Positions 1-64,000 of a stretch of DNA of 64,000 nt are shown one piece after another. The notes under the pieces are model-generated. The model worked only from the letters and a program-made list of their open reading frames with translations. It did not search any database and had not been told where the DNA came from. Origin of the DNA: Marinibacterium profundimaris (GTDB lineage: Bacteria; Pseudomonadota; Alphaproteobacteria; Rhodobacterales; Rhodobacteraceae); the NCBI RefSeq assembly GCF_002210095.1, contig NZ_AQQR01000006.1:186001-250000 (forward strand), read 5' to 3'. The number at the start of each line of letters is the position of its first letter. Positions within the stretch are counted from its first letter, which is position 1. The position numbers and the translations under genes are program-made.

Positions 1-684
1 GAAACACTTGTCGAAACACCCGATCTGGTCACTCTCGTGGGAGGAGGCGACGTCTCGGCGGAAGATCTGGACCTCGCGTTGTCCCATGCCCCGGTGCTTG
101 TCGCTGCCGATAGTGGCGCGGATGCGGCTCTGGCGCAAGGGAGGGCCCCGGTCGCGGTGATCGGGGATCTCGATTCCCTGTCAGACAGGGCGCGGGCAAC
201 GCTGGGAGAGCAGCGTCTGCATCACCTGCCAGAGCAGGAAAGCACGGATTTCGACAAGGCGCTGCGCAGCATCGCGGCGCCGATGGTTCTGGCGGTGGGC
301 TTTCTGGGCGCGCGCGTGGATCACCAGCTGGCGGTGTTCAACGTGCTGGTCCGGCGCGCGGACCTGCCCTGCGTGCTGATCGGCCCCGAAGAGGTGGTCT
401 TTGCCGCCCCGCCCGCCATCGCGCTGGCGCTGGCGCTCGAGGCGGGCGATGTCGTCTCGCTGTTCCCGATGCGGCAGGTGACGGGCCGGTCGAGCGGGCT
501 GACCTGGCCCATCGAGGGGCTGGACTTTGCCCCCGACGGGCGTGTCGGCACATCGAACCGGGCCGACGGGGCCGCGGTGCTGGAATTCGACGGGCCCGGC
601 ATGCTGGTCATCCTGCCGCGCAACCGGCTGGAGACGGTGATCACTGCGCTGGCTTCTCCGCAGGCTCCATCTCGGGCTCGGTGA
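1..684 (+). CDS. thiN: Thiamine pyrophosphokinase (5' partial)
   Basis: Transfers pyrophosphate from ATP to thiamine to give the cofactor thiamine diphosphate in the cytoplasm. The reading frame is open to the first base of the window, so the true start lies upstream; the GTG at 37 lies inside the conserved TLVGGG strand and is not a start. Family motifs visible are VAADSGAD (nucleotide binding), VIGDLDSLS and QESTDFDKAL (metal and substrate acidic residues), and FLGARVDHQLAVFNVL. The C-terminal half is the beta-sandwich substrate-binding domain (SLFPMRQVTG, LEFDGPGMLVIL). About 228 residues are present, close to the usual full length, so little is missing. The last 44 bases overlap the convergent EamA gene. 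Confidence 0.9.
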   Translation, partial: ETLVETPDLVTLVGGGDVSAEDLDLALSHAPVLVAADSGADAALAQGRAPVAVIGDLDSLSDRARATLGEQRLHHLPEQESTDFDKALRSIAAPMVLAVGFLGARVDHQLAVFNVLVRRADLPCVLIGPEEVVFAAPPAIALALALEAGDVVSLFPMRQVTGRSSGLTWPIEGLDFAPDGRVGTSNRADGAAVLEFDGPGMLVILPRNRLETVITALASPQAPSRAR

Positions 685-1582
685 GCCGGGCGCGGGCGCG
701 CTGGGTCGCCTGTTCGCGCATCACCACGTAAAGCCCGGCGCCCACGGTGATCAGGATCCCGACCGTGGCCATGGTATTGGGCAGGTCGCCGAAGATCGCG
801 AAACCGGCGATCGTCGCCACCGGGATCTCAAGGTATTGCATCGGCGCCAGCGTGGCCGAGGGCGCGAAGCGCAGCGCCCAGGTCATCAGCAGATGCGCGC
901 CGGTGCCCAATGCACCGATCGCCAACAGCAGCCAGACCGAATCCGGCGGCAGCGCGGTCAGGTCGATCTCGTGCCCATCCAGATGGGTGGCAACGACGAA
1001 GGGCAGGATCAGGATGGTGGCCATGAGCCCGTTGACGGCCTGCAGCCCGATCGGATCGGTGGCGTGTGCGATCCGGCGGGTGATCAGCATGAAGAAGGAG
1101 AAGGTGACCGCCACGCCCACCGGCAGCAGCGCGTACCAGCCGACATCGGCAAAGCTGGGCTGGATCACCAGCAACGTGCCGACGAAGCCGGCGCCGCAGG
1201 CCAGCAGCCGCCGCGGGCCCACCTCTTCTCCCAGAAGCCAGTGGCCAAGCAGAAGCATCAGGAAGGGCATCACGAAGGCGATGGCAACGGCATCGGCCAG
1301 CGGCATGAATTTCAGCGCGGTGAACATCGCACCGATCCCGGCCATGTGCAGGCAGGTCCGGACCCAGGCCAGCCGCAGGACCAGCCCCTGCATCCGCCAT
1401 GTCCGCCCGGTCGCCGCGACCAGCGGAATCAGGATCGCTGCCTGCATCGCGAAGCGGATCAGCAGCAGTTCGGTGATGCCGACGCGCGTTCCCAGAAGCT
1501 TGGCCGTGGCATCGCCAAGCGGCGCCACCACGCAGAAGCCAAGCATGAGAAGAATGCCCAGGACGGGCCGATCCGTTTGCAT
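641..1582 (-). CDS. EamA-family (DMT) transporter
   Basis: Inner-membrane drug/metabolite transporter-superfamily protein of 313 residues with about ten hydrophobic segments arranged as two EamA repeats (first half ending near PSFADVGW, second starting near ITRRIAHATD). The typical end-of-repeat sequences GHWLLGEEVG and FAIFGDLPNTMATVG are present. Start chosen at the ATG giving MQTDRPVLGILL; a TTG 36 bases upstream would only add a poorly conserved tail. A charged tail of about 25 residues follows the last membrane segment. The substrate cannot be told from sequence; relatives export amino acids, nucleobases or riboflavin-like metabolites. It converges on thiN with a 44-base overlap and appears monocistronic. 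Confidence 0.85.
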   Translation of the reverse strand: MQTDRPVLGILLMLGFCVVAPLGDATAKLLGTRVGITELLLIRFAMQAAILIPLVAATGRTWRMQGLVLRLAWVRTCLHMAGIGAMFTALKFMPLADAVAIAFVMPFLMLLLGHWLLGEEVGPRRLLACGAGFVGTLLVIQPSFADVGWYALLPVGVAVTFSFFMLITRRIAHATDPIGLQAVNGLMATILILPFVVATHLDGHEIDLTALPPDSVWLLLAIGALGTGAHLLMTWALRFAPSATLAPMQYLEIPVATIAGFAIFGDLPNTMATVGILITVGAGLYVVMREQATQRARARLTEPEMEPAEKPAQ

Positions 1583-1832
1583 GGCAACGACGCTAGGAAG
1601 AGGGCCGTCCGAATGCAAGCAGGGGTTGTTCTGACGTAGGGGCGGAATTTCTGGAATTGAAAAGTCTTCGGCGGGAATACGCCGTTTCGTTCACGTACGG
1701 GCCTCGTGATCACGACAATCCTACGCGGTCAGGAGGAAAGCGTCTGCCCGGAGCGGGGCCCGCGCCCCGGGACGGCCCCAACACTCCTGGCGACTCTCCG
1801 GGCCTGATCGCAGCGCCGGGGCGCGCCTGACG

Positions 1833-3206
1833 TCAGCAGTTCGGCACGTTCACGGCCAGCCCGCCCAGCGAGGTTTCCTTGTATTTCTCGTGCATGTCAT
1901 GGCCGGTCTGGCGCATCGTCTCGATACAGGCGTCCAGCGGCACCATGTGCGCGCCGTCGCCGCGCAGCGCGAGGCTGGCGGCCGACACGGCCTTGATCGC
2001 GCCCAGCCCGTTGCGCTCGATGCAGGGCACCTGCACCAGGCCCTTCACCGGGTCACAGGTCATGCCCAGGTGATGCTCCAGCGCGATCTCGGCGGCGTTT
2101 TCCACCTGTTCGGGCGTGCCGCCCATCACCGCGCAAAGGCCGGCGGCCGCCATGGCCGAGGCGCTGCCGACCTCGGCCTGGCACCCCGCCTCGGCCCCGC
2201 TGATCGAGGCATTGTATTTCACCAGCCCGCCGATGGCGGCGGCGGTCAGCAGGAAATCTTCGACACGGGCCTGGCTCGCCCCCGGCACATGGTCCAGGTA
2301 GTAGCGGACGACTGCGGGCACCACGCCCGCCGCACCGTTGGTCGGCGCGGTGACGACCTGGCCGCCGGCGGCGTTTTCCTCGTTGACCGCCATGGCATAG
2401 GCGCTCATCCAGTCGTTGATCGTATGCGGCGGGGTCAGGTTCAGACCGCGCTCGGCCTGCAGCGCGTCGTGGATCTTCTTCGCGCGGCGCCGGACCTTCA
2501 GCCCGCCGGGCAGGATGCCGTCATTCTCCAGCCCCCGGTCGATGCAGCCGTTCATCACCTCCCAGATCCGGGCGACACCGGACTTCAGCGCCTCCGGCGA
2601 CCGGCGCGTGCCCTCGTTGGCGCGCTTCAGCTCGGCGACCGTGCGGCCCGTCTCGCGACACATCTGCAGCATCTCGGCGGCGGATTTGAACGGGTAGGGG
2701 ACGGGGGCGCCGTCGTCGGTGTCCTTGCCGGCGGCCAGTTCCGCCTCGGTCAGGACAAAGCCGCCGCCTACGGAGTAATAGGTCTCCGACAGGGTGACAT
2801 CGCCCTGCGCATCGGTGGCCATGAGGATCATGCCGTTGGCATGGCCCGGCAGCGCGCGGTCGTAATCGAAGATCAGGTCATTGGCGGGCGCGAAGTTGAG
2901 CCGCCCCAGCACCTCGGGCGTGACCGTGCCGGTCGCGCCGATCTCGGCCAGCGCAGTTTCGGCGGCCTCGGCATCGTAAGTCTCGGGGACGAAACCCGCC
3001 AGCCCCAGGATCACGGCCCGGTCGGTGGCATGGCCCACGCCGGTAAACGCCAGCGAGCCATGCAGCGAGGCGCGCAGCCCGGCGAAATGGAAGGGCGAGG
3101 CGCGCATCAGGTCGAGAAACCGTGCCGCCGCGACCATCGGGCCCATCGTGTGGGATGACGACGGGCCGACGCCCACCTTGAACATGTCGAAGACGGAAAG
3201 AAACAT
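1833..3206 (-). CDS. sdaA: L-serine ammonia-lyase (iron-sulfur type)
   Basis: Deaminates L-serine to pyruvate and ammonia using a 4Fe-4S cluster. The 457 residues match the single-chain form: N-terminal beta domain starting [20 protein letters not shown], with the diagnostic [11 protein letters not shown] motif, then the alpha catalytic domain with [26 protein letters not shown] and [14 protein letters not shown], whose cysteines are the expected cluster ligands. Start set at the ATG opening MFLSVFDMF because this matches the family N-terminus; a longer in-frame extension of 17 residues is unlikely. It is single, with 420 bases of non-coding sequence separating it from divergent rpiA. Confidence 0.95.
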
Positions 3207-3626
3207 CAGTTGGCTCTTTTGCTGGGATGGTCGTCTGGAAGGGGCGCGGCTTTGCAACCCGGGACGGGCGCGTTCCTGTCGGCGCTGGTGCCGGGCGTCG
3301 GCACATGGTCCCCAGACCCGCCTGGGATCCCCGGAGGCACGATCCGCGACGCGGCACCTGGTCCGCTATGCAATCCATTGCTCATGTGCTTCTCCTGTCG
3401 CCGCCGACGCGCCCGCGCGCGTCAGAAAACGACCAGCCGTCGGCCAAATTCGCAACCCGCGCCTTCAACCCAAGTCTTCATCTTTTCCCGAATACCTCAT
3501 AATCGACGCCGGCCACGGTCACGAGGCCGTCAAATGAGGCAATCCGCCCGGTCACTTCCCCTCGCACCCGGCGCCGGAACACCTTATAACGGTTCGAAAC
3601 CCGCAAAGATCCGCAGAGGACCCGCC
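3207..3626. other. Divergent intergenic region sdaA/rpiA
   Basis: No convincing gene in 420 bases; the open frames here lack protein-like composition. It must carry the sdaA promoter (leftward) and the rpiA promoter (rightward), but I cannot fix a clear -35/-10 pair. It holds one tail-only copy of the dispersed repeat at 3473-3499. A purine-rich ribosome-binding stretch (agagga) sits just ahead of the rpiA ATG. Confidence 0.6.
3473..3499 (-). repeat. Dispersed intergenic repeat, tail-only copy
   Basis: Read on the minus strand this is GAGGTATTCGGGAAAAGATGAAGAC, matching the tail (GGAGGTATTT..CCAAAGATGAAGA) shared by five other intergenic sites in the window. The GC-rich palindromic arm seen in full copies is absent here. 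Confidence 0.55.
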
Positions 3627-4415
3627 ATGACCGGAGAGCTCTCCCCCATCGACAAGGCCAAGTTCGTGGCCGCCCGCCGCGCCGCCGACCTCGTCGAGGA
3701 CGGGATGCGCGTCGGCCTCGGCACCGGCTCCACCGCCGCCTGGCTGGTGCGCTGCCTGGGAGAGATGGTGCGCCAGGACGGGCTGAAGCTGCGCGGCGTG
3801 CCGACCTCGACCCGCACCGCCGAACTGGCGCGCAGCGTGGGGATCGAGGTGATCTCGCTCGACGAGGCCAAGTGGCTGGACCTGACGATCGACGGCGCGG
3901 ACGAGTTCGACGCCGATCTCAACCTGATCAAGGGCGGCGGCGGCGCGCTGCTGCAGGAGAAGATCGTGGCCACCGCGTCCGATCACATGGTCGTCATCGC
4001 CGACGCCGCGAAAGAGGTCGAGGCGCTGGGCAATTTCCCCCTGCCGGTGGAGGTCATTCCCTTCGGCTGGCAGACCACGCAGTCGCTGGTCGAGGAAACC
4101 CTGGTGTCCATGGACGTCATGGGCCGGACCGCGACGCTGCGGATGAACGGCCACGAGCCTTATGTCACCGACGAGGGCAACCACATCCTGGACCTGCACC
4201 TGGGGCGCATCGGCAACCCGCGGCAGGTGGCGATGATGCTCAACCAGATCCCCGGCGTGGTTGAAAACGGGCTCTTCATCGATATCTGTGACACCGTGAT
4301 CATCGGCTACGGCGACGGTCGGGTCGAGACGCGGGACATCAACCAGGGCACGGTGGAACATGACAGGCTGGATTTCGTGGAAACGGACAACCTGTTCACC
4401 GATCTTGCCGACTGA
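3627..4415 (+). CDS. rpiA: Ribose-5-phosphate isomerase A
   Basis: Interconverts ribose 5-phosphate and ribulose 5-phosphate in the pentose phosphate pathway. The 262-residue protein has the family signatures GLGTGSTAAW (phosphate loop, near residue 31), TSTRT, TIDGADEFD and KGGGGALLQEKI (substrate binding and catalytic acid/base), and NTERM start MTGELSPIDKAKFVAARRAAD. The C-terminal ferredoxin-like insertion carries NHILDLHLG and NQIPGVVENGLF. Start chosen at the ATG preceded by agagga; the frame is open further upstream but that part is not conserved-looking. Glutathione reductase follows 89 bases downstream on the same strand; co-transcription is possible. Confidence 0.95.
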   Translation: MTGELSPIDKAKFVAARRAADLVEDGMRVGLGTGSTAAWLVRCLGEMVRQDGLKLRGVPTSTRTAELARSVGIEVISLDEAKWLDLTIDGADEFDADLNLIKGGGGALLQEKIVATASDHMVVIADAAKEVEALGNFPLPVEVIPFGWQTTQSLVEETLVSMDVMGRTATLRMNGHEPYVTDEGNHILDLHLGRIGNPRQVAMMLNQIPGVVENGLFIDICDTVIIGYGDGRVETRDINQGTVEHDRLDFVETDNLFTDLAD

Positions 4416-4504
4416 GCGGCCGCGATACGGCCGGTCACCGAACCGAAAAGGGGCTGGCACCGGGCGGATGTGCCGACCGACTGCGCTGACCGAAGGGACT
4501 ATCC

Positions 4505-5953
4505 ATGAGCTTTGATTTCGATCTGTTCGTCATTGGCGGCGGCTCCGGCGGTGTGCGGGCGGCGCGCGTGGCGGCGGGCGACACCGGCGCGAAGGTCGGC
4601 CTGGCCGAGATGGACCGGTACGGCGGCACCTGCGTGATCCGCGGCTGCGTGCCGAAGAAGCTGATGGTCTTCGCCTCGTCCTACGCGCCCATGGTCGAAG
4701 AGGCACGCGCCTACGGCTGGTCGATGGAGGCCGGCACCTTCAGCTGGGAGCAGTTCCACGGCACGCTGGAACAGGAGCTCGACCGCCTCGAAGGGGTCTA
4801 CCGCAAGCTGCTGGACGGGTCCGGCGTGCAGAAATTCGATGCCCGCGCGGTCATCAAGGACGCCCATACGGTCGAACTCTCGACCGGCGAAAGCTTTACC
4901 GCAAAGCACATCCTGATCGCCACGGGCGGTCGTCCTTTGCGGCCCGAGCTGACCAATGCCAATCTCGGCCTGGTGTCGGACGACATCTTTCACCTGCCGG
5001 AACTGCCGAAGAAGATCCTGATCGTCGGCGGCGGCTATATTGCCTGCGAATTCGCCTGCATCCTCAACGGGCTCGGGGTCGAGGTGACGCAATTCTACCG
5101 TGGCGCCCAGATCCTGCGCGGGTTCGACGACGAGGCGCGCGGCCTGATCGCCGAGCAGATGCAGGGAAACGGGATCGACCTGCAGGTCGGCACCGACATC
5201 CTGGAATTGCGCCATGCCGCCGAGGACGAGATCGCCGGCAAGTCCAAGGCCGCGGGTCTGGGCGCGCCGATGAACGAGGCCAGTTACGGCCGGATCGACA
5301 ACGGTCCCGAGGGTCCGCTCTGGGTCAAATGCACCAATGGCACCGAGGCGGTCTTCGATCATGTCTTCTTTGCCACCGGCCGGGCGCCGAACACGGCGGA
5401 CATGGGGCTGGAAGAGGTCGGCGTGACGCTTGGCCGCAACGGCGCCGTGCAGGTCGACGACTACAGCCAGACCTCGGTCCCGTCGATCTACGCGATCGGC
5501 GACGCGACCGACCGGGTGAACCTGACGCCCGTGGCGATCCGCGAGGGCATGGCCTTCGTCGAGACGGTGTTCAAGGCCAACCCGACGCCCGTGGATCACG
5601 ACCTGATCCCGAGCGCGGTCTTCACCCAGCCCGAGATGGGGACCATCGGCCTGACCGAGGAACAGGCAGCCGACCAGGAGCCGATCGAGGTCTATTCGAC
5701 CAGCTTCCGGCCGATGCAATCCGCCTTTGCGGGCAGCACCGGACGGGTGATGATGAAGCTGATCGTCTCGAAGGAAACGCGCAAGGTGCTGGGCTGTCAT
5801 ATCGTCGCGCCCGGCGCGGGAGAGATGATCCAGCTGGCCGGTATCGCGGTCAAGATGGGTGCGACGAAGGAAGACTTTGACCGAACGGTTGCGGTTCATC
5901 CAACAATGTCGGAAGAAATCGTGACGATGAAAAGCCCGACCCGGACAGCTTGA
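4505..5953 (+). CDS. gor: Glutathione-disulfide reductase
   Basis: FAD-dependent NADPH:glutathione-disulfide reductase keeping cytosolic glutathione reduced. The 482-residue protein shows, in order, the FAD Rossmann motif VIGGGSGGVRAARVAA, the redox-active disulfide GGTCVIRGCVPKKLMV, the second dinucleotide motif IVGGGYIACEFACIL, the ATGRAPNT segment, the FAD-closing SIYAIGDATD and the C-terminal catalytic His-Glu in AVHPTMSEEIVTM. The NADPH region lacks the classic Arg pair in an obvious form (FYRGAQILRGFD carries arginines). Family length is about 450, so the extra residues lie in a loop around GKSKAAGLGAPMN. It follows rpiA on the same strand, both supporting NADPH and redox metabolism. 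Confidence 0.93.
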   Translation: MSFDFDLFVIGGGSGGVRAARVAAGDTGAKVGLAEMDRYGGTCVIRGCVPKKLMVFASSYAPMVEEARAYGWSMEAGTFSWEQFHGTLEQELDRLEGVYRKLLDGSGVQKFDARAVIKDAHTVELSTGESFTAKHILIATGGRPLRPELTNANLGLVSDDIFHLPELPKKILIVGGGYIACEFACILNGLGVEVTQFYRGAQILRGFDDEARGLIAEQMQGNGIDLQVGTDILELRHAAEDEIAGKSKAAGLGAPMNEASYGRIDNGPEGPLWVKCTNGTEAVFDHVFFATGRAPNTADMGLEEVGVTLGRNGAVQVDDYSQTSVPSIYAIGDATDRVNLTPVAIREGMAFVETVFKANPTPVDHDLIPSAVFTQPEMGTIGLTEEQAADQEPIEVYSTSFRPMQSAFAGSTGRVMMKLIVSKETRKVLGCHIVAPGAGEMIQLAGIAVKMGATKEDFDRTVAVHPTMSEEIVTMKSPTRTA

Positions 5954-6015
5954 TTTCCTGGCAATTCTGCACAGGTTCAGGTCCATCCGGTTGAGGGCAC
6001 GAGAGGGAAAGACGC

Positions 6016-7206
6016 ATGGCAGGTAACAACGGCGGCCCCTGGGGAGGCGGCGGCGGCTCCGGCGGGGGTAATCGCGGAAACGACAACGGCGGCGGTGGCG
6101 ATCGCAAAGGCGGCGGCAACGGTGGCGGCGGTGGTCCGCGCCGGCCCGGCGGCGACGGCGGACCCCCGATCCCCGAGATCGACGACCTGATGCGCAAGGG
6201 CCAGGAACAGCTGCGCGTGCTCATGGGCGGGCGCGGCAATGGCGGCCGGGGCAACGGTTCCGGCGGCAGTGGCGGTGGCGGAGGTCCGGCCTTCGGCAAG
6301 GGTACCCTGCTGCTTGGCGGTGCCGCGGCGGTGGTCCTTTGGGGCCTGGCCAGCTTCTACACCGTGCGACCCGACGAACAATCGGTCGAACTGTTCCTCG
6401 GGCGCTTCAGCCAGATCGGCAACCCGGGCCTGAACTTCGCTCCCTGGCCGCTGGTGACCGCAGAGGTCATCACCGTGACCCGCGAACGCACCGAAGAGAT
6501 CGGCGTGGGCTCTGGCCGCACCGATGCCGGGCTGATGCTGACCGGCGACGAGAACATCGTCGACATCGACTTCCAGGTGGTCTGGAACATCTCGGACCCG
6601 GCGCAGTACCTCTTCAACCTGCGGGACCCCAGCCAGACGATCGACGCGGTCTCTGAATCGGCGATGCGCGAGATCATCGCGCAATCCGAGCTGGCGCCGA
6701 TCCTCAACCGTGACCGCGGGCTCATCGCCTCGCGGCTCGAAGAGCTGATCCAGTCGACGCTCGACAGCTATGGCAGCGGCGTGAACATCATCCGTGTCAA
6801 CTTTGACAAGGCCGACCCGCCCGCGCCGGTGATCGACGCCTTCCGCGACGTGCAGGCGGCGGAACAGGAACGTGACCGGCTGCGCAACGTGGCGGACGCT
6901 TATGCCAACCGGGTTCTGGCCGAGGCCCGCGGTGAAGCCGCGCAGCTGATCGAGGAGGCCGAAGGCTATCGCGCCCAGGTGGTCAACGAGGCCCAGGGTG
7001 AGGCCAGCCGCTTCGAGGCGGTTCTGGAGGAATACCAGAAGGCCCCGGAAGTGACGCGCAAGCGCCTGTACCTCGAAACGATGGAGCAGGTCCTTGGCGG
7101 TCTGGACAAGATAATTCTCGATGAAAACGGCGGCGGTTCGGGACAGGGCGTGGTGCCCTACCTGCCGCTCAATGAACTTCGCCGGCAGAGCGGGGGAGAC
7201 CAGTGA
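6016..7206 (+). CDS. hflK: FtsH protease modulator HflK
   Basis: Membrane-anchored SPFH/band-7 protein which with HflC forms a large cage around the FtsH AAA protease and controls its access to membrane substrates. The 396 residues begin with an unusually glycine-rich, Asn/Arg-spiked cytoplasmic region (about the first 95 residues), then one transmembrane helix (LLLGGAAAVVLWGLASFYTV), then the band-7 domain (DEQSVELFLGRF; GLNFAPWPL) and a long coiled coil rich in Glu, Ala and Arg. The stop codon overlaps the hflC start, so translation is coupled. Position ahead of hflC, a DUF2065 protein and degP is the standard alphaproteobacterial arrangement. Confidence 0.95.
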   Translation: MAGNNGGPWGGGGGSGGGNRGNDNGGGGDRKGGGNGGGGGPRRPGGDGGPPIPEIDDLMRKGQEQLRVLMGGRGNGGRGNGSGGSGGGGGPAFGKGTLLLGGAAAVVLWGLASFYTVRPDEQSVELFLGRFSQIGNPGLNFAPWPLVTAEVITVTRERTEEIGVGSGRTDAGLMLTGDENIVDIDFQVVWNISDPAQYLFNLRDPSQTIDAVSESAMREIIAQSELAPILNRDRGLIASRLEELIQSTLDSYGSGVNIIRVNFDKADPPAPVIDAFRDVQAAEQERDRLRNVADAYANRVLAEARGEAAQLIEEAEGYRAQVVNEAQGEASRFEAVLEEYQKAPEVTRKRLYLETMEQVLGGLDKIILDENGGGSGQGVVPYLPLNELRRQSGGDQ

Positions 7207-8273
7207 TGCGCAAGACGACCTTCATCCTCCCCGCCATCGTGATCCTCGTGGCGCTGTTCATGTCGTCCCTCTTCATCGTGGATGAACGGCAAAAGGCGCT
7301 GGTACTGCAATTTGGACGCGTCGTTTCGGTCAAGGAAGACCCGGGCCTCGCCTTCAAGATCCCGCTGATCCAGGAAGTTGCCCGCTACGACGACCGGATC
7401 CTGTCGATCGACGTCGATCCGCTCGAGATCACGCCGCTCGACGATCGCCGCCTCGTGGTCGACGCCTTCGCCCGCTACCGGATCGCCGACGTGAACCGGT
7501 TCCGCGAGGCCACCGGCGCCTCGGGCGACACCGCCCTGCGCATGGCCGCGGCACGGCTCGATTCGATCCTGCGCGCCCAGACCCGGGAAGTGCTGGGTTC
7601 GGTCACCTCGGACGAGATCCTGAGCTCGGACCGCTTCGCGCTGATGCTGCGGATCCGCAACGGCGCCATCGGACAGGCCGAGGATCTCGGGCTAGAGGTC
7701 ATCGACGTGCGGCTCAAGCGCACCGACCTGCCGACGCAGAACCTTGAAGCCACCTTCGAGCGGATGCGCGCCGAACGTGAACGCGAAGCCACGGACGAAC
7801 GGGCCCGAGGTAACGAGGCCGCGCAGCGGATCCGCGCCCAGGCCGACCGGACCGTGGTCGAGCTGACATCGGAAGCGCAGCGCGAGGCCGAGATCGTCCG
7901 CGGTGAAGCCGATGCCCAGCGGAACGGGATCTTTGCCGAGGCCTTCGGGCAGGACGAGGAATTCTTCGAATTCTACCGCTCGCTGACCGCCTATACCCGG
8001 GCGCTGCGGGGCGAGAACTCGTCGATGGTGATTTCGCCCGACGGTGAGTTCTTCGACTATCTCCGCTCGCCCACCGGCGGCCGTGAGATTACTCCGAGTG
8101 CCCCGCGCCCCGAAGAAGAGGTGCAGGCCGAGGAAGACGCTGCTCTCGAATCGGCGCAGGAGGCCCTGGAAGAGACCGAGGCCGAAAGCCAGACCGAGGA
8201 AGAGGCAGAGACCAGCGTCGACAACTTCGAGGAGACGCAGGCCGAGGACGCCGAAGAGGGCGTGAACGATTGA
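7206..8273 (+). CDS. hflC: FtsH protease modulator HflC
   Basis: Partner of HflK in the periplasm-facing SPFH complex regulating FtsH. The 355 residues have an N-terminal membrane anchor (FILPAIVILVALFMSSLFIV), the SPFH domain starting DERQKALVLQFGRVV, and a coiled coil (ERMRAEREREATDERARGNEAAQ region). After about residue 285 comes a C-terminal tail dominated by Glu, Asp, Ala and Gln with no basic residues, not part of the canonical domain. The ATG overlaps the hflK stop by one base; a GTG three bases earlier is an alternative. The stop overlaps the TTG of the next gene, so three genes are chained by overlaps. Confidence 0.95.
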   Translation: MRKTTFILPAIVILVALFMSSLFIVDERQKALVLQFGRVVSVKEDPGLAFKIPLIQEVARYDDRILSIDVDPLEITPLDDRRLVVDAFARYRIADVNRFREATGASGDTALRMAAARLDSILRAQTREVLGSVTSDEILSSDRFALMLRIRNGAIGQAEDLGLEVIDVRLKRTDLPTQNLEATFERMRAEREREATDERARGNEAAQRIRAQADRTVVELTSEAQREAEIVRGEADAQRNGIFAEAFGQDEEFFEFYRSLTAYTRALRGENSSMVISPDGEFFDYLRSPTGGREITPSAPRPEEEVQAEEDAALESAQEALEETEAESQTEEEAETSVDNFEETQAEDAEEGVND

Positions 8274-8494
8274 TCGCCACCGCGCTTCTTGCGATGGGAT
8301 TGGTGCTCGTGACGGAGGGGCTGGCCTGGTGGCTGGCCCCTTCGCTTGTGGAGCGCCTTTTGGAAATGATGCGCAACCTGCCGTTGCAGGCCCGTCGGCA
8401 GCTTGGTCTGCTGGCGGTCGTGTCGGGGTTGATCCTGCTCTGGACCGCCCATTGGCTGGGGGCGCAAATCCTTGGCGGAACGCCGTTGATGTGA
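8270..8494 (+). CDS. DUF2065 small membrane protein
   Basis: A 74-residue protein with two hydrophobic helices (ATALLAMGLVLVTEGLAWWL and LGLLAVVSGLILLWTAHWLG) joined by a short amphipathic linker (LLEMMRNLPLQARRQLG). This matches the DUF2065/YjeT family found beside hflC in many proteobacteria; its biochemical role is unknown. Start is taken as the TTG overlapping the hflC stop codon by four bases, which fits translational coupling; an internal ATG 24 bases later would cut into the first helix. It is probably an accessory of the HflKC membrane complex, by neighbourhood only. Confidence 0.8.
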   Translation: MIATALLAMGLVLVTEGLAWWLAPSLVERLLEMMRNLPLQARRQLGLLAVVSGLILLWTAHWLGAQILGGTPLM

Positions 8495-8635
8495 CATAAC
8501 CGTCACGCGCAAGTGAAGTTTTGCGCGCGGTGGGGGTCTTTCGGTCGGCGTTGCTGTCGGGATACTGGGGAAAATCATCCAGTCGGGTCGGAGGAGCAGA
8601 CACGGCCCGTCAAACCACAAAGGAGAATGCAGAGA

Positions 8636-10105
8636 ATGCAGCTTCAGACATCGACGCTGACACGCTGGACCCCGCAACGGGCCTTCAATGCGTTGGGGTT
8701 CGTGGTGCTCGCCATGGCCCTCATGCTGGCCCAGGCCGTGTCGTCGCAAACCCGCCCGGACAGCCTTGCGCCGCTGGCGGACCAGGTCAGCCCCGCCGTG
8801 GTGAACATCACCACCTCCACCGTCGTCGAAGGCCGCACCGGCCCGCAGGGCATCGTGCCCGAGGGGTCGCCCTTCGAGGATTTCTTCCGTGAATTCCAGG
8901 ACCGCAACGGTGGCGAGGGCCGCCGGCCGCGCCGCTCATCGGCGCTGGGATCCGGCTTTGTCATCTCCGAAGACGGCTATGTCGTCACCAACAACCACGT
9001 CATCGAAAGCGCCGACGAGATCACCATCGAATTCTTCGACGGCGACGAACTGCAGGCCACCGTCGTGGGCACCGACCCCAACACCGACATCGCCCTGCTG
9101 AAGGTCGAGACGGACGAGCCGCTGCCCTTCGTCAATTTCGGCGACAGTGACACGGCCCGCGTCGGCGACTGGGTGATCGCGATGGGCAACCCGCTGGGCC
9201 AGGGCTTCTCGCTTTCGGTCGGGATCGTCTCGGCACGCAACCGGGCGCTGTCGGGCAGCTACGACGACTACATCCAGACCGACGCCGCCATCAACCGCGG
9301 CAACTCGGGCGGGCCGCTGTTCAACATGGACGGCGAAGTCGTCGGCGTGAACACCGCGATCCTGTCGCCCAACGGCGGCTCGATCGGCATCGGTTTCTCG
9401 ATGGCGTCGAACGTGGTGACCCGCGTGGTCGACCAGCTGCGCGAATACGGCGAAACCCGCCGCGGCTGGCTGGGTGTCCGCATCCAGGACGTCACCGACG
9501 AGATCGCCGAAGCCATGGGCCTGGAACAGGCCTCCGGCGCGCTGATCACCGACGTGCCCGAGGGCCCGGCCAAGGAAGCCGGCCTGCTGGCCGGTGACGT
9601 GATCATGACCTTCGACGGCAAGGACGTCGAAGATACCCGTGGCCTCGTCCGCCAGGTCGGCAACACCGACATCGGCAAGTCGGTCCGTGTCGTGGTCTTC
9701 CGCGACGGCGGCACCGAAACGGTCCTGGTCACCCTGGGCCGCCGCGAGGAAGCCGAGCGGACCGTGCCCGCCGCCATGGAGCAGATGGAGGACGCGCCGG
9801 CCGAGCGTGAGATCCTCGGCCTGACCCTGTCGACCCTGACCGAGGAGATGCGCGCCGAGCTGGGCATTCCCGAGGGCCAGGACGGGCTGGTCGTGGTCGA
9901 CGTGGACGAGACCTCGGAAGCCTACGAAAAGGGCCTGCGCGCCGGTGACCTGATCACCGAGGCCGGCCAGCAGAAGGTCGAGACCCTCGCCGCGCTGGAC
10001 GAACGCATCGAGGAGGCGACCGAAGCCGGGCGCAAGTCGCTCCTGCTTCTGGTCCGCCGTGGTGGCGACCCGCGCTTCGTGGCCATCAGCCTCGAAGACA
10101 GCTGA
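8636..10105 (+). CDS. degP: Do/DegP-family periplasmic serine protease
   Basis: Periplasmic HtrA-type protease/chaperone for misfolded envelope proteins. After a signal peptide (core GFVVLAMALMLAQAV) comes a trypsin-like domain with the complete triad: His near 121 in VTNNHVIES, Asp near 151 in NTDIALLKV, Ser near 225 in RGNSGGPLFN. Two PDZ domains follow (GWLGVRIQDVTDE; then the one containing VVDVDETSEAYEKGLRAGD). Length 489 residues is normal. An aaaggag sequence ends about ten bases before the chosen ATG; a second ATG nine bases upstream is too close to it. It is preceded by hflK-hflC-DUF2065 with a 141-base gap and followed by strong hairpins ending the transcript. Confidence 0.93.
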   Translation: MQLQTSTLTRWTPQRAFNALGFVVLAMALMLAQAVSSQTRPDSLAPLADQVSPAVVNITTSTVVEGRTGPQGIVPEGSPFEDFFREFQDRNGGEGRRPRRSSALGSGFVISEDGYVVTNNHVIESADEITIEFFDGDELQATVVGTDPNTDIALLKVETDEPLPFVNFGDSDTARVGDWVIAMGNPLGQGFSLSVGIVSARNRALSGSYDDYIQTDAAINRGNSGGPLFNMDGEVVGVNTAILSPNGGSIGIGFSMASNVVTRVVDQLREYGETRRGWLGVRIQDVTDEIAEAMGLEQASGALITDVPEGPAKEAGLLAGDVIMTFDGKDVEDTRGLVRQVGNTDIGKSVRVVVFRDGGTETVLVTLGRREEAERTVPAAMEQMEDAPAEREILGLTLSTLTEEMRAELGIPEGQDGLVVVDVDETSEAYEKGLRAGDLITEAGQQKVETLAALDERIEEATEAGRKSLLLLVRRGGDPRFVAISLEDS

Positions 10106-10111
10106 TCCTGC

Positions 10112-10134
10112 CGCCCCCCGGCCTTCGGGGGGCG
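10112..10134 (+). terminator. GC hairpin downstream of degP
   Basis: Perfect nine-base-pair stem CGCCCCCCG / CGGGGGGCG with loop GCCTT, starting seven bases after the degP stop. There is no T-run, so it is more likely an mRNA 3'-end stabiliser or pause site than a full intrinsic terminator. Confidence 0.5.
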
Positions 10135-10140
10135 ACACGC

Positions 10141-10162
10141 CCTGACGCGGGTCCGCGTCAGG
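10141..10162 (+). terminator. Second hairpin downstream of degP
   Basis: Perfect nine-base-pair stem CCTGACGCG / CGCGTCAGG around a GGTC loop, followed by an A-rich run rather than T. It is the middle member of three consecutive hairpins after degP. Confidence 0.4.
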
Positions 10163-10175
10163 AAGCAAGAAAGAA

Positions 10176-10205
10176 AGCCATGTGCTGCGAGGCACATGGC
10201 TTTTT
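10176..10205 (+). terminator. Intrinsic terminator after degP
   Basis: Stem AGCCATGTGC / GCACATGGCT of ten pairs with a six-base loop, followed by TTTTT. This is the classic Rho-independent terminator of the hflKC-degP transcript. The upstream run of A residues means it could also stop leftward transcripts. Confidence 0.9.
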
Positions 10206-10472
10206 CAGTCGAGGTCTGAGGGGAGAGAGACGCGACTGCCGCCCTGGGCTGGGACCAGACCGGACCCCGGAGATGTCGGTTCGCCGGTGATGCAGGCCGG
10301 ATCGAAATGCTCCGGCGGTGCTGGCGGCCCGGTCATCGACGAAATGGTCGCTCCGGGGAAGGGCGGTGTCGCGGGTAATGTCCTTTCGGGTCTGTCGCTT
10401 GGGGTTGAAAGTCTTGGTCCGGCGCACGCGGCCTTCGGGAGGAGAAGTCCTGCCCCCGCCGGGAGGAAGCCG
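10206..10472. other. Intergenic stretch without recognisable genes
   Basis: Part of an almost 800-base region between degP and the Crp/Fnr gene. Open frames on both strands have arbitrary composition and no motif I recognise. I see no repeat, tRNA-like cloverleaf or T-tailed hairpin in this part. Confidence 0.5.
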
Positions 10473-10631
10473 TCAGAAGAAGCCGTCGGCGCGGTGGATC
10501 CGGTCCTGCGTCACGTGATAGCGACGTCCGGTTTCAAGCACTCGAAAGACGAAGCGGATGACACCGGATTCGTCCGGAGCCCGAACCTTCGGGGCGCGGT
10601 CGGCGGCGGTAAGTTTCCTTTCGATAATCAT
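10473..10631 (-). CDS. Small hypothetical protein (52 aa)
   Basis: I do not recognise a family. The frame from MIIERKLTAAD to the stop has protein-like composition: alternating hydrophobic and charged residues (GVIRFVFRVLETG) and a polar end (RYHVTQDRIHRADGFF). The first eight residues resemble the N-terminus of class II ribonucleotide reductases, but the resemblance ends there, so this may be chance or an eroded remnant. An AGGA sequence sits almost directly against the ATG, which is poor spacing. A perfect CRP-like palindrome lies about 80 bases upstream, and the Crp/Fnr gene lies beyond it on the same strand. It could be a real small regulated gene or spurious. Confidence 0.4.
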   Translation of the reverse strand: MIIERKLTAADRAPKVRAPDESGVIRFVFRVLETGRRYHVTQDRIHRADGFF

Positions 10632-10710
10632 TTCCTGTTTCCCAATCTGTCGATCTTGACGGTTGTCCGATCTGGTGGGTTCAGGATGCCGCAAGGTCAG
10701 CTCTCTCGTA

Positions 10711-10726
10711 TGTGAACCACGTCACA
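10711..10726. promoter_or_regulatory. CRP-like operator TGTGA-N6-TCACA
   Basis: The sequence TGTGAACCACGTCACA is a perfect inverted repeat of the CRP half-site with the canonical six-base spacer. It lies between a Crp/Fnr-family gene (ending at 10904, leftward) and a small leftward ORF starting at 10631. Binding by the neighbouring regulator is an inference from adjacency. Confidence 0.55.
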
Positions 10727-10903
10727 TCCAGCGTAAAAGGCGGGTCGGGTATTCCAGACCTTTCGGGGGTTTGCGGAGATTTCGGCGCTTGTTGCGGCGA
10801 AACGGGTCTGTTGACGGGCTTCAGCGGGGCACGGCCAGGGCAGAGCAAATGCGACGTCAAACCCACCCGCGCGTGCCACCATCCCGCCCGGTCGCTGTAG
10901 CGG

Positions 10904-11581
10904 TCAGATGAATTCCGGCTCCGCGATCAGCTCAAGCGCCGGGCGGTCAAGAACCGTGAGCCCCCCGCGCGAGGCTTCGACCACACCGTCCTTCTTCCAG
11001 TTCGACAGGGTCTTCGACACGGCCTCGCGCGTGGCGCCGACGAATTCGGCCAGCTCGGCCTGGCTGAGCCTGAGGCTCATGCCATGGTCCTTCAGCTTCG
11101 CCGGATCGTCGGACTGGGTCAGGTACAGGATCTTGCGCGCCAGCCGCAGCGGCACCGGCAGGAAGACCTGTTCGTTCAGCTGCCGGTTCATGTAGCGCAT
11201 CCGCTTGCCCGCCAGGTGGATCAGGTCGATCGCCAGCTCGGGCGTCTTGGTGATCTCGGACAGCACGTCGCAATGGCGCACCCGGCGCAGAACGGTCGGT
11301 TCCAGGGCCGTCGCCGTGGCGGTGCGCGGGCCGGGATCGAACAGCGTGATCTCTCCAAGGATCGAGCCCGCGCGCATGATGTCCAGCGTCAGCTTGCGCC
11401 CGTCCTCGGAATAGACCGAGATCTCCAGCGCGCCCTCGGTCACCGCGAAGAGCGCGTCGCCCGGATCGCCGGCCTCGAACAGGACCTGACCCCGTGTCAT
11501 GCGGATTTCCGTGGACAGCCCCTCGAGGATATCGATCAGTGCCGCGGAGGCGGTGGACAGGAATCCTTTGGTGGCGGTCAT
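10904..11581 (-). CDS. Crp/Fnr-family transcriptional regulator
   Basis: A 225-residue regulator with an N-terminal cyclic-nucleotide-binding beta-roll (GQVLFEAGDPGDALFAVTEGALEI; the GSILGEITLFDPGPRTATATA phosphate-cassette region contains GE...RTA), a long dimer helix (ELAIDLIHLAGKRMRYMNRQL) and a C-terminal winged helix-turn-helix (LSQAELAEFVGATREAVSKTLSNWKKDGVV). It lacks the N-terminal cysteine cluster of FNR, having only one cysteine, so it is unlikely to be an oxygen-sensing iron-sulfur protein. The intact phosphate cassette makes cyclic-nucleotide binding plausible. It is monocistronic in appearance, with an evident candidate operator downstream at 10711. Confidence 0.88.
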   Translation of the reverse strand: MTATKGFLSTASAALIDILEGLSTEIRMTRGQVLFEAGDPGDALFAVTEGALEISVYSEDGRKLTLDIMRAGSILGEITLFDPGPRTATATALEPTVLRRVRHCDVLSEITKTPELAIDLIHLAGKRMRYMNRQLNEQVFLPVPLRLARKILYLTQSDDPAKLKDHGMSLRLSQAELAEFVGATREAVSKTLSNWKKDGVVEASRGGLTVLDRPALELIAEPEFI

Positions 11582-11811
11582 CTGTTGCGTGCGGCTTCTT
11601 GTTGTTTCGGGATGGCTCCGGGGGTGCCGGGAAAGCCTAGCGGAACCGTGCGGCCGTGCAATGACCTTTGCGCGACAGGGCGGGGGTGGCGACGGGTGGC
11701 CGGTCGGGGGGCAGGGAAGCGGGGCGGCAGGCTATCAAAGTGGCGCATGGGACAATCCGGTGCCTGCTGGGTGGGCAGTTTTGACAGCCCTGGGCCGGAC
11801 GCGCCCCTGCG

Positions 11812-12339
11812 TCAGCCGTTCAGCTCGACGGCCACCAGCCCCAGCTCGCGCGCGGTGCGCAACGACAGGGTGCCCGAGTCGAGCCCGTCCTGCAGCTGAT
11901 AGGCCAGCACCGCCTCGCGCGTGGTGGTGTCGACCAGTCCGGTGATCGGCCCGTCATAGATCCCGCGCACCTGCAGCGCCCGCTGCAGGGAGGCCACGAA
12001 TTCCCCGGTCAGCGCATCGGCGCACAGCGCCTCGAACCAGGTCTCCTGACGTTCCCGTACGATCTGCTGGCGGGTCTCGGTCCGGTAGCTGGCCGGCTGC
12101 GCGACCGAACCGTCGTCGCGCAGCTGCGCCGGTTCGACCAGAACCTGGGCGGTCTCGGTCTCCACCACGGCGGGGCTTACCACCCGGTCCCAGCAGGTGC
12201 CGGGCGGCGCGCCCGGCGGGGCATGGCCCGGCAGACCAGCCAGCGACACGGGCGAGATCGGGACCGGCGCCTCCGGGCCGGGATCGGCGCAGGCGGCCAG
12301 AAGCCAGAGGCCCAGGGCGGGAAGGATCAGGCGGGTCAA
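11812..12339 (-). CDS. Putative lipoprotein with PG_binding_1-like domain
   Basis: A 175-residue exported protein. The N-terminus from a TTG start reads as a lipoprotein signal with lipobox LLAAC, after which the chain is Pro/Gly-rich. A middle region (RTETRQQIVRERQETWFEALC) is followed by a peptidoglycan-binding type 1 motif: FVASLQRALQVRGIYDGPI, then TTTREAVLAYQLQDG and LSLRTARELGL, the usual three-helix fold. The frame is open further upstream, but that part would bury the signal peptide. The likely role is anchoring in the outer membrane and contacting the cell wall. Neighbours do not clarify its task. Confidence 0.7.
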   Translation of the reverse strand: MTRLILPALGLWLLAACADPGPEAPVPISPVSLAGLPGHAPPGAPPGTCWDRVVSPAVVETETAQVLVEPAQLRDDGSVAQPASYRTETRQQIVRERQETWFEALCADALTGEFVASLQRALQVRGIYDGPITGLVDTTTREAVLAYQLQDGLDSGTLSLRTARELGLVAVELNG

Positions 12340-12544
12340 GGGGGCTCGGGGTCCGGGCTTGTGATCTGGTCTCGGGGTGGCAGGCGGTCCGGGACGGCCG
12401 GGACGCGGTACTCTGGCAGAGGTTAGCCACATCGCGGGCCCGGGGCCAAGCCCCCGGCGCCTGGGTCTGTGTCCCGGGGGCCAGTGTCCCAGGGGCCGGA
12501 TTGCCGCTGATCCCTGTCCCGGAACGCCGCGCCGGTCGCGGATG

Positions 12545-12922
12545 TCAGGATGCGGGCGGCAGCGGCTCCCCGCTCACCAGCAGGTCGAGCATGTGCGAGA
12601 TGTCCTCGATCTCCTCCGCGATCACGTGGGTCACCGAATGGGCGCGCTGCACCCGCCCCGTGACCCGCAACAGACGCCCGGCGATCACCGCGCGGCGGAA
12701 GCGTTCATAGATCTTGCGCCAGACGATCACGTTGACCACGCCGGTCTCGTCCTCGAGCGTGACGAAGACCACGCCCTTGGCCGTGCCTGGCCGCTGCCGC
12801 AGGATCACCAGCCCGGCGACAGTGACCCGCGCGCCCTGCGGCGGGTCTTCGAGCCGGTCGGCCGGCAGGCAGGCCGGCGGGCGGGGCCAGTCGGGGCCAT
12901 CGGGGACGGGTGTGACGAACAT
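12545..12922 (-). CDS. Orphan OB-fold like the C-terminus of DnaE2
   Basis: The 125-residue product reproduces the last domain of the error-prone polymerase DnaE2: RVTVAGLVILRQRPGTAKGV, FVTLEDETGVVNVIVWRK, YERFRRAVIAGRLLRVTGRV and VTHVIAEEIEDIS. In full-length DnaE2 this nucleic-acid-binding OB-fold ends a protein of roughly 1000-1100 residues; nothing of the polymerase, PHP or helix-hairpin-helix parts is present upstream. Start taken at the ATG opening MFVTPVPDG, with only a weak ribosome-binding site. It is either a free-standing OB protein or the surviving end of a deleted dnaE2. The intact frame and clean stop argue against recent decay. No imuA/imuB genes are adjacent. Confidence 0.7.
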   Translation of the reverse strand: MFVTPVPDGPDWPRPPACLPADRLEDPPQGARVTVAGLVILRQRPGTAKGVVFVTLEDETGVVNVIVWRKIYERFRRAVIAGRLLRVTGRVQRAHSVTHVIAEEIEDISHMLDLLVSGEPLPPAS

Positions 12923-13014
12923 ATGCCCTGAATACGCCCCCTGCAGGCTGTACCGCAAGGCCGGGACAGCCTGCGACCCAATTGGGGCTGGCCCCTGTCG
13001 ATGGCCTTGTCTAG

Positions 13015-13386
<372 letters not shown>

Positions 13387-13388
13387 GA

Positions 13389-14141
13389 ATGTTTGCCCCG
13401 GTGGCACGGCGTCTGCCGTCCCGCCGGTGGAGATTGCGCGCCCGCCGTGCGCTGCTGGTGTTGTGCCTGTGGCATGGCGCGGGTGGCGCGGTTGCGCAGC
13501 AGATCACATCGGCCCGCTATGTCGAGCCTGTGACGCGCTATGGCCACGGCGTGCTGGGCGACGCGGTGGAATACGGCGCGCTGCGGATCTCGGTGGGGCA
13601 GGGGGCCGACCGGCTGATCCGCCTGCCCGAAAGCCACGTCTTCGAGGATATTTCGCCGCGTCTCGTGGATCTCGACCTCGACGGCCGGGCCGACGCGGTG
13701 ATGGTCGTGGAAACCGACATGGCGCGCGGCGCGGCGCTGGCGCTTTACGGACCCACAGGCAAGATCGCGCAAACGCCGCATATCGGGCAGACCCATCGCT
13801 GGCTTGCGCCGCTGGGGGCCGCCGACCTCGACCGGGACGGGAGGGTGGAGATCGCCTATGTCGACCGCCCGCACCTGGCGCGGATCCTGCGGATATGGCG
13901 CTTTCGCGATGGTGCCCTGCAGCCGGTGGCCGAGGCGCGCGGGCTGACCAATCACCGGATCGGGGAGGCGTTCATCTCGGGCGGGATCCGCGATTGCGGG
14001 GCGGGGCCGGAGATCGTGACCGCCGATGCGGGCTGGTCCCGGATCATGGTGTCGCGGCTGGAGGCGGGACGGATCGCGACGCGGCCGGTGGGGGCGTTCA
14101 CCGGTGCGGCGGGGATGCGCGCGGTCCTGGCCTGCCGCTAG
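13389..14141 (+). CDS. Secreted FG-GAP/VCBS-like repeat protein
   Basis: A 250-residue protein with an arginine-rich N-terminus and signal peptide (core ALLVLCLWHGAGGAVAQ). The body has repeated calcium-binding-like loops typical of FG-GAP/VCBS beta-propellers: LVDLDLDGRADAVMVVE and AADLDRDGRVEIAYVDR, plus related blades around LRIWRFRDG and ISGGIRDCGAGPEIVTAD. No enzyme motif is visible. It follows the ferredoxin by two bases, which may only reflect read-through in a compact genome. It is probably a periplasmic protein of unknown purpose. Confidence 0.75.
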   Translation: MFAPVARRLPSRRWRLRARRALLVLCLWHGAGGAVAQQITSARYVEPVTRYGHGVLGDAVEYGALRISVGQGADRLIRLPESHVFEDISPRLVDLDLDGRADAVMVVETDMARGAALALYGPTGKIAQTPHIGQTHRWLAPLGAADLDRDGRVEIAYVDRPHLARILRIWRFRDGALQPVAEARGLTNHRIGEAFISGGIRDCGAGPEIVTADAGWSRIMVSRLEAGRIATRPVGAFTGAAGMRAVLACR

Positions 14142-14171
14142 GGGCCCCGGGCGCGTCGGAGTCCCTGTTTT

Positions 14172-14236
14172 GGGGGGCGCTGCCCCCGTCCGCCGGGGGC
14201 GGACTCCCCCGGAGGTATTTGGCCAAGGTGAAGACA
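14172..14236 (+). repeat. Dispersed intergenic repeat, full copy
   Basis: GC-rich palindromic arm (GGGGGGCGCTGCCCCC, then a second stem around CCGCCGGGGGCGG) followed by the conserved tail GGAGGTATTTGGCCAAGGTG. It lies between two convergent genes. The same arm-plus-tail layout occurs at 18055-18119 and 56833-56897. Confidence 0.75.
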
Positions 14237-14300
14237 GGGGCGTGGTTCTGACGGGTCCGCCGGGGCGCGGTATGGGAGCCGTGTGAAAGGCCCGGGCGGA

Positions 14301-15563
14301 TCAGAGTGCCCGCCAGCCTATGTCGCGGCGGAAGAAGCCCTGGGGCCAGTCCACCGCGTCGGCCAGGGCATAGGCGCGGTCGCGCGCTTCCTGCAGGGTC
14401 GCGCCGCGGGCCGTGGCGTTCAGCACGCGCCCGCCGGAGGCCAGGAACCGGCCGTCCTTGCGCTGGGTACCGGCGTGAAAGCACATCTCGAAGGCCGTTT
14501 CCGGCAGATCCTCCAGCCCGCCGATGACCGAGCCCTTTTCATAGGCGCCGGGATAGCCATTGGCCGCCAGCACGATCGTCATGGCGTGGTCGTCGGCCCA
14601 GTTCACGCGGGTTTCGGCCAGCCGTGCCTCGGCTGCCGCATGCAGAAGATCCAGCGCCTGGGCCCCCAGCCGCAGCATCAGCACCTGGCATTCGGGATCG
14701 CCGAAGCGGACGTTGTATTCCACCAGCCGTGGCTGGCCGTTCTCGATCATCAGGCCCACGTAGAGCACACCCTGGTAGGGGGTGCCGCGCCGGGCCATCT
14801 CGGCCACGCAGGGCGTCACGATCTCGTCCAGCGCCTTCTGCGTGACTTCATCGGTCATGATCGGCGCCGGGGAATAGGCGCCCATACCGCCCGTGTTCGG
14901 CCCGGTGTCGCCTTCACCGACCCGCTTGTGATCCTGCGCCGTGCCGATGGGCAACACCGTCTCGCCGTCGCAGAGCACGAAGAAGGACGCCTCTTCGCCG
15001 GTCATGAACTCCTCGATCACCACCTCGGCCCCGGCGCCGCCGAAGGCGCCGCCGAACATGTCGTCGATGGCCTCCAGCGCCGTGGCCTCGTCCATCGCCA
15101 CGATCACGCCCTTGCCCGCGGCGAGTCCGTCGGCCTTGATCACGATCGGCGCGCCCTGTTCGCGGACATAGGCCCTGGCCGGTTCGGCCTCGGTGAAGCT
15201 GGCGTAGCCCGCCGTGGGGGCGCCTGCGGCGGCGCAGATCTCCTTGGTGAAGCGTTTGGACGCCTCGAGCTTCGCTGCCTCGGCCGAGGGGCCGAAGACC
15301 AGGATGCCTTCCTCGCGCAGCCGGTCGGCGATGCCGGCGGCCAGAGGTGCCTCGGGTCCGACGATGACGAAATCGATGGCGTTGTCATAGGCGAAGGTGG
15401 CGACCGCGGTCGGGTCCTCGATGTCGAGGCTGGCGCAGGTGGCGATCTGTGCGATGCCGCCATTACCCGGCGCCACGATCAGCTTGTCGCATTTAGGGTT
15501 CTGCATGACCGCCCAGGCCAGCGCGTGTTCGCGCCCGCCGCTGCCGAGAATGAGGATGTTCAT
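14301..15563 (-). CDS. purD: Phosphoribosylamine-glycine ligase
   Basis: Second step of purine synthesis: joins 5-phosphoribosylamine and glycine using ATP. At 420 residues it has the normal length. It opens with [19 protein letters not shown] and shows the ATP-grasp signatures: [77 protein letters not shown], and the metal-binding end [13 protein letters not shown]. It stands alone, with convergent and divergent neighbours that are not purine genes. Confidence 0.97.
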
Positions 15564-15749
15564 GCCGTCTGTCCGCCTGTTTCTGCCGCTCGGAATCCGT
15601 GCCGCTCATAACCCGGGCCCCGCCCCGGGAACAAGCGTCCGTGCCGCCGCCCTGTCCGGCCGTTTCCGTCGAGGCAACCGGCGCCCTGTGTCGGAACATC
15701 TCTCCGGCCCGCGCGGTTTACCCATCAAACAGCGAAAGGAGATTTCCAG

Positions 15750-16310
15750 ATGAGCACTATTGACGGAAAGACGATCGCCATTCTCTCCACCCATGGCTTC
15801 GAGCAATCCGAACTTGAAACCCCGCGCGACCGCCTGAAAGAGGCAGGCGCCACGGTGCACGTGATTTCCCCGGAAACGGGCGAAATCCGCGGATGGGACG
15901 GCGACGACTGGGGCCGGCCGGTGCCGGTCGACAAGAAGCTGAGCGAAGTCTCGGCCGATGATTACGATGCGCTGGTTCTGCCGGGCGGTCAGATCAATCC
16001 CGACCTTCTGCGCGTGAACGAGGATGCGCTGGCCTTCATCCGCGCGATCTTCGACGCGGGCAAGCCCTTGGGCGCAATCTGCCATGCCCCCTGGCTGCTG
16101 GTCGAGACCGGCATCGCCGAGGGCCGCGCCATGACCTCGTACAAATCCATCGCCACCGACGTGAAGAACGCCGGCGGCAAGTGGGAGGACAGCGAAGTCG
16201 TCTGCGACCGCGCGCTGGTCACCAGCCGCAACCCGGGCGACCTGCCGGCCTTCTGCGACAAGATGATCGAGGAGATCCGCGAAGGGAAGCACAGCCGCCG
16301 CGCGGCCTGA
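15750..16310 (+). CDS. DJ-1/PfpI-family protein (class I GATase-like)
   Basis: A 186-residue single-domain protein of the PfpI/YhbO branch. It starts with GKTIAILSTHGFEQSELETP, contains LVLPGGQINPD, and has the nucleophile elbow GAICHAPWLL with Cys near residue 111 and the following His; Glu in the FEQSELE segment matches the conserved acid. Members are reported as intracellular proteases or, more recently, glyoxalases/deglycases acting on methylglyoxal damage; which applies here is not decidable. A good ribosome-binding site (aaaggag) precedes the ATG. xseA follows 40 bases downstream on the same strand. Confidence 0.88.
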   Translation: MSTIDGKTIAILSTHGFEQSELETPRDRLKEAGATVHVISPETGEIRGWDGDDWGRPVPVDKKLSEVSADDYDALVLPGGQINPDLLRVNEDALAFIRAIFDAGKPLGAICHAPWLLVETGIAEGRAMTSYKSIATDVKNAGGKWEDSEVVCDRALVTSRNPGDLPAFCDKMIEEIREGKHSRRAA

Positions 16311-16350
16311 CCGCTTCCACTTCGGAACCGGATCGGGCATGGTCCCCGCC

Positions 16351-17910
16351 ATGTCCGATCTGTTCGAAGACCCTGCCGGCGAGCCCGCCGGCAACGCACC
16401 CGAATTCACCGTCTCCGAGCTTTCGGGGGCGGTCAAACGTATCATCGAGGGCGAGTTCGGCCATGTCCGCGTCCGGGGCGAGGTGGGCCGGGTGAGTCGT
16501 CCGCGCTCGGGCCATGTCTACCTGGACCTCAAGGACGACCGGGCCGTGATCGCCGGGGTGATGTGGAAGGGCGTGGCTTCGCGTCTGGCCACCCAGCCCG
16601 AAGAGGGCATGGAGGTGATCGCCATCGGGCGCATGACCACCTTCCCGGGGCAATCCAAGTACCAGATCGTGATCGAGGATATCCGCCCGGCCGGCCTGGG
16701 CGCGCTGATGGCGATGCTCGAGAAACGCAAGGCGGCGCTCTCGGCCGAGGGGCTGTTCGATCCGGCGCGCAAGCAGCCGCTGCCCTTCCTGCCGGAGGTG
16801 ATCGGCGTCGTGACCTCGCCCTCGGGCGCGGTGATCCGCGACATCCTGCACCGGCTGCGCGAACGCTTTCCCCGCAAGGTGCTGATCTGGCCCGTGGCCG
16901 TGCAGGGCGAGAAATGCGCGCCCGAGGTGACCCGCGCGATCGAGGGGTTCAATGCGCTCTCTCCCGGTGGGTCGCTGCCGCGGCCGGATCTGCTGATCGT
17001 GGCGCGGGGCGGCGGTTCGGTCGAGGATCTCTGGGGGTTCAACGAGGAAATGGTCGTCCGCGCGGCGGCGGCCTCGCGCATTCCGCTGATCTCGGCCGTG
17101 GGGCACGAAACCGACACGACTCTGATCGACTTCGCCTCGGACAAGCGCGCGCCGACGCCCACGGCGGCGGCGGAGCTGGCGGTGCCGGTGCGGCTGGAAC
17201 TCTCCGCCTGGACCGAGGATCAGGGCGCGCGGCTGACCCGGGCGCTGGGCCTGTCGGTAACCCAGAGGCGGCAGCGGCTGGCCGATCTGTCCCGCGCCCT
17301 GCCGCGGCCCGACACGCTGCTGGACGCGCCGCGCCAGAGGCTGGACATCCTGTCGGACAAGCTGCCCCAGGCGCTGATCACCGGGATCCAGCACCGCCGG
17401 TTGGCGCTGAGCGACGCCGCCGGCAGCCTGCGGCCCGCGGCGCTGCGCCGGCTGATCGCCGGGCAGGCGGACACGCTCTCCCGGCTTTCGGCCCGGCTGG
17501 CCCCGGCGCTGGGGCGCAACACCCGCCAGCGCCGCGCCGAGCTTGACCATCGCACCACGCGCCTGCAGCCGCGCCGGCTGCAGGCGGACCATGCCGCCGC
17601 GATGCGCGAATTCCAGCGGCTGTCGGACCGGCTCTCGGCGGCGGCCACGGCGCAGCTGTCCGACTGGCGCCGCCGGATCGAGACGGCGGACCGCCTGCGC
17701 GAGACCCTGGGCTACCGTGCCACGCTGGAACGGGGCTATGCGGTGGTGCGGTCGGGCCCGGAGGTCATCACCTCGAAAACGGCGGCCGAGGCGGCCGGCG
17801 CGCTCGAGATCGAATTCGCGGACGGGCGGTTCTCCATCGGAGGGGCGGCGCCGAAACCGGCCCGGAAATCGAAACCGGAGCCGCCTCCGGACCAGGGGTC
17901 GCTTTTCTGA
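16351..17910 (+). CDS. xseA: Exodeoxyribonuclease VII large subunit
   Basis: Catalytic subunit of the single-strand-specific exonuclease VII (with XseB, not in this window). The 519-residue protein has an N-terminal OB-fold (TVSELSGAVKRIIEGEFGHVRVRGE), the conserved catalytic domain (LPFLPEVIGVVTSPSGAVIRDI, ARGGGSVEDLWGFNEE, ISAVGHETDTTLIDF, DKRAPTPTAAAE), a long arginine-rich coiled coil and a C-terminal ALERGYAVVR-like segment (TLERGYAVVRSGPEVI). It ends with a basic proline-rich tail. The ATG opening MSDLFEDP was preferred to one 12 bases upstream because it matches relatives. A repeat tail begins immediately after the stop. Confidence 0.95.
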   Translation: MSDLFEDPAGEPAGNAPEFTVSELSGAVKRIIEGEFGHVRVRGEVGRVSRPRSGHVYLDLKDDRAVIAGVMWKGVASRLATQPEEGMEVIAIGRMTTFPGQSKYQIVIEDIRPAGLGALMAMLEKRKAALSAEGLFDPARKQPLPFLPEVIGVVTSPSGAVIRDILHRLRERFPRKVLIWPVAVQGEKCAPEVTRAIEGFNALSPGGSLPRPDLLIVARGGGSVEDLWGFNEEMVVRAAAASRIPLISAVGHETDTTLIDFASDKRAPTPTAAAELAVPVRLELSAWTEDQGARLTRALGLSVTQRRQRLADLSRALPRPDTLLDAPRQRLDILSDKLPQALITGIQHRRLALSDAAGSLRPAALRRLIAGQADTLSRLSARLAPALGRNTRQRRAELDHRTTRLQPRRLQADHAAAMREFQRLSDRLSAAATAQLSDWRRRIETADRLRETLGYRATLERGYAVVRSGPEVITSKTAAEAAGALEIEFADGRFSIGGAAPKPARKSKPEPPPDQGSLF

Positions 17911-17947
17911 GAGGCTGCGCCGGAGTATTTTTCCAAAGGTGAAACAC
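17911..17947 (+). repeat. Dispersed intergenic repeat, short copy
   Basis: Begins at the xseA stop codon with a reduced arm (GAGGCTGCGC) and the tail CGGAGTATTTTTCCAAAGGT. It points toward a full copy in opposite orientation about 100 bases away. Confidence 0.65.
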
Positions 17948-17960
17948 TGGACCTGCAAGA

Positions 17961-17978
17961 TGTCCCACGCGTGGGACA
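17961..17978. promoter_or_regulatory. Perfect 18-base palindrome, operator-like
   Basis: TGTCCCACGCGTGGGACA is a perfect inverted repeat with no spacer. There is no following T-run, so it does not look like a terminator; the symmetry suggests a dimeric DNA-binding protein. It sits in a convergent intergenic region between two repeat copies, with no obvious promoter to control. Confidence 0.4.
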
Positions 17979-18054
17979 CGGGGCCGCCTGTGTAATATCA
18001 ATCCCTTACAGGCGCGCGTTAGGAAAGCGTTCACCTTTCCGGGCGCCACGCCCC

Positions 18055-18119
18055 TGCTTCTTCTTGGCCAAAATACCTCCGGGGGAGTCGCCCCTGGCGA
18101 CGGGGGCAGCGCCCCCAAA
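18055..18119 (-). repeat. Dispersed intergenic repeat, full copy, inverted
   Basis: On the minus strand it reads GGGGGCGCTGCCCCCGTCGC, a second stem around the GCGAC boxes, then CCCCGGAGGTATTTTGGCCA. It abuts the 3' end of the small secreted-protein gene at 18131. Confidence 0.75.
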
Positions 18120-18130
18120 CGACACCGGCC

Positions 18131-18526
18131 TCAGACGCCGACCTCGGGCCCGTAGCACAGCATCTCCTCGCCCAGGTCCTGCGCCTCGTAAAGCTCCCGC
18201 GCTTCGGGGTTGTTCTCGAACCGGGCGATCAGGCCGTCCTGGCCCTGGTAGAAGGTCCAGCACTGCGGATCGAGCCGGTCCTCGTAGAGAAAGCAGATCT
18301 GCTCGCCCTCCTGGTACCAGACCCCGTCCTGGCAGCGCCCGTCGAGGAAGGACCAGACCACCCGGCGGTTGTCGAGATAGCGCTCGACGCCATAGGCCGA
18401 GCCGTCGGCGCCGTAATAGAGCGTCTTGCCCCTGGTATACCGGTCGAAGGCCTCGGCGCCCATCGGGGTCTCGGCGGCGGCGGGCAGGGCCAGAAGCAGG
18501 CTCAGAATCAGGAATGCGCGTGTCAT
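18131..18526 (-). CDS. Small secreted protein of unknown function
   Basis: A 131-residue protein with a clear signal peptide (MTRAFLILSLLLALPAAAE, cleavage after AAA). The mature part has the pattern EAFDRYTRGKTLYY, GVERYLDNRRVVWSFLDGRC, VWYQEGEQICFLYE and DPQCWTFYQ, with four cysteines that could form two disulfides, ending in YGPEVGV. I recall similar secreted proteins in Rhodobacterales, without known function. The start is the ATG that begins the signal peptide; the much longer open frame upstream is non-coding by composition. It is convergent with xseA. Confidence 0.78.
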   Translation of the reverse strand: MTRAFLILSLLLALPAAAETPMGAEAFDRYTRGKTLYYGADGSAYGVERYLDNRRVVWSFLDGRCQDGVWYQEGEQICFLYEDRLDPQCWTFYQGQDGLIARFENNPEARELYEAQDLGEEMLCYGPEVGV

Positions 18527-18787
18527 GGGGCGGAGTCTGACAGAAGCGCCGGCCGGCTTCCACTGCCCTGGAGGAGAGGTGGAGTGTTCCGCCGTATAGC
18601 GCCGAAGGGCGCTTGCGGATCGGGCCACGGCGGCGTGAGCGGCAGGTCGTGGCTGTGCGGACAGGGCGGCTCGGTGGGCATGCAGAGGGCTGCGCGGGGG
18701 CCGTCGCGGTGGTGGGACGGGCCGCGCGGCCTTCCATCCCCGCGGATTCCGCATTAGGTGAAGGCAACCACGCGCGGAGACCGCCTC

Positions 18788-19975
18788 ATGGCATTTTTCT
18801 CGAAACTCAAGGACCGGCTGTTCAAATCTTCCTCGAAGCTCGAGGAAGGGCTGGATGCCATCATGGAGGAAGGGACCGATGCGTCGGAGGCGCCCGCCGC
18901 CGAACCGTCCCCCGCACCGTCCAAGGCGCCCCCGGCCGGGACATCCTCCCCCATGGCACCGCCGCCAGCCGCCGCGCCGGTGAACCCCCCGGTGCCTTCG
19001 GCCACGCCGGCGCCCGCGCCGGCCGTGCCGCCGGCGCCCGCGGCGGATCCGTCGGGCATTGCCAATACGCCGCCGGCGGAGGAGACAGGCGGGCCCGGCC
19101 TTCTGGGCCGGCTGTTCAAGGGGGGCGATGCCGCCGCCCCGCGCCGGGTGCTGGACGACGAGATGCTGGAGCAGCTCGAAGAGCTGCTGATCACCGCCGA
19201 CATGGGCGTGGACACCGCCTTGCGGGTGACGGCCAATATCGCCGAGGGCCGCTATGGGCGGCGCGTTTCGACCGAGGAGATCAAGCGCCTGCTGGCCGAG
19301 GAGATCGCCCGCATCATGGAGCCGGTCGCCCGGCCCATGCCGCTTTACCAGAAGCGGCCGCAGGTGGTTCTGGTCGTCGGCGTGAACGGGTCGGGCAAGA
19401 CCACGACCATCGGCAAGCTGGCCAGCCAGTTCCGGGCCGCCGGCAAGACCGTGGTGATCGCCGCCGGCGATACCTTCCGCGCGGCGGCCGTGGAACAGCT
19501 GCAGGTCTGGGGCGACCGGGCCGGTGTGCCGGTGCTGACGGCGCCCGAAGGGTCGGACCCGGCGAGCCTGGCGTTCGACGCGATGACCAAGGCCGAGGCG
19601 GATGGCGCCGATCTGCTGATGATCGACACCGCCGGCCGGTTGCAGAACCGCGCCGACCTGATGGAAGAACTGGCCAAGATCGTCCGCGTGATCCGCAAGA
19701 AGGACCCGGATGCGCCGCACAACACGCTGCTGGTGCTGGATGCGACCACCGGGCAGAACGCGCTGTCCCAGGTGGAGACGTTCAAGTCCATGGCCGATGT
19801 CTCGGGCCTGGTGATGACCAAGCTGGACGGCACGGCGCGGGGCGGTGTTCTGGTGGCGCTGGCCGACAAGTTCGGGCTGCCGATCCATGCCATCGGCGTG
19901 GGCGAACAGATCGACGATCTTGCCCCCTTCGATCCCGAGGATTTCGCCGCCGCCCTGACCGGGCTTGGCCGCTGA
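18788..19975 (+). CDS. ftsY: Signal recognition particle receptor FtsY
   Basis: SRP receptor GTPase that brings ribosome-nascent chain complexes to the membrane. The 395 residues comprise a short membrane-targeting helix (MAFFSKLKDRLFKSSSKLEEG), an Ala/Pro-rich disordered linker to about residue 95, the four-helix N domain (LEQLEELLITADMGVDTA) and the G domain: P-loop GVNGSGKTTTIGKLA, AGDTFRAAAVEQL, LMIDTAGRLQ, TKLDGTARGG and a closing GVGEQIDDLAPF. The linker is lower in acidic residues than the enterobacterial A domain. The start is the ATG giving MAFFSKL; an upstream GTG is out of pattern. Confidence 0.96.
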   Translation: MAFFSKLKDRLFKSSSKLEEGLDAIMEEGTDASEAPAAEPSPAPSKAPPAGTSSPMAPPPAAAPVNPPVPSATPAPAPAVPPAPAADPSGIANTPPAEETGGPGLLGRLFKGGDAAAPRRVLDDEMLEQLEELLITADMGVDTALRVTANIAEGRYGRRVSTEEIKRLLAEEIARIMEPVARPMPLYQKRPQVVLVVGVNGSGKTTTIGKLASQFRAAGKTVVIAAGDTFRAAAVEQLQVWGDRAGVPVLTAPEGSDPASLAFDAMTKAEADGADLLMIDTAGRLQNRADLMEELAKIVRVIRKKDPDAPHNTLLVLDATTGQNALSQVETFKSMADVSGLVMTKLDGTARGGVLVALADKFGLPIHAIGVGEQIDDLAPFDPEDFAAALTGLGR

Positions 19976-20014
19976 GCGGGCGCGGGCAGGGACAAGGCGG
20001 CGACCAGGCAGGGA

Positions 20015-20509
20015 TCAATCGGTGCCCATCAGGATTTCGACCTGCCGCACGACGGTCAGGATCACCACGACGATGATCGCCGCCAGCCCGGCCAGCGCCA
20101 CGTGCCCCGAGCCGCAGGCCAGCCCGATCGCGCCCGCCAGCCACATCGAGGCGCCGGTGGTGAGGTTCCTTACCTTGCCCTGGTTCGAGATGATGGTGCC
20201 CGCGGCCAGGAAGGCCACGCCGGCGGTCACCGCCTCGACCAGGCGCAGGGGATCGACGCGTTTCTCCGTCTCGCCGTCCACCGGCAGTTCGACCAGCTCC
20301 TCGCTGACCAGGACGAAGAGGCAGGCCGCCATCGAGACCAGCATGTGCGTGCGCAGCCCGGCGGGCTTGCCGCGGGCTTCGCGTTCCATCCCGACCGCGC
20401 CGCCCAGCACCAGCGCGGCCAGCAGTCGGGTGCCCACCACTGCCGCCGGTACGGCCCCGAAGGATGTCATGACGTCATTATATGCCTGCTCCAATAGCTG
20501 TTCCCACAT
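20015..20509 (-). CDS. MgtC/SapB-family membrane protein
   Basis: A 164-residue inner-membrane protein with about four to five hydrophobic helices. The diagnostic MgtC core is present: RLLAALVLGGAVGMEREARGKPAGLRTHMLVS, here carrying GxxxGxERE and AGLRTH, then VTAGVAFLAAGTII and TTGASMWLAGAIGLACGSG. The C-terminal soluble domain of some MgtC proteins is missing, as in SapB-like members. Roles proposed for the family are magnesium homeostasis and modulation of ATP synthase; none can be assigned. It starts at the ATG opening MWEQLLEQAYND and stands alone between ftsY and an EamA gene. Confidence 0.88.
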   Translation of the reverse strand: MWEQLLEQAYNDVMTSFGAVPAAVVGTRLLAALVLGGAVGMEREARGKPAGLRTHMLVSMAACLFVLVSEELVELPVDGETEKRVDPLRLVEAVTAGVAFLAAGTIISNQGKVRNLTTGASMWLAGAIGLACGSGHVALAGLAAIIVVVILTVVRQVEILMGTD

Positions 20510-20578
20510 GGCGGCTCCCCTTTTCCTGCTGATTCTTGAAAACGCGAGGTCGGGGGCGCGGTTCCCGGGGCGGGCCGC

Positions 20579-21481
20579 GTGACCGAGTGGTTGCTGAGCC
20601 TCGAGGGGACCGAGGCGGGCCATACGCTGGCGATGGTTCTGGCGCTGCTGGCGGCGTTTCTGCACGCGGTCTTTGGCGCGCTGCAGAAGGGACGGCACGA
20701 CCCGTGGCTGACGCGGGGGGCGATCGACGCCGCGCTTTTCGTGCTGTCGCTGCCGATGGCGCTGTTTCTGGTGCCCTGGCCCGAGGGCTGGGCCTGGGCG
20801 ATCCTGGGCGGCGCGATGGTGATCCACTTTCTCTACAAGGTGGGCATGGCGCTGGCCTATGAGCGCGGCGCCTTCACCGTGGTCTATCCGGTGGTGCGGG
20901 GGACGGGGCCCTTGTTCACCGTGATCGGGGCCTGGCTGCTGTTCGGCGAGGTGTTCTCGGGCGTGCAGTGGCTGGGCGTCGGGGTGCTGCTGATGGGGAT
21001 CTTCGGGCTGGCGGTCTACAACCTGGTGCATATCTCGCTGGGGCGCGAGACGCTGGTGCCGGCGCTGTGGCTGGCGGTGGGGACCGGGGCTCTGGTCGCT
21101 CTATACACGACCTACGATGCCTTCGGCATCCGGTACACGCCGTCGCCCTTCACCTTCCTGGCGTGGTTCTTCATGCTGACGGCGATGGATTTCCCTATCA
21201 TCGCCTGGATCCGCTGGCGCCGGATGGAGAACCCGCCCGAGCTGCGCCCGCTGCTGACGCGGGGCGTGATCGGGGCCTTCATCGCCTTCGGCAGTTTCGG
21301 CTCGGTCATGATGGCCACGCGGCTGGACAAGGTGGGCGAGGCGGCGGTGCTGCGCGAGACCTCGACCGTTTTCGCCGCGCTGATCGGCTGGCTGGTGCTG
21401 AAAGAGACGGTGGGACCGCGGCGGATTGCCCTGATGACCTTGATCGCCGTGGGTGCCGTGATAGTGGAACTGGGCGGATGA
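20579..21481 (+). CDS. EamA/DMT-family transporter
   Basis: A 300-residue inner-membrane protein with about ten hydrophobic helices in two EamA-like halves. The first half ends with VVRGTGPLFTVIGAWLLFGE and the second with AVLRETSTVFAALIGWLVLK followed by ETVGPRRIALMTLIAVGAV, the repeated helix-ending LFGE/LKE pattern of the superfamily. It starts at GTG. Its stop overlaps the region just before the yciB gene, suggesting one transcript. Substrate unknown. Confidence 0.85.
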   Translation: MTEWLLSLEGTEAGHTLAMVLALLAAFLHAVFGALQKGRHDPWLTRGAIDAALFVLSLPMALFLVPWPEGWAWAILGGAMVIHFLYKVGMALAYERGAFTVVYPVVRGTGPLFTVIGAWLLFGEVFSGVQWLGVGVLLMGIFGLAVYNLVHISLGRETLVPALWLAVGTGALVALYTTYDAFGIRYTPSPFTFLAWFFMLTAMDFPIIAWIRWRRMENPPELRPLLTRGVIGAFIAFGSFGSVMMATRLDKVGEAAVLRETSTVFAALIGWLVLKETVGPRRIALMTLIAVGAVIVELGG

Positions 21482-21498
21482 ACCCGAAAGAGGCAGGC

Positions 21499-22116
21499 AT
21501 GAGCGACACGCAGGAACGCCCCATCAACCCGATCGTCAAGCAGGTGCTGGAGCTGGGGCCGACAATCGCCTTCTTCCTGATCTACCTGCGGCTGAAGGAG
21601 CAGGTCTATGTCTGGGGAGGCACGGAATATTCCGGCTTCATCGTGGCGACGCTGATCTTCGTGCCGATCCTGCTGATCTGCATGGCGATCCTGTGGAAGC
21701 TGACCGGGCATCTCAGCCGGCTGCAGATCTTCACCGCGGTGATCGTGATCTTCTTTGGCGGGCTGACGGCGTATTTCAACGATGAACGGTTCTTCAAGAT
21801 GAAGACGACGATCGTCTACGGGGTCTTTGCCACGCTGCTGGGGATCGGTCTGCTGCAGGGGAAATCCTACCTCGCCTATATCCTCAACGACATGATGCCG
21901 ATGAAGGAAGAGGGCTGGATGATCCTGACGCGGCGGCTGTTCGTCATGTTCATCCTGCTGGGCGTGGGGAACGAATTCGTCTGGCGGACCATGTCGACCG
22001 ACGCCTGGGTCAAGATCGAGACCTTCGGCTTTCCGCTGCTGCTGTTCGGCTTCCTGTGGTGGCAGATCGTGACGTTGCAGAAGTACCTGATCCTGCCGCC
22101 GGAAGAACAGAAATGA
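21499..22116 (+). CDS. yciB: YciB/IspZ-family inner-membrane septation protein
   Basis: A 205-residue membrane protein with five to six hydrophobic helices. It matches YciB (intracellular septation protein A): NPIVKQVLELGPTIAFFLIY, the helix GFIVATLIFVPILLICMAIL, FFGGLTAYFNDERFFKMKTT, LNDMMPMKEEGWMILTRRLF and the ending NEFVWRTMSTDAWVKIETFG. In enterobacteria it contributes to envelope synthesis and division. The ATG with a GAGG box five bases upstream was chosen; another in-frame ATG 21 bases earlier overlaps the EamA stop and is a real alternative. A strong terminator follows. Confidence 0.88.
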   Translation: MSDTQERPINPIVKQVLELGPTIAFFLIYLRLKEQVYVWGGTEYSGFIVATLIFVPILLICMAILWKLTGHLSRLQIFTAVIVIFFGGLTAYFNDERFFKMKTTIVYGVFATLLGIGLLQGKSYLAYILNDMMPMKEEGWMILTRRLFVMFILLGVGNEFVWRTMSTDAWVKIETFGFPLLLFGFLWWQIVTLQKYLILPPEEQK

Positions 22117-22148
22117 TCCATCGGTCAGCTGTGACCGGGTGAAAAGAA

Positions 22149-22178
22149 GGGCTGCCGTCGCGGGACGGCAGCCCTTTT
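22149..22178 (+). terminator. Intrinsic terminator after yciB
   Basis: Eleven-base-pair perfect stem GGGCTGCCGTC / GACGGCAGCCC with a GCGG loop, followed by TTTT. It ends the EamA-yciB transcript, between convergent genes. Confidence 0.92.
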
Positions 22179-22211
22179 GCCATGCCTGGCCCGGTGCGGT
22201 TTACGGTGCGG

Positions 22212-23141
22212 TCAGGAGGCGTTCTGAAGGAAGGGCAGCGGCACCGGCAGGGCCGGCGGTGCAAGCAGGCGGGACCAGCGCGGGGACGGGCGCTGCGGCA
22301 TGGCCCCGCGCAGGCTGTGCAGCGGAAACCGGTCGGGCTGGCGCATCAGCGCGTTGTAGAACCGCAGGATCCCGTGGCGCGTATAGCTCGACCAGTGGCA
22401 GATCCGGCGCTGGGGCGCGGCAAGCGGATGGCCTAGCCTTTCCAGGTGTTCCAGCGTGCGCGGGCAGTCGATCTGCAGGGTGACGGCGTTGGGCGCCTCG
22501 AACCCCTGCCCGATGGACCGGTCGCCGGCACGGGGCGGCGAGATCAGCCGCTCGTAGAGAAAATCGAACGTGTCGTTCTCGCGGCTGACCACGTTGAAGA
22601 AGTCGACCTTGCGGCCGGCCGGCGTGTCGAGCGCGTCCTGCGCGCGGCTTTGGTAGCAGGCGCCGGTCAACGACACGATGCGGTTCACGCTGCCGGAGGG
22701 CAGGTGCGGCAGGGCCTGAAGCGCGACCTCGGTGCCCATGGAATGCGACAGCACGTGCAGGGGCCGGTCCGGCGCGTGGCGGTGCAGCCGCGCGATGGTC
22801 TCGGCCAGGGCCTCTCCGGCGGCGACGGCGCTGGCCTGCGCGGTCCAGAGCGCGCCGCGGGCGTTCCAGCCGAAGGCCACGCCCAGCCCCTCGTCGGCGT
22901 AACCGGCCCCAAAGCCCAGCCGGCGCGGCCAGCTTTGCATGCGGATGTCCGACGTGACCGGGTGCAGCGACAGGACGCGGCGGTGCGGGCAGTGGTCCGG
23001 GTGGCCCGGCAGGTACTTGTAGCCGTGGATCATGACGATGACCGGGCCGCGCCCCTGGGCGGCAGTGCGGAAGCAGGGCAGCGGCTCCCCTTTTCCGGGG
23101 CGCATCCGGGATCCGTCCGCGTTGATCCTGATGATGGGCAT
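22212..23141 (-). CDS. Alpha/beta hydrolase, lipase-like
   Basis: A 309-residue protein with the alpha/beta-hydrolase plan: the oxyanion strand VIVMIHGYKYLPGHPDHC and the nucleophile elbow VLSHSMGTEVALQ (Ser in the SHSMG box). The His of the triad may be the one in the C-terminal RICHWSSYTRHG; the acid is unclear. There is no signal peptide, so it is probably cytoplasmic. The ATG opening MPIIRINADGSR was chosen; an ATG four codons upstream is possible. It resembles DUF900-type or generic serine esterases, and I cannot name a substrate. It is divergent from metZ. Confidence 0.72.
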   Translation of the reverse strand: MPIIRINADGSRMRPGKGEPLPCFRTAAQGRGPVIVMIHGYKYLPGHPDHCPHRRVLSLHPVTSDIRMQSWPRRLGFGAGYADEGLGVAFGWNARGALWTAQASAVAAGEALAETIARLHRHAPDRPLHVLSHSMGTEVALQALPHLPSGSVNRIVSLTGACYQSRAQDALDTPAGRKVDFFNVVSRENDTFDFLYERLISPPRAGDRSIGQGFEAPNAVTLQIDCPRTLEHLERLGHPLAAPQRRICHWSSYTRHGILRFYNALMRQPDRFPLHSLRGAMPQRPSPRWSRLLAPPALPVPLPFLQNAS

Positions 23142-23230
23142 GGCAGGCCTCATACAAGATGTTGTGTCTGGTCTATGACCGATGCGTAAGACGGGGGTAT
23201 GAAACTGCGGTTACAGTACCGTGACGGTGC

Positions 23231-23259
23231 TTGACGGCTTTTCGCCTGAGGCGTAAATG
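23231..23259 (+). promoter_or_regulatory. Probable metZ promoter
   Basis: TTGACG and TAAATG separated by exactly 17 bases. The -35 is near consensus and the -10 is modest. The predicted transcription start, about seven bases later, falls just before the SAM-II aptamer, which supports the assignment. Confidence 0.55.
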
Positions 23260-23273
23260 CAACAGCACGGGAA

Positions 23274-23327
23274 GTGGCGATTTGTTCACCGGATTGCGGG
23301 CCACGTTAAACATGCCGCTAAAGAGGT
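23274..23327 (+). ncRNA. SAM-II riboswitch (SAM_alpha aptamer)
   Basis: The sequence follows the SAM-II consensus closely. Stem P1 is GTGGC paired with GCCAC (23274-23278 with 23300-23304), enclosing GATTTG, an ACCGG segment and ATTGCGG. Then come the conserved ACGTTAAACATG and the pseudoknot 3' strand CCGCTAAAGAGG. SAM-II aptamers are known in front of methionine-synthesis genes of alphaproteobacteria and bind S-adenosylmethionine; here the gene is metZ, 80 bases downstream. High SAM is expected to reduce metZ expression. Confidence 0.93.
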
Positions 23328-23333
23328 CAGACG

Positions 23334-23372
23334 AAGGGGCCCCTTTCGCTTGACCGCGACGGGGGTTTTTTT
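23334..23372 (+). terminator. Candidate attenuator between SAM-II aptamer and metZ
   Basis: A stem CCCC-TT-TCGC / GCGA-C-GGGG with a six-base loop (23340-23364) is followed by a run of seven T residues. The upstream self-complementary AAGGGGCCCCTT (23334-23345) shares the CCCC strand, so the two hairpins exclude each other. This looks like a transcription-attenuation platform, though control of translation start remains possible. Confidence 0.6.
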
Positions 23373-23405
23373 GTGAGCTTTCGACGGAAAGCCGGAAGGA
23401 AAGAC

Positions 23406-24587
23406 ATGAGCGACAGCTGGAAAAGGCGCACCCGTGCGGTGCATGGCGGAACCAAGCGAAGCCAGTTCGGAGAAATGAGCGAGGCGATCTACCTGACGCA
23501 GGGGTTCTCCTACGACAGTGCCGAACAGGCCGAGGCCCGGTTCCTCGAAGCCGGGCACGACGAGTTCATCTATGCGCGCTACGGCAATCCCACGGTCGCC
23601 ATGTTCGAAGAGCGCATCGCGACGCTCGAGGGCACCGAAGACGCCTTTGCGACCGCCAGCGGCATGGCGGCGGTCACCGCCTCGCTGATGTCTATGCTGA
23701 AGGCCGGCGATCACGTGGTGTCGGCCAAGGCGCTGTTCGGATCCTGCCTTTACGTTCTGGAAGAGGTGCTGGGCCGCTACGGGGTCGAGGTCACCTTTGT
23801 CGATGGCACCGACCTGGATCAATGGCGCGCGGCGATGCGCGACGACACCAGGGCGGTGTTCTTCGAATCGGTCGCCAACCCGACGCTGGAGCTGGTCGAC
23901 ATCCGCGGCGTGGCCGAGATCGCCCATGAAAAGGGCGCGCTGGTCATCGTGGACAACGTGTTCTCGACCCCGGTCTTCTCGAAGGCGGTGGAGCTGGGCG
24001 CGGATGTGATCGTCTATTCCGCCACCAAGCATATCGACGGCCAGGGACGGACCCTGGGCGGGGTGATTCTGGGCACCCGCGAATACATCCGCAAGACGGC
24101 GGAGCCGTTCCTGAAGCACACCGGCGCCGCGATGAGCCCGTTCACCGCCTGGGTGATGCTGAAGGGGCTGGAGACGATGGAGCTGCGCGTGCGGGCCCAG
24201 GCCGAGGGCGCGCTGAAGCTGGCGCAGGCGCTGGAAGGGCATCCGCAGCTGGAGAGGGTGATCTTTCCCGGTCTGGCGGCGCATCCGCAGCACGACCTAA
24301 TGCTGTCGCAGATGGAGCAGGGCGGCACCGTGCTGTCCTTCGACGTGAAGGGCGGCCAGGAGGCGGCGTTCAAGGTGCTGAACGCGCTGAAAATCGTCAA
24401 GATTTCCAACAACCTGGGCGATGCCAAGTCGATCGTCACCCATCCCGCGACCACCACCCATCAGCGCCTGCCCGACGAGCAGAAGGCCGAGCTGGGCATC
24501 ACGCGCGGGCTGCTGCGTCTGTCGGTCGGGCTGGAAGATCCCGATGACCTGATCGCCGACTTGAAGGACGCGCTGGACGCGCTTTGA
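23406..24587 (+). CDS. metZ: O-succinylhomoserine sulfhydrylase
   Basis: PLP enzyme of the Cys/Met-metabolism family that makes homocysteine directly from O-succinylhomoserine and sulfide. The 393 residues show the family order: RTRAVHGGTKRSQFGEMSEA, the YARYGNPT substrate/PLP segment, ASGMAAVTASL, VDNVFSTPV, the PLP lysine near residue 208 in YSATKHIDGQGR, and the C-terminal GLLRLSVGLEDPDDLIADL. The MetZ branch is favoured by EAIYLTQGFSYDSAEQAEAR and by the SAM-responsive leader. The ATG is preceded by GGAAGGAA; the frame extends back to a GTG inside the leader, which is not a credible start. Confidence 0.93.
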   Translation: MSDSWKRRTRAVHGGTKRSQFGEMSEAIYLTQGFSYDSAEQAEARFLEAGHDEFIYARYGNPTVAMFEERIATLEGTEDAFATASGMAAVTASLMSMLKAGDHVVSAKALFGSCLYVLEEVLGRYGVEVTFVDGTDLDQWRAAMRDDTRAVFFESVANPTLELVDIRGVAEIAHEKGALVIVDNVFSTPVFSKAVELGADVIVYSATKHIDGQGRTLGGVILGTREYIRKTAEPFLKHTGAAMSPFTAWVMLKGLETMELRVRAQAEGALKLAQALEGHPQLERVIFPGLAAHPQHDLMLSQMEQGGTVLSFDVKGGQEAAFKVLNALKIVKISNNLGDAKSIVTHPATTTHQRLPDEQKAELGITRGLLRLSVGLEDPDDLIADLKDALDAL

Positions 24588-24780
24588 TGCACCCGGGGGC
24601 GGGCCGTCGTGGAGTAGGTGGCCCCCCTCTGCCCCCCTTGCGGGGCGCCTCGGTCACCGGATCACGGTCCCGTGTGGCCGGTTGAGTGATCCACCGCGTC
24701 TTCGGCCGCGTAATCCACAGGAACACATGGAAATTTGCGCCCCGGGCGTTATGTTCCATACCTGACACGGAGGCTTTCGC

Positions 24781-25884
24781 ATGACGATTCACGCACCCAC
24801 CCTGCAGCGCAAACCCGACCAGGACGAGGCGGCCGAGGCGCTGGCCGTCCTGCGCAGCTGGGCGCGGGGGGCCTCTGACGCCGAGATCTCGCAGCTGGAC
24901 CCGGCCATCGCCAAGCTGATTCCCGGCGGCGGCGCGGTGAGCTATCCGTCGCTGTCGCGCCAGTACCCGGACGATTTCGCGGTGGATGCCAATTACAAGG
25001 CCTCGCTGCCCGACCTGCAGAACGGGCCGTCGAGCCTGATCCGCGGGGCGAAGCAGGAGATCCAGCATGTCGGGATCTCGAATTTCCGGCTGCCGATCCG
25101 ATTCCATACTCGCGATAACGGAGATGTGACGCTGGAGACCAGCGTGACCGGCTCTGTCAGCCTGGAGGCGGACAAGAAGGGCATCAACATGTCGCGCATC
25201 ATGCGCAGCTTCTATGCCCATGCCGAAAAGACCTTCAGCTTCGAGGTGATCGAGGCGGCGCTGGACGATTACAAGTCGGACCTGGAGAGCTTTGACGCGC
25301 GGATCATGATGCGGTTCTCGTTCCCGATGAAGGTGGACAGCCTGCGCTCGGGGCTGGCCGGGTACCAGTATTACGATATCGCGCTGGAACTGGTGGAGCG
25401 GGCGGGCACGCGCCGCAAGATCATGCACCTGGATTACGTCTATTCCTCGACCTGCCCCTGTTCGCTGGAATTGTCGGAACACGCGCGATCGATGCGCGGC
25501 CAGCTGGCGACGCCGCATTCGCAGCGTTCGGTGGCGCGGATTTCCGTGGAACTGGAACGGGATGCGGGCTGCCTGTGGTTCGAGGACCTGGTCGAGGCCT
25601 GCCGCCGCGCGGTGCCGACCGAGACGCAGGTGATGGTGAAGCGCGAGGACGAACAGGCCTTCGCCGAGCTGAACGCGGCCAATCCGATCTTTGTCGAGGA
25701 TGCCGCGCGGCTGTTCTGCGAGTCGCTTGAGGCCGACGCAAGGATCGGCGATTTCCGTATCATCGCGAGCCACCAGGAAAGCCTGCACAGCCATGACGCG
25801 GTGTCGGTCCTGACCCGGGGCACGACCTTCGACAGCGAAAGCCTCGATCCGCAGCTCTTTGCCACGCTGCATCACCGGGGGTGA
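24781..25884 (+). CDS. folE2: GTP cyclohydrolase FolE2 (type IB)
   Basis: Converts GTP to 7,8-dihydroneopterin triphosphate, the first step of folate synthesis, using a metal other than obligate zinc. The 367 residues contain the FolE2 signatures VGISNFRLPI, SVSLEADKKGINMSR, and the active-site cysteine block YVYSSTCPCSLELSEHAR, followed by PHSQRSVARISVELE. It starts at an ATG with ggagg seven bases upstream. The fold and length fit the family. It supplies substrate for FolB and FolP, whose genes lie about 13 kb downstream. FolE2 is often under zinc control in other bacteria; no clear Zur box is seen here. Confidence 0.95.
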   Translation: MTIHAPTLQRKPDQDEAAEALAVLRSWARGASDAEISQLDPAIAKLIPGGGAVSYPSLSRQYPDDFAVDANYKASLPDLQNGPSSLIRGAKQEIQHVGISNFRLPIRFHTRDNGDVTLETSVTGSVSLEADKKGINMSRIMRSFYAHAEKTFSFEVIEAALDDYKSDLESFDARIMMRFSFPMKVDSLRSGLAGYQYYDIALELVERAGTRRKIMHLDYVYSSTCPCSLELSEHARSMRGQLATPHSQRSVARISVELERDAGCLWFEDLVEACRRAVPTETQVMVKREDEQAFAELNAANPIFVEDAARLFCESLEADARIGDFRIIASHQESLHSHDAVSVLTRGTTFDSESLDPQLFATLHHRG

Positions 25885-26138
25885 AACGGTTCTGCGCGCC
25901 CGGCCTTTCGTGGTCCGGGCGCGGATCCGAAACCAACACGACACCGGCGGCGCCGTGCCGTCATGCCGCGGTGCAGCAATTTTCTCTGCACAAGCCAAAT
26001 GACCTGCGTTATACTGGAAGTTGACTGGTAGCCGGCGTGGCGCTGTCGCCCTGGGCGGGGTGTTGCGCGGCTGAACAGGGGGCAGCAGGTAACTGTCCCG
26101 CACGACACCAGAATTACGAAATGCGAGGAGCACCCGAG

Positions 26139-26945
26139 ATGATCACCTCCCAGATGCAGATGTCCTCGGCCATGATTCAGATGGCCGGCGGTGCAATGGC
26201 GAACCAGATAAAGATTCTGCAGGCGATCAGCCTGTCGGCGATTGAACTGCCCTACCGCAACTTTCGGATGATGTCCGAACTCGCGGCCGTGCCGCTTTCG
26301 GCCACGTGGCTGGGAGCGCCCGCGATGCCGACCCCGAAAGCGCCGGCCAAACCGGCGGCGAAGCCGGCGGCCCCGGCCCGCAAGGCCGCGCCGAAGGCGC
26401 CGGCCGCGAAGGCCGAGACCCCCGCGACCCCTCTGGCCCCGACGAAGATGGCGAGCGAAGCGAGCCCGGCCCCGGCGCCCAAGGCGGATGACAAGCCGGC
26501 CGCACCGGCGACGAAGGCGGTCGCGACCTCGGCCCGGACGGCAAGCGAAGCGGCCCCGGCGGCGGCACCGGCCAGGAAGGCCCCGGCGACCCGCAAGCCG
26601 CGCGCGAAGACCTCCGCCAGGACGGGCACGGCCCGGAAGACGGCCACCGCGCGCAAGGCCCCCGCGAAGACCGCAACAGCGCCCAAAGCGGCCGCGAAAT
26701 CCACGGCCTCCGAGGGCAAGGAGACGGCCAAAACCGCCGACGCAGCGACCTCCGGCACGGCCAAGGCCCCGACAACGAAGGCCCTGACAACCAAGGCGAA
26801 GACAACCGAGGGCGCGGCCGCCGCAAAGCCGGCAACCCGCAGCACTGAGAAGCCCGCGGCCGCGAAACCGGAGCCGGCGACCTCGACCTCGGCCGCTGCC
26901 CCGGCAGCAACCCCGAGCTCCACGCCGTCGTCCAGCGACAGCTAA
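26139..26945 (+). CDS. Histone-H1-like Ala/Lys/Pro-rich tail protein (PhaF-like layout)
   Basis: A 268-residue protein in two parts. Residues 1 to about 62 form a Met-rich amphipathic segment (MQMSSAMIQMAGGAMANQI, then IELPYRNFRMMSELAAVPLS). The remaining 200 or so residues are low complexity, built from Ala, Lys, Pro and Thr in loose repeats such as PAKPAAKPAAPARKAAPK and ARKTATARKAPAKTATAPK, ending in a Ser/Thr-rich stretch. Such tails bind DNA in histone-H1-like proteins and in phasins of the PhaF type, which link polyester granules to the nucleoid. The N-terminal part is too short and divergent for me to call a phasin. A gaggag box eight bases before the ATG supports the start. Confidence 0.72.
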   Translation: MITSQMQMSSAMIQMAGGAMANQIKILQAISLSAIELPYRNFRMMSELAAVPLSATWLGAPAMPTPKAPAKPAAKPAAPARKAAPKAPAAKAETPATPLAPTKMASEASPAPAPKADDKPAAPATKAVATSARTASEAAPAAAPARKAPATRKPRAKTSARTGTARKTATARKAPAKTATAPKAAAKSTASEGKETAKTADAATSGTAKAPTTKALTTKAKTTEGAAAAKPATRSTEKPAAAKPEPATSTSAAAPAATPSSTPSSSDS

Positions 26946-26995
26946 GACACGCGGTCGCTTGACACCGCGCTCGGGGCGCGACAACGCTTCGGCCC

Positions 26996-28444
26996 ATGCT
27001 GGATCCGCGCCCCGTAGCCTATGTGATCGGCCTGCTCGTCACTGCCCTGGGCGCGGCGATGCTGGTGCCGATGTTTGCCGACCTCGTTGTCGGCAACGGC
27101 CATTGGGCCGCCTTCTTCGAAAGCGCCGTCATCTCGATGCTGGCCGGTGGCATCACCGCGCTGAGCACCGCCAACAGCGTGCCCGAGCGGCTGAGCCTGC
27201 AGCAGACCTTCATGCTGACCACCGGCGTCTGGCTGGCGCTGCCCTTCTTCGGCGCCTTGCCCCTGATCATCGGCGACACGGAACTGGGGGTGACCGACGC
27301 CCTGTTCGAAGCGATGTCGGGCTTCACCACCACCGGTTCGACGGTGATCGTGGGTCTGGATGACCTGCCCGCAGGGATCCTCCTGTGGCGGGGCATCCTG
27401 CAATGGCTGGGCGGCATCGGGATCATTGTCGTGGCCATGGTCTTCCTGCCGGAACTGCGGGTCGGGGGGATGCAGATCTTTCGATCGGAAGGCTTTGAAA
27501 CCATGGGCAAGATCCTGCCCCGGGCGACGCAGATCGCCGGGCAGATCTCGGCCATCTACGTGGCGATCACGCTGGCCTGCATCGTCACCTACGTGGCGCT
27601 GGACATGTCGGTCTTCGATGCCATCGTCCATGCGATGACCACGGTTTCGACAGGCGGGTTCGCGAATTACGATGCCTCCTTCGGGGCGTTCACAGGGCCG
27701 GCGGAATACGCGGCCTCGGTCTTCATGATCCTCGCGGCGCTGCCTTTCGTGCGCTACGTGCAGCTGATCAACGGCGACGGCTGGTCGATCCTGCGCGACA
27801 CGCAGGTGCGGACCTTCTTCGGCATCATCGCGGTTCTGGTCGGGGTGACGACGATCGTCCTGCTGTCGGTCTTTCCGCATCACTGGGAACAGGCGCTGCG
27901 CGAGGCGCTGTTCAACATCACGTCGATCCTGTCGGGCACGGGCTATGCCAGTGTCGATTACATGGGCTGGGGGCCGTTCCTGGTGGGGCTGTTCTTCTTC
28001 ATCGGGCTGATCGGCGGCTGCGCCGGGTCGACAAGCTGTTCGATCAAGGTGTTCCGGTACCAGCTGCTGTTCGCCTCGGTCCGGGCGCAGCTGATGAAGA
28101 TCCGCTCGCCCCATGGCGTGTTCATTCCGCGCTATGACGGGCGGCCGGTCTCGGAGGAGGTGCTGAGCTCGGTCATGTCCTTCTTCGTCTTCTTCATCGT
28201 GACGATGGGGATCCTGTCGGTGGCGCTGAGCCTGACCGGGCTGGACAACATCACCGCGATCTCGGGCGCGGCGACGGCGCTGGCCAATATCGGCCCGGGG
28301 CTGGGCGACATCATCGGCCCGGCGGGGAATTTCGCGCCGCTGAACGACGGGGCGAAGTGGATCCTGATCCTGGCGATGCTGGTCGGGCGGCTGGAGCTGA
28401 TGGCGGTCTATGTCATGCTGACCGTGAAGTTCTGGCGGGCCTGA
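26996..28444 (+). CDS. trkH: Potassium uptake protein TrkH
   Basis: Potassium-translocating subunit of the Trk system, an integral membrane protein of 482 residues built from four M1-P-M2 repeats. The four selectivity-loop sequences are visible: GFTTTGSTV, VSTGGFANYD, ILSGTGYASVDY and ANIGPGLGDI. The glycines needed for potassium selectivity are all in place, and an intramembrane basic/Gly-rich region GGCAGSTSCSIKVFRYQ is present as in TrkH. The regulatory subunit gene trkA is not in this window. It begins 50 bases after the KAP-tail gene on the same strand. Confidence 0.95.
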   Translation: MLDPRPVAYVIGLLVTALGAAMLVPMFADLVVGNGHWAAFFESAVISMLAGGITALSTANSVPERLSLQQTFMLTTGVWLALPFFGALPLIIGDTELGVTDALFEAMSGFTTTGSTVIVGLDDLPAGILLWRGILQWLGGIGIIVVAMVFLPELRVGGMQIFRSEGFETMGKILPRATQIAGQISAIYVAITLACIVTYVALDMSVFDAIVHAMTTVSTGGFANYDASFGAFTGPAEYAASVFMILAALPFVRYVQLINGDGWSILRDTQVRTFFGIIAVLVGVTTIVLLSVFPHHWEQALREALFNITSILSGTGYASVDYMGWGPFLVGLFFFIGLIGGCAGSTSCSIKVFRYQLLFASVRAQLMKIRSPHGVFIPRYDGRPVSEEVLSSVMSFFVFFIVTMGILSVALSLTGLDNITAISGAATALANIGPGLGDIIGPAGNFAPLNDGAKWILILAMLVGRLELMAVYVMLTVKFWRA

Positions 28445-28644
28445 GGGCACGTCTTGCGGCAGGCCGCCCCGGTCACACTCCCCTGAAAGACCTGTTGCGG
28501 CTGAACCGTGGCACGGCCCGCCCACCCGCGTGACCGGGGCGGCGCGGGGTCCGTTGCGTCGGGGGATCAGGGAGAGAGGAGGGGGCCTTCGGCGGCCCAG
28601 GTGCGCGAGGCCCCGGTGGCGGGGCCCCGCAAGCGGTCAGGACA

Positions 28645-30381
28645 TCAGTCCCAGCAGCTTACCAGCACGGTCATGCCTTCGGCCATGCGCATCAGGTCGT
28701 GCGGGGCAACGCTTTGCGAGGAGCTGCCGCCCGAAGCGCCGACACCGGCCTGGTTCAGAATCGCGGCGATGGCCTCGGCCTTGGCGGCAAAGCGCACGTC
28801 ATCGGGCAGCTGCTGCGCGCCGGTCCGTTCCGGCAACAGCATGCCCAAGACCGAACCGCCGGCGTCGAAGACCGGGCCGCCCGCGTCGCCCGGCCGGGCG
28901 GCAAGGGCAAGGCGGGTCAGCCCGGGTTCTCCGCCCAGGCCCCGGGTGTCGGACAGGGTGCCGAAGGTCAGCGTGGGCGCGCCGAGGGCGCCGCCGAAGG
29001 AGTAACCCGCGACCGCAATCTCGGATTGCAGACGGGGCATGAGGTCGGACAGGCGGGCCACCTCCATCGGGGCCAGCGCGTCGCGCGGGCGCAGAACCGC
29101 CACGCCCAGCGTCTCGTCCATTGCCGCGACCTGCGCCTCGTAATCGTCGTCCAGCGTCACGCGGCTGCAGCCCTGTACGGTGGCGGCGCTGGTCACCACG
29201 GCGCCTGCGCGGTCCACGAAGAAGCCCGAGCCCACAGCCTTCGGCTTGCGCACCCGCAGGCCCGAGACGAGGTCGACGTTCTGTTCCTGCTCGGCGCCGG
29301 CCAGCGGGTCGAGCGTGCCGGGCAGGCGGGTGAAGCTGGCCTTCATCTCCTCCAGCACCCGGGCGCGGCGGCGTTCGTCCCCGGCGGGCCAGACCAGGAT
29401 GAAGCCCTTGATCTCGCCGTCATTCAGGCTCGCCTCGACATGGGTGACGATGCGGTCATTGCGGCCCTCGATGGTGAAGCCCTGGCGGCCGCGTTCGCGC
29501 GGCCCGTCGAGCGGAACGATCGCGAGGGTCTGGAGGATGTCGTAGAGACCGAAGAGGTTGGCGCCGTCGCCGGGCTGGCTGATCAGCAGCACGCGGATGT
29601 TGTCGGCGGTGGTCGGGTCGTAATGGGCAAAGGGCGACTGGTATTCCGAGAAACGCACGGCGGCCATCGGCATCTGCATGGCGATGCCGGCGCGGGTGTC
29701 GCTGTGGCGGGTCATCCCGACCGAGGTCAGCGGTTCGTTGTATTGCTCCATCAGCGCGGCGCGCTGGCGGGTGGTCAGCACGCCGGTCTGTTCATAGCCC
29801 GTCGCGGCCTGCCAGTCGCCCATCGAGCGGCGGGTGCCGGCGCCGAAGGCCCCGTCGATCCCGGCGTTGTAATAGCCGGCCCATTGCAGGGCGCGCTGCA
29901 GGTCGCGGCGTTCCTCGGCGCTCAGCAGCCGCTCCGAGGCGCGGGCCTCGGACGGGGTTTCGTCGGCCTGGGCGACCGGAGTGCCGGGGGCAGGGGCCAC
30001 GGGCTCGGCCGGGGCGGTCACGGCGGCGGTGCCGTTGTCCAGCAGGTTGGAGCCCAGCGGGTAGAACTGCCGCCCGTAGGTGGAGGTGGCGGTGATGTAG
30101 CTGTCGCGCGGGATCTTGCCCTCGGCCCGGTAGACGCGCAGCACCTGCTGGGCGTCCTCGGGGGCATAGGGGCCCAGGGCGATGCCATACCACGACCCGC
30201 CAAGCGAGAAGCCGTTCACATCCGGCATCTCGGCGGCGTAGCGGCGGGCGCGTTCCTGGGCGACGGTCAGGCTGGGGTGCGCCTCGATCTGGACCCATAC
30301 GGTGTCGGGCCCGGTCTGTGCCGTGGCCCCCCGCAGGGTGATCACGATCGCAACGACGATCCAGGAAACCAGTTTCTTCAT
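28645..30381 (-). CDS. Secreted SPOR-like/PG-binding protein with inactive trypsin-like domain
   Basis: A 578-residue exported protein (signal peptide KKLVSWIVVAIVITLRGATAQ region). Residues about 27-105 resemble a SPOR-type domain (VWVQIEAHPSL, GSWYGIALGPYAPEDAQQVL). About 158-212 is a PG_binding_1 domain (LQRALQWAGYYNAGIDGAFG, TRRSMGDWQAATG). A central region of unknown fold follows, then a chymotrypsin-like domain from about 430. In that last domain all three catalytic positions are changed: the His site reads VTSAATVQGC, the Asp site reads ETLGVAVLR and the Ser site reads GDAGGPVFD. It is therefore probably a non-proteolytic scaffold at the cell wall. It is divergent from glyQ. Confidence 0.8.
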   Translation of the reverse strand: MKKLVSWIVVAIVITLRGATAQTGPDTVWVQIEAHPSLTVAQERARRYAAEMPDVNGFSLGGSWYGIALGPYAPEDAQQVLRVYRAEGKIPRDSYITATSTYGRQFYPLGSNLLDNGTAAVTAPAEPVAPAPGTPVAQADETPSEARASERLLSAEERRDLQRALQWAGYYNAGIDGAFGAGTRRSMGDWQAATGYEQTGVLTTRQRAALMEQYNEPLTSVGMTRHSDTRAGIAMQMPMAAVRFSEYQSPFAHYDPTTADNIRVLLISQPGDGANLFGLYDILQTLAIVPLDGPRERGRQGFTIEGRNDRIVTHVEASLNDGEIKGFILVWPAGDERRRARVLEEMKASFTRLPGTLDPLAGAEQEQNVDLVSGLRVRKPKAVGSGFFVDRAGAVVTSAATVQGCSRVTLDDDYEAQVAAMDETLGVAVLRPRDALAPMEVARLSDLMPRLQSEIAVAGYSFGGALGAPTLTFGTLSDTRGLGGEPGLTRLALAARPGDAGGPVFDAGGSVLGMLLPERTGAQQLPDDVRFAAKAEAIAAILNQAGVGASGGSSSQSVAPHDLMRMAEGMTVLVSCWD

Positions 30382-30566
30382 GCTCGGTCCTCGGTTTTCC
30401 CGCGCCTTGGCGCGGGAGGTTGGCCTGATGGCCTTGGCTTGGGTACAATCGGCGCGATCTGACCATGAATTGTACCCCCGCGACAAGTTCCCCGGGGCTG
30501 CGCGGCCCCGTTGACCCGGTCCGCCGTGGCGCCTATGCAATGCCCGCCGATCCAGCCCGGAAAGAC

Positions 30567-31508
30567 ATGATGCCCGACACAGCCACAGCCCCGCGTTCGT
30601 TCCAGGAGATCATCCTGCGCCTGCAGACCTACTGGGCCTCGAAAGGCTGCGCCGTGCTGCAGCCCTACGACATGGAGGTCGGCGCCGGCACGTTCCACCC
30701 GGCGACCACGCTGCGTTCGCTGGGCTCCACGCCCTGGGCCGCGGCCTATGTGCAGCCCTCGCGCCGTCCGACCGACGGCCGCTATGGCGAGAACCCGAAC
30801 CGGCTGCAGCATTATTACCAGTTCCAGGTGCTCATCAAACCGAGCCCGCCGGACCTGCAGGATCTTTACCTGGGCTCGCTGCAGGCGATCGGGATCGACA
30901 TGGACCTGCACGACATCCGCTTTGTCGAGGACGACTGGGAAAGCCCGACGCTGGGCGCCTGGGGCCTGGGCTGGGAGGTCTGGTGCGACGGGATGGAAGT
31001 CTCGCAATTCACGTATTTCCAGCAGGTCGGCGGCCACGACTGTCGCCCCGTCTCGGGCGAGCTGACCTACGGGCTGGAAAGGCTGGCGATGTACGTGCTG
31101 GGGATCGAGCACGTGATGGAGATGCCGTTCAACGACCCGCAGACGCCGATCCCGCTCACGTATGGAGATATCTTCCGCCAGACCGAGGAAGAATATTCGC
31201 GCTGGAACTTCGACGTGGCCGACACCGAGGTGCTGCTGCGCCATTTCGAGGAGGCGGAGGCGGAATGCGCCCGCATCCTCGATCATCCGTACCAGGATCC
31301 CAAGACAGGCAAGCGCATCATCATGGCGCATCCGGCCTATGACCAGTGCATCAAGGCCAGCCACATCTTCAACCTGCTGGATGCGCGCGGCGTGATCTCG
31401 GTCACCGAGCGGCAGTCGTATATCGGCCGGGTGCGGGCGCTGGCGAAGATCTGCGCCGATGCCTTCGTGCAGACGGATGCCGGCGGCGGCACGCCCGAGG
31501 CGGCCTGA
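30567..31508 (+). CDS. glyQ: Glycyl-tRNA synthetase alpha subunit
   Basis: Catalytic alpha chain of the heterotetrameric bacterial glycyl-tRNA synthetase. The 313-residue protein has the class II core: [20 protein letters not shown], then motif 2-like sequences [11 protein letters not shown] and [24 protein letters not shown], and motif 3 [17 protein letters not shown]. The start was set at the ATG-ATG pair before [11 protein letters not shown]; an upstream in-frame ATG at 30540 gives nine more residues. The stop codon overlaps the DUF6446 gene start (TGATG), and the beta subunit gene lies 1.7 kb downstream. Confidence 0.96.
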
Positions 31509-32047
31509 TGAACGGCAAGATCCTCGCGGGGTTCATCGTGATCTCGGCGCTGCTGACCGGGATCGGGATCTACTATTTCCAGATCTACGGCTATTATTCC
31601 GAGGTCGAGGCCACCGGCACCGATGACGTGCGCCTGACCTCGCGGGTCACGGGCACGCCCGAGGGCATCGCCTATGACGGGTTCGAGGCGATCGACGGGT
31701 CGTCCTCGCCGATCCGCTACCGGGCCTGTTTCACCACCACCGCCAGCCTCGACCAGCTGAGCGAGACCTACGAGATGGTCGAAGAGGCCACGCCGCGCAA
31801 CGCGCCCGGCTGGTTCGAGTGTTTCGATGCCGCCGCCATCGGCGCCGAGCTGGAGGCCGGCACCGCGCTGGCCTTCATGGGCGAGGAAAACATCGAATAC
31901 GGGGTCGACCGGATCGTCGCGGTCACCGAAGACGGGCGCGGCTATGTCTGGCACGACCTGAACAATTGCGGCGAAAAGGCCTATGACGGGACTGTCGTGG
32001 GCGATGAATGCCCGCCGCGTCCGGGCGATCAGGGCGCAGCCGACTAA
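31508..32047 (+). CDS. DUF6446-like membrane-anchored protein
   Basis: A 179-residue protein with one N-terminal membrane helix (ILAGFIVISALLTGIGIYYFQIYGYY) and a periplasmic domain with two cysteines likely to pair (YRACFTTT and WFECFDAAA), then VDRIVAVTEDGRGYVWHDLN. I recall this family occurring between glyQ and glyS in Rhodobacterales (DUF6446); function unknown. The ATG overlaps the glyQ stop by one base, so it is translationally coupled to glyQ. No link to tRNA charging is evident from sequence. Confidence 0.8.
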   Translation: MNGKILAGFIVISALLTGIGIYYFQIYGYYSEVEATGTDDVRLTSRVTGTPEGIAYDGFEAIDGSSSPIRYRACFTTTASLDQLSETYEMVEEATPRNAPGWFECFDAAAIGAELEAGTALAFMGEENIEYGVDRIVAVTEDGRGYVWHDLNNCGEKAYDGTVVGDECPPRPGDQGAAD

Positions 32048-32177
32048 GCCCGGCCTGCCGCGCCCTGCCGGAGAACCGGGGGCAGCCTCGGCGTCCCCGC
32101 ATTCGCAGTCTTTTCACTTTTCCGGGAACCCGGCGTGGGCCGGGCGCGCTTCTCTTCCAACCAAGAGGAGATCCGCA

Positions 32178-33047
32178 ATGGCCGAAAGAGCCCCCGCCTG
32201 GGTTGTACCCGTCATGCGTGCCGGCTACGGCGCACGCGCTGCCACCTATCTGATTGTCGGCGTGCTCGCCTTTCTGGCCGCCTGGCAGGGCGGGCAGGCC
32301 GAGGGCACCACAGACGCCATTGAACAGCTCAGGGGCTACGCCTGGGGCCTTGCGGCGATGTGGGCCATCGCACTGGGTCTGATCGCCTATGCGGCATGGC
32401 GGTTCATCGACGCCTGGATGGATCTTGAGGATTACGGCAGCAACGCCAAGGGGATCTTTGCCCGTGGCGGCCTGATCGTGACGGGCGCCGTCCACGCCGC
32501 CCTGGGTGTCTCGGTCGCGGCCTCGGCCATCGGCATCGGCGGTGGCGGCGGCGGTGAGGGCGGCGGCGCGCAGAGCCTGACGCAGAAGGTGATGGCGCTG
32601 CCCTATGGTCCGCTGCTCGTCGGGCTCATCGGTGTCGGCACTCTCGGGGCCGGGGGGTATTACATCTACAAGGGCTATGCCGAGAAATACAAGGAAGACA
32701 TCCGCGAGACCCCGACCACGCGCCGGCTGGATCCCGTGATGAAAGCGGGCTTTGTCGCCGAGGGCATCGTCGTCGGCATCATCGGCGCCCTGATCGTCTT
32801 TGCCGCCCTGACAACGGATCCCAGCGAGGCCGGCGGTGTCGGACAAGCGCTGCAGGAGATCCGCTCGGTGGCGTTCGGGCGCATTCTGCTGGGGGCGATC
32901 GGCCTTGGGCTGGTGGGGTTTGCCGTCGAGAACCTCGTCGAGGCGATTTATCGCATCATCCCGCGCCGTGCCGGCGATGACGTGATGTCGATGGCCCACC
33001 GCGCCAAGCTGAAGGCCGAGGGCAAGCTGCACGAGGCCACTGCCTGA
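32178..33047 (+). CDS. DUF1206-type membrane protein
   Basis: A 289-residue integral membrane protein with about six helices arranged as three similar two-helix units, each beginning with a Gly/Ala-rich segment (MRAGYGARAATYLIVGVLAF; FARGGLIVTGAVHAALGV; MKAGFVAEGIVVGIIGALIV). This three-fold repeat is typical of DUF1206. A Gly-rich loop follows the fourth helix. The ATG has an aagaggag box upstream. It lies between glyQ-DUF6446 and glyS; the hairpins after it suggest its own transcription end. Confidence 0.8.
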   Translation: MAERAPAWVVPVMRAGYGARAATYLIVGVLAFLAAWQGGQAEGTTDAIEQLRGYAWGLAAMWAIALGLIAYAAWRFIDAWMDLEDYGSNAKGIFARGGLIVTGAVHAALGVSVAASAIGIGGGGGGEGGGAQSLTQKVMALPYGPLLVGLIGVGTLGAGGYYIYKGYAEKYKEDIRETPTTRRLDPVMKAGFVAEGIVVGIIGALIVFAALTTDPSEAGGVGQALQEIRSVAFGRILLGAIGLGLVGFAVENLVEAIYRIIPRRAGDDVMSMAHRAKLKAEGKLHEATA

Positions 33048-33075
33048 AACGGCGGCCCATGGCGAACCAGACAAC

Positions 33076-33109
33076 GACCGATCCGGCGGGGCCCTCCTCC
33101 GGATCGGTC
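33076..33109 (+). terminator. Long hairpin after DUF1206 gene
   Basis: Perfect eleven-base-pair stem GACCGATCCGG / CCGGATCGGTC with a twelve-base loop. No T-run follows; it is directly upstream of a canonical terminator. Confidence 0.5.
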
Positions 33110-33118
33110 CAACAGTGA

Positions 33119-33141
33119 AGCCGGGGTGCGCCCCGGCTTTT
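33119..33141 (+). terminator. Intrinsic terminator before glyS
   Basis: Stem AGCCGGGG / CCCCGGCT with loop TGCG, followed by TTTT. It ends transcription from the DUF1206 gene, so glyS probably has its own promoter in the 115 bases that follow. Confidence 0.85.
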
Positions 33142-33256
33142 GCCGCTCATGGGGACTTCCGTCCCGCCGACGCGGCCGCGCGCCCTTATCCGCTTGCTGC
33201 CATCGCCCCGGGCCGGTAATCACGCCCCGACCACGCGGCAAGGGAAGACGAACGCG

Positions 33257-35515
33257 ATGCCCGACCTCCTGATCGAACTCTTCTCCGAGGAAATCCCCGC
33301 CCGCATGCAGGCGCGTGCGGCGGAAGAGCTGAAGAAACGCGTGACCGATGGCGTCGTCGAGGCCGGCCTGACCTACGCCGGCGCTGCCGCCTACGTGACG
33401 CCCCGGCGTCTAACGCTGACGGTCAGCGGGCTGACCGCCGAGAGCCCCACGCTGCGCGAGGAACGCAAGGGCCCCAAGGTCGGCGCGCCCGACAAGGCGG
33501 TCGAGGGCTTCTTGCGCGGCGCCGGCATCACCCGCGATCAGCTGGAAGAGCGCGACACGCCCAAGGGCGCCGTCTATTTCGCAACGATCGAGAAACCCGG
33601 CCGCACGGCGGAGGTCATCGTCGCCGAGGTAATGGAAGACACGATCCGCAACTTCCCCTGGCCGAAATCCATGCGCTGGGGCGCGGGCACGCTGCGCTGG
33701 GTGCGGCCGCTGCATTCGATCCTGTGCATCCTGTCCGACGAGGCCGGGGCGCGCGTTGTCGACATGGAAGTCGAGGGCATCCGCGCGGGCGATACGACCG
33801 AAGGCCACCGCTTTCTGGCGCCGGGGCGGTTTTCCGTCACCTCCTTCGAGGATTACGAGGCGCAGCTGAAGCGCCGGTCGGTCATCCTGAACGCCGAGGA
33901 ACGGGCCGAAACGATCTGGCACGACGCCACCAACATGGCCTTTGCCAACGGGCTGGAGGTCATCGAGGACAAGGGGTTGCTGGCCGAAGTTGCAGGCCTG
34001 GTCGAATTCCCCGTGGTGCTGATGGGCGAGATCGGCGAGGATTTCCTCGATCTGCCGCCGGAAGTGCTGCAGACCTCGATGAAAGAACACCAGAAATTCT
34101 TCTCGGTCCGCAATCCGCGGTCGGGGCGGATCGAACGTTTTGTCACCGTGGCCAACCGGACCACGGCGGATCATGGCGCGACGATCCTGGCCGGCAACCA
34201 GAAGGTTCTGTCGGCGCGGCTGTCGGATGCGAAATTCTTCTGGGAGAACGATTTGCGCGTCGCGAAGGAGGACATCACCTCCTGGACGCAGGCGCTTGAG
34301 AACGTGACCTTCCACAACAAGATGGGCAGCCAGGGCGACCGCGTGCGCCGCATCGCCTCGCTGGCGGCCGAGCTGGCGCCGGTCGCGGGCGCCGAAGCGG
34401 ACGTCGCGAGGGAGGCGGCGGAACTGGCCAAGGCGGATCTCTCGTCCGAGATGGTCTATGAATTCCCCGAGCTGCAGGGGCTTATGGGCCGCTATTACAT
34501 CGCCGCCGCAGGACGCAGCGAGGCGGTCGCGGCCGCGGCAGAAGAGCATTATTCTCCCCTTGGCCCCTCGGACGACGTGCCCACCGCGCCGGTCTCTGTC
34601 ACGGTGGCACTGGCCGACAAGCTGGACATGCTCACCGGGTTCTGGGCGATCGACGAAAAACCCACCGGTTCCAAGGACCCCTTCGCCCTGCGTCGCGCAG
34701 CACTTGGGGTGATCCGGCTGATCCTGGAAAACGACCTGCGGCTGCCGCTGCGCGAGGCCAATGCGCGGGCCTTCTTCCCCCATGCGCTTCGCCGCGACAG
34801 CGCCAGCGACGAGACTCTGGCCGAAAAGCGTGCCGAATATGCCGGGATCACCGGCACCTCTGCCGAAGAGTTGGCAGAGCTGTCGGGCGAGGCGATGGTC
34901 TCGATGATCGCGCAGCGCGGGCTTTTCGGGACGCTCTGGGACACGATCAGCGACCGGAATTCGTCCTTCCACGAGGATGCCGCCACGCTCGAGGACCTGC
35001 TGGGCTTCATCCACGACCGCCTGAAGGTGGTGCTGCGCGACGAGGGCATCCGCCACGACATCATCGACGCCTGTATCGCGATGCCGGGCTCGGACGACCT
35101 GACGCTTCTGGTCAAACGCGCGCGGGCGCTGGACGTGATCCTGAAGACCGAGGATGGCGAGAACCTGCTGCAGGGTTTCAAGCGTGCCAACAACATCCTC
35201 ACCCAGGCCGAGGAGAAGGACGGGGTCGAATATTCCTTCGGCGCCGACCCGCGCTTTGCCGACGATCCAGCGGAAACCGCGCTGTTTTCGGCGCTGGATG
35301 CGGCCGAGGCTGCGATCAAGCCGGCGCTGGAGGCCGAGGATTTTGCCGCCGCCATGTCCGCCATGGCGGCCCTGCGCGCCCCGGTCGATGCCTTTTTCGA
35401 GGCGGTTCAGGTGAATACCGACAACCAGACCGTGCGCCGCAACCGTCTGAACCTGCTCAGCCGGATCCGCACCGTGTGCATCTCTGTGGCGGATCTCACG
35501 CGTATCGAGAGCTGA
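33257..35515 (+). CDS. glyS: Glycyl-tRNA synthetase beta subunit
   Basis: Beta chain of the heterotetrameric glycyl-tRNA synthetase, needed for tRNA binding. The 752-residue protein begins with the family signature MPDLLIELFSEEIPARMQ and contains AYVTPRRLTL, FPWPKSMRWG, VLQTSMKEHQKFFSV, and the HD-like VTFHNKMGSQGDR region. An anticodon-binding-like C-terminal domain ends TDNQTVRRNRLNLLSRI. Slightly longer than the enterobacterial protein. The start is the ATG matching the family, 117 bases into a longer open frame. The PPDK-like gene follows 76 bases later. Confidence 0.96.
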   Translation: MPDLLIELFSEEIPARMQARAAEELKKRVTDGVVEAGLTYAGAAAYVTPRRLTLTVSGLTAESPTLREERKGPKVGAPDKAVEGFLRGAGITRDQLEERDTPKGAVYFATIEKPGRTAEVIVAEVMEDTIRNFPWPKSMRWGAGTLRWVRPLHSILCILSDEAGARVVDMEVEGIRAGDTTEGHRFLAPGRFSVTSFEDYEAQLKRRSVILNAEERAETIWHDATNMAFANGLEVIEDKGLLAEVAGLVEFPVVLMGEIGEDFLDLPPEVLQTSMKEHQKFFSVRNPRSGRIERFVTVANRTTADHGATILAGNQKVLSARLSDAKFFWENDLRVAKEDITSWTQALENVTFHNKMGSQGDRVRRIASLAAELAPVAGAEADVAREAAELAKADLSSEMVYEFPELQGLMGRYYIAAAGRSEAVAAAAEEHYSPLGPSDDVPTAPVSVTVALADKLDMLTGFWAIDEKPTGSKDPFALRRAALGVIRLILENDLRLPLREANARAFFPHALRRDSASDETLAEKRAEYAGITGTSAEELAELSGEAMVSMIAQRGLFGTLWDTISDRNSSFHEDAATLEDLLGFIHDRLKVVLRDEGIRHDIIDACIAMPGSDDLTLLVKRARALDVILKTEDGENLLQGFKRANNILTQAEEKDGVEYSFGADPRFADDPAETALFSALDAAEAAIKPALEAEDFAAAMSAMAALRAPVDAFFEAVQVNTDNQTVRRNRLNLLSRIRTVCISVADLTRIES

Positions 35516-35590
35516 TCGGGCGTCCCGACCAATGGCGCCCTTGCGCGAGACGCGCGGGGGCGTATCTTGCCTGCCGAAGTGGATTCCGCA

Positions 35591-38146
35591 GTGCAGAATA
35601 ATCCCGACACCACCCTTGTCACGCCCGACGCCCCGATCAAGATCCAGACCCACGGCGGGCGGGCCAAGTGCCTTCAGCGGCTGGTCCGGCTGGATCTGCC
35701 GGTGCCGCGCACGCTTGCCCTGTCGTTTTCGGCCGTGCATCGCATCGCCCAGGGGCATCTGCCCGACATCGACCGCATCGTCGGCGTCTTCGACGCCAAC
35801 CTGCTGCTCTGCGTGCGGCCCTCGTCCGAGGATCCCGACTGGGGGGGGCCCGGCGCCATCCTGAACATCGGCATGAACGCCACCCGCCATGCCGCGCTGT
35901 GCAAGCGGCTGGGCAAACCGGCGGCCGATGCGCTCTATGTGCGTTTCATGCAGGCCTATGCCGCCAATGTCGCCCGGCTGGACCCGGATGTCTTCGACGA
36001 GGTCGACCCCAACCAGGAAGGCGCGCTGGAGAAATTCCACGACGCTTATGAACAGGAGGCGGACGAGCCCTTTCCGCAGGATCCGGGCCAACAGCTGGCC
36101 GCCGTGCTGAAATCCATGGCCCGCGCCTGGGAGGGTACCTCGGCCCGGCTGCTGCGCCAGGCCAAGGGCGCGCCGGCGGATGCCGGGCTGGGCCTTGTCG
36201 TGCAGGAGATGATCCCGGGGCTGGGGCAGGGCGAATGCGGCTCGGGCGTGCTGCAGCTGATCGATCCGGTGACGGGCGCGCCGCAGGTCACGGGGCGCTA
36301 CCTGAGCCAGAGCCAGGGCCGCGATGCGCTGGGGGCGGGGCGCCAGTCGATCTACCTGCAGAAGGATCCGCGCGGGCCATCGCTTGAAGATCTGGCGCCG
36401 GCCGCCTTTGCCGCGTTGCAGGAGGATGCCGCGCTGATGCGCGTGCGCCTGCGCGAAGAGATGCAGGTCGAATTCGTGATCGAGAACGGGCGGGTGCATA
36501 TCCTGGACGGTGTCCGGGTGCCTCGGTCTTCGCGGGCGGCGGTGCGGATCGCCGTGCAGCTGGCGCTGGACGGGATCATCACACGGCAGGAGGCGGTGAT
36601 GCGCGTGGAGCCCCGCGCGCTGAACGAATTGCTGCACCGCCAGGTGGATCCGCGCGCGACGCGCGACGTGATCGGCACCGGCATCGCCGCAAGCCCCGGC
36701 GCCGCCACGGGCCGCGCCGTGTTCACTGGGGCCGAGGCGCAGGCCAGTGCCGCGCGGCGCGAGCCCTGCGTGCTGATCCGGCGCGAAACCGTGCCGGAAG
36801 ACGTGCGCGGCATGCATGCCGCCGCCGCCGTGCTGACCGAGAAGGGCGGGATGACCAGCCATGCGGCGGTGATAGGCCGTGGCCTGGGCCTGCCCTGTAT
36901 CGTCGGCGCTTCCGGTGTCCGCTTCAACATGTCGCGCGAACAGCTGGTCACGCCCGATGGCCGCGTCTTTCGCACCGGCGACATCATCACGATCGACGGC
37001 ACCTCGGGCCAGATCCTGGCGGGCGAGCCGGAAATGCTGGAGCCGGCGCTGGACGAGGCGTTCCAGACGCTGATGTCCTGGGCCGACGAGGCGCGCGACA
37101 TCGGCATCCGCGCCAATGCCGACACGCCCGAAGACGCCCAGACCGCGCGCAATTTCGACGCCCAGGGCATCGGCCTTTGCCGGACCGAACACATGTTCTT
37201 CGAGCCCGCGCGACTTCTGGTCATGCGCGAGATGATCTTTGCCGAAACCTCGGCCGACCGCGCCTCGGTGCTTGAACGGCTCCTGCCCATGCAGCGCGCC
37301 GATTTCATCCAGCTCTTCCGCATCATGGAAGGCCAGCCGGTCTGTATCCGCCTGTTCGACCCGCCGCTGCACGAATTCCTGCCGACCACGCGCACGGGCC
37401 AGCGGGACCTTGCCGAGGCGCTGGATATTCCGCTGTCGGACGTGGTCCGCCGGGCCGAGGAGATGAGCGAGTACAACCCGATGCTGGGCATGCGCGGGGT
37501 GCGTCTTGGCGTCACTGTACCTGAAATCTATGACATGCAGGCGCGCGCCATTTTCGAGGCCACGATCGAGGCCAGCCGCGAGGGTGCGCCGGTCGAGCCC
37601 GAGATCATGATCCCGCTGGTCAGCGCCCGCCGCGAGGTCGAGTTGGTCAAGTCGCGCATCGATGCGGTGGCCGCCGCCGTGCGGGCCGAGAAGGGGCGCG
37701 ACTTCGTCTACCAGCTGGGTGTCATGGTCGAGACACCGCGCGCCGCGCTGCGCGCCGGCGAGATCGCGCAGCATGTCTCGTTCCTCAGTTTCGGCACCAA
37801 CGACCTGACCCAGATGACCTATGGCCTGTCGCGCGACGATGCCGGGCGCTTCATGTCGGCCTATGTGCAGAAGGGCGTCTTTCCCGAAGATCCGTTCCAC
37901 GTTCTGGATATCGATGGTGTGGGCGAATTGCTGAAACTGGGCGCCGAACGGGGGCGCGCGGCGCACCCGGGCGTCACGCTTGGAATCTGCGGTGAGCACG
38001 GGGGGAATCCCGAATCGATTTCCTTCTGCCGCGAGGCCGGATTCGACTATGTCTCCTGCTCGCCGTTCCGGGTTCCGGTGGCCCGCCTGGCGGCCGCCCA
38101 ACTGGCAATTTCGCACCAGATTGGCCAGAAAACCGTCGCAAAATAA
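35591..38146 (+). CDS. Pyruvate, phosphate dikinase-like protein with degenerate ATP domain
   Basis: An 851-residue PPDK-family protein. The central phosphohistidine domain is intact (LTEKGGMTSHAAVIGRGLG). The C-terminal PEP/pyruvate barrel keeps the expected residues: GLCRTEHMFF, IRLFDPPLHEFLP, MVETPRAAL, FGTNDLTQMTYGLSRDD and the catalytic Cys in GICGEHGGNPES. The N-terminal nucleotide-binding half is altered: THGGRAKCLQRL replaces the GGKGANLAEM segment, CVRPSSEDPDW replaces the RSGARASMPG type, and ILDGVRVPRSS replaces the LQTRxGKR ATP-contact motif. It may therefore not act as a true ATP/phosphate dikinase. The GTG start opening VQNNPDTTL was preferred; TTG at 35567 is possible. Confidence 0.85.
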   Translation: MQNNPDTTLVTPDAPIKIQTHGGRAKCLQRLVRLDLPVPRTLALSFSAVHRIAQGHLPDIDRIVGVFDANLLLCVRPSSEDPDWGGPGAILNIGMNATRHAALCKRLGKPAADALYVRFMQAYAANVARLDPDVFDEVDPNQEGALEKFHDAYEQEADEPFPQDPGQQLAAVLKSMARAWEGTSARLLRQAKGAPADAGLGLVVQEMIPGLGQGECGSGVLQLIDPVTGAPQVTGRYLSQSQGRDALGAGRQSIYLQKDPRGPSLEDLAPAAFAALQEDAALMRVRLREEMQVEFVIENGRVHILDGVRVPRSSRAAVRIAVQLALDGIITRQEAVMRVEPRALNELLHRQVDPRATRDVIGTGIAASPGAATGRAVFTGAEAQASAARREPCVLIRRETVPEDVRGMHAAAAVLTEKGGMTSHAAVIGRGLGLPCIVGASGVRFNMSREQLVTPDGRVFRTGDIITIDGTSGQILAGEPEMLEPALDEAFQTLMSWADEARDIGIRANADTPEDAQTARNFDAQGIGLCRTEHMFFEPARLLVMREMIFAETSADRASVLERLLPMQRADFIQLFRIMEGQPVCIRLFDPPLHEFLPTTRTGQRDLAEALDIPLSDVVRRAEEMSEYNPMLGMRGVRLGVTVPEIYDMQARAIFEATIEASREGAPVEPEIMIPLVSARREVELVKSRIDAVAAAVRAEKGRDFVYQLGVMVETPRAALRAGEIAQHVSFLSFGTNDLTQMTYGLSRDDAGRFMSAYVQKGVFPEDPFHVLDIDGVGELLKLGAERGRAAHPGVTLGICGEHGGNPESISFCREAGFDYVSCSPFRVPVARLAAAQLAISHQIGQKTVAK

Positions 38147-38323
38147 CATCATCTAGACGTCAACCCGCAAGGCCGTTTTTTGGTAAAACCGGCGGATAGT
38201 TTCTCATTTCGCCATGAATTTGGGCGAAACTGGACGTATCCGAACCTTTCGGTTATGTGTCCCGGGGTTTCCGCCATGGGGGTGGGGAAACACGCTGCCA
38301 AGTTTGCAAGATACGAGGTCACC

Positions 38324-39001
38324 ATGTTGAGAGCCGTTCGCGTGCTCGCATGCATCCTGGGTTTGAGCCCAGTCGTCGCCTTTGCGGCCGATGCTGAATT
38401 GAAAGCCCTGATGAACCAGGAGCGCACCCGCCTCATGGCGCTGCCCACGGGCCATGTCGCCGGGCTGGTCTCCGCTCCTGGCGGCGGAGCTGCAACCGCC
38501 AAGGGCCGCGCCGCGCGCAACGGATTGTCCGACGTTCAGTCCGTCGAATTCTCGCGCAACTGGGTCGATGCGCTGCCCGAAGCCGACGGCGGCAAGGACT
38601 GGGCCTGCCTGTCCGAGGCGCTGTATTTCGAGGCCCGCGGCGAGACCGTGAAGGGCCAGTTCGCGGTGGCCGAGGTGATCCTGAACCGCGTCGAGAGCGG
38701 CCGCTTTCCGAACAGCGTCTGCGGCGTCATCCACCAGGGCACGGGCAAGCGCTACCAATGCCAGTTCACCTATACCTGCGATGGCCGGGCCGAGCATATC
38801 GCCGAACCCGCCGCCTATGACCGGGTCGCCAAGGTCGCGCGGCTGATCCTCGACGGCAAGAGCCAGGCGCTGACCGATGGCGCAACGCATTATCACACGA
38901 CAAACGTGAATCCGCGCTGGGCGCGCGTCTACAAGCGCACCGCGAAGATCGGCGTTCACCTGTTCTACCGCGACAACTACCGGACCGCCGACAACAGCTG
39001 A
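38324..39001 (+). CDS. SleB-like cell wall hydrolase
   Basis: A 225-residue exported protein (signal peptide with core VRVLACILGLSPVVAFA). The C-terminal half is the hydrolase_2/SleB domain: CLSEALYFEARGETVKGQFA, containing the catalytic Glu of the EALYFEARGE motif, VILNRVESGRFPNSVCGVI, YQCQFTYTCDG and a HYHTTNVNPRWARV motif. Family members cleave peptidoglycan glycan strands as lytic transglycosylases or amidases. The part between the signal peptide and the domain (about residues 23-95) is a linker with a short Gly/Ala-rich stretch. It has its own leader of about 180 bases. Confidence 0.9.
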   Translation: MLRAVRVLACILGLSPVVAFAADAELKALMNQERTRLMALPTGHVAGLVSAPGGGAATAKGRAARNGLSDVQSVEFSRNWVDALPEADGGKDWACLSEALYFEARGETVKGQFAVAEVILNRVESGRFPNSVCGVIHQGTGKRYQCQFTYTCDGRAEHIAEPAAYDRVAKVARLILDGKSQALTDGATHYHTTNVNPRWARVYKRTAKIGVHLFYRDNYRTADNS

Positions 39002-39140
39002 GGCTGGGCGTGGCGCCGCGAGGAAACCGCCGGCCGGCTGGAATTTGCCGGTCAGCGCTTCCCCCGAAGGGGCGTCCCTGTTAACTGATCTCAACCCGCG
39101 CCGGGGCCCGGCGCGGGTCTCGCTTTACCTGCAGGATCGC

Positions 39141-40070
39141 ATGAGCTCAGACATCCATCTCGCCTTCGCCTCGCTTGCGGAACGCGCAGCGGCCTCTGCC
39201 ACGGACGGCCCGGCCGACCGGATTTCGGTCCGCGACCATGTTGTCGAGGTCGAGATCGGCGCCTTTCAGGCCGAACGCGGCGCCACCCAGAGGGTGCGCT
39301 TCAACGTGGTGGTCGAAGTCGAACCGGTCACCGTTGCCGTGGATGACGACGTGGATCGCATCCTGTCCTACGACCGCATCACCGAGGCAATCGACGAGAG
39401 CCTCGCCGAAGAGCGGCTGAACCTTCTCGAAACCCTGGCCGAACGGGTGGCCGAACGGGTGCTGGCCGCGCCGCGCGCCGCCCGGGTCTTTGTCCGGATC
39501 GAAAAGCTCGACCGCGGGCCCGGCGCCCTGGGCGTCGAGATCGTGCGCGACCGCAGCTGGCATCCGGGCGAGGCGCGGGCCGAGGGGCGGCCGCAACCGC
39601 GGCTGGTCTACCTCTCGGACGCTGCCATCGCCGCGCCGCACCTGCCGCACTGGATCGACACGCTGCAGGCGCAGGGGCGGCCGGTGATCTTCTGCGTCGG
39701 CGCGGGCGCGGGGCCGGTGCCGCAGACCGGTCACCGCATGACCCAGCGCCGGATCGACCTGCTGGCGATCGAACAATCCGCCTGGCGGCTCGCCGCGCGC
39801 GATGACCGCTGCGTCGTCGTCTCGACCCGGACAGAGCTCGACTGGGCCATGCGCCACGGCCAGATCTGCGTCTGGGCGCCGTCCAAGATTGTGCTGGACA
39901 CGGTGAACGGACCGCCTGTCGCGGCCGGGGACACGGTGGCGCTGGCCGTCTGGTTCGCCGAGCTGGTCGAGGCCGAGGACCTTCTGGTGGTCGCGGCCGA
40001 CCTGCCCGAGGGCGAAGACGCCGGCGTCCGCCTGCACGCCATGTCGGCCGAGGAACGCGATATTCCATGA
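39141..40070 (+). CDS. folB: Dihydroneopterin aldolase fused to a second domain
   Basis: Residues about 25-130 are a FolB domain: RISVRDHVVEVEIGAFQAER with the conserved Glu, RILSYDRITEAIDESL, LNLLETLAERVAERVL and the catalytic Lys in VFVRIEKLDRGPGA. It removes glycolaldehyde from dihydroneopterin. FolB is usually about 120 residues; here another 180 follow (PRLVYLSDAAI, GRPVIFCVGAGAGPVPQTG, DRCVVVSTRTELDWAM, TVALAVWFAELVEAEDLLVV), which recall the fold of amino-acid kinases without a proven match. Its last four bases overlap the folP start, so the two are translated together. Confidence 0.85.
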   Translation: MSSDIHLAFASLAERAAASATDGPADRISVRDHVVEVEIGAFQAERGATQRVRFNVVVEVEPVTVAVDDDVDRILSYDRITEAIDESLAEERLNLLETLAERVAERVLAAPRAARVFVRIEKLDRGPGALGVEIVRDRSWHPGEARAEGRPQPRLVYLSDAAIAAPHLPHWIDTLQAQGRPVIFCVGAGAGPVPQTGHRMTQRRIDLLAIEQSAWRLAARDDRCVVVSTRTELDWAMRHGQICVWAPSKIVLDTVNGPPVAAGDTVALAVWFAELVEAEDLLVVAADLPEGEDAGVRLHAMSAEERDIP

Positions 40071-41077
40071 CAGACCTACTGTACCGGCCGATCGTCCGGG
40101 CCGACGGGCCCCGGTCCGAGGATGCCTTGCCCCTTGCCGGGGGGCCTTTCTGGTTCTCCGAAGCGCTCTGTCTGCCGCGCCACGGTGCGCCAAGCCGCAT
40201 CGCGGCCCGGGACCTGCCCGAGGCGACGCGCGACCGCCTCTCCGGGCCCCGCGCGCCCGTGGCCGGGCTGACGATGGATCGGCCCCAGATCATGGGCATC
40301 CTGAACGTCACACCTGACAGTTTCTCGGACGGCGGGGCGCATTTCGACCCCACAACTGCCATCTCGACGGTAGGAGCGATGCTGGAGGCCGGCGCCACGC
40401 TGATCGACATCGGCGGGGAGTCCACGCGGCCCGGCGCGGTGCTGGTCCCGGCCGAGGAAGAGGCCGCGCGGATCCTGCCCGTGATCGAAGGATTGCAACA
40501 GGTTACAGGCGCCGTGATCTCTGTCGACACCCGAAAGGCCGCCGTGGCGCGGCCGGCGCTGGCGGCCGGGGCGCACCTGATCAACGATGTCTCGGGCTTT
40601 GCCTTCGATCCCGATCTCGCGCCGCTCTGCGCCGAGACGGGCGTGCCGGTCTGTGTCATGCACAGCCAGGGCGATCCGGAAACGATGCAGAACAATCCCA
40701 GCTATGACAGCGTCTTGCACGATGTCTTTGACGCGCTGGACGAACGGATCCGCCTGCTGGAAGCCGCCGGTATCCCGCGGTCGCGCATCATCGCCGATCC
40801 GGGGATCGGCTTCGGCAAGACGCTGGAGCACAACGTGGCGCTGTTGCGCGATATCTCGGTCTTTCACGGGCTGGGCTGCGCCATCCTTCTGGGCGTGTCG
40901 CGCAAGGGCTTCATCGGCCGGATTGGCAAGGAACCGCGTGCCGATGCGCGGGCGCCGGGCTCGATCGCCGTTGGGCTTGCCGCATTGGGCCAGGGTGTGC
41001 ACATTCTCAGGGTACATGACGTGGCCGAGACGGCCCAGGCGGTGCGGCTCTGGCAGGCCGTCCAACACCCCGCCTGA
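40067..41077 (+). CDS. folP: Dihydropteroate synthase
   Basis: Joins 6-hydroxymethyl-dihydropterin diphosphate to p-aminobenzoate, the sulfonamide-sensitive step of folate synthesis. The 336 residues include a 70-residue N-terminal extension (TDLLYRPIVRADGPRSEDAL onward) not found in the enterobacterial enzyme. The TIM barrel follows, with IMGILNVTPDSFSDGG, ATLIDIGGESTRPGA, ISVDTRKAAVA, LINDVSGFAFDP, CVMHSQGDPETMQ, IIADPGIGFGKT and ILLGVSRKGFIGR. The start overlaps the folB stop by four bases (ATGA). folK, which makes its substrate, is not nearby. Confidence 0.95.
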   Translation: MTDLLYRPIVRADGPRSEDALPLAGGPFWFSEALCLPRHGAPSRIAARDLPEATRDRLSGPRAPVAGLTMDRPQIMGILNVTPDSFSDGGAHFDPTTAISTVGAMLEAGATLIDIGGESTRPGAVLVPAEEEAARILPVIEGLQQVTGAVISVDTRKAAVARPALAAGAHLINDVSGFAFDPDLAPLCAETGVPVCVMHSQGDPETMQNNPSYDSVLHDVFDALDERIRLLEAAGIPRSRIIADPGIGFGKTLEHNVALLRDISVFHGLGCAILLGVSRKGFIGRIGKEPRADARAPGSIAVGLAALGQGVHILRVHDVAETAQAVRLWQAVQHPA

Positions 41078-41173
41078 TCCCGTCGGAGAACCGCGAAAAC
41101 AGCAGGCCGGGCGCCGGAACCCTCCGCGCCGGGCGTGCATAACGGGCGACAGACCAAGGGGCGCAGGAGCAGC

Positions 41174-42523
41174 ATGCGGAAGCTATTCGGAACCGATGGC
41201 GTGCGGGGCACGGCGAATACCCACCCGATGACGGCGGAAATGGCGCTGAAGATCGGCGCGGCCGTGGGCCATTACTTTGGCCGCGACGCCCACGGGGTGC
41301 ACCGGGTGGTGATCGGCAAGGACACGCGGCTGTCCGGCTACATGCTGGAAAACGCGTTGACGGCGGGGCTGACCTCGACCGGCATGTCCGTGCTGCTGAT
41401 GGGTCCGGTGCCGACCCCGGCGGTGGGGCTGCTGACGCGGTCGATGCGCGCCGACCTGGGCGTGATGATCTCGGCCAGCCACAATCCGGCCGAGGACAAC
41501 GGCATCAAGTTCTTCGGCCCCGACGGGTTCAAGCTGTCGGACCAGGTGGAAAGCGAGATCGAGGCGCTGATCGAAAGCGGCGTGGACCTTGCGCCCGCCG
41601 GCCAGATCGGCCGCGCCAAGCGGATCGACGACGCGCGCTTCCGCTATGGCGAACGGATCAAGGCCTCGCTCCCCCGGCAGATCCGGCTGGACGGGCTGAA
41701 AGTGGTGGTCGATTGCGCCAACGGCGCCGCCTACCGCGCCGCGCCCGAGATCCTGTGGGAACTGGGCGCCGACGTGGTGCCGGTGGGAACCTCGCCCAAT
41801 GGGTACAACATCAACGACGGCTGCGGGTCGACCAACCCGCGCGTGGCGGCCGAGGCCGTCGTCGCGCATGGCGCCGACCTCGGGATCTGCCTTGACGGCG
41901 ATGCCGACCGGGTGATCCTGATCGACGAGGCCGGGACCGTGGCCGACGGCGACCAGATCATGGCCCTGTTCGCCAGCCGCTGGGCGGCCGAGGACCGGCT
42001 GGCCAAGGACACGCTGGTGGCGACGGTCATGTCGAACCTCGGGCTGGAGCATTTCCTGCAGGGCCACGGGCTGAGCCTGGAGCGCACCAAGGTCGGCGAC
42101 CGCTACGTGGTCGAGCGGATGCGCGAGGGCGGCTTCAACCTGGGCGGCGAGCAATCGGGCCATATCGTGATGAGCGATTTCGGCACCACCGGCGACGGGC
42201 TGATGGCCGGGCTGAACTTCGTGGCCGAGATGATCCGCTCGGGCGAGCCGGCCAGCGCGCTGGCGCGGCAGTTCGAACGGGTGCCCCAGCTGCTGAAGAA
42301 CGTCCGCTACGACGCCGGGCAGGAGCCGCTGAGCGCCGCGCCGGTGAAGGCCGCGATTGCCGAGGCCGAGGCCTCGCTGAACGGCTCGGGCCGGCTGCTG
42401 ATCCGCAAGTCGGGGACCGAACCGCTGATCCGCGTGATGGCCGAATGTACCGACGAGGCGCTGCTGGGCCAGGTCGTCGACGGGATCGTGGCCGAGATCG
42501 AATCCGCCCGCGTTCCGGCCTGA
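41174..42523 (+). CDS. glmM: Phosphoglucosamine mutase
   Basis: Converts glucosamine 6-phosphate to glucosamine 1-phosphate on the way to UDP-GlcNAc, feeding peptidoglycan and lipopolysaccharide. The 449-residue protein opens with [20 protein letters not shown] and has the active-site phosphoserine near residue 102 in [20 protein letters not shown], the metal loop [11 protein letters not shown], the sugar-binding [10 protein letters not shown] and the phosphate-binding [14 protein letters not shown]. The order folB-folP-glmM repeats the frequent folP-glmM pairing of other bacteria. The start codon is the ATG of the family N-terminus, 97 bases after folP. Confidence 0.97.
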
Positions 42524-42648
42524 CCCTGCACTTCGGACAGGCCGGCCTGTCCGTCCGGATTAACCCTTTGTTCATGTTCACCGCTGGGCGTGCCGTCGGT
42601 CTGCTAGGATTCGCGTGATTCACATGCGAGTTCTGGGAGATCCGGCGA

Positions 42649-43161
42649 ATGCCCCGGCGAATGATCCTGTTTTTGGCCATGGTTGTGGCGCTTCTGGTCC
42701 TGGGCGTTCCGCTGTTCGCGGGCGGCCTGAAGGTGGAGCTGATGGAGCCCTGGAACGGCCGGCGCATCCCCGAGGGCCAGCAATGCCGGCTGTTCGGCGG
42801 CGACGGATGGACGCCGCCGATGCAGGTCGGGAACATCCCGCCCGGCACGGTCTGGATCGTCGCGCATTTCAACAACAAGTCCTACAAGCCGCTCTCGCGC
42901 GAGGGCGGGCTGGGCCAGATCGCCTGGCCGGCGAAATGGCCGGTGACCTATCTTTACCCGATCCCGGGCATGGCCGGCCTGCCGAAGTGGGGCGCCTTCG
43001 TGGTGCGCCCGGCGCGCACGCTGGAAGGCTATGCCTCGCCCGGTTACCTGCCGCCCTGTTCCGGCGGACAGCGGCACAAGTACAGCGTCGATATCATGGC
43101 CGTGGACGAGAACGGCGAGGTTCTGGCCCGGCGGCGCAACGTGAAGCTGGGCAAATACTAG
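42649..43161 (+). CDS. Secreted PEBP-like protein (tentative)
   Basis: A 170-residue protein with a clear signal peptide (MILFLAMVVALLVLGVPLFA). The mature sequence has VWIVAHFNNKSYKPLSREGG, WPVTYLYPIPGMAGLPKWG, a Gly-Tyr-Leu-Pro-Pro-Cys segment and HKYSVDIMAVDENGEVL. The last two resemble the GPCPPxGxHRYxFxLYALD block of phosphatidylethanolamine-binding-like proteins, but the DPDAP motif is absent, so the assignment is weak. Two cysteines could form a disulfide. It stands alone between glmM and a terminator. Confidence 0.65.
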   Translation: MPRRMILFLAMVVALLVLGVPLFAGGLKVELMEPWNGRRIPEGQQCRLFGGDGWTPPMQVGNIPPGTVWIVAHFNNKSYKPLSREGGLGQIAWPAKWPVTYLYPIPGMAGLPKWGAFVVRPARTLEGYASPGYLPPCSGGQRHKYSVDIMAVDENGEVLARRRNVKLGKY

Positions 43162-43182
43162 GGCGCGAGAGACCCGCAGAAT

Positions 43183-43212
43183 AAAGGCGGCCCGGTGCGG
43201 GGCCGCCTTTGC
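43183..43212. terminator. Bidirectional intrinsic terminator
   Basis: Eleven-base-pair stem AAAGGCGGCCC / GGGCCGCCTTT with a six-base loop. It has A residues on one side and T on the other, so it can serve the rightward secreted-protein gene and the leftward MFS gene that converge here. Confidence 0.88.
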
Positions 43213-43240
43213 TGTTTCAGGGATCCGTCGCGGACCGGTG

Positions 43241-44539
43241 TCAGACCTTGTCGCGGCCCATGGCCAGGATGCAGGCCATGGTGATGGCGGCGGCGGCAAG
43301 CATGTAATAGCCCACGTGCGCCATGCCATAGGTCGCCTGCAGCCAGGTCGCGATATAGGGCGCCAGCGAGGCGCCGAAGATGCCGGCGAAGTTGAAGGTC
43401 AGCGAGGACCCGGTATAGCGCACCTCGGTCGGGAAGGGGGCGGCCAGGGCCGCGCCGATCACGCCATAGGTCAGGCCCATCAGGAACATGCCCAGCGTGA
43501 CGAAGGTATAGATCCCGCCGATCCCGCCTTGCAGCAGCGGCGACAGGCTGAACGAGAACAGGCCGATCAGCGCCGTGAGCACGATCAGGAAACCATAGCG
43601 CCCGACCCGGTCGGCCACGCGGCCGGCGATCACGATCGCGATGGCGAAGATCACCGAGCCGTAGATCTGGATGCGCAGCGCCTCGAGGAAGGGGATCTCG
43701 ATCACCTTCACATTGTAGGACAAGAGCCAGGCCGAGCAGATGTAGAACAGCACGAAGGTGACCAGCGCCACGAAGGTGCCAAGCGCCAGGCTGCGCTTGT
43801 GATGGCGGAAGATCTCGGCTGCGGGGACCTTGACGCGTTCCTTCTTGGTGACGGTCCTGGCGAATTCCGGGGTCTCCGAGATCGACAGCCGGACCCAGAG
43901 GCCAAGGCCGATCAGCACGATGGACACCAGGAACGGCAGGCGCCAGCCCCAGGTCAGCAGCGCGTCCTGGTCGATGAAATGCAGCAGGATCCAGAAGACG
44001 CCCGACGACAGGAACAGGCCCACGGGCGCGCCCAGCTGCGGGAACATGCCGTACCAGGACCGCTTGCCCGGAGGCGCGTTTTCCGTGGCCAGCAGCACCG
44101 CGCCACCCCATTCACCGCCCAGGCCAAAGCCCTGGCCGAACCGGCAGAGCGCCAGCAGCAGCGGAGCGAAGACGCCGATTTGCGCATGCGTCGGCAGCAG
44201 GCCGATGATGACGGTCGACACGCCCATGGTCAGCAGCGCCGCGACCAGCGTCGCCTTGCGGCCGATCCGGTCTCCGAAATGGCCGAAGACCAGCGCGCCC
44301 AGGGGCCGCGCGAAGAAGGCGATCGAGAAGGTGGCGAAGGAAGCCAGCAGGGCCGTCATCGGATCGGCGCCGGGGAAGAACAGCGTCGGAAAGACCAGAA
44401 CGGCGGCGGTGGCGTAGATGTAGAAATCGTAGAATTCGATCGTCGTGCCGATCAGGCTGGCGAGCAGGACGCGGTGCGGCTTGTTCAGGGGCCGGTGGGC
44501 CGCCGCGGCGGGGTCGAGTGTGGAGGAGGCATCGGTCAT
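43241..44539 (-). CDS. MFS transporter, metabolite:H+ symporter family
   Basis: A 432-residue, 12-helix major-facilitator protein. The N-terminal IGTTIEFYDFYIYATAAVLVF, the loop GHFGDRIGRKATLV, RFGQGFGLGGEWGGAVLLAT and the helix-4 to 5 APPGKRSWYGM are signatures of the metabolite:H+ symporter group that includes shikimate, proline/betaine and alpha-ketoglutarate carriers. The second repeat of the motif reads GRVADRVGRYGFLIV. The substrate cannot be chosen among these. The start at MTDASSTLD has no obvious ribosome-binding site; an ATG 39 bases upstream is an alternative. Confidence 0.88.
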   Translation of the reverse strand: MTDASSTLDPAAAAHRPLNKPHRVLLASLIGTTIEFYDFYIYATAAVLVFPTLFFPGADPMTALLASFATFSIAFFARPLGALVFGHFGDRIGRKATLVAALLTMGVSTVIIGLLPTHAQIGVFAPLLLALCRFGQGFGLGGEWGGAVLLATENAPPGKRSWYGMFPQLGAPVGLFLSSGVFWILLHFIDQDALLTWGWRLPFLVSIVLIGLGLWVRLSISETPEFARTVTKKERVKVPAAEIFRHHKRSLALGTFVALVTFVLFYICSAWLLSYNVKVIEIPFLEALRIQIYGSVIFAIAIVIAGRVADRVGRYGFLIVLTALIGLFSFSLSPLLQGGIGGIYTFVTLGMFLMGLTYGVIGAALAAPFPTEVRYTGSSLTFNFAGIFGASLAPYIATWLQATYGMAHVGYYMLAAAAITMACILAMGRDKV

Positions 44540-44694
44540 GGGAGAGTTCGGGTAATTTTCTTTCGTGATTGCGCCCATAGTTGCGCGGAGTGTTGCGTGG
44601 GGTTCGGTATGCCTTTGCCATTCCGGTGGAAAGGTCCGGTTGGGGCCTGATTGACGGGGTTGCGGAATGTGCATGGCTGGACGCTTGAACGCAA

Positions 44695-44719
44695 ACGAGC
44701 GGCCCCGGGGGCCGCTCGT
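44695..44719 (-). terminator. Terminator of ilvC
   Basis: Twelve-base inverted repeat ACGAGCGGCCCC / GGGGCCGCTCGT about 60 bases beyond the ilvC stop, followed on the minus strand by TTTG. The inner pairs cannot all form because the loop is only one base, but the stem is strong. Confidence 0.7.
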
Positions 44720-44780
44720 CCTACCTGGTGTCACCATCTCCCCGGCGCGGGGCCGGGGCGTGGTGCCTGTCCGGATCGGA

Positions 44781-45842
<1,062 letters not shown>

Positions 45843-45879
45843 CTACCAACCGCCGTGCGGATTGTGATTGCAGCGATTT

Positions 45880-45905
45880 GAGGTATTTTCCCCAAAGATG
45901 AAGAA
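45880..45905 (+). repeat. Dispersed intergenic repeat, tail-only copy
   Basis: GAGGTATTTTCCCCAAAGAT plus GAAGA, the tail of the repeat family, without its GC-rich arm. It lies in the ilvC/Lrp divergent promoter region. Confidence 0.55.
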
Positions 45906-45923
45906 TCATTCGCGAGAAGTTCG

Positions 45924-46394
45924 TTGAGCGAGAAGATCATTCTGGATGACCTGGATCGGCGCATCCTTCGCCAGTACCAGGCCGATCCAGAGGCCGGCAC
46001 GGCCGAGCTGGCGGAGCGCTGCGGCGCGACCTCGGCCACGGTCTGGCGGCGGCTGGAGCGGATGCGCGAAGGCGGGATCCTGAAGGGCGTCGAGGCGGTG
46101 ATCGACTGGCAGGCGCTGGGATACGCGGTCGAAGTGTCGCTGCGGGTGACCCTGGACAAGACGGTGGCGCGGGCCTACGACGATTTCCTGATCGCGGCGC
46201 GCATGGTGCCGGAAGTGCTTGAAATCCAGACCTTCCTCGGCCGGGTCGACGTGCGGTTGTCGGTGATCGCGCGGGACCTGGCGCATTACCAGGTGCTTTA
46301 CCGCGATCGCATCCTGACCCTGCCGCATATCGCCGATATCGAGACGCTGATGCATATCGCCCGGGTCAAGAGCGAGGAGGCGCTGCCGCTGTGA
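45924..46394 (+). CDS. Lrp/AsnC-family regulator, first of a coupled pair
   Basis: A 156-residue protein with the Lrp plan: N-terminal helix-turn-helix (LDDLDRRILRQYQADPEAGT, then ELAERCGATSATVWRRLERM, GGILKGVEAVID) and a C-terminal RAM effector domain (EVLEIQTFLGRVDVRLSVIARDL, RILTLPHIADIETLM). The start is taken as TTG, preceded by a GAGAAG purine run; no in-frame ATG gives a better N-terminus. The next Lrp gene begins inside its stop. It is divergent from ilvC, a probable target by position. Confidence 0.88.
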   Translation: MSEKIILDDLDRRILRQYQADPEAGTAELAERCGATSATVWRRLERMREGGILKGVEAVIDWQALGYAVEVSLRVTLDKTVARAYDDFLIAARMVPEVLEIQTFLGRVDVRLSVIARDLAHYQVLYRDRILTLPHIADIETLMHIARVKSEEALPL

Positions 46395-46873
46395 TCGAAC
46401 TGGACGCCATCGACCGCCAGCTGCTGCGCGCGCTGACCCAGGACGCGACGCAAAGCGCGGGGGCGCTGGGCCGCCGCTTTGGACTGTCGCAGCCTGCCAC
46501 CTGGCGCCGGATCCGGCGACTGACCGAGGCCGGGGTGCTGAAAGGCCGGCGGCTGCGGCTGGATGCCGAGGCGCTGGGGTTCACCGTCAGGGTCTTTCTG
46601 GGGGTAAAGCTGTCGCGCAAGGGACAACTGAGCCTGGAGGATTTCGAACGCGCGGTCAGCGCCATCCCCGAGGTGCAGTCGGTCGAACATGTGCTCGGCC
46701 TGTTCGACTATCGCCTGCGCGTGGTGGCGCGGGACCTGCCGGATTTCGAACGGGTCCTGCGGCGCCGGATCATGACCCTGCCCGGAGTGGGCGAGGTGGA
46801 GGCAAACGTGCTGCTGAGCGAAGAGCGTCGCCCGGGCCCGCTGGGGGCCGAGGCCGATCCCGTCAGGCCGTGA
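46391..46873 (+). CDS. Lrp/AsnC-family regulator, second of a coupled pair
   Basis: A 160-residue Lrp paralogue starting at GTG, which overlaps the stop of the first gene by four bases (GTGA). It has the helix-turn-helix LDAIDRQLLRALTQDATQSA, FGLSQPATWRRIRRL, GVLKGRRLRLDAE, and the RAM domain with VQSVEHVLGLFDYRLRVVARDL and RRIMTLPGVGEVEANVLL. The co-translation suggests that the two assemble into mixed oligomers. The gene's last eleven bases overlap the convergent Hint-domain gene. Confidence 0.88.
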   Translation: MIELDAIDRQLLRALTQDATQSAGALGRRFGLSQPATWRRIRRLTEAGVLKGRRLRLDAEALGFTVRVFLGVKLSRKGQLSLEDFERAVSAIPEVQSVEHVLGLFDYRLRVVARDLPDFERVLRRRIMTLPGVGEVEANVLLSEERRPGPLGAEADPVRP

Positions 46874-47972
46874 GCAGCCGCGCCTCGTACTGCTTCAGGC
46901 AGCGGCGGGCGGCAACCGGGTCCTGCTCGTGCATCCGAGCGAGTTGCGGAAAGAGCTCGAGCAGTTCGGCGAGGCTCTCGGCCTGGTCCTCATCGTTCAC
47001 CTCGGCCCCGGGAAAGAGGCTTTCGGAAATCATGCCATTGGCCCAGATCAGCTCATGCTGGTCGAAGAGGATGTGGATGTATTCCACCGTCCCGCCGCTC
47101 TGGATCGTGACATTGCGGTTGTCGACCAGGTGTTTGGCGGCGACGAGGACCTCGGTCTCTTCGAAGAGCATCTCGATCGCGGCGCCTTGGCGCAGTACGC
47201 GGTGGTTGGGTGACACCACCAGACGGTCATGATCCCCGAAGGTTCCGGCGGCGATGACCACCGGGGCAAAACGGCCGTTGGCCGCGACCCGGCGCCGCCC
47301 GATCCAGCGGATCACCTGTGGCCCGTGATCCAGCGTCAGGACACGGTCGCCGTGGACCAGGTCCTCGATCGGACGCTCGCCCGACGGCGTGCGGATCATG
47401 GTGCCCCGGGTGAAACAGATGACCGGCGTGGTGTAGTCGCCCGCGTAGAACTTTCCGTTGGCCTTTTCGAGCGGGTCGCAGGTGTCCCCGTCGCCGTTCA
47501 GGTCCATGTCCTGGTAATGGTTCACCGTGATACCGCCCGGCTGATGCGCGGTATCGGCAAGGTCGGTGCCCGGTGCCACGAAAAGCCGGTTGGTATAGGG
47601 CCCGCCATCGGTCGGAACCAGCACGTTGGAGTTGAAGCCGACATAGCCGTCGCCCAGCCCGCTGATATCGCTTTGCACGGTCGCGGTCTGGCCCGGGTTC
47701 ATCGGCTTGTAATTGTACTTGACGATACCGGCCTCGTAATCGGCGCGGCTGTCGTAGACGGTCATTCCGCTGATCGCGCTGCCCTGGGTGATTTCGCCCT
47801 CGTGGGTGGTGTCGACCGCGGAGAACACGATCACGTCGTCATCGTCGAAGGGCTGCGATCCGCCGGTCACCGTCGCGGTGCCCTCACCTTCGTAGCCAGC
47901 CGTGGAATTGGTCGAGACGGCCGGCGCATCCAGCACGTCGATTCCAAAGACGATGAAGTCATGTGTAAGCAT
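46863..47972 (-). CDS. Hint-domain protein
   Basis: A 369-residue protein. The first 185 or so residues are acidic with a calcium-loop-like MDLNGDGDTCD. A Hint (hedgehog/intein) domain follows: CFTRGTMIRTPSGERPIEDL with the candidate nucleophilic Cys, GDRVLTLDHGPQVIRWIG, the SPNHRVLRQGAAIEMLF core and AAKHLVDNRNVTIQSGG. The C-terminal part (HELIWANGMISESLFPG) is the usual continuation in the many Rhodobacterales proteins of this kind. There is no signal peptide, so export could be by a type I system. Whether it self-cleaves is unknown. Confidence 0.85.
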   Translation of the reverse strand: MLTHDFIVFGIDVLDAPAVSTNSTAGYEGEGTATVTGGSQPFDDDDVIVFSAVDTTHEGEITQGSAISGMTVYDSRADYEAGIVKYNYKPMNPGQTATVQSDISGLGDGYVGFNSNVLVPTDGGPYTNRLFVAPGTDLADTAHQPGGITVNHYQDMDLNGDGDTCDPLEKANGKFYAGDYTTPVICFTRGTMIRTPSGERPIEDLVHGDRVLTLDHGPQVIRWIGRRRVAANGRFAPVVIAAGTFGDHDRLVVSPNHRVLRQGAAIEMLFEETEVLVAAKHLVDNRNVTIQSGGTVEYIHILFDQHELIWANGMISESLFPGAEVNDEDQAESLAELLELFPQLARMHEQDPVAARRCLKQYEARLLTA

Positions 47973-48265
47973 GGGGGCACCCCTTAAGTTTGCACACGGC
48001 CGTACCACGACCTGCGCATTGCATGATTCCCCCCAAGCCCCTTCGGAGGAAGTGCCCTTCTGGCAGGGACTTAACGGTATGTGAATGCCGGTTTTCCGAA
48101 AATGGTTTACCGGCCGTCGGGAAAGGCTGTGACGCTGCGTCAGGCCGTCCCGGGACACTGCCTGCTGCCTGGCGGGCAGGCAGCTTTCGCGGCGCGGGCG
48201 ATGGGGCTATGACTTCGGCGCGCGGAGGGGTATGTCCGCGCCGGGAGAGACCGAAGGAGACCATG

Positions 48266-49408
48266 ATGACCGCTACAGCCGCCGCCACCCCCGCCCAGCC
48301 GGTCGATCCCGGCGGGCTCGACGAATTTTCGGTGGTCTTCACGGACCGCTCGCTCAACCACATGTCGGCCGCCTTCCAGGCGGTGATGCGCGACATCTCG
48401 GGCATGCTGCGCGAGGTCTATGGCGCGGACGGCGTGGCGCTGGTGCCCGGTGGCGGCACCTATGCGATGGAGGCCGTCGCCCGGCAGCTGGCGCAGGGCG
48501 CCGACGTGCTGGTGGTGCGCAACGGCTGGTTCTCCTACCGGTGGAGCCAGATCTTCGAGGCGGGCGGGATCGCCGCCAGCGCCGAGGTCATGAAGGCGCG
48601 CCAGACGGGCAACGAGAGCCCCGCGCCCTTCACGCCCGCGCCGATCGAGGACGTGGTCGCGCGGATCCGCGATCTGAAACCCCAGGTGGTCTTTGCGCCG
48701 CATGTCGAAACCTCGGCCGGGGTGATCCTGCCGGACGATTACGTGACGGCGATGGCCACGGCCGCGCATGAGGTCGGGGCGCTGATGGTGCTGGATTGCA
48801 TCGCCTCGGGCTGTGCCTGGGTCGACATGAAGGCCACCGGCGTCGACGTGCTGATCTCGGCCCCGCAGAAGGGCTGGAGCGCGTCGCCCTCGGCCGGGCT
48901 GGTGATGCTGTCGGACCGCGCGCTGGCCCGGGTGGCCGAGACGACGTCGGACAGTTTCGCGATCGACCTGAAGAAGTGGCTGACGATCATGCAGGCCTAT
49001 GAGAACGGCGGCCATGCCTACCACGCGACGATGCCGACGGATGCGCTGCGCGCCTTCCGCGACACGATGCTGGAGACGAAGGATTACGGCTTTGAACGTC
49101 TGCGCGAACGGCAATGGGCCCTGGGCAACGCCGTGCGGCAGATGCTGCGGGACAAGGGCGTCGTTTCGGTCGCGGCCGACGGGTTCGGTGCGCCGGGCGT
49201 GGTGGTGAGCTATACCGACGATCCGGAAATCCAGTCTGGCAAGAAGTTCCTGGAGCAGGGGATGCAGATCGCCGCCGGCGTGCCGCTGCAATGCGACGAG
49301 CCGGCCGATTTCCGCACCTTCCGGCTTGGGCTTTTCGGGCTGGACAAGCTCTATGACGTGGACGGGACCGTGGCGCGTCTCAAGCGCGTGATCGACGCGG
49401 TTCTCTGA
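48266..49408 (+). CDS. Class V aminotransferase
   Basis: A 380-residue PLP enzyme of the class V group related to alanine/serine-glyoxylate aminotransferases. Motifs seen: LVPGGGTYAMEAVARQL, VVRNGWFSYRWSQIF, FAPHVETSAGVILPDDY, LVLDCIASGCAW-like MVLDCIASGCAWVDMKATG, and the PLP Lys near residue 201 in ISAPQKGWSASPSAG. The final LQCDEPADFRTFRLGLFG fits the small domain. The second of two adjacent ATGs is used because it is better spaced from AGGAG. The donor and acceptor are uncertain; glyoxylate as acceptor is a guess from family. Confidence 0.85.
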   Translation: MTATAAATPAQPVDPGGLDEFSVVFTDRSLNHMSAAFQAVMRDISGMLREVYGADGVALVPGGGTYAMEAVARQLAQGADVLVVRNGWFSYRWSQIFEAGGIAASAEVMKARQTGNESPAPFTPAPIEDVVARIRDLKPQVVFAPHVETSAGVILPDDYVTAMATAAHEVGALMVLDCIASGCAWVDMKATGVDVLISAPQKGWSASPSAGLVMLSDRALARVAETTSDSFAIDLKKWLTIMQAYENGGHAYHATMPTDALRAFRDTMLETKDYGFERLRERQWALGNAVRQMLRDKGVVSVAADGFGAPGVVVSYTDDPEIQSGKKFLEQGMQIAAGVPLQCDEPADFRTFRLGLFGLDKLYDVDGTVARLKRVIDAVL

Positions 49409-49502
49409 GATCGGTCCGGGGCGGCGGCGCGCCTCCCGCCCCGGCCAATCCCTGTTCTGGCTGCGGATGTTGCGCGGCCCACCCCCGGCCCGCCGCCGCC
49501 CC

Positions 49503-50699
49503 TCAGCGCAGGCCCAGGCCAAGCTCCATCAGGGCCCGGCGGATCGGCGTGATGTCATGCAGCGCTTCGACGCCCCTGGCGCGCAGGTCCTTCAGCGGCT
49601 GGAACGGCAGCATGGAGGCGCGGTTCAGCAGATCGACCCCGGTGATGCGCAGGCTGATGTCCATGTGGCGCCTGCGGGCATAGGTATCCAGCATGGTCTG
49701 GTTGCCAAGCGTCTCGGGCGCGGCTGTCGCAAGGTCGAGCAGGCATTGCAGGTCGCCCAGCGACATGTTCAGCCCCTGAGCCCCGATCGGCGGGATCACA
49801 TGCGCGGCCTCGGCCATCAGGGCCAGGCGCTGCGCGGTCAGATGCCCGGCCCGCAGGGCGATGATCGGCCAGGCCTGTCGTTTGCTGGCCAGCCGCAGGG
49901 GCCCCAGGATCCCGGCGGAGCGGTCGGTCATCGCCGCCTCGAACGCGGCGGCTTCCAGCGCCATCAGCTCACGCGCGCGGCGACCATCTTCCATCCAGAC
50001 GACGGCCGAGGACGGCTCGCTATCCTGATCGGGCAGGGGGACAAGGGTGAAGGGTCCGCCCGATCGGTGCACCTCGGTCGAGACGTTCTGATGCGGGATC
50101 GCGTGGGTGACGGCAAAGACCATGGCGGTCTGGCCATAGCGCCGCGTCTGCACGTCGATCCCTGCGGCCTGGCGCATGGGCGAATTGCGCCCGTCCGCCG
50201 CGACCACCAGCCGGGCGCGGACCTGTGTGCCGTCGGTCAGGCCGACGCGGGCCTCGGCCTCGCGCGTGAGAAGGGTGCGGGTGCCGGTGCCGGGGCGGAA
50301 GTCGACAGTCGGCAGTTCGGACAGCCGCGCGACCATCTCGCGCCGCAAAAGCCAGTTGGGCAGGTTCCAGCCAAAGGGCTGGTCCGAGATATCGGCGGCG
50401 TCGAAGTCGCGGATCACCCTTGCGTCGCCCTCGGGCCCGCCGGCATCGACGATGCGCATGACCTGCAGCGGCATGGCGAAGGGCGCGAGATGCGCCCAGA
50501 GCCCGGCGGTTTCCATCAGCGCCCGGCCCGGCTGCAGGATCGCGGTGGTGCGCAGGTCGGCGCCCTCGGCGTCGCGGTCGGACACCGGCAGCGCGGGATC
50601 GACACAGATCACCTGGAAGCCGGCGCTGCCGAAGGCCGCCGCGGCGGTCAGCCCGGCGACACCGCCGCCGGATACCAGGATGTCGCAGGTCTCGGCCAT
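49503..50699 (-). CDS. UbiH/COQ6-family FAD monooxygenase
   Basis: A 398-residue FAD-dependent aromatic hydroxylase of the ubiquinone-biosynthesis group. It has the dinucleotide motif DILVSGGGVAGLTAAAAFG, DLRTTAILQPGRALMETAG, the middle VVAADGRNSPMRQAAG motif and the C-terminal MAEAAHVIPPIGAQGLNMSL. In most relatives the last begins GDAAH; here the Asp is replaced by Glu in the order A-E. Which ring carbon it hydroxylates is not decidable. The start is the ATG opening MAETCDILVSG, 48 bases into a longer frame. Confidence 0.88.
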   Translation of the reverse strand: MAETCDILVSGGGVAGLTAAAAFGSAGFQVICVDPALPVSDRDAEGADLRTTAILQPGRALMETAGLWAHLAPFAMPLQVMRIVDAGGPEGDARVIRDFDAADISDQPFGWNLPNWLLRREMVARLSELPTVDFRPGTGTRTLLTREAEARVGLTDGTQVRARLVVAADGRNSPMRQAAGIDVQTRRYGQTAMVFAVTHAIPHQNVSTEVHRSGGPFTLVPLPDQDSEPSSAVVWMEDGRRARELMALEAAAFEAAMTDRSAGILGPLRLASKRQAWPIIALRAGHLTAQRLALMAEAAHVIPPIGAQGLNMSLGDLQCLLDLATAAPETLGNQTMLDTYARRRHMDISLRITGVDLLNRASMLPFQPLKDLRARGVEALHDITPIRRALMELGLGLR

Positions 50700-50803
50700 T
50701 GTGCCTCTCCTTGGCGCGTCGGTTGGGGTGGAAAATCGCATGCCCACTGCCGCTCAAGGTAGGGCGCGCGGTGTGCGGAGGCCAGAGCCCGCGGCGTCTT
50801 GCG

Positions 50804-51451
50804 TCACTCTGTCAGAAGCCGCAGGAATTCCGTCAGGTCGTCGGTATGGTGGTGGATGTGATCGGCATCAAGCTTCTCGGGCGCGACATGAACCGTGCGC
50901 ATTCCCATCTCGTGCGGCGCGGCCAGGTTGCGCGGATCGTCCTCGAACATCGCGCCGATGCTGGTGTCGAGCCCGTCGAGGGTGAAGACCGTGTCGAAGG
51001 CTTCGCGCCGGGGCTTGGGGTGAAAGCCCGCATGTTCGACGCCGTAGATCGCGTCGAAGAGCCCGGCGAGGCCGCGCGCCTCGAGCACGCGTTCGGCATA
51101 GGGCGCCGTGCCGTTGGTATAGACGATCCGGCGGCCCGGCAGCTCGGTGATCCGGGCCGCAAGGACGGCATCGGGCTCCAGCGGGTGGAAGGAGATGTCG
51201 TGCACATGGGTCAGATAGGGGTCGGGATCGACGCCGTGGAGCTCCATCAGCCCGGCCAGGGTGGTGCCATAATCGGCCCAGTACTGCTTGCGCAGGCGGT
51301 TGGCTTCCTCGGCCGTGACGCCCAGGGAGTCCTGGACATAGGCGGTCATCCGGACCTCGATCTGGTCGAAGAGCCGGGCCTGCGGCGGGTAGAGCGTGTT
51401 GTCCAGGTCAAACACCCAGGCGCGCACGTGATCGAAGGATTGCTTTACCAT
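50804..51451 (-). CDS. Pyrimidine 5'-nucleotidase, HAD family
   Basis: A 215-residue HAD-superfamily phosphatase of the pyrimidine 5'-nucleotidase type (Ubp5/Sdt1 group). Motif I is FDLDNTLYPPQARLF with the Asp nucleophile and second Asp. Motif II falls in IVYTNGTAPYAERVL (Thr). The lysine is HPKPRREAFDTV and motif III is AMFEDDPRNLAAPHEMGM. The cap helices carry TAEEANRLRKQYWADYGTTL, the usual feature of the type. It follows the UbiH-like gene on the same strand, with 104 bases between, and starts at ATG. Confidence 0.88.
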   Translation of the reverse strand: MVKQSFDHVRAWVFDLDNTLYPPQARLFDQIEVRMTAYVQDSLGVTAEEANRLRKQYWADYGTTLAGLMELHGVDPDPYLTHVHDISFHPLEPDAVLAARITELPGRRIVYTNGTAPYAERVLEARGLAGLFDAIYGVEHAGFHPKPRREAFDTVFTLDGLDTSIGAMFEDDPRNLAAPHEMGMRTVHVAPEKLDADHIHHHTDDLTEFLRLLTE

Positions 51452-51551
51452 GCTTTCCTCCTAGGCCCCGGGGCTGCATCGTGCAACCAATGGCGCACTT
51501 GATTGGCCCTGCACGGCCTCGATAAATTCCGCGGATGGGGGACAGCAGCCG

Positions 51552-52202
51552 ATGAGCCAGACCAGGACGACACAGACGGATGCCTACAGCCTGATCCTCG
51601 AGGCGATCGACGTGGGCATCTACAAGCCCGGCGACCGGCTGGTGGAAAGCGACCTGGCCGAGCGGTTCGGCGTGTCGCGGACACCGATCCGCGAGGCGTT
51701 GCAGCGGCTTGAGACGCAGTCGCTGTTGGAACGCGACGGGCGGTCTCTGATCGTGGCGTCGCTGGATCACAACCAGATGGCGGAGCTCTATGTCGTCCGG
51801 CGCGAGCTGGAGGGGCTGGCCGCGCGGCTGGCGGCGCGTCATGCGACCGAGGAGGAGATCCGGGTGCTGCGCGACATGGTCACGGCGGATGATGCGCTGG
51901 TGAACGATCCGGCGGCGCTGTCGCGGGCGAACCGGCGGTTTCACAAGCAGATCCACCTGGCCTCGCACAACCGCTACCTGGTGCAGCAGCTGGACCTTGT
52001 GCACCGGACCATGGCGTTGATGGCGACCACGTCGCTGGCCGCGCAGGGCCGGGGGGAGATTGCGCAGAGCGAGCATGACGGGATCGTCCGCGCGATCGAG
52101 GCGCGGGACGAGGACGGGGCGGGCAAGGCGCTGCAGGAGCATATCTCCATCGCCTTCATGACGCGGCTGAAGCAGGATGCCGGGCGGCGGGAGCGGAGCT
52201 AG
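51552..52202 (+). CDS. GntR-family regulator (FadR/FCD type)
   Basis: A 216-residue transcription factor. The winged helix-turn-helix spans residues about 10-75: ILEAIDVGIYKPGDRLVESD, LAERFGVSRTPIREALQRLE, GRSLIVASLDHNQM. The C-terminal all-helical FCD ligand domain includes ELYVVRRELEGLAARLAARH, ANRRFHKQIHLASHNRYLVQ and the final EHDGIVRAIEARDEDGA. Metal-coordinating histidines typical of FCD are present (FHKQIHLAS, EHDG, EHIS). Ligand unknown. The gene ends with a four-base overlap with the convergent glycosyltransferase gene and has no obvious target beside it. Confidence 0.9.
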   Translation: MSQTRTTQTDAYSLILEAIDVGIYKPGDRLVESDLAERFGVSRTPIREALQRLETQSLLERDGRSLIVASLDHNQMAELYVVRRELEGLAARLAARHATEEEIRVLRDMVTADDALVNDPAALSRANRRFHKQIHLASHNRYLVQQLDLVHRTMALMATTSLAAQGRGEIAQSEHDGIVRAIEARDEDGAGKALQEHISIAFMTRLKQDAGRRERS

Positions 52203-54784
52203 GGCGCCGGCGGGCGGTTCGGACCGTTTCCGGGGGCGTCGGGGTCCGGGTCGGCGGTGTCTTTGGTCCGCGGGGCGTGTTCCTCGGCATCGGGGTTTTG
52301 ATCTTCGTTCGCTGAGTGGTCGGAGAGGCCTTCGGCCTCTGCGTCTTCGTTGCCTGGCGCTGGGTCAAGGGCGGTGTCGTGAGGCGGGTCCGGTTCCGTG
52401 ATGTTCCGGGTTTCGACGTTGTTCGGGCTCATTTCTGCGCTGTCGCTGGTCTCTTGAGCGTCAGGCTCGGTCGTGCTCAACTCATTGGTTGGCGGTGTTT
52501 TTTCAGGTCCGGCGCGGCCCCGGGGCTTTGCGCCGGGCTCAAGGTCTGTCCGCGTCGCCGCGCGGGATGTCTTTCGCGGTTTGTCCCGGGGGGCCCGTCG
52601 CCTGCCTTTGCAGGCAGTCTCCGTCGGGGCGGGCGCAGGGCGACGTGGGGCATCCCGGGGCGCATTTGATCGAGGGGCCGGATCCAGGTCCCGCGTGGGG
52701 ACGTCCCGGTCGTCCGTTCCTTCGGCCTGTGCGCTCCTGTCCTCCGGCTGCGCCTCTGCCCAGTCCAGATCGTCGCGCGCCGCCGACCACCTCTCCTGCG
52801 GCTCCGCAAAGCCGAGGCCCGCCCCGGCGACCGGCCCGGCAAACCGGTGCTCCGCCGTCCTGACCGGCCTTGCCTCGCCGGTCTTCGCCTGCGGATCGAC
52901 GCCATGCTCGGTCTTGTCCCAGAAATAGGGATCCGTCGCCAGTTCCCACAGCGCCTTGTAAGAGGCGACGGCTGCCAGCGGGTAGTAGAAGATCATGCTG
53001 GGCACCCAGGCCGTCAGGTGCCGGTGCGCGCGACCCTGCACGGCGACGAACCCGGTGCCCACGTTGATCGTCCCGGCATAGAGCAGCAGCGCCAGAACCG
53101 CCGCCGTGCTGTCGGCGGGTAGCACCGTTTCGACCGGGTGCGGCAGCCCGAAGGTCAGCACCCAGAAGGACCACAGCACCGGCGCCATCACGAATTGCGA
53201 CACCGTCCCAAGGAAGAACGCCTGCACGCTGAAGAACCGCGTCGGCCCCAGGTCGCGCCACAGCCGGCGCGGGTAGCGCATGTGGACCAGGTAGGTGACC
53301 ATGAACCCCTTCAGCCAGCGCGAGCGCTGCTTGATCCAGGGCCAGAGGCGGTAATTCGCCTCTTCCCGCGTGACGGTCGGCATGATCTCGGTCGTGTAGC
53401 CGAAGCGGACGAGGCGCACGCCCAGGTCGGCGTCCTCGGTCACGTTATGCGCGTCCCACGCGCCGACCCGTTCCAGCGCGGAGCGCCGCACGAACATCGT
53501 GGTCCCGCCCAGCGGCACCACCAGCCCCATCCGCGCGATGCCGGGCAGGGTGACGCGGAACCAGCTGGCGTATTCCACGGTGAAACACCGCGCCAGCCAG
53601 TTGCTGCGTGGGTTGTAGAAATCCAGCACCCCCTGCAGGCAGGCCACGTGCCGCGGCGCACGGGCAAAGCGGTAGGCGACCTGTTCCAGCTGGTCGGGGG
53701 AGGGCGCGTCCTCGGCATCCCAGACGCCGATGATGTCGCCGTCGCAGAAATCCAGCGCGAAGTTCATCGCCCGCGGCTTGGTCGTCAGCCCGCCGTAGGC
53801 CGGCACCGTGACGACCCGCATCCAGGGCGGCAGCTCGGCCCGGGCGAGGGTGGCGCGGGTGACGGTGTCATGTTCCTCGAGCACCAGCAGGACCTGCAGC
53901 AGCGCCTTGGGATAGCTCAGCTCCTTCAGGCGGGCGATCAGCGTTTCGGCGACCGCCTCCTCGCGGTAGAGCGGCACGAGGACCGAGAAGCGCGGCCGGT
54001 GCCGGTTGTCGCCCGGCATCGGGATCCGCGCCGGGCGGTCCAGCCCGCTACGGCCCAGGCGCCGCCGTTCGCGATGCGGGGTGGTGACATAGGCCATCAG
54101 GCCGATCGTCTTCAGCAGCGCGATCAGTGTCAGCGAGGCGATGGCGACCAGGCTGAGCGCGGCCGCCGCCTGGTGCGGCATGGCCAGGAAGACGCCGAGC
54201 GCGGCAAGCGTCAGCGCCAGGGGCACCCTCTGCCAGGTGCGCGCCGCGCGCCAGGAGCGGCAGCTGAAGTCGGGCGGCACCCGCGACAGGGAGCCGGCCG
54301 CCAGCCGGGGCCGCAGCAGCCGTGCGAGATGAACCATGACCTGCCCTGCATCGGCGATCATCGTGATGACAGGCATGCCGGGCCCCAGCGCGGTCTGCAC
54401 GTTGGCCGCATCTTCCGGATCGGCCGAGACCACGACCAGCGCGTTGTCCAGCCGGGCCCAGGGCAGGGTGCGGTGCTTCATCCAGAATTGCGGTGGGCGC
54501 AGGCCGATCAGGCCGGGATCGGGCGGGTGTTCGGCCAGGTCGACATGGGTGATGCCCAGCTGGTCCGACAGGGCGACCGCGATGTCCTTGTCGCGGGTCC
54601 AGCCCTCGGCCCGGAGGATATCGGCGAGCCGCGCGGGCACATCGCGCTGGATGTCCAGCGCACGCACCAGCTGGTCGTTGGTGAGAACCCCGGCCTCGAC
54701 CAGGTGGCGGCCCAGCGGTTTGCGCGCGGCGGCATGCGCGGCGCGCGGCGGGCTGTTGACCAGTTTCAGGTGGGACTTGCTCAT
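52199..54784 (-). CDS. XagB-like membrane glycosyltransferase (GT2) with MshEN-like N-terminus
   Basis: An 861-residue inner-membrane glycosyltransferase. Residues about 25-150 resemble the GspE/MshE N-terminal domain (LGRHLVEAGVLTNDQLVRAL, LADILRAEGW, LRPPQFWMKHRTLPWARLD, LVVVSADPED). Membrane helices follow near 190-240. Then comes the GT2 core: FSVLVPLYREEAVAETLIAR, the DAEDAP metal motif, TEDADLGVRLVRFGY, and the Q-x-x-R-W motif in KQRSRWLKGFMV. Further helices run to about 625. Beyond 640 a disordered, charged, Pro/Glu-rich tail of some 220 residues extends to the stop. It may synthesise or export an exopolysaccharide. There is no partner gene nearby. Confidence 0.82.
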   Translation of the reverse strand: MSKSHLKLVNSPPRAAHAAARKPLGRHLVEAGVLTNDQLVRALDIQRDVPARLADILRAEGWTRDKDIAVALSDQLGITHVDLAEHPPDPGLIGLRPPQFWMKHRTLPWARLDNALVVVSADPEDAANVQTALGPGMPVITMIADAGQVMVHLARLLRPRLAAGSLSRVPPDFSCRSWRAARTWQRVPLALTLAALGVFLAMPHQAAAALSLVAIASLTLIALLKTIGLMAYVTTPHRERRRLGRSGLDRPARIPMPGDNRHRPRFSVLVPLYREEAVAETLIARLKELSYPKALLQVLLVLEEHDTVTRATLARAELPPWMRVVTVPAYGGLTTKPRAMNFALDFCDGDIIGVWDAEDAPSPDQLEQVAYRFARAPRHVACLQGVLDFYNPRSNWLARCFTVEYASWFRVTLPGIARMGLVVPLGGTTMFVRRSALERVGAWDAHNVTEDADLGVRLVRFGYTTEIMPTVTREEANYRLWPWIKQRSRWLKGFMVTYLVHMRYPRRLWRDLGPTRFFSVQAFFLGTVSQFVMAPVLWSFWVLTFGLPHPVETVLPADSTAAVLALLLYAGTINVGTGFVAVQGRAHRHLTAWVPSMIFYYPLAAVASYKALWELATDPYFWDKTEHGVDPQAKTGEARPVRTAEHRFAGPVAGAGLGFAEPQERWSAARDDLDWAEAQPEDRSAQAEGTDDRDVPTRDLDPAPRSNAPRDAPRRPAPAPTETACKGRRRAPRDKPRKTSRAATRTDLEPGAKPRGRAGPEKTPPTNELSTTEPDAQETSDSAEMSPNNVETRNITEPDPPHDTALDPAPGNEDAEAEGLSDHSANEDQNPDAEEHAPRTKDTADPDPDAPGNGPNRPPAP

Positions 54785-54901
54785 TCGGACCCGGCGTGAC
54801 CTGCTTTCGCAGGAGCATGCCGGGCACCGATTAAGGAAGCGTAAACCCTGTTCGGGCCAGGGTCAGGTCAGGTACTTTGCAAGTCAGGTGCTGTGCCGGT
54901 C

Positions 54902-56071
54902 TCAGTCGACTTTTGCCCTGCGCGCGGCCATGGCGGCGGCGAAACGTTCGAAGAGGTAATAGCTGTCCTGCGGCCCCGGGCTGGCCTCGGGGTGGTATTG
55001 CACGGACCAGACCGGGCGGTCCGACATGCGGATCCCGCAGTTCGACCCGTCGAAGAGGGAGCGATGCGTTTCGGTCACGCCGGCAGGCAGGGTCTGGGCA
55101 TCGACGGCGAAGCCATGGTTCATCGAGGTGATCTCGACCTTGCCGGTCTCGAGGTCCTTCACCGGGTGGTTGGCGCCGTGGTGGCCGTGGTTCATCTTGA
55201 CCGTCTTCGCACCAAGCGCCAGCGCCAGCATCTGGTGACCTAGGCAGATGCCGAAGACCGGAAGATCGGTCCGGTCCAGCACGTCGCGGATCATCGGCAC
55301 GGCGTATTGCCCGGTCGCAGCGGGGTCGCCCGGACCATTTGACAGGAAGACCCCGTCGGGCTCATGGGCCAGCACCTCATCGGCGGTGGCGGTGGCGGGC
55401 AGCACGGTCACGTCGGCGCCGGCCGAGGCCAGGCAGCGCAGGATGTTGCGCTTGGCGCCGTAATCGATGGCGACGACCTTGTGGACGGGATCGGTCTGCT
55501 GCGGATAGCCGTCGGGCCAGGCCCACCGCATCTCGTTCCAGCGGTAGGATTGCGGGCAGGTGACCTCGCGCGCGAGGTCCATGCCTTCGAGACCGGCAAA
55601 GCCGCGGGCGGCGGCGACCAGCTGTTCGATATCGAACTGGCCGTCGGGATTGTGTTCCAGCGCCACGTGGGGCGCGCCCTGCTGGCGGATGGCCCGGGTC
55701 AGGCGGCGCGTGTCGACACCGCCGATGGCCATGCGTCCGCCACGGGTCAGCCACGCGTCCAGCTGCTCGCCGCTGCGCCAGTTCGACGGCTCGGTCGGAT
55801 CCCACTTCACCACCATGCCTGCGGCGACGGGGGTGTTGGCCTCGTCGTCTTCGACGTTAACCCCTACGTTACCAATATGGGGAAATGTGAAGGTGACGAC
55901 CTGCCCGGCATAGGAGGGATCGGTCATGATCTCCTGGTAGCCCGTCATCGCCGTGTTGAAGCACAGCTCGGCCACGGTGCGCCCGGTCGCGCCGAACCCC
56001 CGTCCGTAGAACAGGGTTCCGTCCGCAAGCGCGAGGCAGGCGGTCGGCCGGGAGGGGGCGAGGCGGGACAT
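54902..56071 (-). CDS. carA: Carbamoyl-phosphate synthase small subunit
   Basis: Glutaminase subunit that releases ammonia for carbamoyl phosphate, used in arginine and pyrimidine synthesis. The 389 residues carry the N-terminal ACLALADGTLFYGRGFGATG, GYQEIMTDPSYAGQVVTFT, and the class I amidotransferase domain with the nucleophilic Cys in VFGICLGHQMLALALGAKT, MNHGHHGANHPV and the His/Glu pair in SVQYHPEASPGPQDSYYLF. The large subunit carB is not within the window. The neighbour yqeY is divergent. Confidence 0.97.
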   Translation of the reverse strand: MSRLAPSRPTACLALADGTLFYGRGFGATGRTVAELCFNTAMTGYQEIMTDPSYAGQVVTFTFPHIGNVGVNVEDDEANTPVAAGMVVKWDPTEPSNWRSGEQLDAWLTRGGRMAIGGVDTRRLTRAIRQQGAPHVALEHNPDGQFDIEQLVAAARGFAGLEGMDLAREVTCPQSYRWNEMRWAWPDGYPQQTDPVHKVVAIDYGAKRNILRCLASAGADVTVLPATATADEVLAHEPDGVFLSNGPGDPAATGQYAVPMIRDVLDRTDLPVFGICLGHQMLALALGAKTVKMNHGHHGANHPVKDLETGKVEITSMNHGFAVDAQTLPAGVTETHRSLFDGSNCGIRMSDRPVWSVQYHPEASPGPQDSYYLFERFAAAMAARRAKVD

Positions 56072-56262
56072 GGGCGGGCTCCTGCGGGGTTCGGCGGATC
56101 AAATCGGCGCAGGTCTAAGGGAGCACCCCGAACGGGTCAAGGCCCGGGCGGCGCGACCGGGATGTGTCGCTAACGGAACGGAAAGGGACTTGAATGGTTG
56201 AGCAGCTACATCAATTTGTGTAGTTTCCATGTTTTGCAGATCCTTGGGATGGGATGAAACTT

Positions 56263-56727
56263 ATGGACATGCGTGCGCGGGTCAATACGGCCCTGAAGCA
56301 GGCGATGAAGGACAAGTCCGCAGACCGGCTTGCCACCCTTCGCCTGATATGTGCAGCGATCAAGGACAGGGAAATCGCGCAGCGCGGCGATGGCGAGGAC
56401 AACGCCGTCGGCGATGCCGAAGTGCTGGCGATTCTGGGCAAGATGGTGAAACAGCGCCAGGAAAGCGTGCGCGTCTACGAAGAGGGCGGCCGGCTGGACC
56501 TGGCCGAACGCGAGGCGGCCGAGATCGAGGTGATCGAGGAATTCCTGCCCAAGCCGCTTGCCGAGGAAGAGGTGGACGAAGCCATCTCGGAGGCCGTGGC
56601 CTGCACGGGAGCCTGCTCGATTCGCGACATGGGCAAGGTCATGGGCGAGCTGAAGTCGCGCCACACCGGGCGGATGGATTTCGGCAAGGTGGGCCCCAAG
56701 GTCAAGCAACGGCTCTGCGCAAGCTGA
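56263..56727 (+). CDS. GatB/YqeY-domain protein
   Basis: A 154-residue protein of the YqeY family, related to the C-terminal helical domain of GatB. It shows MRARVNTALKQAMKDKSADR, RLATLRLICAAIKDREIAQR, ILGKMVKQRQESVRVYEEGG, EEFLPKPLAEEEVDEAISE, SIRDMGKVMGELKSRHTGRM and FGKVGPKVKQRL. It is thought to interact with tRNA, but no reaction is established. The second ATG was chosen because the family begins with the MDxRxRV stretch; an ATG nine bases upstream is possible. It is divergent from carA. Confidence 0.9.
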   Translation: MDMRARVNTALKQAMKDKSADRLATLRLICAAIKDREIAQRGDGEDNAVGDAEVLAILGKMVKQRQESVRVYEEGGRLDLAEREAAEIEVIEEFLPKPLAEEEVDEAISEAVACTGACSIRDMGKVMGELKSRHTGRMDFGKVGPKVKQRLCAS

Positions 56728-56832
56728 CGCGCCGGGGCAGGGAACGGAAGCGGAGCGCTTTCGGTCCGGGGTCCGCCCGATGGCGGGCCTGTGCGATTCG
56801 GTCCGGCGGTGGTGCCGACCGGAGAGGGTGAA

Positions 56833-56897
56833 GGGGGCGCTGCCCCCGTCGCGGCAGGCCGCGACTCCCCCGGAGGTATTTTTCCAAAGGTGAAGAC
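56833..56897 (+). repeat. Dispersed intergenic repeat, full copy
   Basis: Arm GGGGGCGCTGCCCCCGTCGC, inner stem GTCGCGGCAGGCCGCGAC, then CCCCCGGAGGTATTTTTCCA plus AAGGTGAAGA. The stem-and-tail design is nearly identical to copies at 14172 and 18055, which is too long to be chance. Confidence 0.75.
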
Positions 56898-56958
56898 ATG
56901 GGATGGCGCCTGGTGGACGGGTCGCCGCAGGGTCCCGGCGCGTCGATGGCCCTGTGCG

Positions 56959-57444
56959 TCAGGGGTGGCGGAGGAGCGCGGCGAGCTCGCCGTAGAGCGC
57001 CTTGCGTTCGTCCTCGGAGAGGAAGGCGCCGATCTCGACCTCGCGGCCGGCTCCCCTGAGGGTCACGTAATTCGGCACCGGTCCCCCCTGGATGTGCAGT
57101 TCGGGCCGGGCCCAGTGGCGATTGCTTTCCCATTCCTGGACGTCCCCGCGCGGGTTGCGGCGTGTGAGCCGGGCGGTTTCGTCGGACAGGGTAAAGGTCT
57201 CAAGGATCCGGGCGCGGCGCTGGTTGGTCGAGATCGCGAACCAGACACCGGCGAGGGCCGTCATCAGGAAGGGCAGCAGAAGCCACAGCAGCACCGTGCC
57301 GATCAGGGCCATCAGCGGGATCAGGAGCAGGGCGAAGGTCACGCCGATGAAGATGACAAAGCCCCCCGGCGTCATCGACTGATGCGGCCAGAGATGCAGC
57401 TCGCGGCTTTCGGGCCGGTCGTTATCCGTCCAGCGGTAGGGCAT
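56959..57444 (-). CDS. DUF2244 membrane protein
   Basis: A 161-residue protein with two membrane helices (FVIFIGVTFALLLIPLMALIG and VLLWLLLPFLMTALAGVWFA) flanked by soluble parts; the second half carries ETFTLSDETARLTRRNPRGD, EWESNRHWARPELHIQG and FLSEDERKALYGELAALL. This is the DUF2244 plan (integral membrane protein found near cytochrome oxidase genes in alphaproteobacteria). The ATG opening MPYRWTDND was preferred; an upstream ATG adds ten residues. It lies after ctaD on the same strand but with a terminator between, so it is probably a separate transcript. Confidence 0.82.
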   Translation of the reverse strand: MPYRWTDNDRPESRELHLWPHQSMTPGGFVIFIGVTFALLLIPLMALIGTVLLWLLLPFLMTALAGVWFAISTNQRRARILETFTLSDETARLTRRNPRGDVQEWESNRHWARPELHIQGGPVPNYVTLRGAGREVEIGAFLSEDERKALYGELAALLRHP

Positions 57445-57503
57445 GAGGTCGATAATATCCCGGCCCGCGATCATGTCGAGACCGGCGCGAGGCCTGGCAA
57501 ACG

Positions 57504-57529
57504 AAAACCCCGGCCGAAGCCGGGGTTTT
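57504..57529. terminator. Terminator of ctaD, bidirectional
   Basis: AAAACCCCGGC / GCCGGGGTTTT: eleven paired bases, CGAA loop, A-run and T-run on both sides. It lies 28 bases beyond the ctaD stop. Confidence 0.9.
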
Positions 57530-57556
57530 GCATGTTTCGGGGCTGGTGAGACCGGA

Positions 57557-59227
57557 TCAGTGGGCGTGGCCCTTGTCCCAGTCCTCCTGCTTCGGCAGCT
57601 GCTCGAAGGTGTGCTCCGGCGGCGGCGAGGGCAGGGTGAACTCCAGCGTGTCGGCGTATTCGTTCCAGTAGTTCGGGCGGTTTTCCACGGCGCCCTTGCG
57701 GACGGTCCAGATCACGATGCCGAAGAACAGCAGGAACGACGAGAAGCTGATCAGCGCGCCGATCGACGAGAACATGTTCCAGAAGGCGAAGGCCTCGGGA
57801 TAGTCGATGTAGCGGCGCGGCATGCCCTGACGGCCCAGGAAGTGCTGGGGGAAGAAGGTCAGGTTGACGCCGATGAAGAACAGCCAGAAGTGCAGCTTGC
57901 CCAGGTTCTCGGGGTACATGCGGCCGGTGATCTTGGGCAGATAGTAGTAGCAGCCCGCGAAGATGGTGAAGGCCGCGCCCATCGACATCGTGTAGTGGAA
58001 ATGCGCCACCACGTAGTAGGTGTCGTGGTAGTACCGGTCCACGCCGGCCTGGCTCAGCACCACGCCGGTCACGCCGCCGATGGTGAACAGGAACAGGAAG
58101 CCGAAGGCGAACAGCATCGGCGTCTTGAACTCGATCGAGCCGCCCCACATCGTCGCGATCCACGAGAAGATCTTGATCCCCGTGGGCACCGCGATGACCA
58201 TGGTCGCCAGCATGAAGTAGGCCTGCTGGTTCAGCGTCAGGCCGACCGTATACATGTGGTGTGCCCAGACGACGAAGCCGATGGCGCCGATCGCGATCAG
58301 GGCCCAGACCATCGGCAGGTAGCCGAAGACCGGCTTCTTGGCGAAGGTCGCGATCACGTGGGAGATCAGGCCGAAGCCCGGCAGAACCACGATGTACACT
58401 TCCGGGTGCCCGAAGAACCACAGGATGTGCTGGTAAAGCACCGGGTCACCGCCGCCGGCCGGATCGAAGAAGGTGAAGCCGAAGTTACGGTCCATCAGCA
58501 GCATGGTGATCGCGCCGGCCAGGACAGGCAGGGACAGCAGGATCAGCCAGGACGTGACGAAGATCGACCAGGCGAACAGCGGCACCTTGAAGAGCGTCAT
58601 GCCCGGGGCGCGCATGTTCAGGAAGGTCGTGATCATGTTGATGGCGCCCAGGATCGACGAGGCACCCGACAGGTGCACCGCGAAAATGGCGAAATCCATC
58701 GACATGCCGGCCTCGTTCACCGACAGCGGCGGGTACAGCACCCAGCCCACGCCGGAGCCGGCCTGGTCGTTGCCGCCAGGCGCGAAGACCGAACAGACCG
58801 CCAGCGTGGTCCCGGCAACATAAAGCCAGTAGCTGAGGTTGTTCATCCGCGGGAAGGCCATGTCCGGCGCGCCGATCTGCAGCGGCATGAAGTAGTTGCC
58901 GAAGCCCCCGAACAGCGCCGGAATGACCACGAAGAACATCATCAGGATGCCGTGGCCGGTGATCAGAACGTTCCAGAGGTGACCGTTCGGCGTACATTCC
59001 GCCGAACCCGGGAACAGCCGCGCGCCTTCGAGGCACATGAACTGAACGCCGGGCTCCATCAGCTCCAGACGCATGTAGACGGTGAAACTCACCGAGATCA
59101 GCCCGACGATCGCCGAAGTGATCAGGTAGAGAATCCCGATGTCCTTGTGGTTGGTCGACATGAACCAGCGGGTGAAAAAGCCCCGCTCGTCTTCATGCTC
59201 GTGACCGTGAATGGCTGCATCTGCCAT
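57557..59227 (-). CDS. ctaD: Cytochrome c oxidase subunit I (aa3 type)
   Basis: Catalytic subunit of the proton-pumping terminal oxidase, holding heme a, heme a3 and CuB. The 556-residue, 12-helix protein carries the low-spin heme His in [15 protein letters not shown], the CuB His-Tyr in [16 protein letters not shown], the double histidine [10 protein letters not shown], and the heme a3/a histidines in [16 protein letters not shown]-channel residues include [11 protein letters not shown]-like [12 protein letters not shown]. The C-terminus holds [17 protein letters not shown] follows an AGGAGG-like purine run (GGAGGTC). It stands apart from the subunit II and III genes, as is common in Rhodobacterales. 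Confidence 0.97.
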
Positions 59228-59291
59228 CTGGAGACCTCCTGTTGCGTCACGTCACGGGGCCACCCCCGAGGGTGCCGCGATATTCATTCAG

Positions 59292-59320
59292 GTTCTAGAA
59301 TGCCAGTGAGTGTGCTTCAA
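59292..59320 (-). promoter_or_regulatory. Probable ctaD promoter
   Basis: On the minus strand TTGAAG (59320-59315) and TAGAAC (59297-59292) are separated by exactly 17 bases. Transcription would start near 59285, giving a leader of about 58 bases. Confidence 0.5.
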
Positions 59321-59329
59321 TGCCGCAAC

Positions 59330-59343
59330 TTGACCCAGATCAA
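59330..59343. promoter_or_regulatory. FNR/FnrL box upstream of ctaD
   Basis: TTGACCCAGATCAA matches the FNR consensus TTGAT-N4-ATCAA at nine of ten specified bases. It is centred about 51 bases upstream of the predicted start, just outside the -35. In Rhodobacter, FnrL acts on cytochrome oxidase genes, so oxygen control of ctaD is likely. Confidence 0.75.
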
Positions 59344-59607
59344 GAAAAATTGCCGCGCCCCCCTTGGGGAAGCGGCACCTTTGTCGCCCTTGGGGCCTGT
59401 TCCCGGCCCTTGCGGGCGGTGGCTTGGCGGCTTTGGTGCCGCGCGATCCGACCGGCACCCGCGATCCGGTGGCGACTCGGGCCTGATTCAGTCATGGGGC
59501 GAGTCGCCGGGCGGCCCCCCGCAGGCAGGCGGCGCCGGGTTCCTTGACCTCGTGCCGCGCCCAACGCACAACCATGGCAACACCTCAACATGGGAGCGCC
59601 CCCGCCG
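59344..59607. other. Intergenic stretch ctaD/HIT gene, no further gene seen
   Basis: Together with the promoter region the ctaD-to-HIT gap is 380 bases. This part has GC-rich imperfect inverted repeats but no open frame of coding quality and no RNA motif I recognise. The promoter of the rightward HIT gene must lie here. Confidence 0.5.
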
Positions 59608-60048
59608 ATGGATTACAATCCCGAGCCCTATGACGACGACAATATCTTCGCGAAGATCCTGCGCGAGGAGATCCCCGCCTTCCGGGTCTACGAGGATGCC
59701 GATACCGTGTGTTTCATGGATATCATGCCGCGGGTCGACGGCCACATGCTGGTGATCCCGAAGACACCGTGCCGCAACGTGCTGGACGCCTCGCCCGAAC
59801 AGCTGGCGGCCTGCATGAAGACGGTGCAGAAGATCTCGCGCGCGCTGATGGGCGCGCCCTACGGGGCCGACGGGATCACGCTGCAGCAGTTCAACGAAGG
59901 GGACGGCGGGCAGGAGGTCTTTCACCTGCATTTCCACATCCTGCCGCGCCGCGCCGGCGACAGCCTGCGGCCGCCCCGGACGGCGGCCGACATGGACGAC
60001 GTCAAGGCCGAGGCCGAGCGGGTCCGCGCGGCGATCGAGGCGGCCTGA
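59608..60048 (+). CDS. HIT-family nucleotide hydrolase/transferase
   Basis: A 146-residue histidine-triad protein. NIFAKILREEIPAFRVYE opens the fold, DIMPRVDGHMLVIPKTPCRN and TLQQFNEGDGGQEVFHL follow. The catalytic H-x-H-x-H is in VFHLHFHILPRR. Family members hydrolyse nucleoside phosphoramidates or dinucleotides. The ATG opening MDYNPEPYDD was preferred; one 18 bases upstream adds GAPPP. A normal length for the bacterial Hint-like (HinT) branch is about 120-140, so it is slightly long at the C-terminus. Confidence 0.9.
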   Translation: MDYNPEPYDDDNIFAKILREEIPAFRVYEDADTVCFMDIMPRVDGHMLVIPKTPCRNVLDASPEQLAACMKTVQKISRALMGAPYGADGITLQQFNEGDGGQEVFHLHFHILPRRAGDSLRPPRTAADMDDVKAEAERVRAAIEAA

Positions 60049-60217
60049 GACCGGCAAGGCCCGCGCGGCGCCCATCGGCTCATGCCGGGCACCTGGCCCC
60101 GCCATGAGCCGGGCCGCGATGCAGTGCTTTGCCGTGTCCGGTTGCCGTGGATGCCCGGGCCTCTAGGGTTAGCGAGACCCGGACCTGGGCCGGGCGCAGA
60201 AAGGCGGGGCAGGCGAC

Positions 60218-61174
60218 ATGCCGCATGATCATCACGGGGCACACCATGGGCATTCCCATGGACACGGCCATCATCACCACGGGATCGACGCCGGCACCGG
60301 CGACCGGCGCCTGGCCTGGGCCGTGGTGGTCAATATCGGGCTGACGCTGGCCCAGGTGGTCGGCGGGATCCTCTCGGGCTCCCTGGCGCTGATCGCCGAC
60401 GCGCTGCACAATTTCTCGGACGCCGTCGCGCTGATCATCGCCGTGCTGGCCCGCCGCATTGCGCGCCGTCCGGCCGATGCCGAGATGAGCTTTGGCTATG
60501 GCCGGGCCGAGATGGTGGCCGCGCTGGTCAACTACACCACGCTGGTGCTGCTTGCGCTTTACCTCGCCTACGAGGGGATCATGCGGCTGATCACGCCAGA
60601 GCCGATCGCGGGCTGGACCGTGGTCTGGATCGCGGCGCTGGCACTGATCGTGGACGTGATAACGGCGCTGCTGACCTTTGCCATGTCGCGCCAGTCGCTG
60701 AACATCCGCGCGGCCTTCCTGCACAACGTGGCCGATGCGCTGGGGTCGGTCGCGGTGATCGTCGCGGGCGCGCTGGTTCTGCTGTACGAATGGTACTGGG
60801 TGGATGCGGTCGTCACGCTGATGATCTCCGCGTATATCCTGATGCATGTGCGGGCCGATGTCGGCGAAGTGATCCGCGTGCTGATGCTGGCCAGTCCTCG
60901 CGACCTGGACATGCACGAGGTCATCGCCACGGTGACCGACCTGCCCGGGGTCGAAAGCCTGCACCATGTCCATATCTGGCAGATGCAGGAGCGCGACGCG
61001 GCGCTGGACGCCCATGTGGTGGTCGAGCACGGGGCCTGGGACCGCGCGGACGAGATCAAGGCATCGATAAAGGTGCGTCTGAGTGAGGCCTACGGGATCA
61101 CCCATGCCACGCTGGAACTGGAATGTGCCCGCCATGCCTGCCTGGATGCGCAGAAGATCGGGCATTCGGTCTGA
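60218..61174 (+). CDS. Cation diffusion facilitator (zinc-type exporter)
   Basis: A 318-residue CDF transporter exporting divalent metals, probably zinc, in exchange for protons. A histidine-rich N-terminus (HDHHGAHHGHSHGHGHHHHG) is followed by six membrane helices. The metal site A residues are in ALIADALHNFSDAVALII (D-x-x-x-H-N-x-x-D) and FLHNVADALGSVAVIV (H-N-x-x-D). The cytoplasmic C-terminal domain has SLHHVHIWQMQERDAALDAHVVVE, with HHVH and DAHV typical of CDFs. The motif HN-x-x-D in both helices is typical of zinc-type members. ATG start follows a weak GGCAGG box. It is in its own transcript. Confidence 0.92.
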   Translation: MPHDHHGAHHGHSHGHGHHHHGIDAGTGDRRLAWAVVVNIGLTLAQVVGGILSGSLALIADALHNFSDAVALIIAVLARRIARRPADAEMSFGYGRAEMVAALVNYTTLVLLALYLAYEGIMRLITPEPIAGWTVVWIAALALIVDVITALLTFAMSRQSLNIRAAFLHNVADALGSVAVIVAGALVLLYEWYWVDAVVTLMISAYILMHVRADVGEVIRVLMLASPRDLDMHEVIATVTDLPGVESLHHVHIWQMQERDAALDAHVVVEHGAWDRADEIKASIKVRLSEAYGITHATLELECARHACLDAQKIGHSV

Positions 61175-61194
61175 CGCGGTGCCGGAAGAGGTCC

Positions 61195-61229
61195 TGTGAT
61201 CACAGGGTGGTCCGGCGGGTGTGATCACA
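61195..61229. repeat. Two copies of palindrome TGTGATCACA
   Basis: The ten-base perfect palindrome TGTGATCACA occurs at 61195-61204 and 61220-61229, 25 bases apart. The first is extended to CTGTGATCACAG. They lie in the gap between the convergent CDF and lipB genes, where an operator would not be expected. Confidence 0.7.
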
Positions 61230-61256
61230 ATCCCCGCCCGGTGATCCGGGGTGGTC

Positions 61257-61949
61257 TCAGGCGGCGGGGCCGGCCACTGCCTCTGTCCCGGTCTCGGGCA
61301 GGTCGCCCATGACACTGTCAAAGCTGCGGCGCAGGGCGACGTCGAGATCCTCCATCGTCACCGGCAGGCCAAGATCGACAAGGCTTGTCACGCCGTGTTC
61401 GCTGATCCCGCAGGGGACGATGCCGCTGAAATGCTCCAGATCCGGGTCCACGTTGATGGATATGCCGTGGAAACTGACCCACTTGCGGACGCGGATGCCT
61501 ATGGCGGCGATCTTGTCCTCGACCACGGCGCCGGTCACGGCGCGCGGCTTTTCGGGCCGTTCGACCCAGACGCCGACGCGGCCGTCGCGGATATGGCCGG
61601 TCACGTTGAACTCGGCCAGGGCGGCGATGACCCAGGCTTCGAGGTCGGCCACGAAGCGACGCAGGTCGTGGCCACGGCGGCCGACGTCGAGCATGACATA
61701 GACCACGCGCTGGCCGGGGCCGTGATAGGTGTACTGGCCGCCGCGTTTCGTGACGTGCACGGGGAAGCGGTCGGGCTGGACCAGGTCCGTGTCCCGCGCG
61801 CTGGTCCCGGCGGTGTAAAGCGGCGGATGTTCGACCAGCCAGACGCATTCGGTCGCCGCACCCTCGGCGATCCGCGCGGCGCGGTCCTCCATGAAGGCGA
61901 CGGCGGCGTCGTAGCCGGTCAGGCCGTCCGTTGTGATCCATTCGACCAT
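61257..61949 (-). CDS. lipB: Octanoyltransferase LipB
   Basis: Transfers octanoyl from acyl carrier protein to lipoyl domains, the first step of endogenous lipoate attachment. The 230 residues show [60 protein letters not shown], the catalytic Lys in [20 protein letters not shown] and the nucleophilic Cys in [17 protein letters not shown]. The length fits. It is divergent from the PG-binding gene and convergent with the CDF gene; lipA is not nearby. Confidence 0.96.
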
Positions 61950-62220
61950 GCGCGTCTCCTGCCCTGATCGCCGCTGTTTCGCGGGCGTTCGCAGGGCCGC
62001 TCGCCGGCCTTGACCGGCCGTCTCGCTGCCCGCGGCCCCAGTGTTTCACATGCCATGACCGCCGCGCGGGCCGCAAGCCCGGGGAACCGGCGAAGCTTCG
62101 CCCGCGTTCAGCGACGGAATGGGCGATTTGCCGCGTGTAACGCGGACGACGCCCGCGATCCGGCTGACACGGCCGCCCCGCAGGCTAAGACGTAACCCGA
62201 GGCATGACCAGAAAGGCACG

Positions 62221-63498
62221 ATGACGATGAAACGCGCGCTGACCTATACTTTGGCCGGGGCCATGGCCCTGGCACCGCTGACCCGCGCCACCGCGGATAC
62301 CGGCAGTTTCGTTGCCGGCGCCGCCATTGGCGGGCTTCTTGGCCACCTGGCAACCCGCAGCTACCAGGGGCGTCAGGCGCAGCCGCTTATCGTGCCCCCC
62401 TCCGACAGCAGCCGCGTCCAGCACAACACGCCCGGCACCGTGGCCAAGGCGCCGGTCAGCCGGTCGCCCTCGATCCCGGCGTCCCAGACCGGCCGCGACG
62501 TGCAGCGCGCGCTGAACTATTTCGGCTTCTCCGCCGGCGGTGTGGACGGCCAGATCGGCCCGCAAACGCGCGAGGCGATCTCTGACTACCAGGCCTACAT
62601 GGGCTATCCCGCCACCGGCGAGCTGACGGATTTCCAGCAGGATTTCCTGTTCGAATCGCACGAGCGCGCCGCCGCCACCGCCGCCGACCCCGGCTCGGAA
62701 GACGCGCGCCGCCTGCTGCGTTTTTATATGGCCGGCGTGTCGGAACCCCAGGCACGGCCCGAGGCCCGGCCGGACGGGCAGGCCCAGCTGCCCAGCTTCC
62801 AGGTCTCGGCCACACCCGATTCGCTGGCCGTCCATTGCGCCGCCGTCTCCGAGAAGACGCGCGCCAACGGCGGCTACCAGACGCTGCGCACGATGCAGGC
62901 GCCGGTGGACGTGCTGCACGAACAGTTCTGCATGGCCCGGACCGAAAGCATCGCGACCTCGCGTGCGCTGTCGGCCAAGGTCTCGGACGTGGACGAGGCC
63001 GGGATCGCCAGCCAGTGCGCCGGCTTCGGCCCGGTGATGGCGCCGATGGTCACCGGCCTCGCGACCGAGCCGCGGCAGGAGATCGTGCGCCAGACCGCGC
63101 TGGTGCTGGCCGAATCCGGCAGCGACGCGGCGCAGATGATCGACGTGGGCGAAATCTGCCTCGGCGTCGGCTATGAACAGGACGACATGGCCGTGGCACT
63201 GGGCTCGGCCCTGGTGCTGGTGGCGCTGGGGCAGGGCGGCTATGGCGAGCTGGTCGGTCACCACCTGGCCGGCGGCTTCGGCACCCCGGTCGCGCCGGGG
63301 CAGGCCGTGACCTGGTATGACCGCGCGATGGAGGCGACCCGGAACGGCCAGTCGGTGTTCGTCGACAATGGCGCCGAGGCACAGGAGCGCGCGGCGCTGG
63401 TGCGCGCCGCCGTGGACCAAGCCTATGACGTGCCGCCGCGCCCGCAGCAGGTCTCGCAGGACGCGTCGTCGCTGCCGAACTTCTCGACCTCGGACTGA
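62221..63498 (+). CDS. Secreted protein with PG_binding_1 domain
   Basis: A 425-residue exported protein (signal peptide core ALTYTLAGAMALAPLTRATA). After a Gly-rich stretch (FVAGAAIGGLLGHLATRSY) comes a PG_binding_1 motif at about residues 95-140: DVQRALNYFGFSAGGVDGQI, GPQTREAISDYQAYMGYPA. The large remaining part, from about residue 200, has repeated helical segments with paired cysteines (VHCAAVSEK, EQFCMAR, SQCAGFGP, GEICLGVGY), and a sequence rich in Ala and Gly. No enzymatic motif is evident. It ends with a disordered Gln/Ser-rich tail. ATG is preceded by AAAGG. Likely cell-wall associated. Confidence 0.75.
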   Translation: MTMKRALTYTLAGAMALAPLTRATADTGSFVAGAAIGGLLGHLATRSYQGRQAQPLIVPPSDSSRVQHNTPGTVAKAPVSRSPSIPASQTGRDVQRALNYFGFSAGGVDGQIGPQTREAISDYQAYMGYPATGELTDFQQDFLFESHERAAATAADPGSEDARRLLRFYMAGVSEPQARPEARPDGQAQLPSFQVSATPDSLAVHCAAVSEKTRANGGYQTLRTMQAPVDVLHEQFCMARTESIATSRALSAKVSDVDEAGIASQCAGFGPVMAPMVTGLATEPRQEIVRQTALVLAESGSDAAQMIDVGEICLGVGYEQDDMAVALGSALVLVALGQGGYGELVGHHLAGGFGTPVAPGQAVTWYDRAMEATRNGQSVFVDNGAEAQERAALVRAAVDQAYDVPPRPQQVSQDASSLPNFSTSD

Positions 63499-63541
63499 GG
63501 TCCGCCGGGTCGCTCAGGCCCTGGCTTCGATTAGGGGAATG

Positions 63542-63567
63542 GGGGCGCCGGATCCGGGCGCCCCTTT
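63542..63567 (+). terminator. Intrinsic terminator after the PG-binding gene
   Basis: Stem GGGGCGCC / GGCGCCCC with a seven-base loop, followed by TTT. It separates two convergent genes. Confidence 0.75.
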
Positions 63568-63588
63568 CTCGTACCGGTCATTTTCGGC

Positions 63589-64000
63589 TCAGACCGCTGG
63601 GATCTGCGCGCTTGCCCGGATCGCGTCGGCATAGACCGAAGCCTCCTGCGCGCCGGTCAGCACGATCTTCCCGCCGATGCAGATCGTCGGCACACCCTGT
63701 ATCCCGTTCTGCATCCAGTAATTTTCCTTCTGCCGCACCACGTCGGCGCGTTCGTTCGTCTCCAGAGCCTCGCGCGCGGGCCCGGCATCCAGCCCGACCT
63801 CTTCGGCCACGTCCACCAGCACGTTGATGTCCGACACATCCCGCGCATCGGTGAAATGCGCCTTGAACAGCGCCAGCTTCAGCGGATGCTGCAGGCCGCG
63901 TTCGGCGGCCCAGTCCAGCAGCTGATGCGCGCGGAAGGTGTTCACCATCCGGGTCTCGTCGGTGAAGTTGAACGCAAAGCCCAGCTCCTGCCCGATCGCC
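63589..64000 (-). CDS. DsbA-family (FrnE-like) oxidoreductase, 5' partial
   Basis: The C-terminal 136 or so residues of a thioredoxin-fold protein; the frame is open past the window edge, so the start and the active-site CxxC are not visible. The helical insertion and closing strand fit the DsbA/FrnE group: MVNTFRAHQLLDWAAERGLQ, LKLALFKAHFTDARDVSDI, VLVDVAEEVGLDAG, and the cis-Pro segment GIQGVPTICIGGKIVLTGAQ. Members are soluble and are thought to act as disulfide oxidoreductases or polyketide-related isomerases. It is convergent with the preceding gene. Confidence 0.88.
   Translation of the reverse strand, partial: AIGQELGFAFNFTDETRMVNTFRAHQLLDWAAERGLQHPLKLALFKAHFTDARDVSDINVLVDVAEEVGLDAGPAREALETNERADVVRQKENYWMQNGIQGVPTICIGGKIVLTGAQEASVYADAIRASAQIPAV

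Follow-up and report, generated by a model that had tools for sequence, protein, structure and literature searches.

The window analyzed here, a stretch of 64,000 nucleotides taken as a whole, carries the methionine-pathway gene metZ preceded by a leader with a SAM-II aptamer and an intrinsic terminator. The features of the locus are as follows:

23231–23259, forward strand: possible promoter, −35 element TTGACG at 23231–23236 and −10 element TAAATG at 23254–23259 with a 17-nt spacer (sequence)
23264–23342, forward strand: SAM-II aptamer match, RF00521 (covariance model)
23274–23278 with 23300–23304, forward strand: aptamer stem P1 (RF00521 match, relatives)
23288–23290 with 23325–23327, forward strand: pseudoknot P2, ACC/GGU (RF00521 match, relatives)
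23296–23297 with 23317–23318, forward strand: pseudoknot P2, GC/GC (our own reading, outside the pairing count)
23325–23355, forward strand: predicted antiterminator (−15.7 kcal/mol, base-helix covariation)
23340–23372, forward strand: intrinsic terminator, hairpin at 23340–23365 followed by seven T at 23366–23372 (sequence, folding, relatives)
23394–23399, forward strand: probable metZ Shine-Dalgarno sequence GGAAGG, 6 nt 5' of the ATG (sequence)
23406–24587, forward strand: metZ, O-succinylhomoserine sulfhydrylase, 393 aa (TIGR01325, 560.8 bits, cut-off 510.05)

The metZ gene, assigned by TIGR01325, begins with the ATG at 23406. A GTG start at 23373, taken from the list of open reading frames, was rejected because it abuts the T run and lies 5' of the Shine-Dalgarno sequence. 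The closest relative of the gene among the best 80 of 546 metZ loci is 89% identical and belongs to a MAG labelled Rhodobacteraceae. The gene 3' of metZ (24781–25884) encodes the GTP cyclohydrolase FolE2 (NF010200, 292.2 bits, cut-off 215), and the divergent reading frame 5' of the riboswitch (22212–23153, reverse strand) has no NCBIfam match.

The first-pass annotation had described a SAM-II aptamer close to consensus in front of metZ, and the covariance search that it suggested bears this out. RF00521 (SAM_alpha, SAM-II) matches 23264–23342 on the forward strand over its full length (model positions 1–79 of 79), with 55.8 bits against a gathering score of 36 and an E value of 7.7e-10. This is the sole above-threshold Rfam match in the window, and the only SAM_alpha copy detected in the 6.15-Mb genome. 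Both the P1 stem and the P2 pseudoknot that mark a SAM-II aptamer are present: P1 and the ACC/GGU part of P2 are paired in 98.5% of cells across 84 relatives, a value reached by 0 of 500 shuffles. Judged by its sequence, the element is an S-adenosylmethionine sensor of the common SAM-II kind, ordinary for its bacterial group.

Transcription of the leader would start near 23266, downstream of a plausible promoter pair. The promoter-like pair of the first-pass annotation stands in part: TTGACG at 23231 is near consensus and the spacing is 17 nt, but TAAATG at 23254 is weak, with three of six positions agreeing by eye, and a generic scan of 22800–24800 returned no promoter. An upstream TTGAC is conserved among relatives, mostly 5–8 nt closer to the aptamer than in the window. 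Within 80 nt upstream in 212 relatives, 160 of 204 TTGAC occurrences lie at −43 to −40 from GATTTG, and only 8 of 204 at −48, where the window has its own. Promoter elements of a near-consensus type, a few nucleotides 5' of P1, are described in the accessible text of PMC1273637.

The comparisons below draw on two samples. Within the family, the aptamer was found in 160 of 198 genomes. Family loci comprise 150 aptamer matches among the matches listed (31 as loci, and 119 more) together with 80 metZ loci from named genomes, the best 80 of 546. The anchor was located in 227 of the 230 loci, the misses being L170, L222 (with 14 nt upstream of metZ) and L230, and 212 distinct leaders were left from among the matches listed and the best 80 of 546 metZ loci. 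The leaders of the window's type, here type A, were chosen by a motif including G[AGT]CC, so that the invariance of those bases is partly built into the set of 84; one row of their alignment (L150) is one base out of register. A further set of 82 leaders was chosen by TTTCGC alone. The search of the class gave a match in 141 of 289 genomes, and the class sample was taken from 90 matches of at least 55 bits among the matches listed, all from genomes outside the family; six without the core pattern and an incomplete one were left out, leaving 83 leaders.

The generic scan of 22800–24800 returned no terminator, and we therefore wrote our own terminator finder with controls, which accepts a T-tailed hairpin with dG ≤ −8 within 150 nt 3' of the aptamer. 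Such hairpins occur in 190 of the 212 distinct leaders of the family, compared with 4/212 coding, 6/212 upstream, 14/212 reverse-complement and 8/212 dinucleotide-shuffled controls. The excess over the 4–14 hits of the four controls rejects a chance origin of the hairpin and makes termination the best reading of these leaders. Of 83 leaders from other families in the class, 58 have the hairpin (coding control 4/83, reverse-complement control 13/83). The finder is strict: four of the 22 family misses (L056, L058, L068 and L137) show T-tailed hairpins by eye, and the same holds for several of the 25 misses in the class sample, such as L258, L262 and L291. Other family leaders (L003, L016, L041, L045, L051, L059, L132 and L175) keep the SAM-II core and have no T-tailed hairpin by finder or eye; loss of the terminator or a different mode of control may account for this.

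The terminator hairpin of the window lies between the aptamer and metZ and contains an internal loop. Its lowest-energy register pairs CCCU.UCGC with GCGA.GGGG, at −11.3 kcal/mol for 23340–23364. The stem had originally been given as CCCC-TCGC/GCGA-GGGG followed by seven T; the hairpin and the T run are there, but the best register is one step away from CCCC/GGGG. In the CCCC/GGGG register, two pairs fail in 49 and 48 of the 84 relatives, and covariation of the helix across these relatives does not rise beyond shuffles (126/500 as high). Another, small hairpin, GCUUUCGACGGAAAGC (23377–23392, −6.5 kcal/mol), follows the T run and precedes the ribosome site of metZ. At its position a hairpin with dG ≤ −4 is present in 67 of the 72 usable type A leaders (of 84), and mononucleotide shuffles reach −4 on average in 32 of the 72.

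The predicted antiterminator combines a base helix, GGUCAG (23325–23330) with UUGACC (23350–23355), and an upper helix, CGAAGGG (23332–23338) with CCUUUCG (23342–23348). Its first strand opens with GGU, the 3' strand of P2, and the switch would thereby be tied to SAM; its second strand consists of the 5' arm and loop of the terminator. Owing to these two overlaps, the antiterminator excludes the SAM-bound aptamer and the terminator alike. The leader thus has the arrangement of a terminating platform, with a terminator between P2 and the gene and an antiterminator predicted to exclude both P2 and the terminator.

The base helix is supported by comparison of relatives. It is paired in 98.0% of cells in the alignment of 84 type A leaders, against 73.5% for its best slid version, and its covariation score is attained by 0 of 500 shuffles. 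Eleven cells, a count that tallies sequences and not events, are doubly changed with pairing kept (shuffled mean 2.2, 0/500 as high), and the double changes fall on two pairs, a number that is not above shuffles (226/500). At the third pair U-A is replaced by C-G; at the sixth, U-A, C-G or A-U takes the place of G-U. The GGCC/GGCC carriers L194, L197 and L228 group as a single clade on the metZ tree. At least four contiguous pairs from the GG of P2 are possible in 75 of the 82 TTTCGC leaders (seven misses), compared with 509 of 4100 random coding 7-mers. The upper helix is a weakly supported prediction: in 15 of 74 leaders the native sequence ranks within the lowest 5% when the linker is shuffled, with the window at 11/100, and the helix is not in the consensus fold of 59 leaders, which were taken from the 82 TTTCGC leaders by omitting 7 with TTTCGC elsewhere and 16 near-copies.

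Folding with and without an aptamer constraint, as the first-pass annotation had proposed, gives the predicted response. For the leader that begins at CUAAA and stops where the hairpin ends, the mean terminator-pair probability is 0.07 with the 3' strand of P2 free and 0.97 with it blocked. The RNA 23266–23364 favors the antiterminator when free (0.84, terminator 0.05) and loses it when both P2 strands are blocked (0.03, terminator 0.48); once blocked, this RNA has the terminator as its lowest-energy fold, in a register that the pair list captures only in part. The free-state values for antiterminator and terminator change from 0.68 and 0.14 with the RNA end at 23372 to 0.52 and 0.22 at 23406, and to 0.25 and 0.36 at 23440. 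Since the preference fades with longer RNA, the decision must come early, with the polymerase near the T run, as it does in attenuators generally. Blocking P2 lifts the terminator probability by more than 0.5 in 51 of 83 same-type leaders; in the other leaders of the family the equilibrium model does not yield a switch (1/107 respond). Even so, in both groups the GG of P2 pairs with the terminator arm or loop more than in the mean of the leader's own shuffles, in 70/83 same-type leaders (p = 3e-12, Wilcoxon) and in 90/107 others (p = 1.5e-15).

Together, sequence, comparison and folding models make it likely that the SAM-II riboswitch switches metZ off via transcription termination. At low SAM, GGUCAG would be free to pair with UUGACC of the would-be terminator loop; the resulting antiterminator would capture the 5' arm of the terminator, and RNA polymerase would continue into metZ. 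At high SAM, P2 would occupy GGU, the antiterminator would be deprived of its base, and the terminator would form, releasing a leader RNA of ~105 nt. That this copy may terminate transcription had been put forward at the outset, and it is the best-supported reading, given the hairpin in 190/212 leaders and the covarying helix that overlaps P2.

The most serious challenge to it concerns the role of SAM at the terminator. The terminator might be constitutive and chiefly yield leader RNA, with SAM acting on translation or RNA stability, comparable to S. meliloti metA, where the terminator after SAM-II, for which no SAM response is predicted, strongly restricts expression (PMC9373788, in the portion available). 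The 106 of 107 other-type family leaders in which a P2 block gives no terminator rise of more than 0.5 agree with a constitutive terminator; however, the antiterminator helix that overlaps P2 covaries, and the leader in the window is predicted to switch in folding. We regard a constitutive terminator in the window as unlikely. The mutually exclusive hairpins of the first-pass annotation had set the palindrome AAGGGGCCCCTT against the terminator, and both hairpins do require CCCC at 23340–23343. The AAGGGGCCCCTT hairpin (23333–23347) exists, but alone it is worth −3.9 kcal/mol and caps the −15.7 kcal/mol helix at 23325–23355, which overlaps P2 and is the predicted alternative to the terminator. 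The palindrome was rejected as the entire antiterminator on this basis. Moreover, AAGGGGCCCCTT has no base in common with the aptamer or P2, so direct control of it by SAM would not be possible, and its competing alone with the terminator is highly improbable.

Hiding of a ribosome site by SAM is scarcely credible for this leader, even though GAGG (23323–23326) sits within the 3' strand of P2 and a 2024 review presents direct occlusion as the SAM-II mechanism (PMC10907184, as far as its accessible text goes). None of ATG, GTG and TTG occurs within 23 nt 3' of GAGG, and a separate GGAAGG for metZ stands 6 nt 5' of the ATG, ~67 nt downstream of P2. Occlusion in P2 was rejected because the nearby start codon that characterizes direct occlusion is missing.

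To compare the wiring of different leaders, the best complement of the P2 tail (at least four pairs) was placed relative to each terminator. Of 83 leaders of the window's type, 78 have the match within the loop and 4 in the 3' arm; 1 has none. The other 107 terminator-bearing family leaders are mixed: 5' arm 29, 3' arm 24, loop 20, linker 14 and none 20. Outside the family the 5' arm dominates, with 42 of 55 leaders, followed by the linker (9), the 3' arm (2) and the loop (2), three more leaders being without GG. Arm capture is thus the common layout elsewhere in the class, for example GGUCGG versus CCUGACC. Type A leaders group together on the metZ tree, their label requiring 5 changes against 26.4 when shuffled (0/500 as low), with loci without a found aptamer scored as 'other' and the bootstrap not fully settled. 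The layout of the switching helix seems to be lineage-specific, and the mechanism a known one. We propose tentatively, as something short of probable, that the SAM-II platform of a large roseobacter/Paracoccaceae lineage is distinct in that the aptamer tail takes the terminator loop and a linker helix holds the arm. If true, the stem would need no match to the aptamer once the loop is captured, and sensor and terminator could evolve separately. Loop capture is possibly the only new part of the system; titles and the beginnings of abstracts in the open literature gave no description of it, subscription papers and supplements being mostly beyond reach.

SAM-II is often portrayed as a hider of ribosome sites, yet a terminator follows it in 190/212 and 58/83 leaders, in agreement with statements in papers of 2005 and 2007. 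The premise of the first-pass annotation that T-tailed terminators are less usual after SAM-II is contradicted both by these counts and by PMC1273637 and PMC2258182, whose accessible passages call such terminators usual and propose the same mechanism for SAM-II. The premise perhaps goes back, at a guess, to a view like that of PMC10907184, which in its available part gives SAM-II as a direct-occlusion riboswitch. For the leader in the window, the antiterminator model specifies its bases and can be tested, and the comparison suggests that one small pseudoknot can be wired to a terminator in two ways, by capture of the arm or of the loop. If confirmed, these would aid in predicting or designing expression platforms, leaving the known role of SAM-II unchanged.

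Among characterized relatives, S. meliloti metA resembles the window in having a SAM-II aptamer followed by a terminator, but its control is placed on a Shine-Dalgarno sequence in P2 by the accessible text of PMC9373788; in the window, unlike in metA, no start codon lies close after P2. The S. meliloti metZ copy is nearer. It is predicted to terminate upon SAM binding, and its sRNA RZ increases at high SAM (same source, same portion). It shares with the window the aptamer class, the gene and the predicted termination on SAM; it belongs to another family, and the comparison covers these points. For Rhizobiales and Rhodobacterales, the part of PMC4239095 at hand gives metY as the core target of SAM_alpha. 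The terminator-type SAM-II of PMC1273637 and PMC2258182 has, in the passages available, the same aptamer, pathway, terminator between P2 and gene, and predicted OFF logic as the window; those passages do not give a base-level antiterminator for the window's bacterial group, and nothing differs in kind. On present evidence from sequence comparison, the best-supported view is that the window holds an ordinary, widely conserved terminating-type SAM-II riboswitch before metZ.
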